From positions 310,001 through 374,000 of the forward strand of contig JAQXDE010000038.1 of NCBI GenBank assembly GCA_029251525.1: a stretch of 64,000 nucleotides of DNA, given 5' to 3'. Each line of letters begins with the position of its first letter. Positions within the stretch are counted from its first letter, which is position 1. A model generated the notes under the pieces. That model had not been told where the DNA came from and searched no databases. It worked only from the letters and a program-made list of their open reading frames with translations. This DNA comes from Saprospiraceae bacterium (GTDB lineage Bacteria > Bacteroidota > Bacteroidia > Chitinophagales > Saprospiraceae). A program made the translations under genes and the position numbers. Below are positions 1 to 64,000 of this stretch, piece by piece.

Positions 1-797
1 ATTTGATTGCAATGTTACCGAGGGTAGCAGCATACATTTATAGAAGATCGTATCACCAAGGGAAACATATTGCCCCAGATTTGACCTTAGATTGGGGCGG
101 AAATTTTGCTCACATGCTAGGTGTTCCTGGAGAGGAGTTTAAAAGTTTTATGAGATTGTATTTGACCATTCATGCCGATCATGAAGGGGGAAATGCATCT
201 GCACATACAACTCATTTGGTAGGGTCAACTTTAAGTGATTCTTATCTTTCATTAGCAGGTGGAATGAATTCCTTAGCAGGCCCCTTGCATGGATTGGCGA
301 ATCAGGAAGTGATCAAATGGATTTTCAAAATGTTAGAATCTTTGGGAACAAAGAAACCTACGAAAGCACAAATCAAAAAATATGTCAAAGCGACACTCGC
401 CGCAAGACAAGTAATTCCTGGATATGGACATGCTGTATTGAGGGAACCAGATCCTCGATTTGTAGAACAAAAAAGATTCGCAAAAGAAAATATTAAAGAC
501 TCAGATATTATTAATGTAGTTTGGAAATGTTTTGATGTGGTGCCAGAAGAATTAAAAGCATTGGGTAAGGTAAAGAATCCTTGGCCAAATGTAGATGCTC
601 ATTCAGGAGCAATTTTGGTTCACTACGGAATGAACGAATATAGTTTTTATACCGTACTATTTGGGGTGTCTAGGGCGCTAGGCGTTTTGTCTGCACTTTG
701 TTGGTCACGAGCTCTAGGCTTTCCATTAGAACGACCAAAGTCTGTAACGATAAAATGGGTAAAAGAACATTTAGCAAAAGCAGCAGCAGCGAAGTAA
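1..797 (+). CDS. gltA: Citrate synthase, C-terminal part (5' end outside window)
   Basis: This enzyme condenses oxaloacetate and acetyl-CoA to citrate in the TCA cycle, in the cytoplasm. The 264 visible residues closely follow the mitochondrial-type (type I) enzyme. The segment HADHEGGNASAHTTH holds the first catalytic His, GPLHGLANQEV the second, and PGYGHAVLREPDPR the catalytic Asp region. KNPWPNVDAHSG and SRALGFPLERPKS near the C-terminus are also characteristic. The frame is open to the left edge, and the first in-window initiator-like codon (TTG at 3) lies inside the protein, so roughly the first 40% is missing. A hairpin follows the stop. Family and partial status are near certain. Confidence 0.96.
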   Translation, partial: LIAMLPRVAAYIYRRSYHQGKHIAPDLTLDWGGNFAHMLGVPGEEFKSFMRLYLTIHADHEGGNASAHTTHLVGSTLSDSYLSLAGGMNSLAGPLHGLANQEVIKWIFKMLESLGTKKPTKAQIKKYVKATLAARQVIPGYGHAVLREPDPRFVEQKRFAKENIKDSDIINVVWKCFDVVPEELKALGKVKNPWPNVDAHSGAILVHYGMNEYSFYTVLFGVSRALGVLSALCWSRALGFPLERPKSVTIKWVKEHLAKAAAAK

Positions 798-818
798 GTT
801 GATTTTTTTCGAGAAATA

Positions 819-858
819 TAATACCCGATGTTGAGAAATCAACGTTGGGTTATTTTTT
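819..858 (+). terminator. Intrinsic terminator after citrate synthase
   Basis: An imperfect inverted repeat (ATACCCGATGTTG against CAACGTTGGGTTAT) is followed directly by a T run, 22 bases after the citrate synthase stop. Confidence 0.65.
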
Positions 859-1245
859 GTAAAATGTAAATGTATTGTTGAGTTGGGCTAATTGTAATAA
901 ATTATTTTTGATAAAACTCAATGCTCATCTCTTTATATTCTTTTGCCATCGTTAATTTTCTAGTTTCCATTTTTCGCATTTACTTTTTTTTTGCTCTACC
1001 CATCTTTCAAGTTATCTCAATCGTTTTTCAAATTATTTGCTCAGGAATTTAAGTGGATTTTATACGAGGTAAAATTTAAATTTCATAACACTACATTTAC
1101 AATAGTAATTTAATTCAAAAACCAAGAACAATGTTAATCTAATTCTGTTCTAAAAAAAACGTTACTTATGTTTTATAAAACTTTTTATCTTTGAGCGTTT
1201 TTATACCAAGACAATTAATTTCCAAATTTAAAAATTAAACAGATT
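859..1245. other. Intergenic region between citrate synthase and sod
   Basis: This AT-rich stretch holds no coding frame I can support. Its only recognisable element is the sod promoter near the right end. Confidence 0.6.
1186..1193 (+). promoter_or_regulatory. Bacteroidetes -7 box (TATCTTTG) of sod
   Basis: TATCTTTG matches the Bacteroidetes TAnnTTTG consensus 53 bases before the sod ATG. No good -33 TTTG is visible at the usual spacing, so recognition rests on the -7 element. Confidence 0.55.
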
Positions 1246-1866
1246 ATGGCTTTTAAACTTCCTAAACTCCCTTATGAATACGGTGACTTGATGCCACACA
1301 TTGACAAGCGAACAATGACAATTCATCACACTAAGCATCACAATGGATATACATCAAAATTAAACGCAGCGATTGAAGGAACCGATCTTGCAAAAAAATC
1401 TATTGAAGATATTTTGAAAAAAGCTTCTACCCATGGAGCAGCAGTTCGAAATAATGGTGGTGGATTTTATAATCACTCTTTGTTTTGGAAAGTGATGTCT
1501 CCAAATGGAGGAGTCCAGCCTTCCGCCAAAAGTAAAATCGGAGGAGCTATCAATAAAGACTTTGGTTCTTTCGAAGCGTTCAAAGATGCATTTTCTGCAG
1601 CTGCAAAAACTCAATTCGGTTCGGGTTGGGCTTGGTTGTGTGTGAGTAATAAAGGAAAATTATTTGTTACAAGTACTCCTAATCAGGATAATCCCTTAAT
1701 GGATTGTGCAGATAAAAAAGGAACACCAATCTTAGGTTTGGATGTTTGGGAGCATGCTTATTACTTGAAATATCAGAACAAACGACCTGATTATGTTGAA
1801 GCATTTTTCAGCGTTGTAAACTGGAAACAAGTAGCTCGGAATTTTTCTGCAGCTACCAAGAAATAG
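1246..1866 (+). CDS. sodA: Superoxide dismutase, Mn/Fe family
   Basis: This enzyme dismutates superoxide to oxygen and hydrogen peroxide in the cytoplasm. At 206 residues it has normal family length. Metal ligands by alignment to E. coli SodA are His27 (in IHHTKHH), His77 (NHSLFW), Asp166 and His170 (DVWEHAYY). A Gly precedes the second His (GGGFYNH) and the outer-sphere Gln lies in TPNQDNP, the arrangement of Mn or cambialistic enzymes rather than strict Fe enzymes. It has no signal peptide. It is monocistronic, with its own promoter and a strong terminator. The family is certain; metal preference is inferred. Confidence 0.95.
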
Positions 1867-1950
1867 CATTCTTAATGTAAATGAGGAGACAAAATAGAAA
1901 TTATAGAAATTTTAACATTTCAATAATTTTGTGCTTTTTAGGATAAAAAA

Positions 1951-1980
1951 GACCGAAAACGATTGTTTTCGGTCTTTTCT
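1951..1980 (+). terminator. Intrinsic terminator after sod
   Basis: A perfect 10-bp stem GACCGAAAAC / GTTTTCGGTC with loop GATT, flanked by A and T runs. Confidence 0.9.
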
Positions 1981-2160
1981 GTTATAAAATTAACCAATAA
2001 GCTAAATGTGCAAAATCTATTTATTTGTCACTTTGAGGATTAGATTGTAACTTGTGGCAACTTATTAGCCTAACATAACGTTTCAAATATTATAATCCAA
2101 AAAATGTTTATTAAGGAAATTTCCTAAATAACTGAATTATTTTACATAAAACCTTTACCC

Positions 2161-2229
2161 ATGATCATTTTAAGTGTTTTAGCGCTAATCCTTGTTGTTT
2201 TCGGTTATGAAATCGTACAAGAAGCTTAG
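2161..2229 (+). CDS. Candidate 22-residue membrane microprotein
   Basis: An ATG-started frame encodes 22 residues: a single hydrophobic helix (IILSVLALILVVFGY) followed by a short acidic end (EIVQEA). It sits alone in a 440-base gap and is followed 20 bases later by a strong hairpin terminator, which suggests a dedicated short transcript. I do not recognise the family. The shape, one helix and an acidic tail, resembles small accessory subunits of membrane complexes in general, but there is no specific match. No convincing promoter or Shine-Dalgarno sequence is visible. It could also be a chance frame inside a small RNA. Confidence 0.35.
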   Translation: MIILSVLALILVVFGYEIVQEA

Positions 2230-2249
2230 TAAGACAAACAACCCAAATG

Positions 2250-2286
2250 AAAAGGCTTTCACAAATTTTTGTGGAAGCCTTTTCTC
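2250..2286 (+). terminator. Bidirectional hairpin terminator
   Basis: The stem AAAAGGCTTTCACAA / TTGTGGAAGCCTTTT has one G-U pair. It lies between the small frame at 2161 and the convergent lipoprotein gene, and can serve both. Confidence 0.85.
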
Positions 2287-2310
2287 ATTTTAAGGAATGG
2301 TCTTAAATTA

Positions 2311-2805
2311 TTATTGTTTCATTTCTTGAGGAATCGTCGCTTGATACATTTCTTCCGCTTGTTCTTTAGTGTAATTCCCATTTCCAGATTGAAAAATATA
2401 TTCTCGATCTCCTTGAATTACAATTCTTCGAAAACCGAAATTATGTAAAGTCGAATCAATAACAGTTTCAAATACAAATCCATTTGGTTCATCTAGAATT
2501 ACATTAACAGAAGAGTAAACAGAAATACTTCTTAAATTATTCAAGTGTTCTCCTTTTGTTGCAACAACATCTTTTGTTGCTTCACCAAAATAAACACGCA
2601 CTTCATAATCATCAGATTTTTGACTTTTGATAATCACTTCATCTTGAACAACTAAATTTTCTTTTTTTATATCAACACTATCAGGAGCTAATATAGTATA
2701 CGGAATTCCATATTCGAGAAGGTTACGAGGCTTCAAATAGTTGTCATCTGCATTATTGCAAGCCGCAAAAACAACAACAGTTATAAAAAAGGAAAATAAT
2801 CTCAT
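2311..2805 (-). CDS. Hypothetical lipoprotein
   Basis: This 164-residue protein begins with a lipoprotein signal peptide: MRLF, a hydrophobic stretch and VFAAC, with the lipidated Cys at position 16. It would be anchored in the inner or outer membrane and face the periplasm or surface. The rest is polar with alternating hydrophobic residues, suggesting a small beta-rich domain. I recognise no domain or catalytic motif. It is monocistronic on the minus strand; the next gene (cutC) is divergent. The gene is probably real because of the clear lipobox and coding-like composition. Its function is unknown. Confidence 0.75.
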   Translation of the reverse strand: MRLFSFFITVVVFAACNNADDNYLKPRNLLEYGIPYTILAPDSVDIKKENLVVQDEVIIKSQKSDDYEVRVYFGEATKDVVATKGEHLNNLRSISVYSSVNVILDEPNGFVFETVIDSTLHNFGFRRIVIQGDREYIFQSGNGNYTKEQAEEMYQATIPQEMKQ

Positions 2806-2919
2806 GAATATTTTTTTAGATTTATGATTTTTAAATTTGAATAAGAAAACATTGACAACAAAAATATACTTTTCAACGGATAAAATTTAATGATTAGTTT
2901 TTTTAAGTTAATTTTAATT

Positions 2920-3663
2920 ATGAAAATAAAAATTGAAGTTTGTGCAGCCACAGTTCAATCTGCCCTGACCGCTCAGTTGGCAGGAGCCCATCGTGTAGAA
3001 TTATGCAGTAGTTTGGAATTGGGAGGAATTACTCCAAGTGCTTCGACAATTGAAAAAACAAGAGAAATTTTGGATATTGAAGTTTATGTTTTGATTCGCC
3101 CTCGACCAGGAGATTTTTTATATTCCTCTCTCGAATTAGATGTCATTAAGCGAGATATTCTATTTTGCAAAAACGTAAAAACAATAAATGGTAAAAAAAT
3201 TGATGGTGTCGTGCTTGGTATTTTGCAAAAAGATGGTCAAGTTGATGTCGAACGGACTAAAGAGTTAGTTGATTTGGCTGCTCCAATGAAAGTTACTTTT
3301 CACCGTGCATTTGATCGCGCTGTTGATCCATTTTTATCTTTGGAGCAAGTGATTGAAACAGGCGCTAGTCGGATTTTAACTTCAGGTCAATTTTCCGATG
3401 CCTTTAAAGGGAAATTGTTATTGAAAGAACTAGTTGAAAAAGCTGCGGGTAGAATTTCCATTATGCCTGGTGCAGGAGTAAATTCACAAAATATTTTGGA
3501 ACTTTTAAAAATAACGCGAGCTAGAGAATTTCATCTTTCTGGAAAAGGTAATATTAAAAGTAAAATGACTTTTAAAAATCCAAATTTTGATTTTTCTGAA
3601 AACGACTTCTCTGAAACAGATCTAAAAAAAATAATGAGTGCAAAAAAAATGGTAAACGATTAA
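2920..3663 (+). CDS. cutC: CutC family protein
   Basis: CutC is a TIM-barrel protein historically linked to copper homeostasis; its biochemical role is still unsettled. Family hallmarks here are the N-terminal KIEVCAATVQSA, VELCSSLELGGITPS, the IRPRPGDF strand and TFHRAFD. The longest open frame starts at 2890, but the ATG at 2920 gives MKIKIEVCAAT, the usual CutC start, so I use 2920 (247 residues). It has no signal peptide and is cytoplasmic. It converges on the redoxin operon with only about 40 bases between stops and no obvious terminator. Confidence 0.92.
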   Translation: MKIKIEVCAATVQSALTAQLAGAHRVELCSSLELGGITPSASTIEKTREILDIEVYVLIRPRPGDFLYSSLELDVIKRDILFCKNVKTINGKKIDGVVLGILQKDGQVDVERTKELVDLAAPMKVTFHRAFDRAVDPFLSLEQVIETGASRILTSGQFSDAFKGKLLLKELVEKAAGRISIMPGAGVNSQNILELLKITRAREFHLSGKGNIKSKMTFKNPNFDFSENDFSETDLKKIMSAKKMVND

Positions 3664-3701
3664 TATTAACCGTTCACCATTAAGCATTAACAATTAGTTA
3701 A

Positions 3702-4397
3702 TTACATCATTTTTTTCTTAGACTTAATTCCACAACCAACAGCTTTTGTGGTTGCAGGGTCAGGATCATTTCCAGCTTCTAATGCGTTAATTGCATCTTC
3801 CACGTATTTCACCTTTACTAAGTTAACATCTTCGTGATTATCATCGATTGCTCCAATGTATTTTACAACTAAATCTTTGTTTAGCAAAAATACATGAGGA
3901 GTTTTTGTTGCGCCATATTTTGGAAAAATTTTTTGACCTTCATCGAACACATATTCGAAGGGAAATAATTTTTCTTCTGCCCGGACTTGCATTGCTTTGA
4001 AACTGTCTCCCTCTTTTACCGCCGGGTCATTTGGATTAATTGCTATAACTGGGTAACCTATTGGTGCATATTTTTTATGCAAAGTAATAATTCGATCTTC
4101 GTATTCAACTGCGTAAGGACAAGTATTGCAAGTGAAAGTCACTATATAACCTTTTGCACCCTCAAAACTACTAAGAGAAATTAAATCGCCATTTACATTT
4201 TTTAAATTGAAATCTGTTGCTGTATCTCCAATTTTTAATTTTTTGGATACATCATCGTTTATCATTTTAGATGCGCTATCCTGGGGTGCTTCAGTTATTT
4301 TTTCTGTACCATTATTTGAGGCAGTTGATTCTCCGCAAGAAGTCATAAAAATTCCTATAGCAAGAAATAGGAAAGAAGTTTTAATTAAATTTTTCAT
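3702..4397 (-). CDS. Redoxin-family lipoprotein (thioredoxin fold, CNTC)
   Basis: This 231-residue protein starts with a lipoprotein signal (IFMTSC, Cys21). After a 30-residue linker comes an AhpC/TSA-Redoxin type thioredoxin fold with TFTCNTCPYAVEYEDR, giving a CxxC pair at Cys90/Cys93, then PIGYPVIAINPNDP and a TPHVFLL segment with the cis-proline. A third conserved Cys is near the C-terminus (AVGCGIKSKKK). It probably acts in the periplasm on thiols or peroxides; the substrate is unknown. It is the last gene of a three-gene minus-strand operon, two bases after the preceding stop, and is a paralogue of the first gene (CNSC). Confidence 0.85.
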   Translation of the reverse strand: MKNLIKTSFLFLAIGIFMTSCGESTASNNGTEKITEAPQDSASKMINDDVSKKLKIGDTATDFNLKNVNGDLISLSSFEGAKGYIVTFTCNTCPYAVEYEDRIITLHKKYAPIGYPVIAINPNDPAVKEGDSFKAMQVRAEEKLFPFEYVFDEGQKIFPKYGATKTPHVFLLNKDLVVKYIGAIDDNHEDVNLVKVKYVEDAINALEAGNDPDPATTKAVGCGIKSKKKMM

Positions 4398-4399
4398 GA

Positions 4400-4984
4400 T
4401 TAGATTTTTAAATATGATTTAACAATAGTGTTTAATTCTTCGTAGTTATCGAATTCACCTTTGATGATTTCGTATTCTTCTTTATTATATATTATTGTGA
4501 CTGGTATTGCTCCATCCCACTCTGGGTCAACTTTGTCAATCCAAGTATTAAAATCTGGATCATTCAAAGAAACAATATGGGACATTAATTTTTCCTTTTG
4601 AATAAAAGGTCGAAGTTTAGAATCAATATGTTTTTTTGAATCTAAACTGATCAAAACAACTTTTAATAATTTGTCATTGTATCTCCTATTTAAATCTTCA
4701 AAATAAGGCAATTCTGCGATGCAGGGAGAGCACCAAGTTGCCCAAAAGTTTATTACATAGGTCGTATCATTTCTATGATTAAACAGATAAGCTAAATCAT
4801 CATAGGAATCGTAAACAGCTGAAAGTTTAGGTGCCTTTTCTATATCAATCTTAGATTTGTTAAATGAATCGGATTGATTAATTCTAGGAGTGGTAGATAC
4901 TTGCTTTTCTCCACAGCTTTGGATTGTAAGGAGAAGTACAGTCAACAAAAGGATAGAAAGAAGTTTATATTTTAGTACGTTCAT
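4400..4984 (-). CDS. TlpA-like thioredoxin lipoprotein
   Basis: This 194-residue lipoprotein (lipobox TIQSC, Cys24) has a TlpA/ResA type thioredoxin domain. The active site is FWATWCSPC (Cys85/Cys88), and the cis-proline lies in GAIPVTI. Such proteins reduce disulfides in exported proteins or in cytochrome c maturation. It is the middle gene of the operon, 40 bases after the first redoxin gene and two bases before the third, so all three are probably co-transcribed and face the same compartment. The partner substrate is not visible. Confidence 0.87.
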   Translation of the reverse strand: MNVLKYKLLSILLLTVLLLTIQSCGEKQVSTTPRINQSDSFNKSKIDIEKAPKLSAVYDSYDDLAYLFNHRNDTTYVINFWATWCSPCIAELPYFEDLNRRYNDKLLKVVLISLDSKKHIDSKLRPFIQKEKLMSHIVSLNDPDFNTWIDKVDPEWDGAIPVTIIYNKEEYEIIKGEFDNYEELNTIVKSYLKI

Positions 4985-5024
4985 TTTTTTATCTTAAAAT
5001 CAAATTTAAAAGTAAATATTTTAA

Positions 5025-5726
5025 CTAACCATTTCCTCTTTTAGGAGATCGTTGAGGGCTTCGTAAATTTGGTCGCTTTTTTTTAGATCTTTTCTTTTTT
5101 ACTCTTTTGTCCTTGATTGAACAACCCATTGCTTTTGTAAATTGTGGATCAGGTTTTTCACCTATTTCCATTTGAGTAATCGCTATTTCAACGTATTTGA
5201 TTTTTATATTATTATTATCTCGACTGTCGTCAATTGCACCAATATATTTAACAACTCTATTTTCATCCAAAAGAAAAACATGAGGTGTTCGAGTCGCTCC
5301 AAATTGTGGATAAACTTTTTGATCTTCATCGAGTAAGTACATAAATGGAAATTCTTTTTCTGCAGAACGAACTTTCATTTCTTCAAAACTATCATCCGGT
5401 CTTAAATCAGGATCGTTCGGATTGATTGCTACGACTGGGTATCCTATTGGTGCGTATTTTTTATGTAAATCAATGATGCGATCTTCGTAATCGATTGACA
5501 CAGGGCAACTATTACATGTAAAAATAACTATGTATCCTTTTATGTCTTGGATGCTTTCCAAGGAAATCATCTTATCATCTATGTTTTTCAAATTGAAATC
5601 TGCGGCAACATCGCCTACTTGGTATCCGTTACTTTTTTCTGATATGGTATTAAAAGTAACTTGGGTTGGAAAAGTGAACCCTACTACGAATAAAAATGCA
5701 GTAAAAAGTAATATTAATTGTTTCAT
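5025..5726 (-). CDS. Redoxin-family exported protein (CNSC) with basic tail
   Basis: This is a paralogue of the gene at 3702 with the same order of motifs: IFTCNSCPVSIDYEDR (Cys71/Cys74), PIGYPVVAINPNDP, GATRTPHVFLL and a third Cys near the end (AMGCSIKDK). The frame extends to 5768, but the ATG at 5726 begins a clean signal peptide (MKQLILLFTAFLFVVG), so I use it (233 residues). It has a plain signal peptide rather than a lipobox, and a long Lys/Arg-rich C-terminal tail of about 25 residues that the paralogue has only as a short stub. It is the first gene of the three-gene operon. Confidence 0.84.
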   Translation of the reverse strand: MKQLILLFTAFLFVVGFTFPTQVTFNTISEKSNGYQVGDVAADFNLKNIDDKMISLESIQDIKGYIVIFTCNSCPVSIDYEDRIIDLHKKYAPIGYPVVAINPNDPDLRPDDSFEEMKVRSAEKEFPFMYLLDEDQKVYPQFGATRTPHVFLLDENRVVKYIGAIDDSRDNNNIKIKYVEIAITQMEIGEKPDPQFTKAMGCSIKDKRVKKKRSKKKRPNLRSPQRSPKRGNG

Positions 5727-5921
5727 AATCAATGAGTTATGTTTTGTGAAATAAAAAAATAAAAACAAGAAATAGATCGATGTGATGATATTGAGAAAGA
5801 GGTTATTATAGACCTAAATTGGAAAAATACAGTTTGGGTAAAATTGCTACTCAGAATAAAATTAAATTAGATTTTTTTGTTTAAAAATATGAGAATGGGA
5901 TTGTTTTTTTAAATAAATAAT

Positions 5922-5961
5922 AAAAGTAATATCCTCATTATAGAGAATATTACTTTTTTAA
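5922..5961 (-). terminator. Hairpin terminator after dnaE
   Basis: The stem AAAAGTAATAT / ATATTACTTTT, with a CTC/GAG extension, lies 25 bases past the dnaE stop on the minus strand and is flanked by A/T runs. Confidence 0.75.
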
Positions 5962-5985
5962 AAAAATAGATTTAGAAAAGTCAAG

Positions 5986-8900
5986 CTATGCATTCAGTTT
6001 ATATTTGACTCCAATTCGCTCCAATTTTGCAATCATCTCTCCGTCTACATTAACTTTTCGACTAACAGAACGAAATCTTAATTTTATCTGGTTATCAGGT
6101 TCAATTACTTCAATTTTTAGAGGAAGTTTACCTTTGCTGTGTTTACAAATATCTTCTATTTCATCAATTAAGTCGTCTGTTATTTTTTGAACATGTAATT
6201 TCAAAGTAATTGATTCTGTCATTTTTAATCCAATGGCAGCCAATTGCTGAATCTCTTGAACTTTGAACTGATATTCTTCACGGTAATTATTGTATTCGTA
6301 TTTTCCTTTGATAAAAACAACTTCACCTGGCTTCATTCGAGCAGCATAATCATTATAATCATCTCGCCATAATGCTAATTCCAAAGAGCTGTTGTAATCT
6401 TGAATTGTAAAAAATCCGTAACCATTTCCTTTTTTATCAATTCTATTGTTAGCTGCTATAACTACACCTGCGAGATTAAGATTTCCACCTTTATGATTTT
6501 CTAAATCTTCCAAAGTACAGGTCGTATAGTTTTCTATTTCTAATTTATAATCATCTAAAGGATGGCCAGAAATATAAATTCCAGTTACCTCTTTTTCCTT
6601 TGTTAATTTTTCAATTAAGCTCCATTCACGAGCTTGAGGTATTTTTGGTTCAGGACTTAAGATATCTTCAGAGTCTCCAAATAGCGAATTCAAAGACTGT
6701 GCTTTTTGAGCTTGATAAGCATTGCCATAACGTAATAGATGTTCGATAAACGTATCGTATTTTTCCGAGGGAGCATAATAAACCCAACGTGCCATGTCAA
6801 AACAATCTAAACCACCACCTAAGACTAAACTGTCCAAACATCTTTTATTAAAGGAACTTAAATCCAATCGGCGCATCATATCAAAAACATCTTTGAATGG
6901 AACACCAGTTGCTCTTTGTTCCAAAACTGCACTAACAGGACCTGATCCAACTCCTTTTAACGCAGTTAAACCAAATCGAATTTGACCTTTTTTATTGACA
7001 GAAAAGTCTGCTGCACTTTCATTCACATCAGGACTGAGAACATCAATTCCCATTCTTTTACACTCTCGTAAAAAGAAAGTAAGCTTTGAAATATCATTTT
7101 TATTATGCGTTAAAACTGAAGCCATAAATTCAGCAGGGTGGTGTGCTTTTAAATAAGCGGTTTGAAATGCAACTAAAGCATAACAAGTAGAGTGCGATTT
7201 GTTAAATGCATATGAGGCGAAGGCTTCCCAATCTGTCCATACTTTTTTAACAATGGTTTCATCGTGCCCATTCTTTTTACAACCTTCCAAAAACTTAGGC
7301 CACATTTCATCAATTAACTTCTTCTTTTTCTTACCCATCGCTTTACGTAACATATCGGCTTCACCTTTGGTAAAATCGGCTAGTTTTTGCGAGAGTAACA
7401 TCACTTGCTCCTGATAAACTGTAATTCCATATGTTTCCTCCAAATATTCTTTCATGTCAGCGAGGTCATATTTGATTGGTTCTTTTCCGTGTTTTCGTAA
7501 AACGAAAGAGGGAATGTAAGCCAATGGACCAGGACGATACAAAGCATTCATCGCAATCAAATCCTCAAATTTTGTCGGGACTAAATCACGTAAATATTTT
7601 TGCATTCCACTTGACTCATACTGAAATACTCCAATCGTATCACCTCGTTGGAATAGCTTATAAGTTAACTCATCTTCAAGCGGAATTTCATCAGGATCAA
7701 TGTCAAGATCTTTATTTTCTTTGATCATCGCAATCGCATCCTTGATAATTGTCAAAGTTTTTAAACCTAAGAAATCCATTTTTAAAAGCCCTGCATCTTC
7801 CGCTACACTATTATCAAATTGGCTGACCAACATATCAGAATCTTTGGCAACTGTAACGGGGATATATTTAGTGATCTCGTCAGGTGTAATGACAACCCCA
7901 CAAGCATGAATTCCAGTATTTCGGATTGAGCCCTCAAGCTTTCGGGCAGTCTGTAACATTTTTCCAATGTGGTCAGGTTGCTCAGCTAGTTTCCGGAATT
8001 GGTAGGCTTTTTCTACATCTTCCGAATTCATTTTTCCCTTTAGTTTTTTGTTGATGTCTCCATCTTCCAAAACACCTTTAAGCGTTGCTCCAAGTTGAAG
8101 AGGAAAAGTTTTTGCAACTCGATCTACTTCTGAAAGTGGCACATCTAAAACTCTTCCAACATCTCGAATACTACTTTTGGCTGCCATTGTACCATAAGTG
8201 ATAATTTGTGCTACTTGGTTTCGACCATATTTATCAATCACATAATCAATTACTTTTTGTCGTCCTACATCGTCAAAATCAATATCAATATCGGGCATTG
8301 AAATCCGTTCTGGATTAAGAAAACGCTCAAAAAGTAAATCATATTTAATCGGGTCAACATTTGTAATTCCAATACAATATGCAACTGCCGAACCTGCTGC
8401 CGAACCTCGACCTGGGCCAACACTCACACCCATCTCTCGAGCAGTTGTTGTAAAATCTTGAACAATCAAAAAGTATCCAGGATAACCTGATGCTTTGATG
8501 ACACTCAACTCAAAATCTAATCGTTCTTTGATTGCTGGTGTGATGTCTCCATATCTTTTTTTTGCACCTTGGTAGGTCAATCCTCGAAGAAAATCATCTT
8601 GTGTAGTGTAGCCCTCTGGAATTGGGAAATTAGGTAAAAGTACATCCCGTGCTAGCTCAAGCGTTTCGACTTTATCATAAATTTCCATGGTGTTGTCCAC
8701 TGCCTCAGGTATATCTTTAAACAAGACTTTCATCTGATCTTGCGTTTTGAAATAGAAGTCAGAACTTGGAAATTTAAATCGTTTTTCACTAGCCACACTA
8801 CTGGCTGTATTGATGCATAAAAGAATATCGTGTGGTGCCCAATCTTCTTCTTCTACATAGTGAGAATCATTAGTGGCAATAGTTTTTACATTATACTTTT

Positions 8901-9516
8901 TAGCAAGCCTGAGGAGTGTTTGGTTGATATCCTCTTGACTGACACCTAGACCATCAATGTTTTCTAAGCCACCGTGTCGTTGAAATTCGATATAGTAATC
9001 TTCGCCAAAGAGATCAAGCCACCACTTTAATAATTCTTCAGCTTCATCTTCTTTTCCTCGTAAAATAGTTTGCGGCAGTTCTGCTCCAATGCAACAACTT
9101 GTAGCAATTAATCCCTCTGAATATTTAACTAATAGTTCTTTGTCAATTCGAGGATATTTACTGTATAAACCTTCCATGTATCCCAATGAACAAAGCTTAC
9201 AGAGGTTCTCATACCCTGTTCTATTTTTGGCCAAAAGTAATTGATGATATCTTTTATCTTTTTCTCCTTTTGCTCGCGAGAAGGCTTTTTTATGTCGGTC
9301 ATCAACGAGATAAAATTCACAACCTATGATTGGTTTAATATTACGTTTAGTAGCTTCAGCAACAAATTTAAATGCCCCAAACATATTACCATGATCAGTT
9401 AAGGCAACGGCTTTCTGACCATCTGCAGCAGCCTTATCCATCATTCCTGAGATGGAAGATGCTCCGTCAAGTAAAGAGTATTGAGTATGGCAATGAAGAT
9501 GAACGAATTCTGACAT
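5986..9516 (-). CDS. dnaE: DNA polymerase III subunit alpha
   Basis: This is the catalytic subunit of the replicative DNA polymerase. The 1176 residues are normal DnaE length. The N-terminal PHP domain starts with FVHLHCHTQYSLLDG and LTDHGNMFGA. The polymerase active site is PDIDIDFDD, with Asp409 and Asp411 matching E. coli Asp401/Asp403. GPGRGSAAGS lies in the palm region and YQEQVM further on. Toward the C-terminus are a helix-hairpin-helix region and an OB-fold (LNLAGVVIAANNR). The stop is 25 bases from a terminator. The gene upstream on the same strand is the 514-residue helical protein, 124 bases away. Confidence 0.97.
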   Translation of the reverse strand: MSEFVHLHCHTQYSLLDGASSISGMMDKAAADGQKAVALTDHGNMFGAFKFVAEATKRNIKPIIGCEFYLVDDRHKKAFSRAKGEKDKRYHQLLLAKNRTGYENLCKLCSLGYMEGLYSKYPRIDKELLVKYSEGLIATSCCIGAELPQTILRGKEDEAEELLKWWLDLFGEDYYIEFQRHGGLENIDGLGVSQEDINQTLLRLAKKYNVKTIATNDSHYVEEEDWAPHDILLCINTASSVASEKRFKFPSSDFYFKTQDQMKVLFKDIPEAVDNTMEIYDKVETLELARDVLLPNFPIPEGYTTQDDFLRGLTYQGAKKRYGDITPAIKERLDFELSVIKASGYPGYFLIVQDFTTTAREMGVSVGPGRGSAAGSAVAYCIGITNVDPIKYDLLFERFLNPERISMPDIDIDFDDVGRQKVIDYVIDKYGRNQVAQIITYGTMAAKSSIRDVGRVLDVPLSEVDRVAKTFPLQLGATLKGVLEDGDINKKLKGKMNSEDVEKAYQFRKLAEQPDHIGKMLQTARKLEGSIRNTGIHACGVVITPDEITKYIPVTVAKDSDMLVSQFDNSVAEDAGLLKMDFLGLKTLTIIKDAIAMIKENKDLDIDPDEIPLEDELTYKLFQRGDTIGVFQYESSGMQKYLRDLVPTKFEDLIAMNALYRPGPLAYIPSFVLRKHGKEPIKYDLADMKEYLEETYGITVYQEQVMLLSQKLADFTKGEADMLRKAMGKKKKKLIDEMWPKFLEGCKKNGHDETIVKKVWTDWEAFASYAFNKSHSTCYALVAFQTAYLKAHHPAEFMASVLTHNKNDISKLTFFLRECKRMGIDVLSPDVNESAADFSVNKKGQIRFGLTALKGVGSGPVSAVLEQRATGVPFKDVFDMMRRLDLSSFNKRCLDSLVLGGGLDCFDMARWVYYAPSEKYDTFIEHLLRYGNAYQAQKAQSLNSLFGDSEDILSPEPKIPQAREWSLIEKLTKEKEVTGIYISGHPLDDYKLEIENYTTCTLEDLENHKGGNLNLAGVVIAANNRIDKKGNGYGFFTIQDYNSSLELALWRDDYNDYAARMKPGEVVFIKGKYEYNNYREEYQFKVQEIQQLAAIGLKMTESITLKLHVQKITDDLIDEIEDICKHSKGKLPLKIEVIEPDNQIKLRFRSVSRKVNVDGEMIAKLERIGVKYKLNA

Positions 9517-9640
9517 AGTGTCTTTTTATTTATTAAAAAATACGTATAAGTATTGTTATATGTTTTCACAAGATAATCAAAATGGAAACTAATAAAGGTG
9601 TTCAATTAGCTATTTCTCGGAGGTGTGGAAAAGTTTTTTA

Positions 9641-11185
9641 TTAAAACAATCTGGCTCCTTTTCTATCTCTCATTAATTTTCTGTCTAATGATTCCAATAC
9701 CATTTTCCAAAGCATTTCAAAAGGTATTATTTCCATTTCGATAGGTTTACTGGCAACCTCTAGAGGTTTGGTTTTTAATTTCTTAAATAAATCTTTAGTG
9801 TTTCTCTCCAATGCGATTCGATTGTAATTAGATTCTGGGATTTTCAAAAACATTTTAATAAAGCAATTGCTTCTAAAATCATCGTTTTTTCGGAGGTATC
9901 GAGAGGTATAGTTTCTCAAAGCTTCCATTCTTTCATTTACCTCATCTTCTTTCTTTTCGCCAAATAAAAATAAAATTTGTAAAACTAGAATCATAATGTT
10001 CATTCCGCGTTTATCTCTTGAAAAAGCAGGTAAACTTTTGACAAATGATCTAGAATCAAACCTTGGTTTACGTTTATTAATTGGAATTTCAATTTCTCCA
10101 ATTCGAATAAAGTAATCAATAAATGCTTCGATAATATTCCAAAATTCTTTTCCTATTTCTAAATTTGATTTTTTCTTTTTACGAATGAATCTTACTTTTC
10201 TATAAAAACTAAACGCTTCTTGTATTTTTTTTGAATGGAATAAAAGGAGAATGTAAAACTGACTGACAATAAACCAATTTACACTTCCTTCACTCACAAG
10301 AGTTAAGCAATATTTTGCGTCTAAATCAGCTGCTTCATATTCTTTTATTTGAGTGTAGCTACTTAATCTTTTAAATATAAAGTTAAAGATTTGGGTTTTT
10401 GATTGATGAGGTTGATTTTGGAAAAAATGAAGTGCTTGATTGCAAGCCTTGATTGTTCCGATATGATCATTTTCCATTTGAAAACGTAAAACCAGAACAG
10501 TGTGAGCAAATAGACGAAATTGTCTATAAGTTGATTTCTCTAATAAAGGTTCTAATTCTTTAGCATAAGTTTTAGCTATTTTTATGTGAAATGGTTTAAT
10601 GGTTTTAGATTGAACAAAATTACTGGCTAAATTATCGTACATTTCTCTAGCTTGTTCTTCATAGTCTCGATCTTCCTTTAGGTGTTTGAAAATATGATTG
10701 TACCTTTTTAATCTTTTTTGATCCCCGAGAAGTGTTCCATAGTAAGTCCGTAAATCTTTTAGCAAGTTGATGGCAATATCATGAATTTCAAATTTTAAAG
10801 CAATTTTCAAAGTTTTTTCAGAAAGTTTTATGCTTGCTTTTCTAGCACCATGTTCAGCCATAATCTTAATTGCCGCTAAATTTTTATAGCAACTTAAATT
10901 TGCTTTTTGTAAATCAGTATAAGATGACGCGTTTTGATCAATAAAAAAAAGAGTATTTATTGCTCGTTTTTCCAATCTGGATTTAATATTTCTGTAGCCT
11001 TTATTTAGATCATTAGTTCCATATAATTCTTTGCAGGCGTGCGTATCTGAGCTGAATTTTTGCTGCAAAATACCATCATATAGTTTGTATAATTTTTGAT
11101 CTTTAGATAATTCATTGCCAATTATTTCTATATTTTTTACTTTATTCTTTCCCACAATTGATATTAAATCTTTTAAATATTTCAT
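9641..11185 (-). CDS. Hypothetical helical-repeat (TPR-like) protein
   Basis: This 514-residue protein has no signal peptide and no membrane segment, so it is probably cytoplasmic. The first 90 residues form a small basic domain containing LYDGILQQKF, ELYGTNDLNKGY and KSRLEKRAINTLFF, a pattern I associate with uncharacterised Bacteroidetes proteins. From about residue 100 on it is almost all amphipathic helix pairs resembling degenerate TPRs (for example around KACNQALHFF and QIKEYEAADLDAKYCL). It is Lys/Arg-rich throughout. Its 5' side faces the 1 kb region encoding the GG-leader peptide on the other strand. The function is unknown; a regulatory or scaffold role is inference. Confidence 0.8.
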   Translation of the reverse strand: MKYLKDLISIVGKNKVKNIEIIGNELSKDQKLYKLYDGILQQKFSSDTHACKELYGTNDLNKGYRNIKSRLEKRAINTLFFIDQNASSYTDLQKANLSCYKNLAAIKIMAEHGARKASIKLSEKTLKIALKFEIHDIAINLLKDLRTYYGTLLGDQKRLKRYNHIFKHLKEDRDYEEQAREMYDNLASNFVQSKTIKPFHIKIAKTYAKELEPLLEKSTYRQFRLFAHTVLVLRFQMENDHIGTIKACNQALHFFQNQPHQSKTQIFNFIFKRLSSYTQIKEYEAADLDAKYCLTLVSEGSVNWFIVSQFYILLLFHSKKIQEAFSFYRKVRFIRKKKKSNLEIGKEFWNIIEAFIDYFIRIGEIEIPINKRKPRFDSRSFVKSLPAFSRDKRGMNIMILVLQILFLFGEKKEDEVNERMEALRNYTSRYLRKNDDFRSNCFIKMFLKIPESNYNRIALERNTKDLFKKLKTKPLEVASKPIEMEIIPFEMLWKMVLESLDRKLMRDRKGARLF

Positions 11186-11566
11186 TTTATTATTTTTATT
11201 AAATATTTTAAATGGAAATTTAATGATATTTCTTTAAAGGTAACTATATGGTTGTCAAGTATTTATATTTTTACTATGCAGTGTATTTTAATTTAAACTA
11301 AGGTATAATAATTTATTTATTGACTAAAATTATATGTATTTTGACGTGTATATTTGTGAATCAACATTTAAGGACAATTAGAAATAGTTGTTTTTAAATT
11401 TATTAGCTATTATTTGTTGACTTTAGTTATTTCGGCACGTTAATTTTGCTGCAGGTTTTTTGGCATTATCTCAGCAACTTTTTTGGAAATAAGATTTAAA
11501 AGGATGAAGATTTTCAAACTATATTCCAATCATTTAGTTATGATCAGATATAGAGAGGATCCATGA

Positions 11567-11594
11567 TTGTCAGTGCTGCACTTTTATAGTGTTG
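11567..11594 (+). promoter_or_regulatory. Candidate promoter of the GG-leader peptide gene
   Basis: TTG (11567-11569), 17 bases, then TAGTGTTG (11587-11594). The second box matches TAnnTTTG at all but one position. The peptide ATG is 26 bases downstream. Confidence 0.4.
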
Positions 11595-11619
11595 GAGTAG
11601 CCACTTAAAACCATTAAAA

Positions 11620-11739
11620 ATGAGAAAAGACTTTAAAAAACCAATTAAACATTTTACAAGGAATTTAAAAATTTTATCAAAAACTGAAAACAAAAAAATT
11701 AAAGGAGGTATTACAAATGTCGATATAGGAATACTTTAA
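11620..11739 (+). CDS. Double-glycine leader peptide precursor (39 residues)
   Basis: The frame starts MRKDFKKPIKHFTRNLKI, continues LSKTENKKIKGG and ends with ITNVDIGIL before TAA. The middle segment matches the classic double-glycine leader: L at -12, S at -11, E at -8, I at -4, GG at -2/-1, with only the -7 position (N instead of L) off. Bacteroidetes natural-product and bacteriocin-like precursors typically end their leaders in IKGG. Cleavage after GG would release nine mostly hydrophobic residues, very short for a bacteriocin and closer to a signalling peptide. No C39 peptidase or ABC exporter is nearby. A good promoter candidate precedes it. The leader match is seen directly; that the peptide is made and processed is inference. 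Confidence 0.5.
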   Translation: MRKDFKKPIKHFTRNLKILSKTENKKIKGGITNVDIGIL

Positions 11740-12020
11740 AAAGTTATATCTCAAAAATAAACAGTTCAGTAATTAGCTTAAAACTAGGACAAAAACTATT
11801 ATGCACCAACGACATTGTTTTGTTCGAAAACATTTTTGAATTTGCCTTATGATGCCAACATGGGGTAAATATTGAATTCCTCTCTTGAATTCTAGGTAGT
11901 GCGTATATGCTAGACATTTATGCAACGTCTCTTTAAGTGTTCAAGATGAAATACGGAATGAGAACAAAATGTAAGAATTTATCTAAGGCGTGTGTATGAA
12001 GAATTTATTCTTCATTAAAA

Positions 12021-12055
12021 AAAGCTACTAATGAGAATTAGTAGCTTTTGTTTTC
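12021..12055 (+). terminator. Intrinsic terminator (GAGA loop) 1
   Basis: A perfect 9-bp stem GCTACTAAT / ATTAGTAGC with loop GAGA, an A run before and a T-rich tail after. Confidence 0.85.
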
Positions 12056-12113
12056 TTCTTCAATAGAAAAGTATTTTACCCTGATTTCTCGACTTTTAAC
12101 AACACCTTAAGGA

Positions 12114-12142
12114 GAATCTAACGAGAGTTAGATTCTTTTTTA
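12114..12142 (+). terminator. Intrinsic terminator (GAGA loop) 2
   Basis: A perfect 9-bp stem GAATCTAAC / GTTAGATTC with loop GAGA followed by a T run. The T run is on the plus strand only, so it acts on rightward transcripts, 70 bases after the first one. Confidence 0.85.
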
Positions 12143-12202
12143 TTGGTTGACATATTCCCAATGTGACTTGCTTTAAAGCCACCTTGGGAATAAAGTTAAT
12201 AA

Positions 12203-14719
12203 TTAAGGTCTTTTTCCTAATGAGATCATATTGGCAAAAATTCGATATGCTCCTGGAACTCCAGCTGGTAATTCTCTAAACCAAGAATAGCCTGTGTAAA
12301 CATAATATCCTTTTCCGTATTTAGTAATCAATAATCCTCCATCAAGTGCAGGTTCATTTGAATCATTTGAAGAAAGAATCGCTTCGAAATTTTCGTCCCA
12401 TTCGTCTGGGAAATATAATCCACGTTCTTGTACCCATCCATCAAAATCTTTAGATGTAATTTTATTAGGATAATTCATGACATGATGATCTGGTTTTAAG
12501 ATTCGAATCTCAGCTTCTTCTACAGCTACTCGACCTCTAGAAATACTAATTGGGTACGGAGCAATTTTTTCTTTTGGTAATTTTAATCGGTGACCTGTGT
12601 TGTATTGCACAATCATTGTTCCTCCTTGTTCAACATATTCGAATAGTTTATCTTGATAAAATCTGATTCGTTCAATCGTATTGTAAGCACGTATTCCTAA
12701 TATTACTGCATCGAATTTACCCAAATTAGAAGGTGTAATATCTTTGTCTTTGAGTAACGTTACATTGTAACCAATTTGTTCTAGATTGATCGGAATCTCA
12801 TCACCTGCTCCCATGATGTATCCAACATTTTGACCTTCCTTTTTCAAATCAATTTTCACTACTTTAGCTTCAGAATTTTTTACCACCGTTTGAGTTGGAA
12901 TATGATCGTATTCAATAGAAACTAATTCTTGTGTATAAATTTTTTCACCAATTTTTACCAAAGGAGAGATAAAATTTACTTCTTGGTTTTGGGGAGGATA
13001 GAGTTTGAATGTGAAAGATTGTTCTTCACCCTTCATGTTTAATTCAAAATTAACTAAGGCAGGTTCTACCTTCCAGTTTTTATCAGAAAATAATTCTAAA
13101 GTTCCTTTCACATCTGTTTTTCCTGATTTCAATAAAACAGTCACTTCTTTTGGTTTGTCATCAGAGAAAACAAAAACTTTTTCAGTTAGGTTAGCAAAGA
13201 TCGGAATCGTTACCTCAAAGGGTCTGTACACTTCGCCTTTAACAGGATCTGTTTTTTTGTAAATTATTTCTTTTTCAATGAATAATGGAAGACCTTCTAT
13301 GTTCAAATTAAATCGAACTTTGAAATTACGAGGAGTATTAGGTAGACCTCTAAGTTCTTGGTTGTCAACAGAGTACATTCCCAAACTTGCTTTCTTAGTT
13401 AACCAATATGGCCCAGTCAAAGGCATGTCATTTGGTAAATTTAATTTTTTAGAAAACTTATAAGTTTGGTTCCCTTCTAGTTTTAAATTTAGAGTAGAAT
13501 CTAATTCGGTTGGTAAATAATTTACACTTAATAATTCTACATTGGCAGAAGAACGATTAATAATCTCCATATTTAACTCAACTTTTTCGCCTGGAGTAGC
13601 TGAATAATCATTTGCTTTTGCCTCTACAAATAAGCCCATTGAACCAATGATGATATCTTTTAGTTCTTCAAGTTTTATATTTTTGTAATAGCTTTCAGGT
13701 AAATTTGAGATCATTTTATAGGCTTCGGTTAGCAGAGGTAAACTTGCTGCAGGGTTTCCGTAATTAAAATTACGGTCTACTTGTTCCAATAACAGCCCAA
13801 TTGCCTTTCCTCCCTTTATTCGAGTCCAGGAAGTATTGATTCCATCAAAAATGTCTTCTTTATTTTTAGGCATATCGCCTTTGAGTAATTCTAAATATTC
13901 CATTTGTGCACCACGTGAAGGAGTAGAACCCATACCCTGGCATTTGTGCATACTTCGACTTTCAGCTGCAATTTCATTATTTGATTTCCCTTTGATTGGA
14001 TAATAAACACCTGCGTCAACACCCACCATCTTGGACTTATCTGCTGCTGCAAATTTTTCACGACTACCATAAAACCACCAAGAGGTATTCATAAATAATC
14101 GTTGAGGTTGCCAAGGTTTTACGTATTTTAATTGCTCAGGAAATTTAGTTTTATCGCCGACTAAATCGAAGGCTTTATGTGAGAGAACTGCTGAAGAAGT
14201 ATGATGGCCATGTGTTCGTCTTCCTGAATCATGTGAGAAACGATTAATTACCACGTCAGGTTGAAATTTTCGAATTGCCCAAACTACATCAGCAACTACT
14301 TCATCTTGTTCCCATATTTTCAACGTCTCATCTGGCTTTTTGGAATAACCAAAATCGTTTGCTCTACTGAACATTTGTTTTCCTCCATCTACGCGTCTAG
14401 CTGCTAAAAGCTCTTCAGTTCTTATGACACCAAGCAATTCACGAATTTCGGGACCTATCAAATTTTGACCACCATCGCCTCTCGTCAATGAAAGGTATGC
14501 TGTATTCATTTTAAGTTCATTAGATAGGTAAGCAATCATTCTAGTGTTCTCATCATCAGGATGAGCCGCTACATAAAGAACACTTCCAAGAACTTGAAGT
14601 TTTTGAATCTTTTCATGAATGTTGCCTGAGGTTAACTTTTTTGGCGATTGAGCATGGATATTTTGTGTTAAAAAAATACCTAGAAAAAGTATCAACCCAA
14701 TATTTAAAATTTTCTTCAT
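12203..14719 (-). CDS. PIG-L family deacetylase with C-terminal amidotransferase-like domain
   Basis: The frame runs to 14752, but the ATG at 14719 begins a standard signal peptide (MKKILNIGLILFLG, cleavage near IHAQ), giving 838 residues. After the signal comes a PIG-L/LmbE zinc-dependent deacetylase domain: YVAAHPDDENTRMIAYLS carries the AHPDDE metal motif, and THGHHTSSAV the second ligand group. The middle is beta-rich, without a recognised name. Around residues 640-838 is a class I glutamine amidotransferase-like fold (FDAVILGIRAYNTIER, GGTMIVQYNTGH). Relatives in Bacteroidetes are exported and thought to act on N-acetylated sugars; the substrate is unknown. It is monocistronic on the minus strand. 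Confidence 0.88.
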   Translation of the reverse strand: MKKILNIGLILFLGIFLTQNIHAQSPKKLTSGNIHEKIQKLQVLGSVLYVAAHPDDENTRMIAYLSNELKMNTAYLSLTRGDGGQNLIGPEIRELLGVIRTEELLAARRVDGGKQMFSRANDFGYSKKPDETLKIWEQDEVVADVVWAIRKFQPDVVINRFSHDSGRRTHGHHTSSAVLSHKAFDLVGDKTKFPEQLKYVKPWQPQRLFMNTSWWFYGSREKFAAADKSKMVGVDAGVYYPIKGKSNNEIAAESRSMHKCQGMGSTPSRGAQMEYLELLKGDMPKNKEDIFDGINTSWTRIKGGKAIGLLLEQVDRNFNYGNPAASLPLLTEAYKMISNLPESYYKNIKLEELKDIIIGSMGLFVEAKANDYSATPGEKVELNMEIINRSSANVELLSVNYLPTELDSTLNLKLEGNQTYKFSKKLNLPNDMPLTGPYWLTKKASLGMYSVDNQELRGLPNTPRNFKVRFNLNIEGLPLFIEKEIIYKKTDPVKGEVYRPFEVTIPIFANLTEKVFVFSDDKPKEVTVLLKSGKTDVKGTLELFSDKNWKVEPALVNFELNMKGEEQSFTFKLYPPQNQEVNFISPLVKIGEKIYTQELVSIEYDHIPTQTVVKNSEAKVVKIDLKKEGQNVGYIMGAGDEIPINLEQIGYNVTLLKDKDITPSNLGKFDAVILGIRAYNTIERIRFYQDKLFEYVEQGGTMIVQYNTGHRLKLPKEKIAPYPISISRGRVAVEEAEIRILKPDHHVMNYPNKITSKDFDGWVQERGLYFPDEWDENFEAILSSNDSNEPALDGGLLITKYGKGYYVYTGYSWFRELPAGVPGAYRIFANMISLGKRP

Positions 14720-14879
14720 CGTTAATTCTTTTACATTTAATTTGAAAGACAAATATATAAAGGTTTAAATAGAAAATAAGGTTTAAATGAGGATAGTATA
14801 TTGCGATATGATGGTCTATTTTAGCTGACCTAAATCTCACAGTTGATTCATTTTTAGGCTAGAAAAATAAACCACTATG

Positions 14880-15368
14880 CTAAAAAGAAAATTTTAGTCG
14901 TAATCGATAAGCTGAGTTTTCGTTAAAAGTTGGAAAAGCATAATTTCCATATCTATAATAAATACCTCCTCCTAGTCCTACAAGCATGATATTGAAATAA
15001 TTAAATCGAATCAAATTGTCAATTCGTAATCCACTTTCGAAAAAGCCTCTTTCCATTGTTTTAAATTCAATATTTTTGTGTATTTCTGAAATTTTGAGTG
15101 AGCCAAAGCCGATGTTTTGTACAATGGAGAGTTCTGGTTTGAAATTTTTATATTAAAAAAGAAGTGTCTCAAAATTATGTTCCAAGAATAGATGAATAAA
15201 CCGGTCAGATAAAAATTCGTAAATATCCATTGTTTGAAAGGTATTTTTAAATTCTAAAAATTGAAACCCTCGACCGATACCACTTATTGAATAAAGTTGG
15301 CTATAAGGAATCCTTCCACTTGCTAATCCTGTTTAAAACCTGATTTCAATAAATTCATTTCTTCGCAT
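14880..15368 (-). pseudogene. Decayed C-terminal part of a DUF5686-like outer membrane protein
   Basis: Reading the minus strand in one frame gives a coherent protein tail interrupted by stops. In order: MRRNEFIEIRF, stop; TGLASGRIPYSQLYSISGIG and FQTMDIYEFLSDRFIHL, stop after LLF; then KNFKPELSIVQNIGFGS, MERGFFESGLRIDN and the end GIYYRYGNYAFPTF...LRLKFSF. This is the layout of the C-terminal beta-barrel of DUF5686-type outer membrane proteins, which are normally around 800 residues. In-frame TAA codons stand at 15369-15371, 15333-15335 and 15153-15155, and the N-terminal two thirds is absent. The frame is otherwise conserved over 480 bases, so decay is recent or mild. Confidence 0.72.
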
Positions 15369-15456
15369 TTATATTTTACGTTGAAAACTTGTTATCCTTT
15401 GTAAAAGATAAATAAATTTCATTAAGAGTAATTAATAAAGATTAGGTCATAATAGA

Positions 15457-15498
15457 AAAGTGGAGGTATCAAAATTAATCGATAACTCCACTTTTTTA
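15457..15498 (-). terminator. Terminator of the efp-accB-accC unit
   Basis: The inverted repeat AAAAGTGGAGGTATC / GATAACTCCACTTTT lies 25 bases past the accC stop, with A/T runs on both sides. Confidence 0.75.
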
Positions 15499-15520
15499 TT
15501 TTTAATATATTTAGAATCGT

Positions 15521-16867
15521 TTATTTAGGGTCTTTTAAATCAAAAGTATCTATAAATCCTGTATGGAATTTTCCTGATTTAAACGTTTCATCATCCATTA
15601 ATTGTTGATGAAATGGAATCGTCGTTTTAATGCCCTCTACGATAAATTCGTCCAAAGCTCTTTTCATTTTTTTGATGCATTCCTCTCTAGTTTGTGCTCG
15701 ACAAATCAATTTGGCAATCATCGAATCATAAAAAGGTGGGATTTCATAACCTGCATAAACATGTGTGTCTACTCGAACCCCATGGCCTTTTGCACTATGA
15801 AAAGAGGTAATCTTTCCAGGAGAAGGACGAAAGTTCTTGAAAACATCTTCGGCATTGATTCTACATTCAATGGCATGCATTGTAGGTAAATAATTCTTTC
15901 CAGAAATTGGATGGCCTGCAGCAAGTTTGATTTGTTCTTTGATCAGATCATGATCGATTACCTCTTCAGTAACGGTATGTTCTACTTGGATACGAGTATT
16001 CATTTCCATGAAGTAGAAATTTTTGTGTTTATCTACTAAAAATTCTACTGTTCCTACACCTTCGTAGCCAATAAATTCAGCTGCTAGGATGGCAGAATCT
16101 CCCATTTTTTTACGAAGAGCCTTAGTTAAAAATGGGGAAGGAGCTTCTTCAACTAATTTTTGATGACGTCGTTGAATCGAACAATCTCTTTCTGATAGGT
16201 GACAAGCTTTACCAGTTTGATCAGAAGCGATTTGGATTTCGATATGACGAGGTTCTTCAATAAATTTTTCGATATAAATACCATCATTAGTAAATGATGC
16301 TTTTGCTTCTTGCTTAGCTTGATCCCATGCTTCTTGAAAATCGTCTGGTTTCCAAACTATTCTCATACCTTTTCCACCGCCACCAGCTGTTGCTTTTAGG
16401 ATAATAGGGTAGCCAATATCTTTTGCTTCTTTTAAGCCAGATTTTAAATCTTTTAATAAACCACCAGAACCTGGTACCACAGGTACTCCTGCCTTAATCA
16501 TTGTTTCTTTAGCAGTAATCTTATCTCCCATTTTTCTGATGTGCTCAGGAGTTGGTCCTATAAATTTGATACCATATTCTGCACATACTTCAGCAAAATC
16601 AGCATTTTCTGCCAAGAATCCATAGCCAGGATGTAAAGCATCGGCATTGGTGATTTCAACAGCAGCCATAATTTTAGGAATACTTAAGTAAGATTCAGCT
16701 GAAGATGCTGGCCCGATACAGACTGCTTCGTCGGCAAATCTTACATGAAGACTATCTTTATCTGCGGTAGAGTAAACTGCAACGGTTTTGATTCCCATTT
16801 CCTTGCAAGTTCTAATTACTCGCAAAGCAATTTCTCCCCGATTGGCGATGAGTATTTTTTTAAACAT
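15521..16867 (-). CDS. accC: Acetyl-CoA carboxylase, biotin carboxylase subunit
   Basis: This subunit carboxylates the biotin on AccB using ATP and bicarbonate, the first step of fatty acid synthesis. The start is the ATG at 16867 ([16 protein letters not shown]); the frame extends ten codons further but that start has no support. Length is 448 residues, typical of AccC. Seen motifs: the N-terminal biotin-carboxylase domain ([15 protein letters not shown]), the ATP-grasp glycine loop ([14 protein letters not shown]), [31 protein letters not shown] in the active site, and the C-terminal domain (IECRINAED). It is third in the efp-accB-accC array, 98 bases after accB. Confidence 0.96.
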
Positions 16868-16965
16868 ACTATTTTTGGATAAGATGATTAAATGCAAAAC
16901 GATTGAATGAGTAAATTTTCAATTTCATTTACTCAAGGTCTCGTTTCCAAAAATCATTGATTAGA

Positions 16966-17475
16966 CTAAATAGGTTCTACTTCAAATAAGGGTTGATCGT
17001 ATTGAACAGGTGATTCGTTGTCAACTAATATTTTAACAATTTTACCACTTACTTCTGATTCAATTTCGTTGAATAGTTTCATAGCTTCAACTATGCAAAC
17101 TACCGTTCCCACTTCTACGATTGATCCAATTCCAACATAGTTTTCTTTATCTGGTCCGGCAGATCGATAAAAAGTACCTACGATTGGGGATTTGATCAAA
17201 AGAGTATTTTTATTTTCACTTGCTGGAGCTTCAGCAGGAATAGGTGCAGGTGCGGCTGCAACTGGTGCAGGAGCTGCTGCCATAGCTTGCATTGGAGCTG
17301 GAACTGAAACTACTTGTGGAACTGATGATTGTAAAGCTTGAATATCCTTAGCCCGTACTTTTCCATAATTTTTGGTACGGATAGAAATCTCAAAGTCACC
17401 TTCTTTTAATTTGAATTCTGTAAGATTTGATTTATTGATGAGCTTGACTAGCTCCTGAATTTCACTAAATTTCAT
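16966..17475 (-). CDS. accB: Acetyl-CoA carboxylase, biotin carboxyl carrier protein
   Basis: This protein carries biotin between the carboxylase and transferase halves of acetyl-CoA carboxylase. At 169 residues it has standard length. It has a short N-terminal domain (residues 1-75), an Ala/Pro-rich flexible linker (about 76-100) and a C-terminal biotinyl domain. The biotinylated lysine is Lys133 in VEAMKLFNE, and [10 protein letters not shown] is the family signature before it. It sits between efp and accC on the same strand with spacers of 145 and 98 bases, so co-transcription is likely. Confidence 0.95.
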
Positions 17476-17620
17476 GATTTTTTCTATTGTTGTACGTTCG
17501 TGTTGATGCCTGTTTAGTTATTACTAGTAATCTGTTTATATTTTTTTAGACTGATAATCAAGTAGCAACTAAGTTAGCTAAAATTTTTAAAATCGAAAAT
17601 TTTAAGGATTTAATTCCTTT

Positions 17621-18187
17621 TTATCCTTTTGCTCTTTCTACATAAGATGCTGTGCGAGTATCAATCTTTATTTTTTCACCTTCGCTTATAAAAAGGGGTA
17701 CTCTTATTTCTGCACCAGTCTCAACAGTTGCAGGTTTGGTAGCATTTGTTGCAGTATTTCCTTTGAGTCCTGGCTCGGTTTGAGTTACTTCCAAAACAAT
17801 ATATTGAGGCATCTCTATAGTTAATGCTATTTCTTTTTCAGCATGAAAAAGCATCTCTACAGAACTACCTTCCTTCAATAATTTAGGATTAGATAACATG
17901 TCTTCTTGGATACTAATCTGTTCATAAGTTTCATTATCCATGAAGTTGTAACCCATATCATCCATGTACAAAAACTGGTAGTGCCTTCTTTCTACTCTAA
18001 CGATAGTAATTTTATGACTTGAAGGCCAAGTGTTATCTACTACTTTTCCATTTGTCAAACTTTTTAATTTGGTTCGAACAAATGCAGGTCCTTTCCCCGG
18101 TTTTACATGAAGAAACTCAACGACGGTATAAATGTCGTTACTGTGTTCAATACATAATCCGTTTCTGATTTCTGATGTATTTGCCAT
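17621..18187 (-). CDS. efp: Elongation factor P
   Basis: EF-P relieves ribosome stalling at consecutive prolines. The 188 residues have the usual three beta-barrel domains: KOW-like N-terminal (to about 65), OB-like centre, and the C-terminal domain ending VPLFISEGEKIKIDTRTASYVERA. The tip residue that other bacteria modify corresponds to Lys32 in HVKPGKGPAF, so an activating lysine is available. The matching modification enzymes are not in the window. A Bacteroidetes promoter and a leader hairpin precede the gene, and accB follows it. Confidence 0.96.
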   Translation of the reverse strand: MANTSEIRNGLCIEHSNDIYTVVEFLHVKPGKGPAFVRTKLKSLTNGKVVDNTWPSSHKITIVRVERRHYQFLYMDDMGYNFMDNETYEQISIQEDMLSNPKLLKEGSSVEMLFHAEKEIALTIEMPQYIVLEVTQTEPGLKGNTATNATKPATVETGAEIRVPLFISEGEKIKIDTRTASYVERAKG

Positions 18188-18202
18188 TTAATTTTAATTT
18201 TT

Positions 18203-18225
18203 TACCATCAATATTGTTTTGATGG
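18203..18225 (-). promoter_or_regulatory. Leader hairpin in the efp 5' UTR
   Basis: On the minus strand GCCATCAA and TTGATGGT form an 8-bp stem around a short loop between the efp promoter and its ATG. It has no U run, so it is not a standard terminator; a role in leader stability or translation is a guess. Confidence 0.35.
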
Positions 18226-18243
18226 CAGGTTAAAAAAGCGGCG

Positions 18244-18251
18244 CAAAGATA
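18244..18251 (-). promoter_or_regulatory. -7 box (TATCTTTG) of efp
   Basis: On the minus strand TATCTTTG is followed by CGCCGC, an exact TAnnTTTG match 57 bases upstream of the efp ATG. Confidence 0.6.
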
Positions 18252-18421
18252 AGGATTTTTAGGAGAGAGTTAATTCTTTATTATTTGAATATTTAGAAAT
18301 TTAGGGAATGGTAAAGAAATTAAACGATTTGACTAGTTTTTTGAGGTATTTTAGATGAATAACAATCAAATCTTTCAGATTTATGTGAAAATTCGCTAAA
18401 TGCATCTGCTTGGAGTCGCTT

Positions 18422-19357
18422 CTATTTAATTATTATCTTCAGTGCTTTTGGTAAAATAGAGAATTCAACAGGTGATTCCCCTATATATTCACCATCTACT
18501 TCTACGCCTGTTGGTTCATCATCCATAGTCTCTACTCTTATTTTTTTGGTTAAAGATCCTTCCACCTTCGAATGTTCTAGGAGAGATGAATTGTAGAAGC
18601 GATAAGAATTTAAAATAACGTCAAGTTTAGAAATTTTCCTGACGAAAGTTAATGCAAAGTTTCCATCATTAGGTACGGCATGTGGAACTAATTGCATTCC
18701 ACCACCTGAATATTTGCAAATCCCAACATTGATGATATAAAAGTAATCGATAATTTTCTGTTCATCAAAGATCAATTTTGCTCGATGAATTTTATATTTA
18801 AATAATCCGCTAAGTGCGTGGAATAAGTATTGAATTTTTGGAAAATGCCAATTTTTACCCTCTGAAAGTTGAACCCCAAAAGCATCATAGGCCATACCTG
18901 CTACATTAATAAAATAACGTTCTATTTTTTTTTGATTTAAAAAACACTGAACCAAACCAACATCTTGGAAAGTGGTTTTTTCATTTTTCAACATTTTAAT
19001 CCATGTCTCTAAATGTTTGGGGATTTTGTGTGTTTTGATCCAATCATTTCCAGTTCCCACAGGTAATAGCGCAAATGTGATATCAGAGGAGGGGATTATT
19101 TTTTGTTGCAAAATTCCATTGGCAACTTCGTTGCCAGTTCCATCACCACCGACTGCGATTATTTTTTTATAACCATTTTCGATAGCATCTTTGGTAAGTT
19201 CAGTTGCGTGATTTGGGTGAGTAGTTTTTTTTATAAAGAAATTAATATGATTATAATTTAAACATTGTTTAATGTGCTCCCATTCTTTTTCCAAGCGACC
19301 TCCATTGGCTTTTGGGTTCACTATTATAAACCAGTGGTCTTTTACTTTTTTTGACAA
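18422..19357 (-). CDS. Diacylglycerol kinase family lipid kinase (YegS/BmrU-like)
   Basis: This 311-residue protein belongs to the family that phosphorylates diacylglycerol or related lipids with ATP at the inner face of the membrane. The N-terminal catalytic domain has FIIVNPKANGGRLEKEW and the nucleotide-binding loop IAVGGDGTGNEVANGI, followed by LLPVGTGNDWIKT. The C-terminal beta-rich domain includes GICKYSGGGMQLVPHAVPNDG and ends with VEVDGEYIGESPVEFSI. There is no membrane helix, as usual for soluble members. It is monocistronic, with a 230-base divergent gap to the ABC transporter genes. The exact lipid is unknown. Confidence 0.9.
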   Translation of the reverse strand: MSKKVKDHWFIIVNPKANGGRLEKEWEHIKQCLNYNHINFFIKKTTHPNHATELTKDAIENGYKKIIAVGGDGTGNEVANGILQQKIIPSSDITFALLPVGTGNDWIKTHKIPKHLETWIKMLKNEKTTFQDVGLVQCFLNQKKIERYFINVAGMAYDAFGVQLSEGKNWHFPKIQYLFHALSGLFKYKIHRAKLIFDEQKIIDYFYIINVGICKYSGGGMQLVPHAVPNDGNFALTFVRKISKLDVILNSYRFYNSSLLEHSKVEGSLTKKIRVETMDDEPTGVEVDGEYIGESPVEFSILPKALKIIIK

Positions 19358-19585
19358 AATATTTGGTATTAAATTATATGTTTATCTTTCGGTTTGGATA
19401 AAAAAGTTTACATAAATTAACTGAAATTCCATTTTTTTATCCGAAAAAAGAAATCACTTATAGAATTTAATTTACTTTTCGAGATTAAATTTATATTATT
19501 GGAATTATAAATTATAAACAATTAGCTCAAAATATTTTCACATTATTAAACGTATTTGTTTAAAACCAACTGATCAGATAAATTT

Positions 19586-20503
19586 ATGAATATTCTTAGT
19601 TTAGAAAACGTAAGAAAAACTTACGACAAACATGTTGCTGTTGATGGGGTAAGCTTTAACATGCCAAAAGGCTGTGTGTTTGGAATGCTAGGTCCTAATG
19701 GAGCAGGTAAAACTTCCCTTATTAGAATTATTACTACGATCACTCAGGCTGATAGCGGAGTGGTACTTTATAATGGGGAAAAATTAAACCAAAATCATCC
19801 TTCCAAAATTGGCTATATGCCGGAGGAACGTGGACTGTATAAAAAAATGAAAGTGGGTGACCACCTCGTTTATTTAGCACGGCTTAAAGGTTTATCTAAA
19901 ACTGACGCCTTAAGAGAAATTAAATCATGGTTTGAAAAATTTGAAATCGAAGATTGGTGGGGTAAAAAAGTGGAAGAATTGTCGAAAGGAATGCAGCAGA
20001 AAATTCAATTTATTTCAACGGTTGTTCATCGACCAGGGTTACTAATATTAGATGAACCATTTTCAGGTTTGGATCCGATTAATACTAATTTGATAAAGGA
20101 TGAAATAGATGAATTACATAAGAATGGAACGAGTATAATTTTCTCGACACATAGAATGGAACAGGTGGAAGAAGTGTGTGAATTTATGGTTTTGATCAAT
20201 CAAGGGAAAAATGTTCTTGAAGGTTCAGTGAAGGATGTTAAAAACCAGTATAAGGAAAATTTGTTTAAAATTGATTTTGATGGAGCTCTTCCAATGGAAG
20301 CTTTTGCTCAAACAAAAATTATTAACCAAGAAGGGCATTCTATTACGGTTCAATTAAAAGAGGAGGATGATTCAAATGCATTGCTTCGTCACTTGCTTCA
20401 AAATAATGTGCAAGTCCATTCTTTCAATGAAATCCTACCTACTTTGAATGAAATTTTTATAAGAAAAGTAGCATCTTCTAATCACAAAAATACAACAATT
20501 TAA
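19586..20503 (+). CDS. ABC transporter ATP-binding protein (NatA-like)
   Basis: This 305-residue ATPase has the full ABC set: Walker A GPNGAGKTSL, signature LSKGMQQKIQ, Walker B LLILDEPFSGLDP and the switch His in FSTHRM. After residue 225 it has the roughly 75-residue C-terminal extension typical of NatA/DUF4162-type exporters. It pairs with the permease that begins two bases after its stop, a clear two-gene operon. Relatives move sodium, lipids or unknown compounds outward; the substrate cannot be told from sequence. Confidence 0.93.
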   Translation: MNILSLENVRKTYDKHVAVDGVSFNMPKGCVFGMLGPNGAGKTSLIRIITTITQADSGVVLYNGEKLNQNHPSKIGYMPEERGLYKKMKVGDHLVYLARLKGLSKTDALREIKSWFEKFEIEDWWGKKVEELSKGMQQKIQFISTVVHRPGLLILDEPFSGLDPINTNLIKDEIDELHKNGTSIIFSTHRMEQVEEVCEFMVLINQGKNVLEGSVKDVKNQYKENLFKIDFDGALPMEAFAQTKIINQEGHSITVQLKEEDDSNALLRHLLQNNVQVHSFNEILPTLNEIFIRKVASSNHKNTTI

Positions 20504-20505
20504 GT

Positions 20506-21831
20506 ATGGATAAACTTTGGCTCATTATACAACGTGAATATTTGACTCGAGTGAAAAAGAGATCATTTATTCTTGCGACGATACTTACTCCTTTAGCATT
20601 TGGATTATTTTTTATTGTAGTTGGTTTTATTTTTTCTTACGAGGATGGAGATGTGAAACAAATTGCGATAAGTGATCCAGGTAATGTATTAAGCGTATCA
20701 AAACTTCCAAATACAAAATCAATTACTTTTACAAAACCTCAGAAAGATTTAGAGGGGTTGAAAAAAGATGTAGAGGATGAAAAGTATTCGGGAGTGATTG
20801 CGATTCCTGTGGTAAAGAATTTATATGATAAAAGTATTGAGATTAATTATTTTTATTCCGAAAATGAGTTGGATATAGATTCTAAATTGAAAATAGAAAA
20901 AAGCCTAGGTCGATTTTTTAGGGAATATAAAATCAAAGAGTTAGGGTTAGATAAAAAAGAATTGGAGGCTTTGGAAGGAGATATTAGTTTAAGTCCAAGA
21001 TCTCTTTTGAATGAGGAGAAGGATACTTCAATGAAGGCTGGTGTTGGTGCAGCATTAGGAGGATTTATGGGATTTATAATGTATATAACTGTATTTATTT
21101 ACGGAATGATGGTGATGCGTTCGGTGATGGAAGAGAAGGTAAATCGAATTGTGGAAGTAATGATCTCGTCAGTAAAGCCATTTCAATTGATGATGGGAAA
21201 AATTATTGGAGTCGGCGGAGTAGGGTTGACGCAAGTAGCAATTTGGGCAATTTTAATTCCAATCATTAGCATTTCTGTTCAGTTGATTTTTGGTTTTGAT
21301 CCTGAGGCGATGAATGAAGGAGCTGCAGGAATGTCAGGAGGGGGAGGAATGGATCCTGATGATATACAGTTTTATGCTGCTCAAGTAATTGCTGAGTTAC
21401 AATCTCAAAATTGGTGGTTAATAGCTCCTCTTTTTGTTCTTTACTTTCTGGGGGGGTATTTTTTATACGCTTCTATGTTTGCAGCAGTTGGTTCGGCAAT
21501 GGGAGATGATTTAGGAGAAGGTCAAGCGTTGACTATTCCAATTACGATTCCAGTTGTACTTGCTTTATATATCATGATGGTAGCTGTAAAATCACCTAAT
21601 AGTAGCTTAGCTGTTTGGTCATCAATATTTCCATTATTCTCTCCGATTGTGATGCCATCAAGATTAGCGTTTTCCCCGCCTGCTTGGCAAATTGCAGTGT
21701 CGGTAATTGTTTTAATAGCGACGTGTATATTTTTCGTTTGGCTTTCTGCCAGAATATATCGTGTCGGAATTTTGATGTATGGAAAGAAAGTAACTTTCAA
21801 AGAATTAGGAAAGTGGATGTTTAGAGCTTAG
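20506..21831 (+). CDS. ABC-2 type transporter permease (NatB-like)
   Basis: This 441-residue membrane subunit partners the upstream ATPase. One hydrophobic helix lies at about residues 22-45, followed by a soluble outside domain of about 135 residues (starting YEDGDVKQIAISD) and then a C-terminal block of about five to six helices, including FIMYITVFIYGMMVMRSVMEEK and MAVKSPNSSL. This layout is that of ABC2 family permeases of the NatB/CcmB-like group. A Gly/Met-rich acidic loop (near residues 265-285) separates two helices. A strong terminator follows the stop. Confidence 0.9.
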   Translation: MDKLWLIIQREYLTRVKKRSFILATILTPLAFGLFFIVVGFIFSYEDGDVKQIAISDPGNVLSVSKLPNTKSITFTKPQKDLEGLKKDVEDEKYSGVIAIPVVKNLYDKSIEINYFYSENELDIDSKLKIEKSLGRFFREYKIKELGLDKKELEALEGDISLSPRSLLNEEKDTSMKAGVGAALGGFMGFIMYITVFIYGMMVMRSVMEEKVNRIVEVMISSVKPFQLMMGKIIGVGGVGLTQVAIWAILIPIISISVQLIFGFDPEAMNEGAAGMSGGGGMDPDDIQFYAAQVIAELQSQNWWLIAPLFVLYFLGGYFLYASMFAAVGSAMGDDLGEGQALTIPITIPVVLALYIMMVAVKSPNSSLAVWSSIFPLFSPIVMPSRLAFSPPAWQIAVSVIVLIATCIFFVWLSARIYRVGILMYGKKVTFKELGKWMFRA

Positions 21832-21860
21832 TGGAATACATGGAGAATTAGATATTTAAA

Positions 21861-21898
21861 AGAGCTATCAGATTTTTAAACCTGATAGCTCTTTTTTG
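21861..21898 (+). terminator. Terminator after the ABC transporter operon
   Basis: A perfect 11-bp stem AGAGCTATCAG / CTGATAGCTCT with an immediate T run; it also borders the convergent DUF4286 gene. Confidence 0.9.
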
Positions 21899-21900
21899 AT

Positions 21901-22218
21901 TTAAAACTCTTCCTTGATTTCCATTAGCGAGCGAAAGGCAATATATTTCCCTTGATACCGATCGGTGTGATCTTTTTGTAATGCAGGCGAAAAGTGCTCT
22001 TGATATTTCTGAAAGGTTTCCATGTTGGGAGCTGTATATTGAAAAGAATAAGTTAAGCCATCCGTTTCGTCATTCCCTAATAATCGACAAATTTTACTTT
22101 CTAGGAATATTCCTGTTTTCATAATGTCAGGAACATGAACTTCAGTCATCCATTTAAGCCATTCGTCGTGAGCAGCATGTTCGATTACTATTGTTACGTT
22201 GTAAAATATTTTTTTCAT
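21901..22218 (-). CDS. DUF4286 family protein
   Basis: This 105-residue protein fits the DUF4286 family of small Bacteroidetes proteins with a ferredoxin-like (dimeric alpha-beta barrel) look: MKKIFYNVTIVIEHAAHDEW, then WMTEVHVPDIMKTG, and a strand with TYSFQYTAPNMETF. Two ATGs are adjacent (22221 and 22218); I use the second, which matches the common MKKI start. It has no signal peptide. The function is unknown. It follows the TPR gene on the same strand with a hairpin between them. Confidence 0.82.
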   Translation of the reverse strand: MKKIFYNVTIVIEHAAHDEWLKWMTEVHVPDIMKTGIFLESKICRLLGNDETDGLTYSFQYTAPNMETFQKYQEHFSPALQKDHTDRYQGKYIAFRSLMEIKEEF

Positions 22219-22237
22219 CATTCAATTTTGTAAAGAT

Positions 22238-22270
22238 AATGGCGCAAAAGTACCAACTTCTGCGCCATTA
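22238..22270. terminator. Hairpin between the TPR gene and DUF4286
   Basis: A perfect 10-bp stem TAATGGCGCA / TGCGCCATTA with a 13-base loop. On the minus strand the following T run is weak, so it may be a partial terminator or a leader element. Confidence 0.5.
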
Positions 22271-22299
22271 TTTAAAATATAATTTGTCAAAAATATATA

Positions 22300-24114
22300 T
22301 TACTGGATCGTATCACCTCTCAGTTTCCTAAACCTTTTCCGGGATTCTACAGCAAAGGTGCTACCTGAGAAGTCAATAAAAATTCGTTCGTATAAAGCTT
22401 GAGCTTTTTCTAAATTATTTAATTGATTTTCATATAAGTTAGCCAACTCAAACATGGCATTATCAGCTCGAATCTCCTCGAGATGTTCATTAATTATTTT
22501 TTGATAAATAGTTTCTGCTTTTTGATATTCTCGTTTTTTCACCAAAATATTAGCTTCTAGATAAAGCATATCATCCTGTAAAGTATGTCCAGGGAACATA
22601 GTTTGCAGAGAGTCTAGTTTTATAAAAGCATCCTCAAAACGATTTTGGAAAACCAATAATTCCGCATTAGAATACATCATAATTGGAGTAGCAATCGTGT
22701 CCAATCCTAAATTGTCCATGATAAAGATGGATAAATCTAAAGCATCATTTGCAATTAATTTCGAAGTAGATGCTTTTAAAATATCGAACTGTGCTTGGGC
22801 CCATTGGTAGTCGCCTGAATAGTAGGAAAGTTTGGCATTTCGAAAACGGGCTTCATGACCTAGTATATCATCTTTAAATTCCTTGTCCACTTGAGAGTAT
22901 AGCAATGTAGATTCCCATACTTCTCCTTTCATCAAGTAAAAATCAGCTAAGCTCAGTTTTCCTTTAGCCAAAATATATCTGTTCAATCCTCTGTATTCAA
23001 TCATTTCTTGTAATAATAATATAGCTTTGTCCAAGTCATTTAAATAAAATGCTTCTAAATCAGCTAATTCTGCTACAATAGAGGCTGTCGATTTTCTTTT
23101 TCCAAACTCATTTAAAAAAAATTGATACTCTGCTTCTAAAGTCTTTAGGTCTTGGTCAGTATAGTCAAATCCTTCAACTAATTTTTTTCGTTTGCATGTT
23201 AAAGATTCTCTTTTTGATTCAATATAATAGCTTGACATTTTTCCTTTTTCTCTAACAATATAGTTGTAAGCAACAATGGCTGCATCATAATCTTTATCAT
23301 TGGCTGCAATTTCTGCAAGGCGATAAATTCGTCCTCCATTTTCTTTTAATCTTCGATCTAAGGCCTTTACTTGACGTAAAGCATTTTTATAATCTTTCTT
23401 TTGAATGAAAACCCAAGTCAATAACTCAGGGTAAGCGACGACCTCATCGTTATCTTGAATTCTTGTGTACAGTTGTGTTTGTAATTCCAAAAAGTCATCC
23501 TCACTTAGGTAGCGTTGAAAAAGTGTTTTCATCGAATTTAATCGGTTTGGATTATGAGCTAGACTATTAAGATAATTCAAAATCATTTTTTCGGTATCTC
23601 CTTTTCGACGATACAAATCACCTAGGTTATAGGCAAATATATTTTGATCTTTTAATATATTTGCCCCCTTCTCGTAAGTTTGAATTGCGAGCTCGTATTT
23701 TGTTAGATTGATAAAAGCGTTGGCGAGTCGAGTAATAGAGAATCGGTCAGCAGGCATTTTTTTTATTGCTTTTTCATATTGTTCGACGGCCTCATCATCT
23801 TTATATTGTCTCTCATAAATATTCCCATATGTAACATAAAGTTGAACTTGTTTTGGGTTTTTCTTGAGTTGTTTTTTGATTACTTTTTCAGCTTCTGAAT
23901 ACTTCTCAAGGGATAACATGCAGTCCATGAATCGATTGAGGTAATAATCATTTCTGTTATTTTTACTAAATAATCTTTTATACAAAACACTAGCTTTCTC
24001 AAATTCTCCATCAGCAAAATATTGCTGAGCTAATTTAGAATCATTATTCCGTGGCTGGCCTTGAGCTAATAAGGGATAAGAAAAAGCTAAAAGTATAATT
24101 AGTAATATCCTCAT
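22300..24114 (-). CDS. Exported tetratricopeptide repeat protein
   Basis: This 604-residue protein begins with a signal peptide (MRILLIILLAFSYPLLAQG), so it is periplasmic or surface-located. The rest consists of TPR helices. Clear repeat-like units include KLAQQYFADGEFEKASVLYKR, AEKVIKKQLKKNPKQVQLY, AVEQYEKAIKKMPADRFS and a C-terminal block ending NLEKAQALYERIF. TPR arrays bind protein partners; none is identified here. It is upstream of DUF4286 on the minus strand, and tonB lies further upstream past a strong terminator. Confidence 0.85.
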   Translation of the reverse strand: MRILLIILLAFSYPLLAQGQPRNNDSKLAQQYFADGEFEKASVLYKRLFSKNNRNDYYLNRFMDCMLSLEKYSEAEKVIKKQLKKNPKQVQLYVTYGNIYERQYKDDEAVEQYEKAIKKMPADRFSITRLANAFINLTKYELAIQTYEKGANILKDQNIFAYNLGDLYRRKGDTEKMILNYLNSLAHNPNRLNSMKTLFQRYLSEDDFLELQTQLYTRIQDNDEVVAYPELLTWVFIQKKDYKNALRQVKALDRRLKENGGRIYRLAEIAANDKDYDAAIVAYNYIVREKGKMSSYYIESKRESLTCKRKKLVEGFDYTDQDLKTLEAEYQFFLNEFGKRKSTASIVAELADLEAFYLNDLDKAILLLQEMIEYRGLNRYILAKGKLSLADFYLMKGEVWESTLLYSQVDKEFKDDILGHEARFRNAKLSYYSGDYQWAQAQFDILKASTSKLIANDALDLSIFIMDNLGLDTIATPIMMYSNAELLVFQNRFEDAFIKLDSLQTMFPGHTLQDDMLYLEANILVKKREYQKAETIYQKIINEHLEEIRADNAMFELANLYENQLNNLEKAQALYERIFIDFSGSTFAVESRKRFRKLRGDTIQ

Positions 24115-24260
24115 TTCGGTAATTTTTTTTGAACCATTTTATATTTATAAAAACGCTTAGGTTACAGAAAAGTTGCCATTATTAAATTTTCATAACACTG
24201 ATCTGTTTTAGATATTAATCAAAGTTTAATTTTTTTTTATTAAAGAATAAAAAATAAACG

Positions 24261-24301
24261 AAAAACGGTTGCTCCGAAATATTCGGAACAACCGTTTTTT
24301 G
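24261..24301 (-). terminator. Terminator after tonB
   Basis: A long stem AACGGTTG..TCCGAA / TTCGGA..CAACCGTT flanked by A and T runs, 17 bases from the tonB stop. Confidence 0.9.
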
Positions 24302-24318
24302 TATAATCTGTAAAATAA

Positions 24319-25260
24319 TTATCCTTGAAGTTTGAAACTTACCGGAAGAGTAAACCAAACTTTTACTGGTTTTCCTCTTTGCTTCCCTGGAACCCATTTT
24401 TGTCCCATACCATTCATCAAGTTCACTACGCGTTCTGCTTCTTTACCTGTCCCTCCACCTGGATCTCTAAGAACTTGTACTTTACTCACATTTCCTTGTT
24501 GGTCAACCATAAACTTTAGAATAGCTCTACCTTCGATTCCGTTTTCACGAGCAACAGCAGGATATTTGATATTGCTATAGATGAATTTCAACATCTCAGC
24601 ATCGGAACATTCTTTCAATTCTTTTTTACTTTTTCCTTGACCTTCACAGCCAGGGAAACGAGGCATATCTTCTACTACCTTAAAGATTTTTTCTTCTTCG
24701 GGTTCCTCCACAACTTCTTCTACTTCAGGTTCTTCCTCCACAGGCTCTTCATCCGGAACGTCAAGTATTTCATCTTCATCAATACTTTGATCTAAAAAAA
24801 CTGGTTCTTCTTCTTCCAAGATTTCTTCCTCAGGAACTTCTTCAATTACTGGAGGGGGAGGAGGAGGTGGTGGTGGAGGTGGTTCAGCCGTTCGAGGTGG
24901 CTCTTGTTCAATATCTTCATCTATCTCCATTGCATCCTCCGGAATAAAAATCTCATCTGGGAAACTTGTCCAACTAAATGCCAAAACAGTTAGTGTAAGA
25001 GAAGTAATTAAACCGATATTAAAAATAGTACCGCTTTTTCGTAGAACATCTACAGGCGCGTATTTATTTCTTCCATCAAGGGGAGATTTTTTAGGTTTAT
25101 CTGCAAATTTTGCAGTCAACTCTCCTGAGGTAGCATTTTTTGACATCTGGGTTCTCACCAGAGTGATAGCTACGATTAGAATCGCAATCAAACCAAGAAG
25201 AATATACGAAAGTGTAAGTCCCGGTATTGAAAGGTCAACGAATAGCAAAAAATTATTCAT
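24319..25260 (-). CDS. tonB: TonB family energy transducer
   Basis: TonB transmits proton-motive force to outer-membrane receptors. This 313-residue form has two predicted membrane helices, one at about residues 12-35 (LSYILLGLIAILIVAIT) and one at about 77-97, rather than one. Next comes a periplasmic proline run (eleven Pro near residue 130), a long Glu/Pro/Val-rich stretch, and the C-terminal TonB domain: FKVVEDMPRFPGCEG, IKYPAVARENGIEGRA and WVPGKQRGKPVKVWF. PRFPGCE is typical of Bacteroidetes TonB. Its start overlaps the vanZ-like stop by eight bases, so the two are translationally linked. Confidence 0.92.
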   Translation of the reverse strand: MNNFLLFVDLSIPGLTLSYILLGLIAILIVAITLVRTQMSKNATSGELTAKFADKPKKSPLDGRNKYAPVDVLRKSGTIFNIGLITSLTLTVLAFSWTSFPDEIFIPEDAMEIDEDIEQEPPRTAEPPPPPPPPPPPVIEEVPEEEILEEEEPVFLDQSIDEDEILDVPDEEPVEEEPEVEEVVEEPEEEKIFKVVEDMPRFPGCEGQGKSKKELKECSDAEMLKFIYSNIKYPAVARENGIEGRAILKFMVDQQGNVSKVQVLRDPGGGTGKEAERVVNLMNGMGQKWVPGKQRGKPVKVWFTLPVSFKLQG

Positions 25261-25621
25261 GTTTTTTCATTAAAAAATTAAAAAAAAGTAGTCCAATAAA
25301 TGAACCGATAATATTAGCAATTATATCTAAAAATTCAAAATATCTTCCAGGGAAAAAGGCATATTGTATTACTTCTAGTCCAATTCCATACAGAATGCTA
25401 ATGCTTAATGCAATCTGTACTCCTTTCTCTTTCCATTTAGAAAACGGGAAAATCAACCCTCTGAGTAATAAAAAGGTAAAGATTCCATAAATCCCGAAAT
25501 GGCCAATCTTGTCCATGGATAATAAATTTCCCCATGAATCTGGTAAATTTATTTTACCTTTTGTAGAAAAGTATAAAATCAGAATTGCCCAAAGTATAGC
25601 TGGAATTAATTTTCTTAACAT
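25253..25621 (-). CDS. VanZ-like family membrane protein
   Basis: A 122-residue protein with four predicted helices and the VanZ-like signatures MDKIGHFGIYGIFTF and GLEVIQYAFFPGRYFEFLDI. Despite the name, the family is not a resistance marker in itself; its role is poorly known. It lies between gcvH and tonB on the minus strand and overlaps tonB by eight bases. Confidence 0.88.
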   Translation of the reverse strand: MLRKLIPAILWAILILYFSTKGKINLPDSWGNLLSMDKIGHFGIYGIFTFLLLRGLIFPFSKWKEKGVQIALSISILYGIGLEVIQYAFFPGRYFEFLDIIANIIGSFIGLLFFNFLMKKHE

Positions 25622-25732
25622 TCAATCCTCTTTTGGTTGATTTACTATATAGGATGTAATTAGAAACAGTTTTGGTGTGTGCTGTCTACTCTTTTTAAAA
25701 AAATAAACAGCCAAAAATTGTGAAGATATTAT

Positions 25733-26125
25733 CTAACTTATTAATCCTTTGTAGTCTGCTGCACTTAAAAGTTCCTTTACTTGTTCAGGATCTGAAACTT
25801 TAATTTTTACGATCCAGCCTTTGCCATAAGGAGCAGAGTTTAATAGTCCAGGATTATCTCCTTCCGATTCATCAAGTTCTGCATTGAATTCTAAAATTTC
25901 ACCATTGATTGGCATAAATAATTCAGAAGTTGTTTTTACTGCTTCAACAGTTCCAAAAATATCATCAGCGTCAACGGTATCACCTACTGTATCTACCTCA
26001 ACATAAACGATTTCTCCTAATTCGCCTTGTGCATAATCGGTTATACCTATATATGCTGTGCCATCTTCCTCCAACCGAATCCACTCATGCTCTTTGGTGT
26101 ATTTTAAATTCTCAGGTAAGTTCAT
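25733..26125 (-). CDS. gcvH: Glycine cleavage system H protein
   Basis: GcvH carries the lipoyl arm that shuttles the aminomethyl group between the P, T and L proteins of glycine cleavage. At 130 residues it has normal length. The lipoylated lysine is Lys64 in GTVEAVKTTSELFMP. Other signatures are YTKEHEWIRLE near the N-terminus and NPGLLNSAPYGKGW. It leads the gcvH-vanZ-tonB minus-strand array. The P, T and L genes are not in the window. Confidence 0.96.
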   Translation of the reverse strand: MNLPENLKYTKEHEWIRLEEDGTAYIGITDYAQGELGEIVYVEVDTVGDTVDADDIFGTVEAVKTTSELFMPINGEILEFNAELDESEGDNPGLLNSAPYGKGWIVKIKVSDPEQVKELLSAADYKGLIS

Positions 26126-26307
26126 TTTTCTAATTGATTTTATTAAGAAAATTTTTTCATATCAGTCCGCCAAAAATAGGAGAATTTTTATTCGTTTTAT
26201 AAATATGGAAAGGAAATTTTTCACTCTTTTTAGTTTTATCAGCTAGAGTTTTTTTTAGTAAGGTGTGTGACATTGTCTCTGCTGACGGCATATTTTTTTG
26301 AAAAATA

Positions 26308-26350
26308 AAAACAGAGCTTCATCAAATTAATGAAGAAGCTCTGTTTATTT
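26308..26350 (-). terminator. Terminator after fumC
   Basis: A long inverted repeat AAACAGAGCTTC / GAAGCTCTGTTT with an internal TCA/TGA extension and flanking A/T runs, downstream of fumC on the minus strand. Confidence 0.88.
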
Positions 26351-26381
26351 TATGGAGAAACGACTTTAAAAATCGTTTTAT

Positions 26382-27764
26382 TTAAATCATATTCTCAGGT
26401 CTTACCCAAGCGTCAAAATCTTTCTCCGTTAAATATCCCAATTTCAAAGCAGCTGCTTTAAGTGTTGTTCCTTCTTTGTACGCTTTTTTCGCAATTGTTG
26501 ATGCTTTGTCGTAACCGATGTGAGTATTCAAAGCAGTTACTAGCATCAATGAATTATGTAAATTTTCTTCTATTCGCTGATAATTTGGAACGATTCCTTG
26601 AGCACAGTTTTCGTCAAAACTACGACAAGCATCACCAATTAATCTTGCTGAGAAAAGGAAATTGAAAATCATCATTGGTTTAAAAACATTTAATTCAAAA
26701 TGTCCAGTCATTCCTCCTACATTAATTGCCACATCATTTCCAATAACTTGAGCCATTGCCATCGTAAGTGCTTCTGATTGAGTTGGGTTAACTTTTCCAG
26801 GCATGATAGAAGAACCAGGCTCATTCGCGGGGATAATTAACTCGCCAATTCCACATCGTGGACCAGAAGCCAACATTCGAATATCATTTCCGATTTTCAT
26901 CAAAGAAACAGCAACTGTTTTCAAAGCGCCATGTGATTCGACGATAGCGTCGTGAGCGGCAAGTGCTTCAAATTTATTTTTAGCAGTAATGAATGGAAGT
27001 CCAGTTAACCTTGCAATTTCTCCCGCAACATGTTTTGAATATCCTTTTGGTGTATTCAATCCAGTTCCAACTGCAGTTCCACCTAATGCTAATTCGGATA
27101 AATGTTTTAACGTATTTTTGATGGCAGCAATTCCATGATCAAGCTGCGAAACATAACCTGACAATTCTTGTCCAACAGTCACAGGTGTTGCATCCATGAA
27201 ATGTGTTCGACCAATTTTAACTACTTTTTTATATTCTTTTGCTTTGGCATTTAAAGTATTTCGCAAAGTTTCAATTCCCGGAATTGTATTTTCTACTAAA
27301 ACCTTGTATGCTGCAATGTGCATTGCAGTTGGGAAAGTATCATTTGAGGATTGAGATTTATTTACATCATCATTTGGATGCAAATATTTTTTTTCATCCA
27401 TCAATTTTCCTCCATTCAAAACATGTCCTCGATTCGCCACAACTTCATTGACATTCATGTTGGATTGTGTTCCCGAACCAGTTTGCCAAACGACCAATGG
27501 AAATTGGTCATCTAATTTCCCTGCTAAAATTTCATCGCAAACTTTGCCAATCAATTTTGCTTTTGCCTTCGGCAAAACTCCAAGAGTTGCATTTGTATTG
27601 GCAGCAGCTTTTTTCAAGATACCAAATGCACGAACTATTTCGATTGGCATTTTTTGACCACCTATTTTAAAATTCTCTATGGAACGTTGCGTTTGTGCTG
27701 CCCAATATTTGTCGGCAGGGACTTTGACGATTCCGATGCTGTCTTTTTCTTTACGGTATTTCAT
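26382..27764 (-). CDS. fumC: Fumarate hydratase class II
   Basis: This TCA-cycle enzyme interconverts fumarate and L-malate without an iron-sulfur cluster. The 460 residues are full length. The superfamily signature is [16 protein letters not shown]; other motifs are [18 protein letters not shown] near residue 90, [17 protein letters not shown], and [17 protein letters not shown] with the catalytic His. It is monocistronic with its own terminator. Confidence 0.96.
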
Positions 27765-27883
27765 TTTTTGGTAAAATGTTTTTTTAGTGAAATGATGGGC
27801 GAAGATAAGATTTTAGAAATAAAATTGTTTTTGATTATGCTGTTTTCTATATTTGGAATTGTTTAGTTTAAAAAAAATATAAA

Positions 27884-29285
27884 ATTATTAAAAAGAAAAA
27901 ACGCATTCTCTCTCTTGCCTTATTTTGTTTTATTTCGAATTTTCTTTTTGCGCAGTTTCCTTATAATTACTCAAAGCACTTTTCTAATCATAAAGAAAAA
28001 CCAGATTTTCTTTATGACTTTGGTATTTATCCATTGGATGAGAAAAAAGGCTACCACTTATGGTGGTAGCTAAAAAAGTTAGAAAAATGGGATTATAATT
28101 TTTTGGTAAAAAAAGGTGAAGTGACAAAAGTAATTAGACATGATTTTGGTTCTGAAATGTACAATCTACCTGACTTTAAAAGTATAATTAACTTTGACAG
28201 TCTTGGAAATTTAGAAAGCGAACAAAGATGGAAAGAGGATACATTAATTTGGAAGAAGTTTTTTAAATATAGAGAGAATGATTTAGTAGATGAAATTGAA
28301 ATCCAAAACCTTCAAAAAAGAACGGAAGAAAAATTACTAATTAGATATGATTATGATTCAGCAAATCGAGTAATTTCTGAAAAAATAGAAGGAGCAAATT
28401 CCATAGTAATTGAAGAACAGCAAATTAAATATATCAAGGATACTATAAAGCAATCTTTGTTTAAATACGGTAAATGAAGATGGAATATTAAGGGAGTTAA
28501 TAATATTTAGGAAGGCTCTCCAAAAAGCAACTAATCACATTAAATATAATGAAAATGGAATTCGAATATATTCAATGATGAGATCAGGAAAAATAATAAA
28601 GAAATACGATGATGAAGGAATTGAAATTTTTTGCGAAGTATTTGATGGAAGTAAATCAATTAGATCTTATTCTAATTATAATGAAAAAAGATATGATAGT
28701 TATGGCAACATAATCTTCCAAGAATTTTGGGATTATGGAAAATTGTATTCTAGGGATTCTTCATATTACATTTATGATGAGGGAGGCAATATTATCGAAA
28801 AACAATATTTTGTATGGAGGTATAATAATTTCTATAAACTCAGTTTTTCGAAATATACATATGACTCTTTTGGTAAAAGAATGAAAGGTCAACTTTATAG
28901 GGGAAATGAATATGCAGATTCCACTTTATTTATATATTCAGAAAACGGAAATCTAGTTCGAGAAGAATATTATCCATCCATTTTAAATGGTAAGATGCGA
29001 GGGTTTAAAGAATTTGAATATTCGGATAAAAACGAATTAATAAAAAAAACAGTTTATGGAATTGACGGAGAACTAGATTATGAAGAAGGAATAAAGTTTA
29101 ATAAAAATGCGCAAAAGGTAGAAAGGTATACTGTACATTCTGAATATGATAAAGAAGGTAATCAAGTTTATGATTTTAAAAAAAAGTATGACTCCTTTGG
29201 GAGAATAATAATGCACACTAAAATTCTACCTGGTAAAGAGAATGAGAGAGGCCCAGCTAATAAGTGGGAATTTTTTTATGAATGA
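27884..29285 (+). pseudogene. Decayed exported YD/RHS-like repeat protein
   Basis: One protein can be read across three lesions. The frame at 27884 gives a signal peptide (KKKKRILSLALFCFISNFLFAQ-like, starting at ATT with no ATG available), reaches GIYPLDEKKGYHLWW and hits TAG at 28067-28069. The same frame then continues to a TGA at 28475-28477 after SLFKYGK. The text resumes in another frame as NEDGILRELIIF, so a one-base-class frameshift lies near 28471, and runs open to 29285. The C-terminal half has repeated YDxxGN/YDSFGK-type units (YDSYGNIIF, YDSFGKRMKG, YDKEGNQVYDF), as in YD/RHS-like or wall-associated repeat proteins. It converges on the aminotransferase gene 12 bases away. Confidence 0.7.
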
Positions 29286-29297
29286 AGACTTACTTTA

Positions 29298-30533
29298 CTA
29301 TGTGTATATGTCTTTTTTTGTATTCTGATGTAGATCCACTCGTAAAGTCTGATATTCCTTTAGCGCCACTTCCAAACAATCCATCGCCCGATTCAAATCA
29401 TCACAATTCAAAACATAAGCAATTCGAATTTCCTGTTTTCCCAAACCTTCCGTTGCATAAAAACCTGCACCTGGCGAAAGCATGACCGTCTGGTTTTCGT
29501 GAATGAATTTTTCCAACAACCATTGGCAGAATTTATCACTATCATCAATCGGAAATTTGGCAAAAATATAAAATGCGCCCCCCGGTTTATTACAAGTAAC
29601 GCCTTCAATTTTGCTTAATCTTTCGAAAAGTAATTCTCGACGACGATCATATTCGGCAAGTGCTTCAGTCAAATAATTTCCATCATTTTCTAAAATTGCT
29701 TCAGCCACAATTTGTCCGAGCATCGGAGCACATAATCTAAATTGTCCGAGTTTAGTAATTGCATTGACGAGTTCTTCATTTCGAGAAATGATTGCTCCAA
29801 TTCTTGCTCCACAAGCGGAATATCTTTTGGAAATAGAATCGACAACGGCAACATTATTTTCCAGACCTTCCAAGTTCAGAACAGAGAAAAAATCCAAACC
29901 ATCATAGCAAAATTCTCGATACACTTCATCGACAAAAAGAAAGAGGTTATGTTTTTTTACCAACGCACCTAACTCTTGCAAAGCTTCTTTGGAATACAAA
30001 CATCCAGTAGGGTTATTTGGATTGCAAATTAATATTGCTTTTGTTTTTGGTGTAATTATTTTTTCAAAATCAGCTGCACTTGGCAAAGCAAAACCAGTTT
30101 CGATATTCGAAGTAATTGGCTTGATCGCCACATCTCCGATTTCGGCAAAACCAATATAGTTCGCATAAAATGGTTCTGGGATAATTACTTCATCACCTTT
30201 GTCCATGCAACTCAGTACCAAAAACAAAATTGCTTCAGAAGCTCCAGTCGTCACTAAAATATCTTCTGCCGAAACTTCAATATCGAATCGTTGATAATAT
30301 TCCACTAATTTTTTTCGGTAGGAGAGTGCACCTTTTGAAGGACCGTATTTTAAGATTTTAAGATCCATATTTCGGATTTTATCAAAAGCGACTTGAGGTG
30401 TTTCCAAATCAGGTTGGCCGATGTTGAGGTGAAATACTTTTTTTCCATCCGCTTTGGCTTGATCTGAAAAAGGCGTTAATTTTCTAATCGGAGAAGAGTA
30501 AGCTTGAGCTACTCTTGTTGATATTTTAGGCAT
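29298..30533 (-). CDS. PLP-dependent aminotransferase, class I (aspartate aminotransferase-like)
   Basis: This 411-residue cytoplasmic enzyme moves amino groups between amino acids and keto acids. Fold-type I signatures: LNIGQPDLETP near residue 38, TTGASEAILF (cofactor phosphate region), ILICNPNNPTGCLYSKE, VDEVYREFCYDG and the PLP-lysine motif SISKRYSACGARIGA. The C-terminal FCQWLLEKF and GFYATEGLGKQEIRIAY fit the same group. Substrate (aspartate, tyrosine or others) cannot be fixed from sequence. It is monocistronic. Confidence 0.9.
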   Translation of the reverse strand: MPKISTRVAQAYSSPIRKLTPFSDQAKADGKKVFHLNIGQPDLETPQVAFDKIRNMDLKILKYGPSKGALSYRKKLVEYYQRFDIEVSAEDILVTTGASEAILFLVLSCMDKGDEVIIPEPFYANYIGFAEIGDVAIKPITSNIETGFALPSAADFEKIITPKTKAILICNPNNPTGCLYSKEALQELGALVKKHNLFLFVDEVYREFCYDGLDFFSVLNLEGLENNVAVVDSISKRYSACGARIGAIISRNEELVNAITKLGQFRLCAPMLGQIVAEAILENDGNYLTEALAEYDRRRELLFERLSKIEGVTCNKPGGAFYIFAKFPIDDSDKFCQWLLEKFIHENQTVMLSPGAGFYATEGLGKQEIRIAYVLNCDDLNRAMDCLEVALKEYQTLRVDLHQNTKKDIYT

Positions 30534-30759
30534 AATTTATTATTTGAAAATTGGGATTTTAATTTCAATAAATTGGAACTTCTGTTTTGATATTTTAGTT
30601 CTATCTTTTTTAAAAGTGCAAAACTATATGTTTTTATAATGATAGTAAACGAAAAAGAGAGGATTTTGCTTCAATTTAACTGGTTTTCTCCTTCAGGATT
30701 TAAAAGTTTTTTTTCAAAAATCAATGAAATAAATCTTTCCTATTTTTATCAAAAAAGCA

Positions 30760-30767
30760 TATCTTTG
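30760..30767 (+). promoter_or_regulatory. -7 box (TATCTTTG) of the DUF177-rpmF operon
   Basis: TATCTTTG followed by CACC is an exact TAnnTTTG match 38 bases before the DUF177 ATG; the -33 region is T-rich without a clear TTTG. Confidence 0.6.
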
Positions 30768-30804
30768 CACCTCGAAATTTGAAACTGATATATTTTCAAG
30801 CATT

Positions 30805-31344
30805 ATGAGTCATTTAAGAGAATTTACTATTCCAATTCAAGGTCTTAAAATAGGGATTCACGAATATGATTTTTTGATTGGCAATGAGTTTTTTACACAT
30901 TTTGAAGACTCTCCAATTGAGCAAGGAACTTTTAAAGTAAGGTTCATCCTTGATCTTCGAGAAGATATGTTGGTACTGACTTTTGATTTTGAAGGAAGTA
31001 TCAAAACAGATTGTGATCGGTGTTTGGTAGGAATTGATTTGCCGATTGAAGGTGATGAGGATTTGATTATCAAATATGCTGAGGAGTCAGAAGAAGAAAT
31101 TGACATAGTATACATTGAAAGAGGAACAGCAGAACTAAATGTGGCTACATATTTATATGAGTACATTTGCTTAGCGATGCCAGTGACGAATATTTATAAT
31201 TGTGAAGATGAACCTGAAAATGTATGCGATCTGAAAATGTTGGACTATTTAGAAAATAAACTAAAAGAGGAACCAACAGAAAAAAAAGAAGATGAATCTT
31301 CTAATTCTCCTTGGGATGAATTGAAGAATTTTAATAAAGATTAA
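30805..31344 (+). CDS. DUF177 (YceD-like) family protein
   Basis: This 179-residue protein matches the DUF177/YceD family, a protein linked to 23S rRNA accumulation and regularly encoded just before rpmF. The family pair of cysteines is visible in IKTDCDRCLVGIDLPI, and NIYNCEDEPENVCD adds two more, consistent with metal binding. The C-terminus is acidic and ends with SPWDELKNFNK. It forms an operon with rpmF 51 bases downstream. Confidence 0.88.
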   Translation: MSHLREFTIPIQGLKIGIHEYDFLIGNEFFTHFEDSPIEQGTFKVRFILDLREDMLVLTFDFEGSIKTDCDRCLVGIDLPIEGDEDLIIKYAEESEEEIDIVYIERGTAELNVATYLYEYICLAMPVTNIYNCEDEPENVCDLKMLDYLENKLKEEPTEKKEDESSNSPWDELKNFNKD

Positions 31345-31395
31345 ATTTGAATAATAACTTGTCGATTGATTCGACAGAAACTAAATAAATAAATT

Positions 31396-31587
31396 ATGGC
31401 ACATCCAAAGAGTCGTATCTCCAAAATGCGTAAGCATAAAAGAAGAACTCACTTAGGCGCAGCAATGCCAACTATTGCTACTGATAAAACTACAGGCGAA
31501 GCACACATTTATCACCGTGCTCATTGGGTAGATGGAAACATGTACTACAAAGGGAAACTTGTAATTCAAGCAGCAGACGAAGAGTAG
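31396..31587 (+). CDS. rpmF: 50S ribosomal protein L32
   Basis: A 63-residue ribosomal protein: [20 protein letters not shown] is the family N-terminus. The two CxxC zinc pairs of many L32 proteins are absent; instead it has [21 protein letters not shown], the zinc-free form usual in Bacteroidetes. It follows DUF177, the standard arrangement, and a hairpin comes after it. Confidence 0.95.
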
Positions 31588-31614
31588 CATTTTGTGCACT
31601 TAATGAAAAGTTAC

Positions 31615-31652
31615 AAAGCTCCCATCCCATTTTTTCGGGATGCGGGGCTTTA
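31615..31652 (+). terminator. Hairpin after rpmF
   Basis: AAAGCTCCCATCCC pairs imperfectly with GGGATGCGGGGCTTT around a T-rich loop. The tail is only weakly T-rich, so termination may be partial. Confidence 0.55.
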
Positions 31653-31702
31653 CTGTTTAAATACTATTGAATATTTAGTAGTCAAAATCTAAAGTATTAA
31701 CT

Positions 31703-32086
31703 ATGAAAAAAATTCACAATTCAACAAACGCACCTTCTCCAGTAGGTCCGTATAATCATTCAACTATTCATAATGGAGTGATGTATATGAGTGGTCAAAT
31801 TGCACTTGATCCAACAACAGGTGAATTAGTGCAAGATTCAATTGAAGCAGAGACGCATCAAGTGATGAAAAATATCAATGCCATTTTGATTGATGCAGGC
31901 TTAACTTTTGAAAATATATTAAAAGCAAGTGTATTTGTTGCTGATATGAATATGTACTCTCGAATCAATACAGTTTATGCAGAGTATTTTGATGAGGCAA
32001 CCGCGCCTGCTAGGGAATTAGTAGAGGTAGCTAATCTACCAAAGTTTGTAAATATTGAAATTTCAGTAATTGTAGCTTTAGATTAA
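31703..32086 (+). CDS. ridA: RidA family deaminase
   Basis: RidA hydrolyses reactive enamine/imine intermediates from PLP enzymes to harmless keto acids and ammonia. At 127 residues it has normal length. Family text: GPYNHSTIHNGVMYMSGQIALDP, NINAILIDAGLTFENILKA and the arginine that binds the carboxylate in PARELVEVANLP. It lies on the plus strand between rpmF and trpS and could be read with them. Confidence 0.94.
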   Translation: MKKIHNSTNAPSPVGPYNHSTIHNGVMYMSGQIALDPTTGELVQDSIEAETHQVMKNINAILIDAGLTFENILKASVFVADMNMYSRINTVYAEYFDEATAPARELVEVANLPKFVNIEISVIVALD

Positions 32087-32154
32087 TATTAGTTAATTGT
32101 TTATTCAGTTTATGAGGGAATAGCTTAAAACTAAACAACCCGATAACCTTAATT

Positions 32155-33165
32155 ATGGAAAATAAAAAACGAATCTTATCCTGTATTCAGCCAACAGGTG
32201 ATATGCATTTTGGTAATTACTTTGGGGCGACTAAAAACTGGGTGGATCAACAAGATGATTACGATTGCTTTTATGGTGTAGTAGATTATCATGCGATGAC
32301 GATGCCTTACGATCCCAAGAAATTGCGGAATGCAACTTGGGAATTGATTTTTAATTTGATGGCAACAGGAGTAAAGGCGGATAATCTGTTTATTCAATCT
32401 TTAGTGCCTGAGCATGCGGAGCTATGCTGGATTTTCAATTGCTTCACTTCTTATGGAATGTTGCAACGAATGACTCAGTTTAAAGATAAGAGTAAGCAAA
32501 GTAAGGAGAAATCTGATGAATTTATCTCAGCAGGTTTGTTGGATTATCCAGTTTTGCAGGCAGCAGATATTTTGATTTATCGAGCAGATTATGTGCCGAT
32601 TGGAAAAGACCAAGTTCAACATTTGGAGTTGACTCGAAATATTGCCCAACGATTTAATAATCAAATGGGGAAAGAATATTTTGTGATGCCAGAACCATTA
32701 TTTACGGAAGTTCCAAAAGTACAATCAACTGCTGATCCTTCTCGAAAAATGAGTAAGAGTGCTGGTGAGAAACATTTCATTAATGTTTTTGGCGAAGAGG
32801 CTAGGATTAGAAAACAAATCAAATCTGCCGTAACTGATACAGGGGAAGCGAAAGAGGGAGAAATGAGTGCAGGAGTTCAAAATTTATTTAGCTTGCTAAA
32901 AGCGAGTGGCCGAATAGATGCACACACTTCGTTGATGGATGATTATAATTCAGGCGCTCTAAAATATTCTGATTTGAAAGAATCAGTAGCTGAAGGACTA
33001 GTTGCAATTAGTAAGGAGTTTAAAGCGCGAAAAGCTGAGATCGTTTCGGATAGGAAACAGATGAAAAATAAAATCAAACAATCTTCTTTTGAAATTAGAA
33101 AAACGGCACAGCAAACCGTTAAAGATGTAAAAGAGTTAGCAGGTTTATCAAATGTTAGATTTTGA
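32155..33165 (+). CDS. trpS: Tryptophanyl-tRNA synthetase
   Basis: This enzyme charges tRNA-Trp. The 336 residues have class Ic motifs: the HIGH-like HFGNYFGATKNW at about residue 19 and the KMSKS loop in SRKMSKSAGEK. GKDQVQHLELTRNIAQRFN and LDYPVLQAADILIYRAD are also diagnostic. The C-terminal segment is Lys-rich. It is 68 bases after ridA on the same strand. Confidence 0.96.
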   Translation: MENKKRILSCIQPTGDMHFGNYFGATKNWVDQQDDYDCFYGVVDYHAMTMPYDPKKLRNATWELIFNLMATGVKADNLFIQSLVPEHAELCWIFNCFTSYGMLQRMTQFKDKSKQSKEKSDEFISAGLLDYPVLQAADILIYRADYVPIGKDQVQHLELTRNIAQRFNNQMGKEYFVMPEPLFTEVPKVQSTADPSRKMSKSAGEKHFINVFGEEARIRKQIKSAVTDTGEAKEGEMSAGVQNLFSLLKASGRIDAHTSLMDDYNSGALKYSDLKESVAEGLVAISKEFKARKAEIVSDRKQMKNKIKQSSFEIRKTAQQTVKDVKELAGLSNVRF

Positions 33166-33241
33166 ACTTGAAAAAAGGGTTAGAATAATAAAATTTCGAG
33201 TATTCAAAATGTTAACAGTCTTCTCTACATAATTAAAAACT

Positions 33242-33853
33242 ATGAAAATAATTTGTATCGGTAGGAATTACAGAGATCATGCAAAGGAATTGAATAATCC
33301 AGTTCCGACCAAGCCACTTGTTTTTATGAAGCCACCTTCAGCTTTATTGATAAAAAATAAACCAATGTATATCCCTGACTTTACAAAAAATCTTCACTTT
33401 GAAGCGGAAATTGTTTTGAAGATTTGTAAAAATGGAAAATATGTTCAACCTGCTTTTGCCAAAAAATATTTTAAAGAAATAGCTTTTGGTATTGACTTTA
33501 CCGCTCGTGATATTCAAGATCAATGTAAGGCAAAAGGTCATCCCTGGGAAATTGCTAAAGCATTTGATAATTCAGCAGCGCTGAGTGAATTTATTTCTTT
33601 GGAAAATGTTAACCAGGAGGAAGGAATTAAATTTCAAATGAAAAAGAATGGAGAAGTTGTACAAGATGGAAATACAAAGGATTTAATTTTTGATTTTAAC
33701 TTTTTGATTTGCTATGTTTCTAAATTCTTCAAATTACAAATGGGAGATATGATTTTTACTGGTACACCAGCAGGAGTCGGCCCAGTTGAGATTGGGGATC
33801 ATTTGGAAGGTTTTGTTGATGGAGAAAAGTTGATGGATTGTCAGATCCGTTAA
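33242..33853 (+). CDS. Fumarylacetoacetate hydrolase family protein
   Basis: This 203-residue protein has the single FAH domain. Metal-binding and active-site text: IICIGRNYRDHAKELNNP, LHFEAEIVLKICKNGK with the acidic ligands, FGIDFTARDIQ, and GDMIFTGTPAGVGPVEIGD. Members hydrolyse C-C bonds in acylpyruvates or act as oxaloacetate decarboxylases; the exact reaction is open. It is 76 bases after trpS, with metK next. Confidence 0.9.
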   Translation: MKIICIGRNYRDHAKELNNPVPTKPLVFMKPPSALLIKNKPMYIPDFTKNLHFEAEIVLKICKNGKYVQPAFAKKYFKEIAFGIDFTARDIQDQCKAKGHPWEIAKAFDNSAALSEFISLENVNQEEGIKFQMKKNGEVVQDGNTKDLIFDFNFLICYVSKFFKLQMGDMIFTGTPAGVGPVEIGDHLEGFVDGEKLMDCQIR

Positions 33854-33876
33854 ACTAAATTTAATTTTTTTCACTT

Positions 33877-33908
33877 TTGTTTTTATTAAAAAAGTATTCC
33901 TATTTTTG
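33877..33908 (+). promoter_or_regulatory. Promoter of metK
   Basis: TTG (33877-33879), 21 bases, then TATTTTTG (33901-33908), matching TTG-N(17-23)-TAnnTTTG. It predicts a leader of roughly 90 bases before the metK ATG. Confidence 0.6.
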
Positions 33909-33919
33909 CACCAGATTTT

Positions 33920-33970
33920 GAAATGATGCGTTTCATCACTTTTAAGAAACTAAAGCCTTGTGACAGAAAG
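33920..33970 (+). promoter_or_regulatory. Candidate pseudoknotted leader of metK
   Basis: In the metK leader GTTTC (33930-33934) pairs with GAAAC (33946-33950) around an 11-base loop whose TCAC can pair with GTGA at 33960-33963, an H-type pseudoknot layout. The text CTAAAGCC follows the stem. SAM-binding pseudoknots (SAM-II, SAM-II long loops, SAM/SAH) occur before SAM-cycle genes in bacteria. Helices are short, so this is only a candidate. Confidence 0.3.
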
Positions 33971-34005
33971 GTAATTCTATAAACCACTATTAATATTATT
34001 AAAAT

Positions 34006-35262
34006 ATGCCATATTTATTTACTTCTGAATCTGTGTCAGAAGGACATCCGGATAAAGTTGCAGATCAAATTTCAGATGCTTTAGTTGATCACTTTATCGC
34101 ATTTGACCCTAAGTCAAAAATTGCCTGCGAAACATTAGTTACAACTGGACAAGTTGTATTGGCTGGTGAGGTAAAAACAAAAACTTATCTTGACGTCCAG
34201 CAAATTGCAAGAGATGTGATCAAAAGAATTGGTTATACCAAATCTGAATACATGTTTGAGGCAAACTCTTGTGGAGTTTTCTCTTCGATTCATGAACAAT
34301 CTCCAGATATTAATCAAGGTGTTGAAAGAAAAAAAGCAGAAGACCAAGGTGCTGGTGACCAAGGAATGATGTTTGGATATGCAACTTCTGAGACTGACAA
34401 CTACATGCCTTTAGCGTTGGATTTGTCTCACAAGATATTGCAAGTTTTAGCTGATATCAGAAAAGGAGGAAAGCAAATGAAATATCTACGTCCAGATTCT
34501 AAATCACAAGTAACTATAGAGTATTCTGATGATAATCAACCAATTAGAATTGATTCAATTGTAGTTTCAACTCAACATGATGACTTTGATGCTGATGCAA
34601 AAATGTTGGCAAAAATCAAAAGTGATGTAGTGAAAATTGTGATCCCTAAAGTGAAAGCACAATGCAAAGCAAGCATCAAAAAATTATTTAATGATAAAAT
34701 TACTTACCATGTAAATCCTACTGGAAAATTCGTTATCGGAGGGCCACACGGTGATACTGGTTTGACTGGAAGAAAAATTATTGTAGATACTTACGGTGGA
34801 AAAGGTGCTCACGGTGGTGGTGCATTTTCTGGAAAAGATCCATCAAAAGTGGATCGTTCGGCTGCTTACGCCACCCGACATATTGCTAAGAATTTAGTGG
34901 CAGCAGGTGTTGCTGATGAGATTTTAGTCCAAGTATCTTACGCGATTGGAGTGGCAAAACCAACTAATATTTATGTGAACACAAATGGTTCTGCAAATGT
35001 AGAATTGTCTGATAGTAAGATTGCAGAGGTAATCGAAAAAGTATTTGATATGCGTCCATATCACATTGAAAAACGATTGAAATTAAGGACGCCAATCTAT
35101 TCGGATAGTGCTGCTTATGGTCATATGGGAAGAACTCCTGAAAAGAAAAAAGTTTCATTTACGGACGGTTCTGGTAAAACTAAAACGATGAACGTAGAAA
35201 CTTTTACTTGGGAAAAGTTAGACTATGTGAAAAAAGTGAAAAAAGCATTTGGCTTGAAATAA
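34006..35262 (+). CDS. metK: S-adenosylmethionine synthetase
   Basis: MetK makes S-adenosylmethionine from methionine and ATP. The 418 residues fit the family. Motifs: [20 protein letters not shown] at the N-terminus, [12 protein letters not shown] (the hexapeptide loop region), [20 protein letters not shown] and [19 protein letters not shown]. It is transcribed from its own promoter with a possibly structured leader, and a strong terminator follows. Confidence 0.96.
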
Positions 35263-35296
35263 ATGATCTGAATTTTATTATTTTGGTCAAATAAAA

Positions 35297-35332
35297 TAAG
35301 AGCTAACCATTTAATTGGTTAGCTCTTTTTAT
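35297..35332 (+). terminator. Terminator after metK
   Basis: The stem AAGAGCTAACCA / TGGTTAGCTCTT with a short AT loop and a T run. Confidence 0.9.
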
Positions 35333-35351
35333 ATTTGAAATTAAAGTAGCC

Positions 35352-35483
35352 TTATTTCACAATGCTTAATTTTTTTGTGAAAATAATTCCACGGGTTTGG
35401 ATTCCGATAAAATAAATTCTAATCGTTTGGTCTGCTGTAGAGGGTTTTCAGGTATCTGAGAAATAAGTTTTACCGCTTTTTAG
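35352..35483 (-). pseudogene. Remnant of a T9SS C-terminal sorting domain
   Basis: The minus-strand frame ends with IYFIGIQTRGIIFTKKLSIVK and TAA, the final strands typical of type A T9SS sorting domains (compare the end of the M36 peptidase here: GMYFVKVSTG, VVEKVMIK). Upstream in the same frame come KPSTADQTIR, a TGA, then LKSGKTYFSDT and further stops. No parent gene remains, so this is the tail of a lost secreted protein. Confidence 0.5.
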
Positions 35484-36359
35484 TCATCAGTATTAGGATA
35501 TATTATTATGAATTCCAAATCATTTTTTTGTGAAGCAATAAATTATTTTTCACTAGTTGGATAGTGAAAAATAATAATTCTTTGATGGGTGATTTTCATA
35601 ATTGATACACACCTACACAAATATTATCAACATTTTTTAGGTTTCAAATAACTTGAATTCGCTTCGCTTGGTAAAGAGGTTATTGTCTTTACCAGAATTG
35701 GATAAAGAGGCTAGATAAATATTAAGAAAAGAAATAAAAGGGAGTATTTGCGGAACGTGATTGTTTGATGAGATAATCATAGGTCGAATTTCAAGTTTAT
35801 TCAGTTTTAGGTATGATTTGTAGATCTAATAATTTTAAAGTTTTAATACCTTTTTTTCCACAGTAGCTCCGTGGTACATTATTGATAAATAATAAAAACT
35901 TACTGCTGCACTTTTGTAATCTAAGACACAATTATTCGTTTAGAATAGAATATTAGATTTAGATAAATTATTATACGGAAGTATTTTTTGATTTTGTGCA
36001 GAGGATATTTCCAATGAGAATTCTATTGAGGAAAGGATTCAGGAATCAGTATTTATTTTGGTAAAAAAGGGTTGGGAAGATTTCGATAGAGTTTTCTGAT
36101 TCTTAAAGGTGTTCAATTGTACTTATACATTTATTACAATTGTCTAGATTGACTAAAAAGTTATTGAGCTTAATTGAAACTTAAGTTAGGTTGAATATTA
36201 CGAGTAACTATCTCTACTGATAATTATAATATATAAATTTTACAATGTATTAATTGCAATATAGGATATTTGATTTCAATCAATGAGAATACTAATTGAT
36301 GAAAGTTAATAAAGAAGGTATAAGCAAGTTTCATCGAAGGGTGAATAAATTCGTGATAC

Positions 36360-36506
36360 CTATTCTTGAAGCGCGCCTAAAAAAGTAATAAGATCTTCAG
36401 TGATATCATTTTGTAATTCCAATAATTTTAATAGAGGCATGCTAGTGGGCATCAGAATTTTTTCTTTGTAGTTTCTAATGATGAATTCTACGAAGCGTTT
36501 GTAGTA
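36360..36506 (-). pseudogene. Unidentified coding remnant
   Basis: A 48-codon stretch between stops on the minus strand reads YYKRFVEFIIRNYKEKILMP, TSMPLLKLLELQNDITEDL and ITFLGALQE. Its composition is clearly protein-like (amphipathic helices), unlike the surroundings. The only internal ATGs are at LMP and later. I do not recognise it; it may be the C-terminal end of a lost gene. Confidence 0.35.
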
Positions 36507-36634
36507 TTATGAATACTTACATCAAAAGAAAGGTTCAGCGAGAGTAACATACAGTGTAAAGGGAATATGTAACAATTTAATTACAAAATAGGAGGAAAGT
36601 TTTTTTGCATAGAGTAGCTTTGGTTTGAAGAAAA

Positions 36635-36713
36635 ATCGTCTGATAAACCTTTATCTAGATTTAAGAAATTCTTTCAGGATTTTTTCTTGAATCTGATTTG
36701 TTTATCAGACGAT
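36635..36713 (-). terminator. Large two-tier hairpin downstream of the S9 peptidase gene
   Basis: The outer stem ATCGTCTGATAAAC / GTTTATCAGACGAT is 14 perfect base pairs. Inside it, AGATTTAAGAAA / TTTCTTGAATCT forms a second 12-bp stem (one G-U) around a 14-base loop. On the minus strand it follows the S9 peptidase stop by 31 bases and is followed by a T-rich tail, so it can terminate that gene, but it is far longer than needed. Confidence 0.75.
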
Positions 36714-36743
36714 ATTTTCTAAAAAAGGATATTGTAATCTGTA

Positions 36744-38657
36744 TTAAAGATATTTTCCCAAAAATCCGAGCATAGCATTATATACTTCAAAGCGATTTTC
36801 TTCATTATGAAATCCATGTCCTTCATCATATTTCACCATATATGGTACATCAATATTTCGACTTCTGAGTGATCGAACAATCTGATCACTTTCGTCAATA
36901 TTTACTCTAGGGTCATTTGCGCCTTGAATAACAAAAAGGGGAGTAGTGATTTTATCAACATGTAAAGCAGGTGATGCAGCAGCCATATGTTCTTTATCCT
37001 TTTCAGGGTGTCCAACCATTTCATGCATCATGTTGAGGTAAGGTTTCCAATAAGGAGGGATGGTATGAAGGAAAGTAAAGAGATTGGAAACACCTACATA
37101 GTCAATTGCACAAGTATACAAATTAGGTGTAAAAGTTACGCCTGCTAAAGTTGCATAGCCTCCATAACTCCCTCCGTAAATGGCAACTTTTTTAGGGTTC
37201 GCAATTCCTTCTTGAACTAGCCAAGCAACTCCATCTGAGATATCATCTTGCATTGTTTTTCCCCATTGCTTAAAACTCATTTCCCAGAAATTACGGCCAT
37301 ATCCTGTACTTCCTCGGTAGTTCATTTGTAAAACGGCATAGCCTCTACTTACTAGTAGTTGAACTTCTGGATTGTAGCCCCAACTATCGCGTACCCATGG
37401 ACCACCATGTGGATTGATAATCACAGGAAGATTCTTTGGTTCCACATTTTTAGGTAATGTTAAGTAACCATTGATAGTTAATTTATCTCGAGTTGGATAG
37501 ATAACTGGTAGCATTTCAGCCATATCATCTTCATCAATCCATGGGCTAACATCAGTTATTTTTTCCAAGTAATTTATTTCAGAATCATAAAAATAGTATG
37601 CACCTAATGAACGATCTGAGTAGGTGCGAACTATCATCTTGTCTTCCGCTCTATTTTTACTAGCTACTGATATTTCGTAATCTCCTAATTTTGATTCTAA
37701 ATATTCACGAGCTGATTTTGTTTTGTTATCGAGGAAATGATACTGTGTTTTGGCAGTTGTATAGGATACTGCGGTTAAAACTTTTCGTTTGCGAGAGTAC
37801 CCTAGATTAGTCACATCTACAAACTCGTGAGAAAAGATAGGTTCTCCTACTTCTTGACTGGTTGTCATATCAAATTTGATAACTACACTTTTATCTCGAT
37901 TCAAATTAGACGCTACATAAACTTGATTTTGATTGTTAAAATCAAAAAATAATGGTGAAATGGATACTCTAAAATCGGTGGTAATTACTTCTCTAAAGTC
38001 TTCTTCTTCATTTTCTCGATAAAGGATTGTGGTGTTTGTTCCAATTATCTTTGTCGCTATTCTAAGTTTTCCTTCATGATCGGTCATCCAGCCATCAAGT
38101 GGATTTGTCGGGTCAATATTATCTGCTAATCTATTTAATACACCCGTATCGACATTCAATCGGTATGGTTCAAAAAGTTGTGGATTTCGATTGTTTAATC
38201 CGATGATAATATGGTCATCATCTTCCTTTAAATCGTCAATAACTGAAATTCTAATATTTTCAAAAGGAGTAAGGTCCTTTAGATTTTCCCCATTTTTATC
38301 AACCGCAAGAAGCGTGAAGTTTTCGTCACCTCCATTGTCTTTAATAAAAATAATTCGGTTGCTATTTACCCAACCAAAACCCCCAATGTCCCGGGTAGTT
38401 TCAGAAGTGATTCGAGTGGCTTCCGTCTCTCCAATTTTTTGGACAAAAATATTTTTACGTCGTTTGTATGGACTCATAAACGCAAAGTGTGTACCATCGG
38501 GTGATAACTGATAATTTGATTTCTCAGGTGTCCGAAAAAAGTCCTCGACGGAATATTTATACTCGCCTTGGTTAGCGTCAATGATTTGTTGCAATTCTTC
38601 AGGTGTGGAGGGAAGTGTTGAATCACCAGGTAATTTTTGGGCTTTTAATTTATCCAT
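36744..38657 (-). CDS. S9 family peptidase (acylaminoacyl-peptidase-like), cytoplasmic
   Basis: This 637-residue protein has an N-terminal beta-propeller (about residues 30-390) and a C-terminal alpha/beta hydrolase domain. The catalytic triad is readable: Ser497 in YGGSYGGYATL, Asp582 in GANDPRVN and His614 in DEGHGF. NPHGGPWVRDSWGYNPEV shows the oxyanion region. There is no signal peptide or lipobox, so it is probably cytoplasmic and degrades oligopeptides. It is monocistronic. A same-length paralogue with a lipoprotein signal lies at 52511. Confidence 0.92.
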   Translation of the reverse strand: MDKLKAQKLPGDSTLPSTPEELQQIIDANQGEYKYSVEDFFRTPEKSNYQLSPDGTHFAFMSPYKRRKNIFVQKIGETEATRITSETTRDIGGFGWVNSNRIIFIKDNGGDENFTLLAVDKNGENLKDLTPFENIRISVIDDLKEDDDHIIIGLNNRNPQLFEPYRLNVDTGVLNRLADNIDPTNPLDGWMTDHEGKLRIATKIIGTNTTILYRENEEEDFREVITTDFRVSISPLFFDFNNQNQVYVASNLNRDKSVVIKFDMTTSQEVGEPIFSHEFVDVTNLGYSRKRKVLTAVSYTTAKTQYHFLDNKTKSAREYLESKLGDYEISVASKNRAEDKMIVRTYSDRSLGAYYFYDSEINYLEKITDVSPWIDEDDMAEMLPVIYPTRDKLTINGYLTLPKNVEPKNLPVIINPHGGPWVRDSWGYNPEVQLLVSRGYAVLQMNYRGSTGYGRNFWEMSFKQWGKTMQDDISDGVAWLVQEGIANPKKVAIYGGSYGGYATLAGVTFTPNLYTCAIDYVGVSNLFTFLHTIPPYWKPYLNMMHEMVGHPEKDKEHMAAASPALHVDKITTPLFVIQGANDPRVNIDESDQIVRSLRSRNIDVPYMVKYDEGHGFHNEENRFEVYNAMLGFLGKYL

Positions 38658-38765
38658 TATTTAACAATTATTTTCATGTAACAAGTTTTTAATATGTACT
38701 CTTTCAAGTCTTCACAAAAGTAAAATAATGGATTGAATAAGTCGGAGAAATGGAAAAATTATTAC

Positions 38766-39008
38766 TTAGGATATGTTTTTAATTAACTCGTTTGACGCCT
38801 TTACAGAGAAGTTAAGCAACCCGCCCTTATCATCAATTAATTCTAAAGTGGGTTGGTATTTTTTCTTAAGAATCAACTCGAAATAATATGTTTCAAATTT
38901 TACTTGACTTGGGTTTTTTATCACAAAAAAGACAACATCTGGGGTGACACTAATTGAAATTTTTCTGACGGTCGAAAGATGTATCTGATATTTTTTTTGG
39001 AAAATCAA
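38766..39008 (-). pseudogene. Open frame of uncertain status, possibly a gene remnant
   Basis: An 80-codon frame begins right after a stop with TTG as the only initiator. Its text is protein-like: ISISVTPDVVFFVIKNPSQV, FETYYFELILKKKY and LELIDDKGGLLNFSVKASNE. I recognise no family. The absence of an ATG and of any promoter suggests the tail of a lost gene rather than an active one. Confidence 0.3.
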
Positions 39009-39078
39009 TATTCCTCAATCCATTGCTGTCACTCACTTCAGTTTTGTTTTCACCGAAAAACAAGTTTAAAACAAAAAA

Positions 39079-39092
39079 GTTTGAGGTCAAAC
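39079..39092. promoter_or_regulatory. Candidate repressor operator (perfect dyad)
   Basis: GTTTGA-GG-TCAAAC is a perfect inverted repeat about 20 bases upstream of the -33 box of the S24 repressor gene. Such repressors usually bind dyads near their own promoters. Confidence 0.4.
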
Positions 39093-39111
39093 GATTTGTT
39101 TTTACAAAAAA

Positions 39112-39144
39112 TTGTTTTAAATTGCAGTCAGATTACTATTTTTG
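39112..39144 (+). promoter_or_regulatory. Promoter of the S24 repressor gene
   Basis: TTG (39112-39114), 22 bases, then TATTTTTG (39137-39144), a TAnnTTTG match 26 bases before the ATG at 39170. Confidence 0.5.
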
Positions 39145-39169
39145 TTTTAAAAATACAATATTAATAAAG

Positions 39170-39913
39170 ATGATAAGAGAAGACAGAATACAACTTAATA
39201 ACCGGTTTATCGAAGTTTTTAAATTACTTCAAGAGCGTGGTGAAATAGTTCTTAACGATCGTGGTGGTAAAGGAATGGGAGACTTTGCTAAAAAGATTCT
39301 AGGTAAAAGAGCATACGGACATATCATCCGTGCCTATTTAAATCAAGAAGATAAAAGGGTAATTGATTATCATCAAGCAAGATCAATCTGTCGGGAGTAC
39401 GGGGTGAATGAAGGTTATTTAATTGATGGTGAAGGATCTCCTTTTGGGTTTGATTTACCTAAAGCAAACAAGCGAAATAATATTCCATCTAGTAGAGGTA
39501 ACATACTTTTTACTACGGTACAAGCATTTGCGGGCTCTGGTGCTGGAATGGAAAGCGCAAGTCCTTCAAGTGATGAGGACAATGAGTTCTTTGCCATTCC
39601 AGGTATGAGTGGGAATGGTTTGGTTGCATTTTCAATTGAAGGAAATAGTATGGAGCCTATAATAAATGACGGAGATATTATTATATGTAGGGAAATTCAA
39701 AGTCTTCATGAAATAAAAGATAATGAAATTTATGCTGTTAAAAGTAATGGTTCACTTTGGGTAAAATATGTAAAACGTATTTTCAATTCTCGAGGTAGAA
39801 TTGTTGGATTAAAGCTAATATCTGCAAATAGTTTAGAGTTTGATCCATTTGAGGAGGAGGTGAATGAATATACTAGGTTGTATAAAGTGGAAAGTCGGAT
39901 AAGTTCATTGTAA
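39170..39913 (+). CDS. S24 family (LexA/CI-like) transcriptional repressor
   Basis: The frame extends to 39023, but the ATG at 39170 (MIREDRIQLNNRFIEVFKLL) is the natural start, giving 247 residues. An N-terminal DNA-binding region of about 85 residues (GMGDFAKKILGKRAYGHIIR, ending YGVNEGYLIDGEG) is followed by a linker and the S24 peptidase-like domain. Catalytic Ser is in FSIEGNSMEPIINDGDIII and Lys in NEIYAVKSNGSLWVKY. A possible self-cleavage site lies in the AFAGSGAGM region. Such proteins are damage- or signal-inactivated repressors. The downstream region carries a decayed copy of the same gene. Confidence 0.88.
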   Translation: MIREDRIQLNNRFIEVFKLLQERGEIVLNDRGGKGMGDFAKKILGKRAYGHIIRAYLNQEDKRVIDYHQARSICREYGVNEGYLIDGEGSPFGFDLPKANKRNNIPSSRGNILFTTVQAFAGSGAGMESASPSSDEDNEFFAIPGMSGNGLVAFSIEGNSMEPIINDGDIIICREIQSLHEIKDNEIYAVKSNGSLWVKYVKRIFNSRGRIVGLKLISANSLEFDPFEEEVNEYTRLYKVESRISSL

Positions 39914-40153
39914 ATTTCAGACTTAAATTTGAAGCCTTTTTTAGTAAGAAAGGTGAGCCAATGAGATAATATATTAATTTTAATCTGAGGTTTGCTTTGT
40001 CCTATTTAACACCTAAGGGAAAGATATAAATCGGAATATAAATATTAAATAATTCAAACAAATTTATTTGAATTATTTAATTAATATACAATTTGTTTTG
40101 TTTTATGGTGAGATTAGCCCATCTTATGAAAATGATTAATCTGTGAAAACTAA
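39914..40153. other. Spacer between repressor and its decayed copy
   Basis: AT-rich sequence with no supported feature. Confidence 0.5.
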
Positions 40154-40853
40154 ATGGATGATTTGAAGAAGTTTATCAGCAGTTGGTACGACGGCGATTT
40201 ATCGTTAAAAGTAACCGATCAAAAAGGTAAAAAGCCAAATAGCATTTGTAAGTAGGCTAGATCAAAGGTGCATATTATAAATTTATTCCTAGAAGATAAA
40301 TGAAAAATCACCTATTAAATAGGTGAAAATCTCTGTATTCACTATTGGGTTAATGAAACATTTATGTTTCAAGCTATTGATGGTCTATTTTAAAAAATAA
40401 TATTATCTGACTCGGAATAAGGACTAACTATGATTTAGGGATGAGTTTCCCGCAAATATCTTATTTACTAATTTGGAGGCATTTGCGAGTAATACGATTG
40501 GAGTAAATCTATTTGAAGAAAATGAATGATTTCGTATTTCAGGAGTCAAAGGGTAATTAATTACTTTTAATATCATTGGAAATAGTTCGGTGCTAAACAT
40601 TGCTTCAGGAGATATGGTTGTTTGTTCAATACTAGAAAATACCTCTGAAATGATTGAAAACAAAGTTTATGTAGTTTTTTCGAACCAATCAGTTTGGGTA
40701 AAACGAGTGCAACGATTTTATGGTTGATATAATAGATGGACACATTCGAAGTTGATTTTAGAAAATCATGGGGAGCATGATACATTTATTATTGAAATTA
40801 GTGAGGTTAGAGAGTTATTAAAAGTAAAAAGAAGGTTAACGGAGTTAATGTAA
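40154..40853 (+). pseudogene. Decayed tandem copy of the S24 repressor
   Basis: Two reading frames together follow the intact neighbour from end to end. The first (from ATG 40154) reads KKFISSWYDGDLSLKVTDQK, stop, ARSKVHIINLFLEDK, stop, and HYWVNETFMFQAIDGLF, matching the HIIRAYLNQEDK and YGVNEGYLIDGEG parts. After a frameshift around 40410-40440 the second frame reads ANILFTNLEAFASNTIG, ITFNIIGNSS, ASGDMVVCSI, NKVYVVFSNQSVWVKRVQRF and ends RRLTELM, matching GNILFTTVQAFAG, EGNSMEP and NEIYAVKSNGSLWVKYVKRI. In-frame stops stand at 40256, 40527, 40554 and 40725 among others. Note that the catalytic region reads GNSSVLN rather than GNSMEP. It cannot make a full protein. Confidence 0.78.
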
Positions 40854-40888
40854 AAACTCCAGAAGATATCCTGCTGTTTTTTTGAAAT

Positions 40889-40928
40889 TAACTCCTGTAC
40901 TAAATGAAGTACGGGAGTTTTATTTTTA
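40889..40928. terminator. Terminator between the decayed repressor and rlmB
   Basis: The stem AACTCCTGTACT / AGTACGGGAGTT with loop AAATGA and a T run on the plus side; it also borders the convergent rRNA methyltransferase gene. Confidence 0.85.
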
Positions 40929-40933
40929 TGGTG

Positions 40934-41695
40934 TTAACCCCTTTGTCTCATAACTTCATACAAAATAATTCCAGTGGCAACAGAAACATTAAATGAGTCA
41001 GTCGTTCCAATTTGAGGAATAATAAATTGATTTTCAATCCTTCGCAATAATTCTCGATTAATACCTTTCCCTTCAGAGCCCATCACGATGGCACTTGGTT
41101 CAGTGAAGTCAGTTTCGAAAACCATTTTCTTTGCACCTAGATTACTAGCGAAAACAGTGATTCCAGACATTTCTAACATATCCAAAGCACCATCCAAACT
41201 TTGTTCCCGACATATTGGAAGCCTAGTTAAAGCACCTGCAGATGATTTTATAGCTTCATCATTAATTTGGGCAGATCCTTTTTTAGGAATAACAATGGCA
41301 TGAGCACCACTAATTTCAGCTGATCTAGCAATAGCCCCTATATTTCGAATATCTGTAATTCCATCTAAAATTAAAATCAAAGGTATCTCAGATTTTTCAT
41401 AAATCATTGGAAGTAAATCCTCTAGTTTATAATATGAAATTAAAGAAATCAATCCAATCACTCCTTGATGGTTTCCAGAAGTCATTCGATTAAGTTTTTC
41501 TTTTGGAACAACTTGTACTGGAATGTTATACTTTTTTGTCAAGTGACGAAGTTCCTTTTCGAATTCTCCCCGAGTTCCTTGTTGGAGAAAAATTTTATCA
41601 AAATTAGTCCCTGTTTGGATAGAATCCACAATAGGATGTTTACCAATAATTGTTGATTTTTTTTTGAGTTGCATATCTTCGACTAAGGTCGGCAT
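40934..41695 (-). CDS. rlmB: TrmH/RlmB family RNA 2'-O-methyltransferase
   Basis: This 253-residue SPOUT enzyme methylates a ribose in RNA using SAM; by overall fit it is closest to RlmB, which modifies a guanosine of 23S rRNA. It has an N-terminal substrate-binding domain (IIGKHPIVDSI, SGNHQGVIGLI) and the knotted catalytic domain with DGITDIRNIGAIARSAEISG, VMGSEGKGINRELL and DSFNVSVATGIILYE. It is monocistronic and divergent from the M36 peptidase gene. RlmB versus another TrmH member is the main uncertainty. Confidence 0.87.
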   Translation of the reverse strand: MPTLVEDMQLKKKSTIIGKHPIVDSIQTGTNFDKIFLQQGTRGEFEKELRHLTKKYNIPVQVVPKEKLNRMTSGNHQGVIGLISLISYYKLEDLLPMIYEKSEIPLILILDGITDIRNIGAIARSAEISGAHAIVIPKKGSAQINDEAIKSSAGALTRLPICREQSLDGALDMLEMSGITVFASNLGAKKMVFETDFTEPSAIVMGSEGKGINRELLRRIENQFIIPQIGTTDSFNVSVATGIILYEVMRQRG

Positions 41696-41913
41696 TTTTT
41701 TTTAATACAAACCAAATCAAAATAAAAATGTTTTTAAAGATAAAAGGTTGAGTTAATTCAAATAAAATCAGAGTAGAAAAACAATTTAATCTTGGATTTT
41801 TTTTTGTTAATTGTCGTTCAGCAAGCTAGTAAAATGTATTCGAACATTTCAAAAGCTATTATTTTTTTTAATTTTACCTAATATTTATTATTTCTAATAT
41901 AAAAATAAAGTAC

Positions 41914-44900
41914 ATGATGAGAGTTACCTCTACAAAAAGCAAAATCTTAAGTGTGATGATGTTTTTGATGTTTTTAAGCATTAGTGCATTTTCTCAACTT
42001 CACAATCCAGTTGAAAAAGCAATTCAGTATTTGCAAGAAAACAAAAACCAGTGGAATCTTACCGAGGCAGATATTGCTGATCTGGTAGTAACAGACAATT
42101 ATGTGAGTACACCTTCGGGGGCAAGCATGGTTTATTTAATGCAGAGATATCAAGGTATTAAAGTTTACAATGCAATCTATAATGTAGGTATCTCCAAAGA
42201 AGGAGAAGTGGTACATGCAGCAAGTAGAATCATACCCAATATTGTAAATAAGTTAGGTGACTCAGTCTCACCTTCTCTAACTCCAGAGACTGCGATTGTC
42301 TCTACATTGAGTCATTTGAACGTAGAAATGGTAGATGCTTTAGTTCAGAAAGAAAGAAAAAATAATCAAGAATTTGTATTTGAAAAAGGAGCTTATTCCA
42401 ATACAGATATCAAAGTAAACCTACAGTTTTATCCAACTAATGAAAATGAAGTAGAGTTAGTTTGGGAAGTAGTAATTGATATGGTTTCCAATGCTGATTA
42501 TTGGAATGTTAAAGTGGATGCATCTACAGGTAATGTTTTAGGAAAACATAATTATACTACTTACTGTACTTTTGCTCACGATGCTTATCATAACCATGAT
42601 GCAGAATGCCGTAGTAAAAATAATATGAGAATCGTTACTTCTCCCAAAGCAACAACCGTTACACCTCCTGTTTTGCTTGGAGGAAGCTACGCTGTGTATG
42701 CAGAGTTAACTATGGATGGGAACCTACATACTCATGAAAGTCCAAACCATGGTACAAGAAATCTATTAACTGGGATTGAAAGCTTAGTAGCTTCTCCCTA
42801 CGGATGGCATGATACAAACGGGCAGAATGGAGCGGAATATACTATTACAAGAGGTAATAATGTACACGCATACTTAGATCTTGATGGATCAAATAATTCA
42901 CAAGGGGATGAACCAGATGGAGGAGCTGCGTTATTATTTGACTTTCCAATCGATATTGACGCTGAGCCAGAAACATTTCAAAATGCTTCAGTAACTAACG
43001 GGTTTTTCATGTCAAATATGATACATGATTTTTCTTATGTGTACGGTTTTGATGAGGTAGCTGGTAATTTTCAATCCAATAATTATGGAAATGGTGGGAA
43101 CGGAAATGATTATGTAAATATGCATGTAGATGATGGGAGCGGAACAAATAACGCCAATTTCTCAACTCCTCCGGATGGATCAAATGGAACTATGCAAATG
43201 TTTTTATGGAATTCTACTGCAGCATCAGGATTATTGACTGTTAACGAGCCTGCATCAGTTGCAGGGATTTATGAGGTATCTCACCCAGGAGATTGGGGTG
43301 GACAAATTGATATGACTCCATTGACTGCGGAAGTTGCGATAGTTGATGATGGAACAGGGACTGATGGATCAAAAGGTTGTAACGATTTGGTAAATGGAGC
43401 AGATCTTGCTGGAAAAATTGCGATCATTGATCGTGGTCTTTGTCAATTTGGAACAAAAGCATTAAACGCTCAAAATGCTGGTGCAGTAGGAGTAATAATA
43501 TGTAATTTTGAAGATGAGCCAGTAGGTATGGCAGGAGGAGATGACGGAGGATCAGTAACTATTCCAGTAATTTCAATTGGTGTAGGTTTATGCTCTGATA
43601 TTCGAATTTTTGCAGGAAGTAGTTTGAGTTTGACTTTTGTGGAACAACCAACAGGTTCCGGTCCAGATAATCTCTCAGGTTCATTAGATAATGGAATTAT
43701 TGCCCATGAATATGGTCATGGTATTTCAAATCGTTTGATCGGAGGAGGAAATAATACAGGATGTCTTGGTAATGGAGAACAAATGGGAGAGGGAATTAGT
43801 GATTTCTTCTCATTAGTAACTTCTGTAAAGCCAGGTGATTCTGGAGATATGGGAAGAGGAATTGGAACATTTGCACAAAGACAAGACGTAGATGGTGGCG
43901 GGATTAGACGATATCCTTATTCTACAGATATGGGAATTAACCCATTGACATATAAAGATATAGCGGGACAAACAGCACCACATCCAATTGGAGAGATTTG
44001 GACATTATGTTTATGGGAGATGTACTGGTTGTTAGTAGAAGAATATGGGTTCGATGAAGATTTATTCCAAGGGAGTGGAGGAAATAATATTGCGGTATCA
44101 TTAGCAATTGAAGGAATGAAATTAACATCTTGTAGCCCTGGCTATACGGATGGACGGGATGGAGTTTTAGCGGCAGATCAATTATTATATGGAGGTGCAA
44201 ACCAATGTTTAATTTGGAAAGCATTCGCGAAAAGAGGAGTAGGAGAAAATGCTGACCAAGTTTCTTCATTTGATTCTAATGATGGAATTGAGAGTTTTGA
44301 TCGTCCAATTGACTGTTTGGATGAAATTCAAATAAATAAAACTGTCGACAAATTGATTAATGCGGGGGAGGATATAAATGTGGTAATTGATATAAGAAAT
44401 TACAAACAATCAGTTTCAACTAACGTAACTGTCACTGATGAAATTCCAAATGGAGCAACTGTACTTCCTTCATCTATAAATGGCCCGGGAGTAGTAAGTG
44501 GAAATACGATTACGTTTGTAATTGGGGAAATGGCAGTTGAAGAGGTTACTCAAGTAAGTTATACTTTAGAAACTGATCCTGCTATCAAATCAATCGCAAT
44601 TTTTAATGATGACCAAGAAGGTGATCCAGATGATAATTGGGATATTGAGTTTTTAAATGGGACCTCCATTTTTGACATAAGAGATGATTCATTAGCGTAT
44701 AGTGGAGAGAAAGCTTGGTTTGTGCGAGATGTTGCAGAGGAAAATGATCAGACACTATTTGCTGTAGACCCAATTGCAGTTTCAGGTACTCAACCAGTTT
44801 TAAGGTTTTACCATTGGTATGACACAGAAGCAAGTGCTGATGGTGGCTTATTAGAAGTATCCAAAGATGGTGGAACAATCTGGGAACAAGTTGGTACGTC

Positions 44901-45507
44901 TATGTTCCGACAAGAATACCCAAGAAGCTTACAATATGGAACACTGGTAATTCCTTTTCTTTCTGCTTTTTCAGGACAAAGTAGTGCAGGAGGAGAAAAC
45001 TTTGTTGCTACTTATGTGGACATGAGTGATTACATAGGGGAAGATATATTCTTCCGTTTCCGATTTGCATCAGATGATAATACAAGCGGAAAAGGTTGGT
45101 TTATTGATGATGTAACATTTATGGATATGAGAAATTATCAAGGTGTGGCATGTGTAACTACTGATCAAGGTGACAATAATTGTACTGATGTAGACGAACG
45201 TGGAACTGCAGTAGAACCAGAGGGAACAGTATCTAGCAAGGATTTATTCAAAACAAGTATGGAAGTAAATGTTTTCCCTAATCCTGCGCAAGACATTTTA
45301 AATATCCAAGTATTAAATGATAAATCTGCAGATGCCTCGGTTCGAATTCTTACTATTGATGGTAAAGAAATGATGGATAAATCATTTCAAGTTGTGGATG
45401 GTTTGCAAACAGTGAGTTTAAACGTGGCAAGACTTCCAGTAGGAATGTATTTTGTAAAAGTAAGTACGGGGGAAGGAATCGTGGTTGAGAAAGTAATGAT
45501 AAAATAA
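41914..45507 (+). CDS. Secreted M36 (fungalysin-like) metallopeptidase with PA domain and T9SS sorting domain
   Basis: This 1197-residue protein starts with a signal peptide (VMMFLMFLSISAFSQ). A fungalysin-type propeptide spans about residues 35-205. The M36 catalytic domain follows, with zinc site His598-Glu-Tyr-Gly-His602 (IIAHEYGHGISNRLIGGG) and third ligand Glu626 in QMGEGISDFF. A protease-associated (PA) domain is inserted before it (about 455-560, AGKIAIIDRGLCQFGTKALN). C-terminal to the catalytic part are a DUF11-like repeat (VTDEIPNGATVLP), a beta-sandwich region, and a T9SS type A sorting domain (VFPNPAQDILNIQV, LPVGMYFVKVSTG, VVEKVMIK). It is thus a cell-surface or secreted protease exported by the system encoded at the right end of the window. 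Confidence 0.93.
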   Translation: MMRVTSTKSKILSVMMFLMFLSISAFSQLHNPVEKAIQYLQENKNQWNLTEADIADLVVTDNYVSTPSGASMVYLMQRYQGIKVYNAIYNVGISKEGEVVHAASRIIPNIVNKLGDSVSPSLTPETAIVSTLSHLNVEMVDALVQKERKNNQEFVFEKGAYSNTDIKVNLQFYPTNENEVELVWEVVIDMVSNADYWNVKVDASTGNVLGKHNYTTYCTFAHDAYHNHDAECRSKNNMRIVTSPKATTVTPPVLLGGSYAVYAELTMDGNLHTHESPNHGTRNLLTGIESLVASPYGWHDTNGQNGAEYTITRGNNVHAYLDLDGSNNSQGDEPDGGAALLFDFPIDIDAEPETFQNASVTNGFFMSNMIHDFSYVYGFDEVAGNFQSNNYGNGGNGNDYVNMHVDDGSGTNNANFSTPPDGSNGTMQMFLWNSTAASGLLTVNEPASVAGIYEVSHPGDWGGQIDMTPLTAEVAIVDDGTGTDGSKGCNDLVNGADLAGKIAIIDRGLCQFGTKALNAQNAGAVGVIICNFEDEPVGMAGGDDGGSVTIPVISIGVGLCSDIRIFAGSSLSLTFVEQPTGSGPDNLSGSLDNGIIAHEYGHGISNRLIGGGNNTGCLGNGEQMGEGISDFFSLVTSVKPGDSGDMGRGIGTFAQRQDVDGGGIRRYPYSTDMGINPLTYKDIAGQTAPHPIGEIWTLCLWEMYWLLVEEYGFDEDLFQGSGGNNIAVSLAIEGMKLTSCSPGYTDGRDGVLAADQLLYGGANQCLIWKAFAKRGVGENADQVSSFDSNDGIESFDRPIDCLDEIQINKTVDKLINAGEDINVVIDIRNYKQSVSTNVTVTDEIPNGATVLPSSINGPGVVSGNTITFVIGEMAVEEVTQVSYTLETDPAIKSIAIFNDDQEGDPDDNWDIEFLNGTSIFDIRDDSLAYSGEKAWFVRDVAEENDQTLFAVDPIAVSGTQPVLRFYHWYDTEASADGGLLEVSKDGGTIWEQVGTSMFRQEYPRSLQYGTLVIPFLSAFSGQSSAGGENFVATYVDMSDYIGEDIFFRFRFASDDNTSGKGWFIDDVTFMDMRNYQGVACVTTDQGDNNCTDVDERGTAVEPEGTVSSKDLFKTSMEVNVFPNPAQDILNIQVLNDKSADASVRILTIDGKEMMDKSFQVVDGLQTVSLNVARLPVGMYFVKVSTGEGIVVEKVMIK

Positions 45508-45557
45508 TTAAAACTTAGCTCGAATTGTTTTTCAAAATTATGATTCGTTGGTAAAAC

Positions 45558-45595
45558 TAAGGTGGATAACGTAAGTTGTCCACCTTTTTTAGTAA
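45558..45595. terminator. Terminator between M36 peptidase and fdhD
   Basis: The stem AAGGTGGATAAC / GTTGTCCACCTT (one G-U) with loop GTAA and a T run, shared by two convergent genes. Confidence 0.88.
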
Positions 45596-45601
45596 TTAGA
45601 G

Positions 45602-46447
45602 TTAAACAATAATACGATGCGCATGCGAATAAATATTAAACTTATTATTTTTTACAAAACCTAATACTGTCATCCCATACTCTTTCGCCAACTGAATTGC
45701 CAAACTACTCGGTGCTCCAACAGCTGCTAAAATTGGAATTCCTCCCATTATTGACTTTTGGACTAGTTCGAAACTAACTCGACCACTTACCATGATTAAA
45801 TAGTTATTCATTGGAAATAGACCCAAAGAGAGTGATGCTCCGATTAGTTTATCTACTGCATTGTGTCGGCCAACATCTTCCCTAAGTAAATGTAGTTTTC
45901 CTTTTTTATCAAATAAGGCAGCAGCGTGAAGTCCTCCTGTTTTTTTAAAAACAGTTTGACGAACTTTAAGTACGTTTGGAAATAGATGGATTTTAGAAAT
46001 TTGAAAATAGGGGTATCTTGTTGGCAGAATAGGAAAGTTATTCATCTTGACTGCCTCAATACTTGATTTTCCACAAACACCACAACTTGAGGAGGTGTAG
46101 AAATGTCGTTCTAGTTTTTTCAAATCAATTTCCACATCAAAATCTAAAACAACTAAGATCGCATTTATATTTACTTTTCCATCTTCACCAAGATTTGGCC
46201 CGATACTTTTAATTTGTTTGTAAGAGGCAATAATTCCTTCAGTAAACAAAAAGCCAATTGCCAAGTCGCTATCATGCTGAGGTGTTCGCATGGTAACTGA
46301 AATACTATTGCGAACTCGATTTTTTTTTGCACCAAACTCAATTTGAATTTCCAAAGGTTCCTCAACAGCAAGGCTATCGAATGCAAAATTGGTATCTTCC
46401 TTATCAACTTTGATAACTTCTAAACCATGGATCCTTTGATTAGGCAT
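45602..46447 (-). CDS. fdhD: Sulfur carrier protein FdhD
   Basis: FdhD passes sulfur from a cysteine desulfurase to the molybdenum cofactor of formate dehydrogenase. The 281 residues include the conserved pair of cysteines in FYTSSSCGVCGKSSIEAV, LREDVGRHNAVDKLIG with the cofactor-binding region, and VSGRVSFELVQKSIMGGIP. The formate dehydrogenase genes it would serve are not in the window. It is monocistronic on the minus strand, 58 bases before the GH3-family gene's stop. Confidence 0.94.
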   Translation of the reverse strand: MPNQRIHGLEVIKVDKEDTNFAFDSLAVEEPLEIQIEFGAKKNRVRNSISVTMRTPQHDSDLAIGFLFTEGIIASYKQIKSIGPNLGEDGKVNINAILVVLDFDVEIDLKKLERHFYTSSSCGVCGKSSIEAVKMNNFPILPTRYPYFQISKIHLFPNVLKVRQTVFKKTGGLHAAALFDKKGKLHLLREDVGRHNAVDKLIGASLSLGLFPMNNYLIMVSGRVSFELVQKSIMGGIPILAAVGAPSSLAIQLAKEYGMTVLGFVKNNKFNIYSHAHRIIV

Positions 46448-46504
46448 AAAATAATATTTTACTGAATATGGATGATCGTAAGGCGTTTAACAATTAAAAA
46501 CTAG

Positions 46505-48007
46505 TTATTCTAAAATGAATTGCTGCAATTGATCTGCAATTTTTCGATCATTCGAAAGTCGGGGTACTTTATTTTGACCTCCAAGTTTTCCTTGCGATTT
46601 CATATAGTTTCTAAAACTATCCCGTTGCATTATTCGGATTTTTAACGGTTGTAATATTTTTCCACTAATCAAATCTTGGTAATAAATATTTTGCTTAATC
46701 ATTGCTTTGTCAACTTCAGTAGATAATTTAGAGATATTGTTAGGAGCTTCATCGAATTCTATAAACCACTCATGGAAAGGCAATTCACCTTCCGTTGGAT
46801 TCACTTGGGGGGCAACAGTGAATTCAATAATTCTCAAACCTTCTTTGTTTGCTACACTCATTAAGGACTCTTCTACTTCCTTTCCAATTACATGTTCTCC
46901 AAATGCAGAAATAAAATGTTTGATTCTTCCAGAGACTATTATACGATAAGGATCCTTAGAAACAAACTGAACTGTATCACCAATATTATATCCCCAAAGC
47001 CCAGCATTTGTATTTAATATAATTGCATAGTTAACACTGAGTTCTATATCTTTTAAAGCTATTCGAGTTGGATTATCATTATTAATTTCCTCTGCCGGAA
47101 CGAACTCATAAAAAATCCCAGAGTCTACATTTAGCAGTAATCCTTTATGTGGATGAGCATCTTGGAAAGCAATGAATCCCTCCGAGGCAGGATAAGTTTC
47201 TAGGCTATTTATTTTCTTTCCAACTAACTCCTCTAATTTCGAGCGGTATGGTTCGAAATTTACTCCACCATAAACGAAGGTATTGTAATTCGGAAATAAA
47301 TCTTTGATATATTCTTTGCCACTCACTTCAAGTAATCGTTCATAATACATTTGTACCCAAGGCGGTATTCCACTAATTAATCTCATATCTTGTCCTAAGG
47401 TCTCCTCTACGATTTTATCTAGCTTCTCTTCCCATTCATCTATGCAGTTTGTCGGGTATGAGGGCAATTGATCACGCTTCAACCAACCAGGAACCATATG
47501 ATTTACGATGCCTGAAAGACGTCCAGTTTTGATGCCGCTTATTTCTGTTAAAGTAGGACTACCGGAAAGGAAAATCATTTTTCCATCTAAAAAATCTCCT
47601 TTGCCTGTTTTGGCATAATAATTAAATAGTGCATTTCGAGCGGTACCAAAATGATTTGGTATGCTTTCCTTGGTAAGTGGAATATATTTTACACCTGAGG
47701 TGGTGCCAGAAGTTTTAGCAAAATATTTTGGTAAACCTTTCCATAGAACATCTGATTTTCCGTCTTTGATTTGTTCAATATAATCTTTCAAACCTTCATA
47801 ATCTCGAATAGGAACTTGGGCTTTGAAGGCCTCATAAGAATTTATCTTTTCGAAACCATGATCCTTTCCAAAGGAAGTGTGTTTGGCACCCTGAATCAAA
47901 TTTTGAAAAACTTTATCTTGGGCAGACACAGCTTCTTTTGACCATTTTAGAATATCACGGGCAATTTTTTTTGCAAAAGGCTTAACTAGAAATGATTTAT
48001 AACCCAT
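46505..48007 (-). CDS. GH3 family acyl-adenylating enzyme
   Basis: This 500-residue protein belongs to the GH3 family, best known from plants where members join amino acids to hormones through an acyl-AMP. In bacteria the substrate is unknown. The frame could start at a TTG (48028), but the ATG at 48007 gives MGYKSFLVKPFAKKIARD, so I use it. Signatures: YFAKTSGTTSGVKYIPLTKE (the AMP-binding STG-like loop), ETYPASEGFIAFQD, NAGLWGYNIGDTVQFVS and FISAFGEHVIGKEVEESL. It is cytoplasmic. A strong terminator separates it from the lolA gene upstream. Confidence 0.88.
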   Translation of the reverse strand: MGYKSFLVKPFAKKIARDILKWSKEAVSAQDKVFQNLIQGAKHTSFGKDHGFEKINSYEAFKAQVPIRDYEGLKDYIEQIKDGKSDVLWKGLPKYFAKTSGTTSGVKYIPLTKESIPNHFGTARNALFNYYAKTGKGDFLDGKMIFLSGSPTLTEISGIKTGRLSGIVNHMVPGWLKRDQLPSYPTNCIDEWEEKLDKIVEETLGQDMRLISGIPPWVQMYYERLLEVSGKEYIKDLFPNYNTFVYGGVNFEPYRSKLEELVGKKINSLETYPASEGFIAFQDAHPHKGLLLNVDSGIFYEFVPAEEINNDNPTRIALKDIELSVNYAIILNTNAGLWGYNIGDTVQFVSKDPYRIIVSGRIKHFISAFGEHVIGKEVEESLMSVANKEGLRIIEFTVAPQVNPTEGELPFHEWFIEFDEAPNNISKLSTEVDKAMIKQNIYYQDLISGKILQPLKIRIMQRDSFRNYMKSQGKLGGQNKVPRLSNDRKIADQLQQFILE

Positions 48008-48072
48008 CGGAGTAAGTTTTTTTAGCAAAAATAGAAAATAGTTCTGTAAAAAAAATGAAGATTTGTTTAACT

Positions 48073-48107
48073 GAAAACCCCATCTTGATTGTCAAGATGG
48101 GGTTTTT
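48073..48107. terminator. Terminator between lolA and the GH3-family gene
   Basis: The stem AACCCCATCTTGA / TCAAGATGGGGTT with a short loop, A run before and T run after; it can end the lolA transcript on the minus strand. Confidence 0.88.
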
Positions 48108-48126
48108 CATAGCAGTAAAAAGATAT

Positions 48127-48804
48127 TTAAAATCTTAAATCTTCTACATGGACACCAGGGTATTTTGTTTTATCAAAAGTGAAATCTGCACTAGTGAATT
48201 TTTTATTTGCTTTAAAGTTTTGAATTTCTAGAGTAAATCTAGATCCATCTTTTGAGAAAACTTTAATTCTTTTTACTAGGGAGGTTTTCTTTTCTATTGT
48301 CATTCGGATCTTTGAATATTCAGAATCATCTTCTAATGGTTTAAATTCAATTTGTAAAAGAGGTACTCTGTTTTCTACAATTGCATTGGTTAATGCGAAC
48401 AAATATTTTCCTTTTTTATAAAAGTTATAGAAATCTTGTGGTGCCATCATTTCTTCTTCATCTTCTTCAGGAGGATCATTGAGTTGTACTTCTTTATTTT
48501 GTTTGTTGTGTACCCAAAAGTTCTTACCATCGCAAATCATGGAATAAAAATTCAAGTCTACATTATACTTGTCTCCTTCCTGCTTTAATTTTCCAGTTTG
48601 TGTATCTATTGGTTCTTCTGGAATCTCAATATTTAAAGAAAAAGTAGCCTCAATACTTTTATAGGCTTCGTATTTATTACTCACTTTATCTAGGATTTTT
48701 TGTGCTTCCTGATCTATGTCTTCCGCTTTGGTAAAGTCTTTTCTTTGAGCAAAGCCTGTTGCTATAAAAAAAAGACTCATTATTATTGCCAATGTGTTTT
48801 TCAT
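48127..48804 (-). CDS. lolA: LolA-like outer membrane lipoprotein carrier
   Basis: LolA carries lipoproteins across the periplasm to the outer membrane. The ATG at 48804 (MKNTLAIIMSLFFIATGFAQ) begins a clear signal peptide and is preferred to the in-frame ATG nine bases earlier; length is 225 residues. The body is the half-barrel fold: ILDKVSNKYEAYKSIEATFS, GDKYNVDL, ICDGKNFWVHNK, and the late strands ending TFDKTKYPGVHVEDLRF. An acidic insert (PPEEDEEEMM) is present, as in many Bacteroidetes versions. Confidence 0.85.
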   Translation of the reverse strand: MKNTLAIIMSLFFIATGFAQRKDFTKAEDIDQEAQKILDKVSNKYEAYKSIEATFSLNIEIPEEPIDTQTGKLKQEGDKYNVDLNFYSMICDGKNFWVHNKQNKEVQLNDPPEEDEEEMMAPQDFYNFYKKGKYLFALTNAIVENRVPLLQIEFKPLEDDSEYSKIRMTIEKKTSLVKRIKVFSKDGSRFTLEIQNFKANKKFTSADFTFDKTKYPGVHVEDLRF

Positions 48805-48813
48805 ATCAATCAT

Positions 48814-49328
48814 ATTTTCTTTTTCAAAAGTTAATACACTAGTTAGGGTGTAAATTTAAATTCATTACTGTGATGTAAAATTAATGATATAATAACGTTT
48901 TTAGCAAGTCCTAGTTTATTAAAATCAAGTTAAAGTTATGTATTTCAAAAGTCCTCAAGTTGAAATTTGTTTGACGATTAAAAAAAAGATTTAGTTGAAT
49001 GATTTATATGGCTATAATTTGTTCGGGTTTTGCTATTTTTAATAAGGATACGATTTTAATGTGAGAAATATTTAGTAATGTACTTTAATTAAAAAAATAA
49101 CTTGAGGTCCTTGTTGTGTTAAATGAGTAAGATTTGTTCTCGAAAATGTTAACTACTTAGCAACTAGTTAAAAACAATATTTGCACCAAATAGGAGAAAG
49201 TTGCTCATTTTATATTTGTAGAAATAAGTTAGATTTTAATAAAATGTAACTTAAATATTAAATCACAAATAAAGGAAGTGTATATTTGAACTTTCTAAAT
49301 AGTAAATCCAAATTAAAAAATAGAATTG
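48814..49328. other. Divergent 0.5 kb region between lolA and the DUF4956 operon
   Basis: No coding frame is supported. A -7 box for the rightward operon lies at 49211-49218. Otherwise AT-rich. Confidence 0.55.
49211..49218 (+). promoter_or_regulatory. -7 box (TATATTTG) of the DUF4956 operon
   Basis: TATATTTG matches TAnnTTTG. The nearest TTTG upstream ends at 49183, giving a long 27-base spacer, so the -33 box is uncertain. It predicts a leader of about 100 bases. Confidence 0.4.
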
Positions 49329-50021
49329 ATGGTTGATTTTTTCAGCATTCAGAACAGTACAGAAAACCCGACTTTACTACTCATTATTTATACTATTTTA
49401 TTTTCCTTTTTATTGTCGTCGTTAATTGCGTTCACTTATGAAAAAACTTCTAGGGATGTATCAAAACCATTGTACTTTATTCAAGCTTTAGTTTTATTAG
49501 CTATAGTTACGGCTACTGTAATGCAAGCAATAGGAGATAGTGTGGCTAGAGGTCTAGGTATGTTAGGAGCTTTGGCTGTAATTCGGTTTAGAACAACGAT
49601 ACGAAATCCAAGAAATATAGTTTTTATGTTTTCCTCTTTGGCAGTCGGGATAGCATGTGGAGTATATGGGTTTGTAATTGCAATTGTGGGAACTCTTGGT
49701 TTTTGTATTTCGGCATTTGCTTTGAGATTTACTCCTTTTAGCCAAAAGAATAATTTGGTGGGCACACTACGATTTGAAATGGTAGAAGATGATGAAAAAT
49801 TGAATGAGGTTAGAAATATATTGAAAAAGTATTCAGAAAGATTTGCACTGAAACGATACAAAACTTTTAATAATCCTGAGAAGGAAAATGTAATTGAATA
49901 CGAATATATGTTGAAGTTAAAACAAGAAGATGAGGGACTTCATTTGGCAAAAATTCTTCGTCAGACTCCAAATGTTAATTCGGTGCGATTGGCGTTCGAT
50001 GATGTTGCGGAGAACATTTAA
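49329..50021 (+). CDS. DUF4956 family membrane protein
   Basis: The frame begins with TTG at 49326; the next codon is ATG, so I start at 49329 (230 residues). The first half is membrane: helices near residues 15-35, 50-70 and two in the region VGIACGVYGFVIAIVGTLGF. Between them is the conserved DUF4956 text GLGMLGALAVIRFRTTIRNP followed by RNIVFMFSSLAVG. The C-terminal 100 residues form a soluble domain (RFEMVEDDEKLNEVRNILKK). The function is unknown. The gene opens a three-gene operon with an HlyD-like adaptor (20 bases downstream) and a TolC-like channel. Confidence 0.85.
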   Translation: MVDFFSIQNSTENPTLLLIIYTILFSFLLSSLIAFTYEKTSRDVSKPLYFIQALVLLAIVTATVMQAIGDSVARGLGMLGALAVIRFRTTIRNPRNIVFMFSSLAVGIACGVYGFVIAIVGTLGFCISAFALRFTPFSQKNNLVGTLRFEMVEDDEKLNEVRNILKKYSERFALKRYKTFNNPEKENVIEYEYMLKLKQEDEGLHLAKILRQTPNVNSVRLAFDDVAENI

Positions 50022-50041
50022 TTTGATTTTAATAAAGGATA

Positions 50042-51121
50042 ATGAAAAAATTTAATTTAGTATATCTGATGTTTTTTTTAGTGGTTGGTTTAATTTGGCA
50101 ACTCAACAATCGGTATGGGAAACATACAGTAATGTTTTATGGATTTGCAGAAACAAAGGAAACAGAAATTAATTTGGACCACCCAGTAGAAGTTAATCGT
50201 CTTTTAGTCACGCCTGGTCAAAAAGTGAAAAAGGGAGAATTATTAGCCAAGGTTACGCACTCTACTTTTAGTTTGAAATTAAATAATATTTCTCATTCTA
50301 TGGATGAGTTACGGTTGGAAGAAAATATATGGAAAGCAGATATTCGTACATCTATTAGTCGTTTAGAAGCTCAGAAAGTGGTAAAAGAAAGTGAGATCAA
50401 TTCCCAAATTCGACAATTAGAGATGGAGATAGAAATAAATCGTTCGTTACTTGAAGGGTTAAAAAGTATAGATGTTACTGAAACGACAGTAAATCCGAGA
50501 GCAGCAAAAATTGCTAATTTGAAAGAAGAACAAGAATTAGTAATAAAACCTTTGGAAGTACAGATTGCTAGACTCAAAGAAGAGCTAGAGTCTTCCAATA
50601 GTCCGAAGCGAATTCAAATTCGAAAGCTCCAAGAAGATCAAAAATTTTATACAGAAGAAAAAGATGGACTTTCTATTTTTGCTCCTAAGGATGGATTGAT
50701 AGGGAATATTTATTGTAAAGAAAAAGAAAATATTTCTTCATTTAATACTTTGATTTCTTTTTATGAGGAGAACCCTACGATGGTTAAAGGATATGTTCAT
50801 GAGAATTTAATTCTTGAGGTTACAGTAGGAGATACGCTGGAGGCAATTTCTACTCAACATCCTGAACATAAATGTCAGGGAGTGATTACAGGGCTAGGTT
50901 CTCGGATTGTTGAAATTCCAGATCGACTTAGAAAAAATCCAGATCTGAAAACATATGGGCGAGAGGTATTAATTTCAATTCCTCCAACCAATTTTTTTCT
51001 ACAAAAAGAAAAAGTGATTTTAAATTTGTTAAAATCAACCTCACGCCCTGCGACTATTTTTGATTCGATATTAGATTCGAGTGACGAGAAAACTAACAAA
51101 GTAATTTCAGGAAAAGGATGA
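50042..51121 (+). CDS. HlyD-like membrane fusion (adaptor) protein
   Basis: This 359-residue protein has an N-terminal membrane anchor (YLMFFLVVGLIWQL) and the layout of a periplasmic adaptor: a half lipoyl strand (HPVEVNRLLVTPGQKVKKGELLAKV), a long coiled coil of about residues 85-205 (rich in LEE/LKEE repeats), then the return lipoyl strand (LSIFAPKDGLIGNIYCKEKE) and beta-barrel. Adaptors link an inner-membrane pump to an outer-membrane channel. The pump expected next to it is absent; DUF4956 occupies that place. Its stop overlaps the next start by four bases (ATGA). Confidence 0.85.
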   Translation: MKKFNLVYLMFFLVVGLIWQLNNRYGKHTVMFYGFAETKETEINLDHPVEVNRLLVTPGQKVKKGELLAKVTHSTFSLKLNNISHSMDELRLEENIWKADIRTSISRLEAQKVVKESEINSQIRQLEMEIEINRSLLEGLKSIDVTETTVNPRAAKIANLKEEQELVIKPLEVQIARLKEELESSNSPKRIQIRKLQEDQKFYTEEKDGLSIFAPKDGLIGNIYCKEKENISSFNTLISFYEENPTMVKGYVHENLILEVTVGDTLEAISTQHPEHKCQGVITGLGSRIVEIPDRLRKNPDLKTYGREVLISIPPTNFFLQKEKVILNLLKSTSRPATIFDSILDSSDEKTNKVISGKG

Positions 51122-52440
51122 TGAGAAAAATTGAATGTCAAAAAATTAATAAGGCTTTACGAATGAAAAAGTTAGTAGGATGGAAATTTCAAATCCCACT
51201 TTACATTGTTTTTATTTTTGTAAATGTATCAGTGCCAACGATTGTGTACGCACAAAATACACTATCTACTTCTGACATTTTAGCTTCTGCAAAGCAACAA
51301 TATGTTTTGGGACTCCAACAGAAGCGAGTTAGTTTTTTGAAAGAATCCACATATAAATTACCCTTAGTTGATGAAATAGAATTCAGAACAGAAACGAATG
51401 ACTTTCGATTGAAGGAACAACAATATGTACTTCGAGGAAGATTTCACACTAAGTTGCAACAACAAGCGCATGCAGATTTTCATCAGGCTAAAATAGAATT
51501 AAATACCATCGACGAGCAACTTTTGATGCAAGATTTGTTAATAGATAGATATGACGCAATTATAAAAGTTTCTTATTTTAAAAAATTGCTCGTTGCAAAA
51601 AAAGAACAAAAAGTTTTATTGGAAGATCGTATGACTGTTTTGAAAAAAAGTATCAATCTACCTAGGTTTAATGTTATAGATTTAATCGATGCAGAGGATG
51701 ATCTACATTTGGTAGATCGTGATATCTTAAAATTAAAGAATTCGTTGAATTTAGTGCAGCAAGAAATATATCGATTCTCTAGTAAAAGAGGTTATTTAAA
51801 AACAGATGACCTACAATTGATTGGTGTTGAACAACTTATGAAAGTCGCTCGTTCACTTTCAACCGAGCCCTCATCAACTCATGCCACTTTAATGAAAAGA
51901 AATTTAAATGTTGATATAGCAGTGAAAGAGCAAGCTATTCGAGTAACACAGGAAGAGAATACAGTTGACTATTTTCAAGCAAAAATAGGGGGAACTGACG
52001 ATAGAGGGTTTCGGCAAAGTTTCTCTTTGGGGATGGGTATAACAATTCCAGTTAGAAATCGGCAAAAACAAAATCTGGATGAATTGGAGTTTGAGAAGAT
52101 CGATGAGGGTTTGAAATATGAAGAGCTCAAAATTCAACTTAAAGATCGTATGATCCAAGTTCGACTAGAGATGGAAACTCAATATGAATTATTCCAATTA
52201 CTCAATCAACAATTGGAAAATAGTCAAGTGGATGAAGTTCTTCAGCAGTATCAAAAAGTGGCTGGAACTTCACCAATTGCGATGTTAAAATTAAGAGGAA
52301 GTAAATTCAAAAAAGAGTTGGAGCAATTTAGAATTCAACAAGAAATTTATTTATTGTATGTGGAGTTGTTGGACGCTTCAGGAAAGATGATGGAGTTACC
52401 GTTGCGAAATTATTTGATGAAAAATTTAGAAGTATTTTAA
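51118..52440 (+). CDS. TolC-like outer membrane efflux protein
   Basis: This 440-residue protein has a signal-like hydrophobic segment at about residues 25-45 (LYIVFIFVNVSVPTIVYAQ) and then long helices with two internal repeats, as in TolC. Beta-strand hairpins are suggested around residues 60-105 and 270-300 (AKIGGTDDRGFRQSFSLGMG). Several in-frame ATGs exist (51118, 51121, 51163); the start at 51118 gives an unusually long N-terminus and the third, MKKLVGWKFQ, would be a more normal signal peptide. The overlap ATGA with the adaptor gene supports translational coupling. A strong terminator follows. Confidence 0.78.
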   Translation: MMRKIECQKINKALRMKKLVGWKFQIPLYIVFIFVNVSVPTIVYAQNTLSTSDILASAKQQYVLGLQQKRVSFLKESTYKLPLVDEIEFRTETNDFRLKEQQYVLRGRFHTKLQQQAHADFHQAKIELNTIDEQLLMQDLLIDRYDAIIKVSYFKKLLVAKKEQKVLLEDRMTVLKKSINLPRFNVIDLIDAEDDLHLVDRDILKLKNSLNLVQQEIYRFSSKRGYLKTDDLQLIGVEQLMKVARSLSTEPSSTHATLMKRNLNVDIAVKEQAIRVTQEENTVDYFQAKIGGTDDRGFRQSFSLGMGITIPVRNRQKQNLDELEFEKIDEGLKYEELKIQLKDRMIQVRLEMETQYELFQLLNQQLENSQVDEVLQQYQKVAGTSPIAMLKLRGSKFKKELEQFRIQQEIYLLYVELLDASGKMMELPLRNYLMKNLEVF

Positions 52441-52455
52441 TTTATATCTGTTGTG

Positions 52456-52497
52456 AAAAAGGCCTTCCAAGTTTTTTAAAATTGGAAAGCCTTTTTA
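52456..52497. terminator. Terminator between the TolC-like gene and the S9 lipoprotein gene
   Basis: The stem AAAAAGGCCTTCCAA / TTGGAAAGCCTTTTT (one mismatch) with A/T runs on both sides; shared by convergent genes. Confidence 0.88.
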
Positions 52498-52510
52498 TTT
52501 GAAAATTAAG

Positions 52511-54424
52511 CTATCCTTTTACTTTGTTTTTTAAATATTTATCTAAAAAGATAAGCGCTTTGCTATAACCAATAATCTGATTTTCCTTTTTTACAAATCC
52601 ATGCCCTTCATCTTCAAAAAGTACATATTCTACAGGGATATTATTTTTTTTGATAGCAGCAACCATTTCATCTGATTCTACTTGAAGCACTCTTGGATCA
52701 GTTGCACCTTGTAGAACCATGACTGGATTTTTAACTTTATCGCCATGGAAGACAGGAGAAATATCATAAAGTCGAGTACTGTCCGCAGTATTCGGGTCAC
52801 CCATTTCTAAATAAAGCGCTTCTTTAAAAGATTCCCACCATGTTGGAATATTTTTCAAAGTACGCAACCAATTAGTTACCCCAAAAAGATTGACACCAAC
52901 TACAAATTCCTCAGGAGTATGGGTCATTGCACGCATTGTCATGAATCCGCCGTATGAACCTCCAATAATTCCTATTTTTTCACCGTCAATATAAGGTTGT
53001 TGAGCCAACCATCTTTTTCCTTCGATACAATCTTGCAAATCGTTTTCTCCATGATTTAGATCATCCATTTTGAAAAAGGTTTTTCCGTAACCGCTACTTC
53101 CTCGATTATTAACTGCTAAAACAGCATAACCATGATTAACTAAGTATTGAATAAACGAGGAGTAATTGGTACGAGATTGACCACCTGGACCACCATGAAC
53201 CCAAACTAATGCTGGAACTTTATTTTCTTTGGTGGCACTTTTTGGTTTATAATAAATAGCTGGGATTTGAAGATTATCAAATGATTCATATCGAACGATT
53301 TCAGCTTCTACCAAATCATCTGGATTGATTTCAATGTTAAGTGTTTTGGTCAATTGTTTATGTTCTTTAGTTCCAAAATCATAGAGGTAAAGATTGTTAG
53401 TAGATTTAGAACTTCCTGCGGAGAAGATCATTTTATCTTCACTTCTAGAAATCCTGACGGAAGAAATATCTCCATTAGTAATGTCAGGGAAAGCTACGTC
53501 TTGGTCAGTTGAAGTATCTAAAATTTTAACAATAGTTTTAGCATCTTGATTAATTCCGACAACACGGTATTTTCCTTTTTTTGAAAAATAAGCATAGGAA
53601 ATATCCCAATCTTCTTCCATCACTTTTTCTCTTTCGCCATTTTCAATATCGTATTTCATCAAGTATTGAAACTCGCTTCCATCATTGGTCAGATAATAAA
53701 ATGACTTACTGTCTACACTAAAATCAGCAGAGCTATTTCCTGATAAATTTTCATTTATTTTTATTTTTTTATTCGTTTTAGTATCTAATAAAAATAAATC
53801 TACATCATTTGTATTGATTGACTTTGTGACTGCAATGTATTGTTTGTTATTTGATATCCCATCGAAATCATATCCTTCTGTATTTTTATAGATTAGTTTT
53901 GAATCAAAATTTTCAATGTCCATTTCATAAACATCCATGTATCTTTTATCTCTTTTGTTAGAGCCAAAAAAGAAACTTTTTAAATCGTCACTCCATCCAT
54001 AAAATCCAGCTTTGGCACCTTCGTCAGGTGTTAATTCTTTAGTTGAACCATCTTCATTTCTCAGGAAAATATGATCAATTTCATTTCCTCCATTATCTGC
54101 AGTATAAATCATCCTACTATCGTTTGGAAAGAGAGAAGACACCCAGACAGATTCATCTTTTGATTCCGTTAATGGTTGGCTTTTACCAGATTCCAAATTT
54201 ATTAAATAGGCATTATAAATTCCTGATTCGTTACTTCCAACCAGGATTTCTTTTTCATCATGCGAAAAAGATCTTGCATAAATATTAGTATTATTTAAAA
54301 ATTGCTCAATAGAGTATTGTTGATGAGATGCGGCAACTGAATCTGAAGAATTATTTTTAGTTTTGGATTCTTTGCAAGAGCAAAGTAAAAGAGAAAAGAT
54401 AAAGAATAGAATTAGATTTTTCAT
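52511..54424 (-). CDS. S9 family peptidase, lipoprotein
   Basis: This 637-residue peptidase has a lipoprotein signal (FIFSLLLCSC, lipidated Cys17), so it acts in the periplasm or at the surface. A beta-propeller (about residues 45-370) gates a C-terminal alpha/beta hydrolase. The triad is Ser490 (IGGSYGGFMTM), Asp576 (GATDPRVLQ) and His608 (DEGHGF); VWVHGGPGGQSRTNYSS is the oxyanion region. It would trim peptides. It shares fold and length with the cytoplasmic S9 peptidase at 36744. Confidence 0.92.
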   Translation of the reverse strand: MKNLILFFIFSLLLCSCKESKTKNNSSDSVAASHQQYSIEQFLNNTNIYARSFSHDEKEILVGSNESGIYNAYLINLESGKSQPLTESKDESVWVSSLFPNDSRMIYTADNGGNEIDHIFLRNEDGSTKELTPDEGAKAGFYGWSDDLKSFFFGSNKRDKRYMDVYEMDIENFDSKLIYKNTEGYDFDGISNNKQYIAVTKSINTNDVDLFLLDTKTNKKIKINENLSGNSSADFSVDSKSFYYLTNDGSEFQYLMKYDIENGEREKVMEEDWDISYAYFSKKGKYRVVGINQDAKTIVKILDTSTDQDVAFPDITNGDISSVRISRSEDKMIFSAGSSKSTNNLYLYDFGTKEHKQLTKTLNIEINPDDLVEAEIVRYESFDNLQIPAIYYKPKSATKENKVPALVWVHGGPGGQSRTNYSSFIQYLVNHGYAVLAVNNRGSSGYGKTFFKMDDLNHGENDLQDCIEGKRWLAQQPYIDGEKIGIIGGSYGGFMTMRAMTHTPEEFVVGVNLFGVTNWLRTLKNIPTWWESFKEALYLEMGDPNTADSTRLYDISPVFHGDKVKNPVMVLQGATDPRVLQVESDEMVAAIKKNNIPVEYVLFEDEGHGFVKKENQIIGYSKALIFLDKYLKNKVKG

Positions 54425-54568
54425 TAATAGAGGTTTAGGTTAAAAATTAACTTAAGTTTAAGTTCTTTAAAAGTAGGTAAATATTATTTATTTCATAGAT
54501 GAATTAAGGACTCGAACGATACACTTAGCATTGGTTGAGTTTTTTTTATCTCGAAAATAAGAATAAAA

Positions 54569-54604
54569 AAAACCAGCAAAATCTTTAATTTGCTGGTTTT
54601 TGGC
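54569..54604 (-). terminator. Terminator after ftsK
   Basis: The stem AAAACCAGCAAA / TTTGCTGGTTTT with a short loop, 28 bases past the ftsK stop on the minus strand. Confidence 0.88.
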
Positions 54605-54631
54605 TTGGTAATCTAATTAAGAAAATGCCTT

Positions 54632-57181
54632 TTATTTCCTAGTTCTGATGTCTTCCAGGTACCGTTCCAATTCTATTTCGTCATATATCAAAACTTCTCT
54701 GGCTTTACTTCCTACACTTGGCCCTACAATTCCTAATGCCTCCAATTGATCCATGATTCGACCAGCTCGATTATATCCTAATTTTAATCTTCTTTGTATC
54801 ATTGAAGTTGATCCATGTTGATTCTGTACAATCAACCTTGCAGCATCTTCGAAGTTGTCATCTAGGTCTTTCGTATTAACTGCTCCAGGTTTAGTACTAT
54901 CATCGTCGTCTCCATGAAATTCAGGGAGGAAAAATGGTGTTGCATAACCTCTTTGAGAACCGATAAAGTCAATTACTTTTTCCACCTCAGGTGTATCAAC
55001 AAATGCACATTGTAATCTGACTAAATCACTGCCATATGATAGTAACATATCCCCTCGTCCAATTAATCTGTCGGCACCACCAGTATCTAATATGGTTCTT
55101 GAATCAACTCTTGCAGTTACTTTAAAGGCAATTCGTGCAGGGAAATTTGCTTTGATTACCCCAGTGATAATATTTACAGAAGGTCGCTGGGTGGCAATAA
55201 TTAAGTGGATTCCAACTGCCCTTGATAGTTGAGCTAAACGCCCTATCGGCAATTCTACTTCTTTTCCTGCAGTCATAATTAAATCGGCGAACTCATCCAC
55301 AACTAAAATGATGAAAGGCATAAATTTATGACCTTTGTTGGGGTTTAATCTACGAGCTATAAATTTCTCATTATACTCACGAATATTTCTTGCATGTGCC
55401 TTTTTCAATAAGTCATAACGAGTATCCATTTCTATCATCAACGAGTTCAAAGTGTGAACTACTTTCGTCACATCTGTAACAATTGGTTCATCCAATCCTG
55501 GTAAATAAGCTAAGAAGTGATTTTCAATTTTACTGTATGGGAAAAGCTCTACTTTCTTCGGATCAATCAAAACTAATTTGATTTGTGAAGGGTGCTTTTT
55601 ATATAGTAAAGACATTAAAATAACATTAATACCAACGGATTTCCCTTGACCTGTCGCACCTGCAATTAAAAGGTGAGGCATTTTTGCCAAGTCAGCAACG
55701 AATACTTCATTTTGAATAGTTTTTCCTAAAGCAATTGGCAAGTCCATTTTGGCTCGTTTATACTTATCTGATTGTAGTAATTCTTTGAGCGAAACGATTT
55801 GAGTTTTTTTATTGGCCACCTCAATACCAATTGTTCCTTTTCCTGGAATCGGTGCAATAATCCGAATGCCCATGGCAGATAAACTTAATGCAATGTCATC
55901 TTCCAAGTTTTTAATTTTGGAAATACGAACACCCGGCGCAGGTACAATTTCATAAAGCGTAACGGTTGGGCCGATAGTCGCTTTTATTTTTACAATTTCG
56001 ATTTTGTAGTTTAATAAAGTCTCAATGATCTGATCTTTATTTTGTTCCAACTCTTGACGATCTATTTCAAAATTATCAGCATTGTAATCTTCCAACAATG
56101 AAGTAACAGGATGTTCGTAGTGTGATAAATCTAAAGTTGGATCGTAAGGTTCTGTATGTAGCTTATTATCTGTTTGAATTTCTAAAGTAGTTTCTGCATA
56201 GTCTGAAGTCAAGGTAGTTGCAGGTTCACTTTTAGGTTCATCTTCCTCTGGAACGAATGGAGTAGGAGCAGAGATTTCCATCTCAGCTTCTCCTGAACGA
56301 AGGGTTTGAGGTTTCTGTCTTTTCTTTTTTGCCAAATCAAAAGCGAGTTGACCTTTTTTAACTTCTGATGATTCATCTGCAACTACAGGTGCGGCACTTC
56401 CAGCTTCACTAGCTGATAGTTCTAAGTCTGCTGAGAAATGGGAAGATTTTGTTATTAATGCACCTGAATTCCTAGGGAGTAATGCACCTGAATTCGAGGT
56501 TTCTCTTTTTGAAGCAACTCGCGATCGCCTTTTTTTCTTTTTTCCTAAAAAATTACCACTAAATAAATCATCAAAGAAGAATCGAGTATTTGAAAGTAAC
56601 TTTTCAAAAGTTAGTTCATTAAAGTTTGGATTGTTAGTCCAAATGAAGGCTGTAAAACCAGTGAACATAAGTAAAGCAACTAAACCAATTGTTCCGATAA
56701 ATTTTAATAACCATGTCGTTGTTGCTTTTCCAAAAGCACCACCATATGGGAAACTAGAAGATTGAAATATGAAATGAAAAAAAATGGATAAAAAAAGTAA
56801 TAGGATGAATCCGTTCCAAATCATTGAAACATTTTCATTAAAGGGTCTTTCTCTAATAGTGTTAATTCCCAATTTTCCAAAAACAAAAACGAAGATAAAA
56901 GATGGTAATCCAAAGCCCCAATAAAAAAACATGTTGGAAACTATTGCACCCAATCGACCCAACCAATTTGCAGCTCCAATTTCACCTTCATAAAGAAAAC
57001 TCACAGAATGCTCCAGTACATTAGACTGATCTATATGCCAAGTAAATAAATATGAGGTGAATGAAATGAAGAGATATAGAGCAATAAATATACTGAAAAG
57101 GCCAAATAGCTTGTATATCCGTTCGTCCTTAAATTTTGGAAAAGAAATATTTAATTGTCCTTTACTTTTTTTTCTGGCCAT
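54632..57181 (-). CDS. ftsK: DNA translocase FtsK/SpoIIIE
   Basis: FtsK pumps chromosome termini across the closing septum. The frame extends to 57268, but the ATG at 57181 begins MARKKSKGQLNISFPKF, so I use it (849 residues). Four membrane helices occupy about residues 30-190. A 200-residue low-complexity linker follows. The motor has Walker A GATGQGKSVGINVIL and Walker B FIILVVDEFADLIMTAG, plus ATQRPSVNIITGVIKANF. The C-terminal winged-helix gamma domain (STSMIQRRLKLGYNRAGRIM) reads polarity sequences. Confidence 0.96.
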   Translation of the reverse strand: MARKKSKGQLNISFPKFKDERIYKLFGLFSIFIALYLFISFTSYLFTWHIDQSNVLEHSVSFLYEGEIGAANWLGRLGAIVSNMFFYWGFGLPSFIFVFVFGKLGINTIRERPFNENVSMIWNGFILLLFLSIFFHFIFQSSSFPYGGAFGKATTTWLLKFIGTIGLVALLMFTGFTAFIWTNNPNFNELTFEKLLSNTRFFFDDLFSGNFLGKKKKRRSRVASKRETSNSGALLPRNSGALITKSSHFSADLELSASEAGSAAPVVADESSEVKKGQLAFDLAKKKRQKPQTLRSGEAEMEISAPTPFVPEEDEPKSEPATTLTSDYAETTLEIQTDNKLHTEPYDPTLDLSHYEHPVTSLLEDYNADNFEIDRQELEQNKDQIIETLLNYKIEIVKIKATIGPTVTLYEIVPAPGVRISKIKNLEDDIALSLSAMGIRIIAPIPGKGTIGIEVANKKTQIVSLKELLQSDKYKRAKMDLPIALGKTIQNEVFVADLAKMPHLLIAGATGQGKSVGINVILMSLLYKKHPSQIKLVLIDPKKVELFPYSKIENHFLAYLPGLDEPIVTDVTKVVHTLNSLMIEMDTRYDLLKKAHARNIREYNEKFIARRLNPNKGHKFMPFIILVVDEFADLIMTAGKEVELPIGRLAQLSRAVGIHLIIATQRPSVNIITGVIKANFPARIAFKVTARVDSRTILDTGGADRLIGRGDMLLSYGSDLVRLQCAFVDTPEVEKVIDFIGSQRGYATPFFLPEFHGDDDDSTKPGAVNTKDLDDNFEDAARLIVQNQHGSTSMIQRRLKLGYNRAGRIMDQLEALGIVGPSVGSKAREVLIYDEIELERYLEDIRTRK

Positions 57182-57405
57182 TGTGGAATTATATATAATA
57201 AATTTAGTGTCTCTCTTTCTATTGTGTATGGGTGTTACTGATTTTCTAACCCTTATGATAAGTTGCAAAAATATGGATAATAATGTGGAATACCGAATGA
57301 AAGGGAATGGATTATCGATGAATTAGTTGGTCTATTTGATGTAGATTTAATTTTTTGGAAAACAAGGAGTTAGATTTTGTAGAGGTAAAAATGATAACAA
57401 TGTGA

Positions 57406-58311
57406 TTACGAATTTTTCATTTCCCACAAGATTCCTTCTTTCATAGCATATGCAGAAACTAATATTTTTTTTATTTTCACTTCTTTGATGATGAAATTTA
57501 TAAGGATTAAGGCGACCACAATCATGTCTGCACGAGTGAGTGGAATGTTTTTTTCAGCACGTCGTTCTTCCATATTCATCTTTAAAATTTTCTGATACGC
57601 AGGATGAAAATTTTCTATATTAATAGTAGCACTTAAAGTTGTTTTTTGAGAGTTTGGGAGGATCTTTTCTAAAACGTCAAATGTACCCGAAGCTCCGATA
57701 AGACATGTTGTTTTATGGGTTTTTAAAACTTCAAAAAGAGGTTGCAATATCTTTTTAAGATGTTTGTAAAGCACTTTTATATTTTTAATTGAAATAGGTT
57801 CTTTTTGGTGAAAATTATTGTAAAGTACAGCCACGCCAATTGGAAAGCTTTTCGCCCAGTATACTTTAGTTTCATCAGCAATGATAAATTCCACACTTCC
57901 TCCGCCAATATCCATTATTAATCCTTTTTGGTGTCCTAGTTCAATTGCTTGAATAACTCCGACATGAACCAATCTTGCTTCCTCTGTTCCAGGGATTAAT
58001 TGAATAGAAATTCCACTTTCTGTTTTTGCATCATTTATAAATTGTTGACCATTGGCTGCTGTTCTGAGAGCAGCGGTTCCAAAAGCATTTATGTTTTTGA
58101 CTTGATGTTTATGAAGGACTTTTTGGAAATGGGAAAGGGCATTTATACCTCGGCTGTAGGCTTTTTTTCCAATTTTTCCAATTCCATCTTCTGCAAGTTT
58201 CACAAAAATTCGTTCTCGGAAAAGTTCGTTTGACTTCCCTTTTCCATCAACCTCAACGATGAGTAAATGAAAAGTGTTTGTTCCTAGATCAATTACACCG
58301 TATCGGTTCAT
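57406..58311 (-). CDS. Ppx/GppA family phosphatase (exopolyphosphatase-like)
   Basis: A 301-residue protein with the two actin-like half domains of the Ppx/GppA family: GVIDLGTNTFHLLIVEV (first phosphate loop), LIMDIGGGSVEFII (second), and NAFGTAALRTAANGQ. It lacks the C-terminal HD-type domain of longer enzymes. Such proteins cleave polyphosphate or pppGpp; which of these cannot be told. The lipoprotein gene upstream stops 6 bases before its start, so they form an operon. Confidence 0.9.
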   Translation of the reverse strand: MNRYGVIDLGTNTFHLLIVEVDGKGKSNELFRERIFVKLAEDGIGKIGKKAYSRGINALSHFQKVLHKHQVKNINAFGTAALRTAANGQQFINDAKTESGISIQLIPGTEEARLVHVGVIQAIELGHQKGLIMDIGGGSVEFIIADETKVYWAKSFPIGVAVLYNNFHQKEPISIKNIKVLYKHLKKILQPLFEVLKTHKTTCLIGASGTFDVLEKILPNSQKTTLSATINIENFHPAYQKILKMNMEERRAEKNIPLTRADMIVVALILINFIIKEVKIKKILVSAYAMKEGILWEMKNS

Positions 58312-58317
58312 AAAGTT

Positions 58318-58833
58318 TTATTGTTTAGGTGTTTGTTGGAGCTGGGCGAGCAAGCCATTGAAGAATTGAACACCTGAGGGAGTCATGAAATTAGCATATT
58401 TGGGTTGGTTGTTTTCCAGGAAAACGAAGTAATTGCATCCTTTCGAATAGTAAATTAAACCTTCTAAAGCTACCTCTCCATCTTTGTAATATATCATACG
58501 ACCAAAGGGTGAGCAATTAGAATCTACAAGGGCAACCTCCTGAGCAATTTGACCAAGTGAATGACGTAAATCATTAGGTTCTTGGCGACTAATGGTGAAG
58601 GGTAAATTATTAAAGCTATAATCTACATAGTCACATTTTTCGTATAGAGCCTTAATCGTTTTAAAAGGGATGCTAGGGTACATTGCTTTTCCATTTGATT
58701 TGATTTTAGTTTCTATAACAGGTGATTGAGTAGTCAATTCTAAATCTTTTTTTGAGGTATTAGTTTTTCCTGAATTGTCACACGAAAAAATCAAAATTGC
58801 GAGGCATACGCCGGTTACAAGTCGAAACATCAT
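58318..58833 (-). CDS. Hypothetical lipoprotein
   Basis: A 171-residue protein with a lipoprotein signal (VCLAILIFSC) starting at either of two adjacent ATGs (58833 or 58830). The body has conserved-looking segments FKTIKALYEKCDYVDYSF, LGQIAQEVALVDSNCSPFG and GLIYYSKGCNYFVFLE, three Cys that may pair, and a short C-terminal helix. I do not recognise a domain. It is in an operon with ppx/gppA (6 bases downstream). Confidence 0.78.
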   Translation of the reverse strand: MMFRLVTGVCLAILIFSCDNSGKTNTSKKDLELTTQSPVIETKIKSNGKAMYPSIPFKTIKALYEKCDYVDYSFNNLPFTISRQEPNDLRHSLGQIAQEVALVDSNCSPFGRMIYYKDGEVALEGLIYYSKGCNYFVFLENNQPKYANFMTPSGVQFFNGLLAQLQQTPKQ

Positions 58834-58851
58834 TTTTTTATTTTTTTTAAG

Positions 58852-59472
58852 TTAAAACATATAAATTGTCCTGAAAGTTAAAGTTCTCCCAGCTAGAGAC
58901 TGTGCTTGTTTTTCTTTTCTTACATCTAGAGCTGCAAAAGAATATTGAGCATTAATTCCGATATTTGGATTAATGAAATAAGTAGCTCCAACAATGAGAT
59001 CAACAGAAATTTTGTTGAATTCTTGGAGGTCAGAAACATCTTGTCCCAAAACATCGATTACTTTGAAGTCAACCATTTGCCCTACAGAAAATCCAGCTGT
59101 AAAATGTAGTTTATAATACTCCCTCTCATCTTCTTGATCCAACCAATCTAAAAATGAGATCATAATTGGTACTTCTACATAATTCAGACGGTAACTATCA
59201 AATGGAGCTGATTGAGGATCATCTTTTCCTTTGTTGCTACCTTTCTGACTAAATAAGATATCAACATTCCATCTCCAACGTTCGCTGGTTTGGACAGCTA
59301 CTCGACCTCCAACGTTCAATCCTATTTGGTTAAAGCCGGCTAAATTATCACCATTTAATTGTGAAAGATTAATTCCTCCGATCAAACCTGCTTCAAAAGT
59401 TTGCGCATGAGTATTTTTTGAGAAAATAAAAAAACATAATGGGAGTACAATTATTTTGATGAGGTTCAACAT
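58852..59472 (-). CDS. PorT-like outer membrane beta-barrel protein
   Basis: A 206-residue protein with a signal peptide (IIVLPLCFFIFSKNTHAQ) and alternating strands that fit the outer-membrane beta-barrel domain of the PorT/OmpW-like group: GLIGGINLSQLNGD, RWRWNVDILFSQKG, RLNYVEVPIMISF and NPNIGINAQYSFAAL, ending with aromatic Phe. PorT-like barrels are linked to T9SS in some species, but many paralogues have unrelated roles. It precedes the lipoprotein gene by 18 bases on the same strand. Confidence 0.82.
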   Translation of the reverse strand: MLNLIKIIVLPLCFFIFSKNTHAQTFEAGLIGGINLSQLNGDNLAGFNQIGLNVGGRVAVQTSERWRWNVDILFSQKGSNKGKDDPQSAPFDSYRLNYVEVPIMISFLDWLDQEDEREYYKLHFTAGFSVGQMVDFKVIDVLGQDVSDLQEFNKISVDLIVGATYFINPNIGINAQYSFAALDVRKEKQAQSLAGRTLTFRTIYMF

Positions 59473-59697
59473 GGTTTATTTGTATTCTGTAAAAGTCGTT
59501 TAAGTAAATAAAATGAAAAACAATAGTGGTTATGTTTAGTTCTAATTGTAGCGGACGTTAAATTAAGTAGTTGGAAATTACTAAGAAAGTATTTTCTGTA
59601 AAATTATAAAATGTCTAATTTAAAATGAGTATTTTAATTTTACATTTTAAAATTATTTTATCTTTAGATTTTGGACGTAAATTAATTGAAAACAAAT

Positions 59698-60033
59698 ATG
59701 TTTAAATATACAAAAACTACCTTACAGAAAATAGAAAATATCTTCCTAGAGTTGGATTATAAAGTGAGATACGAAAGAGGCAGTTTTAATTCTGGATATT
59801 GTTTGGTAGAAAATAAAAATATTGCCGTGGTTAATAAGTTCTTTGATATTGAAGGGCGAATTAATGTTTTATTGGAGATTCTTAATGATTTTGAAGAGAT
59901 TGATGAAACTGCTTTTACTGAAAAGACTTTAGATTTTTACAAAAAAATAATAAAGTATTTAGATAAAAAAGAAAAAGAAGTAAATAAATCCGGAGAAATT
60001 TCAGAACCCCAAATAGCTAAAGAGCAAGAGTAA
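59698..60033 (+). CDS. Conserved small protein of Bacteroidetes
   Basis: The longest frame starts at TTG (59686); the ATG at 59698 gives MFKYTKTTLQKIENIFLELD, a start I would expect for this group, so I use it (111 residues). The core reads YKVRYERGSFNSGYCLVENK and VVNKFFDIEGRINVLLEIL, followed by a helical, charged tail. It looks like a small alpha/beta cytoplasmic protein. I know the sequence pattern from Bacteroidetes genomes but no function. It lies directly before a metallo-beta-lactamase-fold gene, with which it is probably co-transcribed. Confidence 0.8.
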   Translation: MFKYTKTTLQKIENIFLELDYKVRYERGSFNSGYCLVENKNIAVVNKFFDIEGRINVLLEILNDFEEIDETAFTEKTLDFYKKIIKYLDKKEKEVNKSGEISEPQIAKEQE

Positions 60034-60086
60034 TTAAGCTAAAATAAGTCTCAAATTTATCATTTTCAATATAAAAAGTACTTACC

Positions 60087-60857
60087 ATAAAATTAAAAAT
60101 CACCATCCTCGGAACAGGAACATCTCAAGGAGTTCCAATTATCGGCTGTGATTGCAAAGTGTGCCAATCAAAAGATCCGAAAGATAATCGATTGCGAGTG
60201 TCTATATTAATTCAAGCAGAAGGGAAAAACATAGTAATTGATGCAGGTCCTGATTTCCGACAACAAATGCTGAGAGCAAGGGTTACTCATCTGGATGCAA
60301 TTATTTTGACACATGAGCACAATGATCATATGATTGGTGTTGATGATGTTAGGCCATTTAATTTTAAACAAAAAGAAGGTATTCCAGTTTATGCAACTGA
60401 GCGAGTACAGAAAGATTTACTGCTACGATTTAGGTATGTTTTTTCTAAAAAAAAATATCCAGGAGCTCCTACATTGGAATTACGTTCAATCTTCAATGAT
60501 AAACCTTTTGAGGTTAAAGGTTTAAATTTCACTCCAATAGAAGTAATGCATGGGAATCTACCAGTTTTAGGATTTCGGATAGGAGACTTCACCTACATTA
60601 CTGATGCTAGGACAATTGCTTCTGAGGAAATGGAAAAAATTAAAGGGAGTAAAATAGTGATACTTAATGCATTACATTATTATGAGCATTATTCACATTT
60701 TAATGTTCCCCAGGCTTTGGATATTTTTGAAGAATTGGTTCCAGAACAAGCATATTTGACACACGTAAGTCATCACATGGGATTAGCTAATGAAATAAAT
60801 AAATTACTACCTACTAATGTTAATTTAGCATATGATCAACAAATTATAGAGATTTAA
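60087..60857 (+). CDS. MBL-fold metallohydrolase (PhnP-like) with apparent ATA start
   Basis: The protein is a metallo-beta-lactamase-fold hydrolase. The N-terminus reads KLKITILGTGTSQGVPIIG and CDCKVCQSKDP, the usual beginning for PhnP-like members, with the metal motif LTHEHNDHMIGVDD, MHGNLPVLGFRIGDF and YLTHVSHHMG. No ATG, GTG or TTG lies before this text: the in-frame codons from the stop at 60072 are AAA GTA CTT ACC ATA AAA TTA. The first internal GTG (60159) would delete the first strand and the GTGTSQG loop. I therefore place the start at ATA (60087), one transition from ATG. 256 residues; substrate unknown. Confidence 0.78.
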   Translation: MKLKITILGTGTSQGVPIIGCDCKVCQSKDPKDNRLRVSILIQAEGKNIVIDAGPDFRQQMLRARVTHLDAIILTHEHNDHMIGVDDVRPFNFKQKEGIPVYATERVQKDLLLRFRYVFSKKKYPGAPTLELRSIFNDKPFEVKGLNFTPIEVMHGNLPVLGFRIGDFTYITDARTIASEEMEKIKGSKIVILNALHYYEHYSHFNVPQALDIFEELVPEQAYLTHVSHHMGLANEINKLLPTNVNLAYDQQIIEI

Positions 60858-61263
60858 AAAATAAAAGGACAAGGTATTTTAAACTATCAACTTAATTTTA
60901 AAATATATTTGTTGATTTTGTTACAAAGAAATAAAATTGATTTACATTTTAATTATATCAATATATCAAAAATGATAGTCAAACAAATTGATGATGAAGA
61001 TTGGAAACAATGGTTCGGAATTTGTATTATTAAATAATTAAATATAAGGGAGCAATTTAATTCAGATTTTATGAACACGAAAAATACACTGGTTTACCAA
61101 TAAAATAAATAAAAGGCGTTTTTGCACAATTTATCTTAATTATTTATCGGAGTAATGGAATAATTAAAAAAGACACTTATATTTATGAAAAGAGTTATTA
61201 TTCAAACTAAAATAATAAAAAGCTTTCAAATTGGTTTTTAGTAAGAATTCAAAAACTCCCACT
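60858..61263. other. Intergenic region before porP/sprF
   Basis: AT-rich stretch of 400 bases. A 21-codon ATG frame at 60971 exists but shows no sign of use. No clear TAnnTTTG promoter or terminator is seen. Confidence 0.5.
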
Positions 61264-62232
61264 ATGAAGATTTTTTTTACCTTTTTTATTTTATTCATTG
61301 GATTTTCAGTACAAAGTCAACAGGCTGGTCAATATTCAATGTTTATGCTAAATAAATATCAAAACAATTCAGCTTACGCGGGGTTAGACAATTCCCTAGT
61401 CGTTACTGGTGTTTTCCGAAGTCAGTGGGTAGGGCTAAAAGGTAACCCAATAATGCAAAATATTAATGCACATATGCCGGTGTATTTTATTAAAGGGGGA
61501 ATAGGATTAAATATAGATAATATTGAACTTGGTGCAGAACAAAATACTTCAATGTCATTATCTTATGCATTTCATAAACAAATTGGAAATATTGGGATTC
61601 TATCTTTAGGGGTCGGCGGAGGTTTTTACCAGAAAATATTAGATGGTAGTATTTTAAGGACTCCAGAAGGAGATTATGAGGAAAATAGCCCAGTCAATCA
61701 TAATGATTTAATTTTATTTGAAGGAAGAGAAACAGGTATTGCACCAATATTTAATGCTGGGGTGTTTTTTCAAACAGAAAAGTTTGAAATAGGAGCATCA
61801 GCAATAAACTTGATAGAACCTGAGGTTAATTTAAATACAAATGTTAATTTTCAATTAAAAAGGCATTGTTACATAACAATGGCATATAATTGGGATATAA
61901 ATAATTCTTTTAGTTTACAACCATCAATTATGGTGGAATCAGATTTTATTGAAACACAATTAGAAGTTTCAACGATTATTAAATATAACGACAATATTTT
62001 TGGAGGGCTTGCGTTTAGAGGATATAGCGAAAACACAATTGACGCAACAGCATTCTTGGTCGGTATGAAATTGAGTGAGAAAATTACCCTAGCTTACTCT
62101 TACGACCTAACATTGTCCTCCTACAATTCGGTAAGCAACGGATCTCATGAAGTTTTAATCAGATACAATTTGAATAAAATAATTGGAGCCGGAGTGCTTC
62201 CACGAATTATTCACAATCCAAGATTTTTATAA
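61264..62232 (+). CDS. porP: PorP/SprF family type IX secretion protein
   Basis: The frame opens at 61231, but the ATG at 61264 begins a signal peptide (MKIFFTFFILFIGFSVQSQQ); length is 322 residues. PorP/SprF proteins are outer-membrane barrels of the type IX secretion and gliding machinery. Typical text: QAGQYSMFMLNKYQNNSAYA, VTGVFRSQWVGLKGNPI, GGIGLNIDNIELGAEQNT, and the last strands (KITLAYSYDLTLSSYNS, HEVLIRYNL). It stands directly before gldK, the standard order porP-gldK-gldL. Because the family has many paralogues, this could be a cargo-specific copy rather than the core one. Confidence 0.88.
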   Translation: MKIFFTFFILFIGFSVQSQQAGQYSMFMLNKYQNNSAYAGLDNSLVVTGVFRSQWVGLKGNPIMQNINAHMPVYFIKGGIGLNIDNIELGAEQNTSMSLSYAFHKQIGNIGILSLGVGGGFYQKILDGSILRTPEGDYEENSPVNHNDLILFEGRETGIAPIFNAGVFFQTEKFEIGASAINLIEPEVNLNTNVNFQLKRHCYITMAYNWDINNSFSLQPSIMVESDFIETQLEVSTIIKYNDNIFGGLAFRGYSENTIDATAFLVGMKLSEKITLAYSYDLTLSSYNSVSNGSHEVLIRYNLNKIIGAGVLPRIIHNPRFL

Positions 62233-62412
62233 AAATTATTACTTATACGTTTTATTTTTTAAAATAATAGACGTTATTACTTAGTCAGATGCAAAATATA
62301 CAACAGCAAAATTAAATGTGGAAAGAAATATTCTTTTTTAAAAAAACTTCCATTTTTTGTTTGGCTATTTATATCTTTGGCAGCTATTATGCAAATTTCG
62401 AAATATAAATTT

Positions 62413-62442
62413 TTGTTTTAGCTTTTAAACAGACTATATTTA
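62413..62442 (+). promoter_or_regulatory. Promoter of gldK
   Basis: TTG (62413-62415), 19 bases, then TATATTTA (62435-62442) followed by CGTT. The -7 box deviates from TAnnTTTG only in the last base. The same TATATTTACGTT text recurs before gldL. Confidence 0.5.
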
Positions 62443-62494
62443 CGTTCATTTTTTTTAAGCTTTACTTAATCTGAAGGAAAACTCGGGTGTTAAA

Positions 62495-63733
62495 ATGAAA
62501 AAATTATCAAAAACAGTACTGGTATTACTAACGCTTAGTATCATCGCAAGTTCTTGCGGTACAAAGCAAAATGGTCAACTAATTGGTGTATCTGATAGAC
62601 CGTCATGGAGTGGAATCAATCCTTATGGAATGGTTTATATACCCTCTGGAACCTTACACGTTGGTCCTAGTGACCAGGATGTCAGTCAAACCTACATTCA
62701 AAGACCAAAATCTATTTCTATCCAAGGTTTCTACATGGATGACACTGAGATCACTAATAATGAGTGGCGTCAATTCGTATACTGGGTTCGTGATTCGTTG
62801 GCTCATACCGCTTTAGGTAATGTGATGGAGGATGATGAAACCGGTGAAGAAAGAGTTGATTGGGAAATGGAAATCGATTGGGAATCAGAAGAATTGGAAG
62901 ATCTTTATTATTCTGGTGATGATCGATTCGCAGGTAGAAAGGAGTTAGACACAAGAAATTTTGTCTATAATTATGAATGGTACAACTGGCAAGCTGCAGC
63001 TCATAACAAGGATCCAGATTTGTCAAGAGGTAGTTTCATCACCAGAGATGAGGCATCGATTTATCCAGATACACTTGTATGGGTTCGTGATTTCGCCTAC
63101 TCATATAATGAACCTTTTACTCGTAATTATTTTTGGCATCCAGCATTCGATGATTATCCAGTAGTTGGGGTCGATTGGAAAATGGCAAATGCTTTTTGCT
63201 ACTGGAGAACCAAACTATGGAGTATCACTGGAGAGGTAAATTCTGAAGATTTCAGACTACCTACAGAACATGAGTGGGAATATGCAGCACGTGGAGGTCA
63301 TGAGCATGCACCATATCCATGGGGAGGATATTATGTAAGAAATGCTAAAGGATGTCTTTTGGCTAACTTCAAACCTGGAAGAGGAAATTATCCAGAGGAT
63401 GGTGGGTTTTATACAGTAAAAGCAGATGCTTATTTCCCGAATGACTATGGTCTATATAATATGTCAGGGAATGTTGCGGAATGGACTTCCTCTGCTTTTC
63501 ATGAAAACTCTTATTCGTTTATACATGATTTGAACCCGGATTTTAGATATGATGCATCGGATGATGACCCAGAGGCTCAAAAGAGAAAGGTAATTAGGGG
63601 TGGATCTTGGAAAGATATTGCATTTTTTATGCAGACTGGGACGCGTCATTGGGAATTCCAAGATACTACTAAATCTTATATTGGATTTAGATGTGCATTG
63701 ACATTCTTGGGTCGTTCAATCAATGACTTTTAG
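62495..63733 (+). CDS. gldK: Gliding motility / T9SS lipoprotein GldK
   Basis: GldK (PorK) forms the periplasmic ring of the type IX secretion system with GldN. The 412 residues begin with a lipoprotein signal (LSIIASSC, Cys21). The body is an SUMF1/formylglycine-generating-enzyme-like fold: NPYGMVYIPSGTLHVGPSDQ, FYMDDTEITNNEWRQFVYW, PVVGVDWKMANAFCYWR, FRLPTEHEWEYAARGG, MSGNVAEWTSSAFHE and VIRGGSWKD. It lies between porP/sprF and gldL in the usual order. Confidence 0.95.
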   Translation: MKKLSKTVLVLLTLSIIASSCGTKQNGQLIGVSDRPSWSGINPYGMVYIPSGTLHVGPSDQDVSQTYIQRPKSISIQGFYMDDTEITNNEWRQFVYWVRDSLAHTALGNVMEDDETGEERVDWEMEIDWESEELEDLYYSGDDRFAGRKELDTRNFVYNYEWYNWQAAAHNKDPDLSRGSFITRDEASIYPDTLVWVRDFAYSYNEPFTRNYFWHPAFDDYPVVGVDWKMANAFCYWRTKLWSITGEVNSEDFRLPTEHEWEYAARGGHEHAPYPWGGYYVRNAKGCLLANFKPGRGNYPEDGGFYTVKADAYFPNDYGLYNMSGNVAEWTSSAFHENSYSFIHDLNPDFRYDASDDDPEAQKRKVIRGGSWKDIAFFMQTGTRHWEFQDTTKSYIGFRCALTFLGRSINDF

Positions 63734-63743
63734 AAGAATATAA

Positions 63744-63793
63744 AAACATTAAGGAGCAGCTATTAATTTATAACTGCTCCTTAGTGTTTTTTA
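63744..63793 (+). terminator. Intrinsic terminator between gldK and gldL
   Basis: The stem AACATTAAGGAGCAG / CTGCTCCTTAGTGTT (one G-U) with a 15-base AT loop and a T run, right after the gldK stop. Confidence 0.88.
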
Positions 63794-63805
63794 AATTAAT
63801 ATTAA

Positions 63806-63834
63806 TTGAACCAAATCCTACCTGTTTATATTTA
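63806..63834 (+). promoter_or_regulatory. Promoter of gldL
   Basis: TTG (63806-63808), 18 bases, TATATTTA (63827-63834) and CGTT, the same text as before gldK. The leader would be about 110 bases. Confidence 0.5.
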
Positions 63835-63950
63835 CGTTAATTTAAACTGTTACTTTTTACAAATTTAGCATTATGCTTGAGGGTAATTCTGTTAAAAAAG
63901 TAGCAACCCATTTGTTGAAATAAATTACTAACCTACTTAAAAAGATTAAA

Positions 63951-64000
63951 ATGAGTTTTTTAAAGTCAAAAACGTTCAAGTACATTAAGAATTTAATCAT
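63951..64000 (+). CDS. gldL: GldL (start only; continues beyond window)
   Basis: Sixteen codons are visible: MSFLKSKTFKYIKNLI. This is the typical N-terminus of GldL/PorL, the inner-membrane protein that with GldM forms the proton-driven T9SS motor. Position right after gldK supports it. Only the start is present. Confidence 0.75.
   Translation, partial: MSFLKSKTFKYIKNLI

Follow-up and report, generated by a model that had tools for sequence, protein, structure and literature searches.

What does a gene of 39 codons encode that lies next to, and points away from, the gene of a large helical protein? The question is raised by a stretch of 64,000 nucleotides, referred to here as the window, from a genome of 5.25 Mb in 66 contigs whose closest relatives, as judged by the 514-residue protein gene, are recorded as Saprospiraceae. 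The preliminary description of the window had noticed the small gene with its double-glycine (GG) leader, divergent from the gene of the helical protein, and this observation was confirmed in the sequence. It had also proposed that the two genes form a peptide-communication module. Bacteroidota are common in gut, marine and wastewater communities, and intracellular peptide quorum sensing has been described for Gram-positive bacteria, their phages and plasmids. The locus consists of the following features.

9641..11185, minus strand: 514-residue, predicted all-helical TPR-like protein, proposed intracellular peptide receptor
11186..11619, no strand: intergenic region between both start codons, presumed site of both promoters
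11620..11739, plus strand: 39-codon propeptide gene, GG leader LSKTENKKIKGG and C-terminal nonapeptide ITNVDIGIL, with orthologues in three congeners
11620..11709, plus strand: leader coding part, residues 1-30 with the Gly-Gly end, assigned from the sequence and the general leader consensus
11710..11736, plus strand: coding part of the proposed mature peptide ITNVDIGIL
11817..12054, plus strand: genus-conserved RNA-like element with a terminator hairpin at its end, from an alignment of four genomes

The divergent gene pair and its neighbourhood

The start codons of the two genes are 434 bases apart, and the small product consists of MRKDFKKPIKHFTRNLKILSKTENKKIKGG followed by ITNVDIGIL. GG leaders mark the substrates of C39 exporters; the consensus is a GG end with hydrophobic residues at -4 and -12, which LSKTENKKIKGG fits at each of these positions. 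In Bacteroidota such leaders are best known from the precursors of bacteriocins or modified peptides, and the NCBIfam model leader_Chryseo gives a sub-threshold match to the leader (12.3 bits, cut-off 23.5). Both points would suit a small gene that encodes such a precursor and a large gene that encodes its immunity or regulatory partner. Against this stand the core of only nine residues and the similar C-terminal ends found on carriers without a GG leader (see below); moreover, no modification or exporter gene was seen by eye among the window ORFs of 7000-16000. A bacteriocin locus is therefore considered very unlikely.

Three congeners contain a full-length orthologue of the receptor (84, 60 and 57% identical), and in all three a divergent frame of 38-39 residues with a GG leader lies beside it, with the cores ITNTDLGVI, ITNTDVLGD and ITNTEITDV. 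A paralogue in one congener (L125 of G004) also has a divergent GG-leader frame, with a longer core. Outside the genus, divergent GG frames were found at three receptors (L101, LVVTDVLAF; L099, IMAIDIDGL; L035, IIEQDILVG). The recurrence of GG-leader frames beside homologues, proposed earlier as a check, thus holds for the genus and a few receptors beyond it.

Some points would suit an accidental frame of 39 codons in a conserved non-coding region. The whole intergenic region is about 73% identical to that of the nearest congener, in which the peptide gene shows a dN/dS of about 0.9, and the RNA-like element comes after the gene. The near-equality of dN and dS is, however, a consequence of the conservation of the whole region. 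In more distant congeners frame, leader and core persist while dS lies well above dN, about fourfold in the comparison with L096 (dS 1.86, dN 0.44), and its position relative to the RNA-like element is reversed in two congeners (G002 and G003). We give an accidental frame next to no credence.

Among 40 genomes, the own included, the RNA-like element has matches only in G000, G002, G003 and G004, with identities of 85% (G004), 73% (G002) and 84% over 95 bases (G003). Its core TAAGAATTTATCTAAGGCGTGTGT is invariant in the four genomes; G003 holds a short second match, and no Rfam family fits 11817-12054. Since the element is located between receptor and GG peptide gene in G002 and G003, the order differs among congeners. 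Beyond the terminator follows a large gene (12203-14752, minus strand), and the end of a similar gene was seen by eye after the pair in G003 (L096), which indicates at least partial synteny around the pair within the genus.

The C-terminal nonapeptide and its carriers

Many other receptors also have a divergent frame, often of 38-50 residues and mostly not more than 600 bases from the receptor start. In place of the GG leader of the window peptide these frames have a hydrophobic N-terminus, mostly without basic residues (consensus MAxIIAxLxSLGIIxSPxxAT), and they end in sequences such as IVNTDISGI, VVGTDLDSM, ITLDLDEF and IVNDDMNGW; VVGTDLDSM comes from locus L102 of the type strain Flavilitoribacter nigricans DSM 23189. 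Some hydrophobic matches, above all those outside the receptor family, lack the D-motif. A third set shares the strand of the receptor gene and lies directly before or after it; its N-termini are unrelated and several are hydrophilic, and its ends include VIIIDITGV, VIVIDITGV and IIVIDVMGV. Similar ends are thus borne by different carriers. Rule-based assignment, which includes three loci judged wrong (L151, L154 and L188), yielded 9 GG, 51 hydrophobic or probable and 15 co-directional peptides, and none at 77 of the 152 loci. Three loci (L196, L197 and L198) contain, upstream of a receptor homologue, two to three tandem copies of a gene for a 48-residue hydrophobic protein ending in IIWETNEK; these homologues are distant and belong to another family of the class.

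The many divergent partners of about 38-50 residues with a hydrophobic N-terminus recall toxin-antitoxin systems, in which a small hydrophobic toxin would be neutralised by the large helical protein. However, the same kind of C-terminus occurs in the window peptide and in several co-directional peptides, none of which looks like a membrane-spanning protein, and this makes a toxin extremely unlikely.

The pairing is recurrent by several counts. When ATG ORFs of 24-75 residues were scored at 126 usable loci, a D-motif end occurred in the interval from -600 to -100 in 33 of 152 divergent ORFs but in 7 of 144 with the orientation of the receptor, and six of these seven belong to the third, co-directional set. 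Further upstream the divergent ORFs with the motif numbered 3/92 and 4/123, and downstream of the receptor 13/392 and 6/396 ORFs had it. A profile of 30 seeds, compared with the 15,130 ORFs of the 152 loci (some of which overlap), gave 52 matches at E<=0.01, of which 45 were divergent and adjacent (28 seeds and 17 new). Of the remaining seven, two are a single peptide counted from each of two neighbouring receptors, four are additional tandem copies upstream (L196-L198) and one is a downstream frame (L195). The strict pattern [VI][IVL][IVL][IVLT]D[IVL]xGx terminates 13 of the 15,130 ORFs; all 13 are co-directional and 12 adjoin a receptor. Under the same rules 248 other large ORFs gave eight control matches, six of them flanking what looks like another receptor paralogue. 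In a search of 60 whole genomes with a 25-row peptide profile, all 12 matches at E<=0.01 were divergent from a receptor homologue; six were training members and six were not, although three of the latter are seeds of the 30-seed profile. Ten more matches appeared at E 0.01-0.1, four beside receptors and six elsewhere. The preliminary proposal of a module therefore stands as regards the pairing. The part that recurs is the C-terminal peptide rather than the GG leader, which is one of several carriers.

The C-terminal end is conserved where the rest varies. Eight co-directional upstream peptides, the receptors of which make up a single clade, have a mean identity of 0.83 over their final nine residues (28 pairs), against 0.13 over the residues before these when aligned from the core. 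The partial choice of these peptides by motif inflates the value of 0.83 but affects neither the last residues they share nor the silent positions of the nine core codons, which vary freely. This pattern is read as selection acting on the C-terminal nonapeptide.

Leaders appear to have been exchanged during evolution. When mapped on a receptor tree with 138 members, the GG class (8 rows) requires four gains or losses, at least three of them on well-supported branches, amid relatives with hydrophobic N-termini; repeated gain would be the simpler reading, with loss as the alternative. One locus of G002 carries both a GG frame ending in ITNTDVLGD and a non-GG frame ending in ITNTDILGD, and the corresponding place in G003 holds a 15-codon TTG frame ending in IIQTDVTEV. 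Replacement of one export leader by another argues for export as the common purpose, an argument for which the hydrophilic carriers are the main difficulty. Several co-directional peptides, such as those of L138, L144 and L146, combine a hydrophilic N-terminus, without export signal, with a highly conserved C-terminus, as might be expected if the nonapeptide were a ligand of the helical protein inside the producing cell, a small adaptor or sensor that is never exported. The mutual replacement of GG leaders and hydrophobic N-termini is hard to explain in this way, and C39 domains are encoded in all five genomes of the genus (24 of 40 genomes, the own included). A purely intracellular ligand is thus rather unlikely, and an exported precursor is preferred.

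Coevolution of receptor and peptide was assessed by Mantel tests, from which L151, L154, L188 and the loci of a class-wide sample of 295 genomes were left out. For 63 pairs the correlation was 0.25, a value that none of 5000 permutations reached, and for 48 divergent pairs it was 0.16 (28/5000). Over 29 divergent pairs with less than 50% mutual receptor identity it was -0.06 (3653/5000), and covariation beyond shared recent ancestry was dropped for this reason.

The 514-residue protein and its predicted fold

Neither Pfam nor NCBIfam assigned the 514-residue protein to a family at E<=1, and solved structures contained no sequence match to it. Homologues are present in 40 of 60 genomes (own included), at up to 13 places per genome, and in 51 of the 295 genomes of the class-wide sample (own included); most are about 490-530 residues long. 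Among 65 aligned members no convincing known family emerged: the best Pfam hit was Cohesin_load in a single member (E 0.00024), TPR_8 matched six members weakly (best E 0.0049), and NCBIfam gave nothing better than E 0.0076. When PDB sequences were searched with a profile of the 65 members, the 11 matches at E<=1 were kinesin light chains and a single designed TPR; the best had E 0.17, and none belonged to the RRNPP group.

The model predicted from 65 sequences is all-helical and confident (pLDDT 87.9, pTM 0.83). In structural comparison seven entries of RRNPP receptors rank first: RapJ with peptide (17.9), Rap of pLS20 (17.8 and 17.5), NprR (17.7), Rap of phi3T (17.6), Rap of phi105 (17.2) and RapI (17.0). 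LGN and Rpn6 follow with 16.5 and AimR with 13.6-15.5; Foldseek alone gave no match to the model at E<=0.001. The structure check suggested earlier, run on the large protein alone, thus supports a predicted fold closest to RRNPP receptors (Rap, NprR). A passage of the paper on Rap of pLS20 describes the TPR domains of LGN and RRNPP proteins as alike (PMC7430634), and the predicted fold for that reason backs peptide binding more than strict kinship.

Nine residues (N303, P386, K392, G394, N396, I399, L400, S439 and M445) reach a conservation of 0.91-0.98 among 64 paired receptors, compared with 0-0.21 among 14 rows of a peptide-less clade. As a prediction only, they are candidate binding residues. 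Residues 303, 386, 392, 394, 396, 439 and 445 are also present in most receptors without an assigned peptide, on account of which their designation as binding residues was rejected, and phylogenetically independent pairs, tested for 303, 394 and 396, gave no clear significance. The only other family member found in the own genome (L061, 5067-6572, plus strand) falls in a clade (15 tree rows) for which no peptide was detected and in which several residues near-invariant in paired receptors are changed. Tandem receptor paralogues occur at L130, L137, L146 and L093; at the first three, one co-directional peptide gene lies between two receptors.

A proposed signalling mechanism and known systems

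The two genes probably encode a propeptide and its cytoplasmic receptor that work like the RRNPP systems of Gram-positive bacteria. The most likely mode of action is that the C-terminal peptide of an exported precursor is sensed inside cells by the TPR-like protein. Cleavage of the 39-residue propeptide would occur behind Gly-Gly, and its export would fall to a C39 (PCAT) ABC transporter whose gene lies elsewhere. ITNVDIGIL would then re-enter neighbouring cells, perhaps via an oligopeptide permease, and bind to the helical solenoid of the 514-residue protein, and binding would switch the action of the receptor's N-terminal domain. This action may be directed at the divergent promoter and at the RNA-like element that follows the peptide gene. 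Support for the peptide-signalling reading advanced earlier comes from the pairing, the conserved C-terminus and the receptor-like predicted fold, from which we infer signalling itself.

Candidates for both transport steps are present in the genome. The search for C39 exporters proposed earlier revealed two full-length ABC exporters (contigs C48 and C57), both with an apparently HlyD-like frame behind them; neither adjoins the peptide gene, and no GG peptide was found beside either under the filter used. A further C39 match is partial and interrupted by stops. A C39 domain also occurs in G018, which likewise hosts GG pairs. Two OppA-like proteins and one POT transporter are candidate importers.

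The closest parallels are Rap-Phr and NprR-NprX, the best structural matches, in which a small propeptide gene likewise adjoins the gene of a TPR-type receptor and the mature peptide is expected from the propeptide C-terminus. They differ in phylum, no sequence similarity to them was found, and the genes described here are often divergent and can encode a GG leader. Rap of pLS20 has a non-HTH N-terminal bundle, according to a part of its description (PMC7430634). The RRNPP_detector survey covered Firmicutes and viruses and required propeptides of 10-100 residues, and in the text available its paper names Bacteroidetes once, for gut abundance (PMC10075063). The propeptide of 39 residues lies within this range (assigned partners mostly have 23-90) and, as in RRNPP systems, adjoins the receptor gene; the receptors are at or just above the limit of about 250-500 residues. 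RRNPP propeptides are secreted by Sec and their receptors have an HTH or a Rap bundle as N-terminal effector domain; the window peptide carries a GG leader instead, and other pairs carry hydrophobic N-termini. The pair is not assigned to the RRNPP group, since neither kinship in sequence nor the TPR profile matches, the route of secretion or the effector domain decides the matter. Searches of open-licence papers found, by title or abstract, no RRNPP, peptide-pheromone or quorum-sensing system of such a kind in Bacteroidota or Saprospiraceae.

Rgg-SHP systems also employ short hydrophobic C-terminal peptides with one acidic residue and glycine. Excerpts of PMC3150281 give SHP3 C8 as DIIIIVGG, state that the last eight or nine residues of streptococcal SHP pheromones suffice for activity and describe Rgg as composed of an HTH at the N-terminus and a C-terminal region some 220 residues long; in predicted SHPs an acidic residue often stands in the centre and a glycine at the C-terminus, as a portion of PMC12445099 reports. 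The likeness to VIIIDITGV is one of kind, not of descent; in the peptides described here the acidic residue is located further inside, and the receptors have about 500 residues. The RNA-like element invites comparison with AimX of the arbitrium system AimR-AimP-AimX, as described in part of PMC6458997, but is known by its sequence and, among 40 genomes, from one genus only. Viral contigs and phage records yielded no relative.

We see an even chance that Bacteroidota possess widespread, undescribed cytoplasmic pheromone receptors, often several paralogues per genome and many with their own propeptide, and that the D-motif nonapeptide signal has moved repeatedly among export leaders (hydrophobic, C39 double-glycine or none recognisable) with its cargo conserved. 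If the pairing is one of signal and receptor, short synthetic peptides of an entire family become testable together, the communication of Bacteroidota cells can be tested directly, and leader exchange provides a natural experiment in which the export route of a signal has changed.

The window peptide shares the leader LSKTENKKIKGG and the C39 exporters in the genome with the GG-leader peptides of C39/PCAT systems; it differs from them in its non-adjacent exporters, its nine-residue core and its helical receptor-like partner. A second GG-leader frame of the own genome (L219, contig C20, 1432-1692, minus strand) has the leader LSKKELRQIKGG and a core in which DD[IL] occurs three times (IGNDDIEAGIGNDDIESNFIGPDDLDNI); visual inspection of its 3-kb locus showed no receptor. 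At L152 a GG-leader peptide that looks unrelated and has a core containing Cys and Gly lies at -1280 to -1101 of a receptor that additionally has a partner with a hydrophobic leader.
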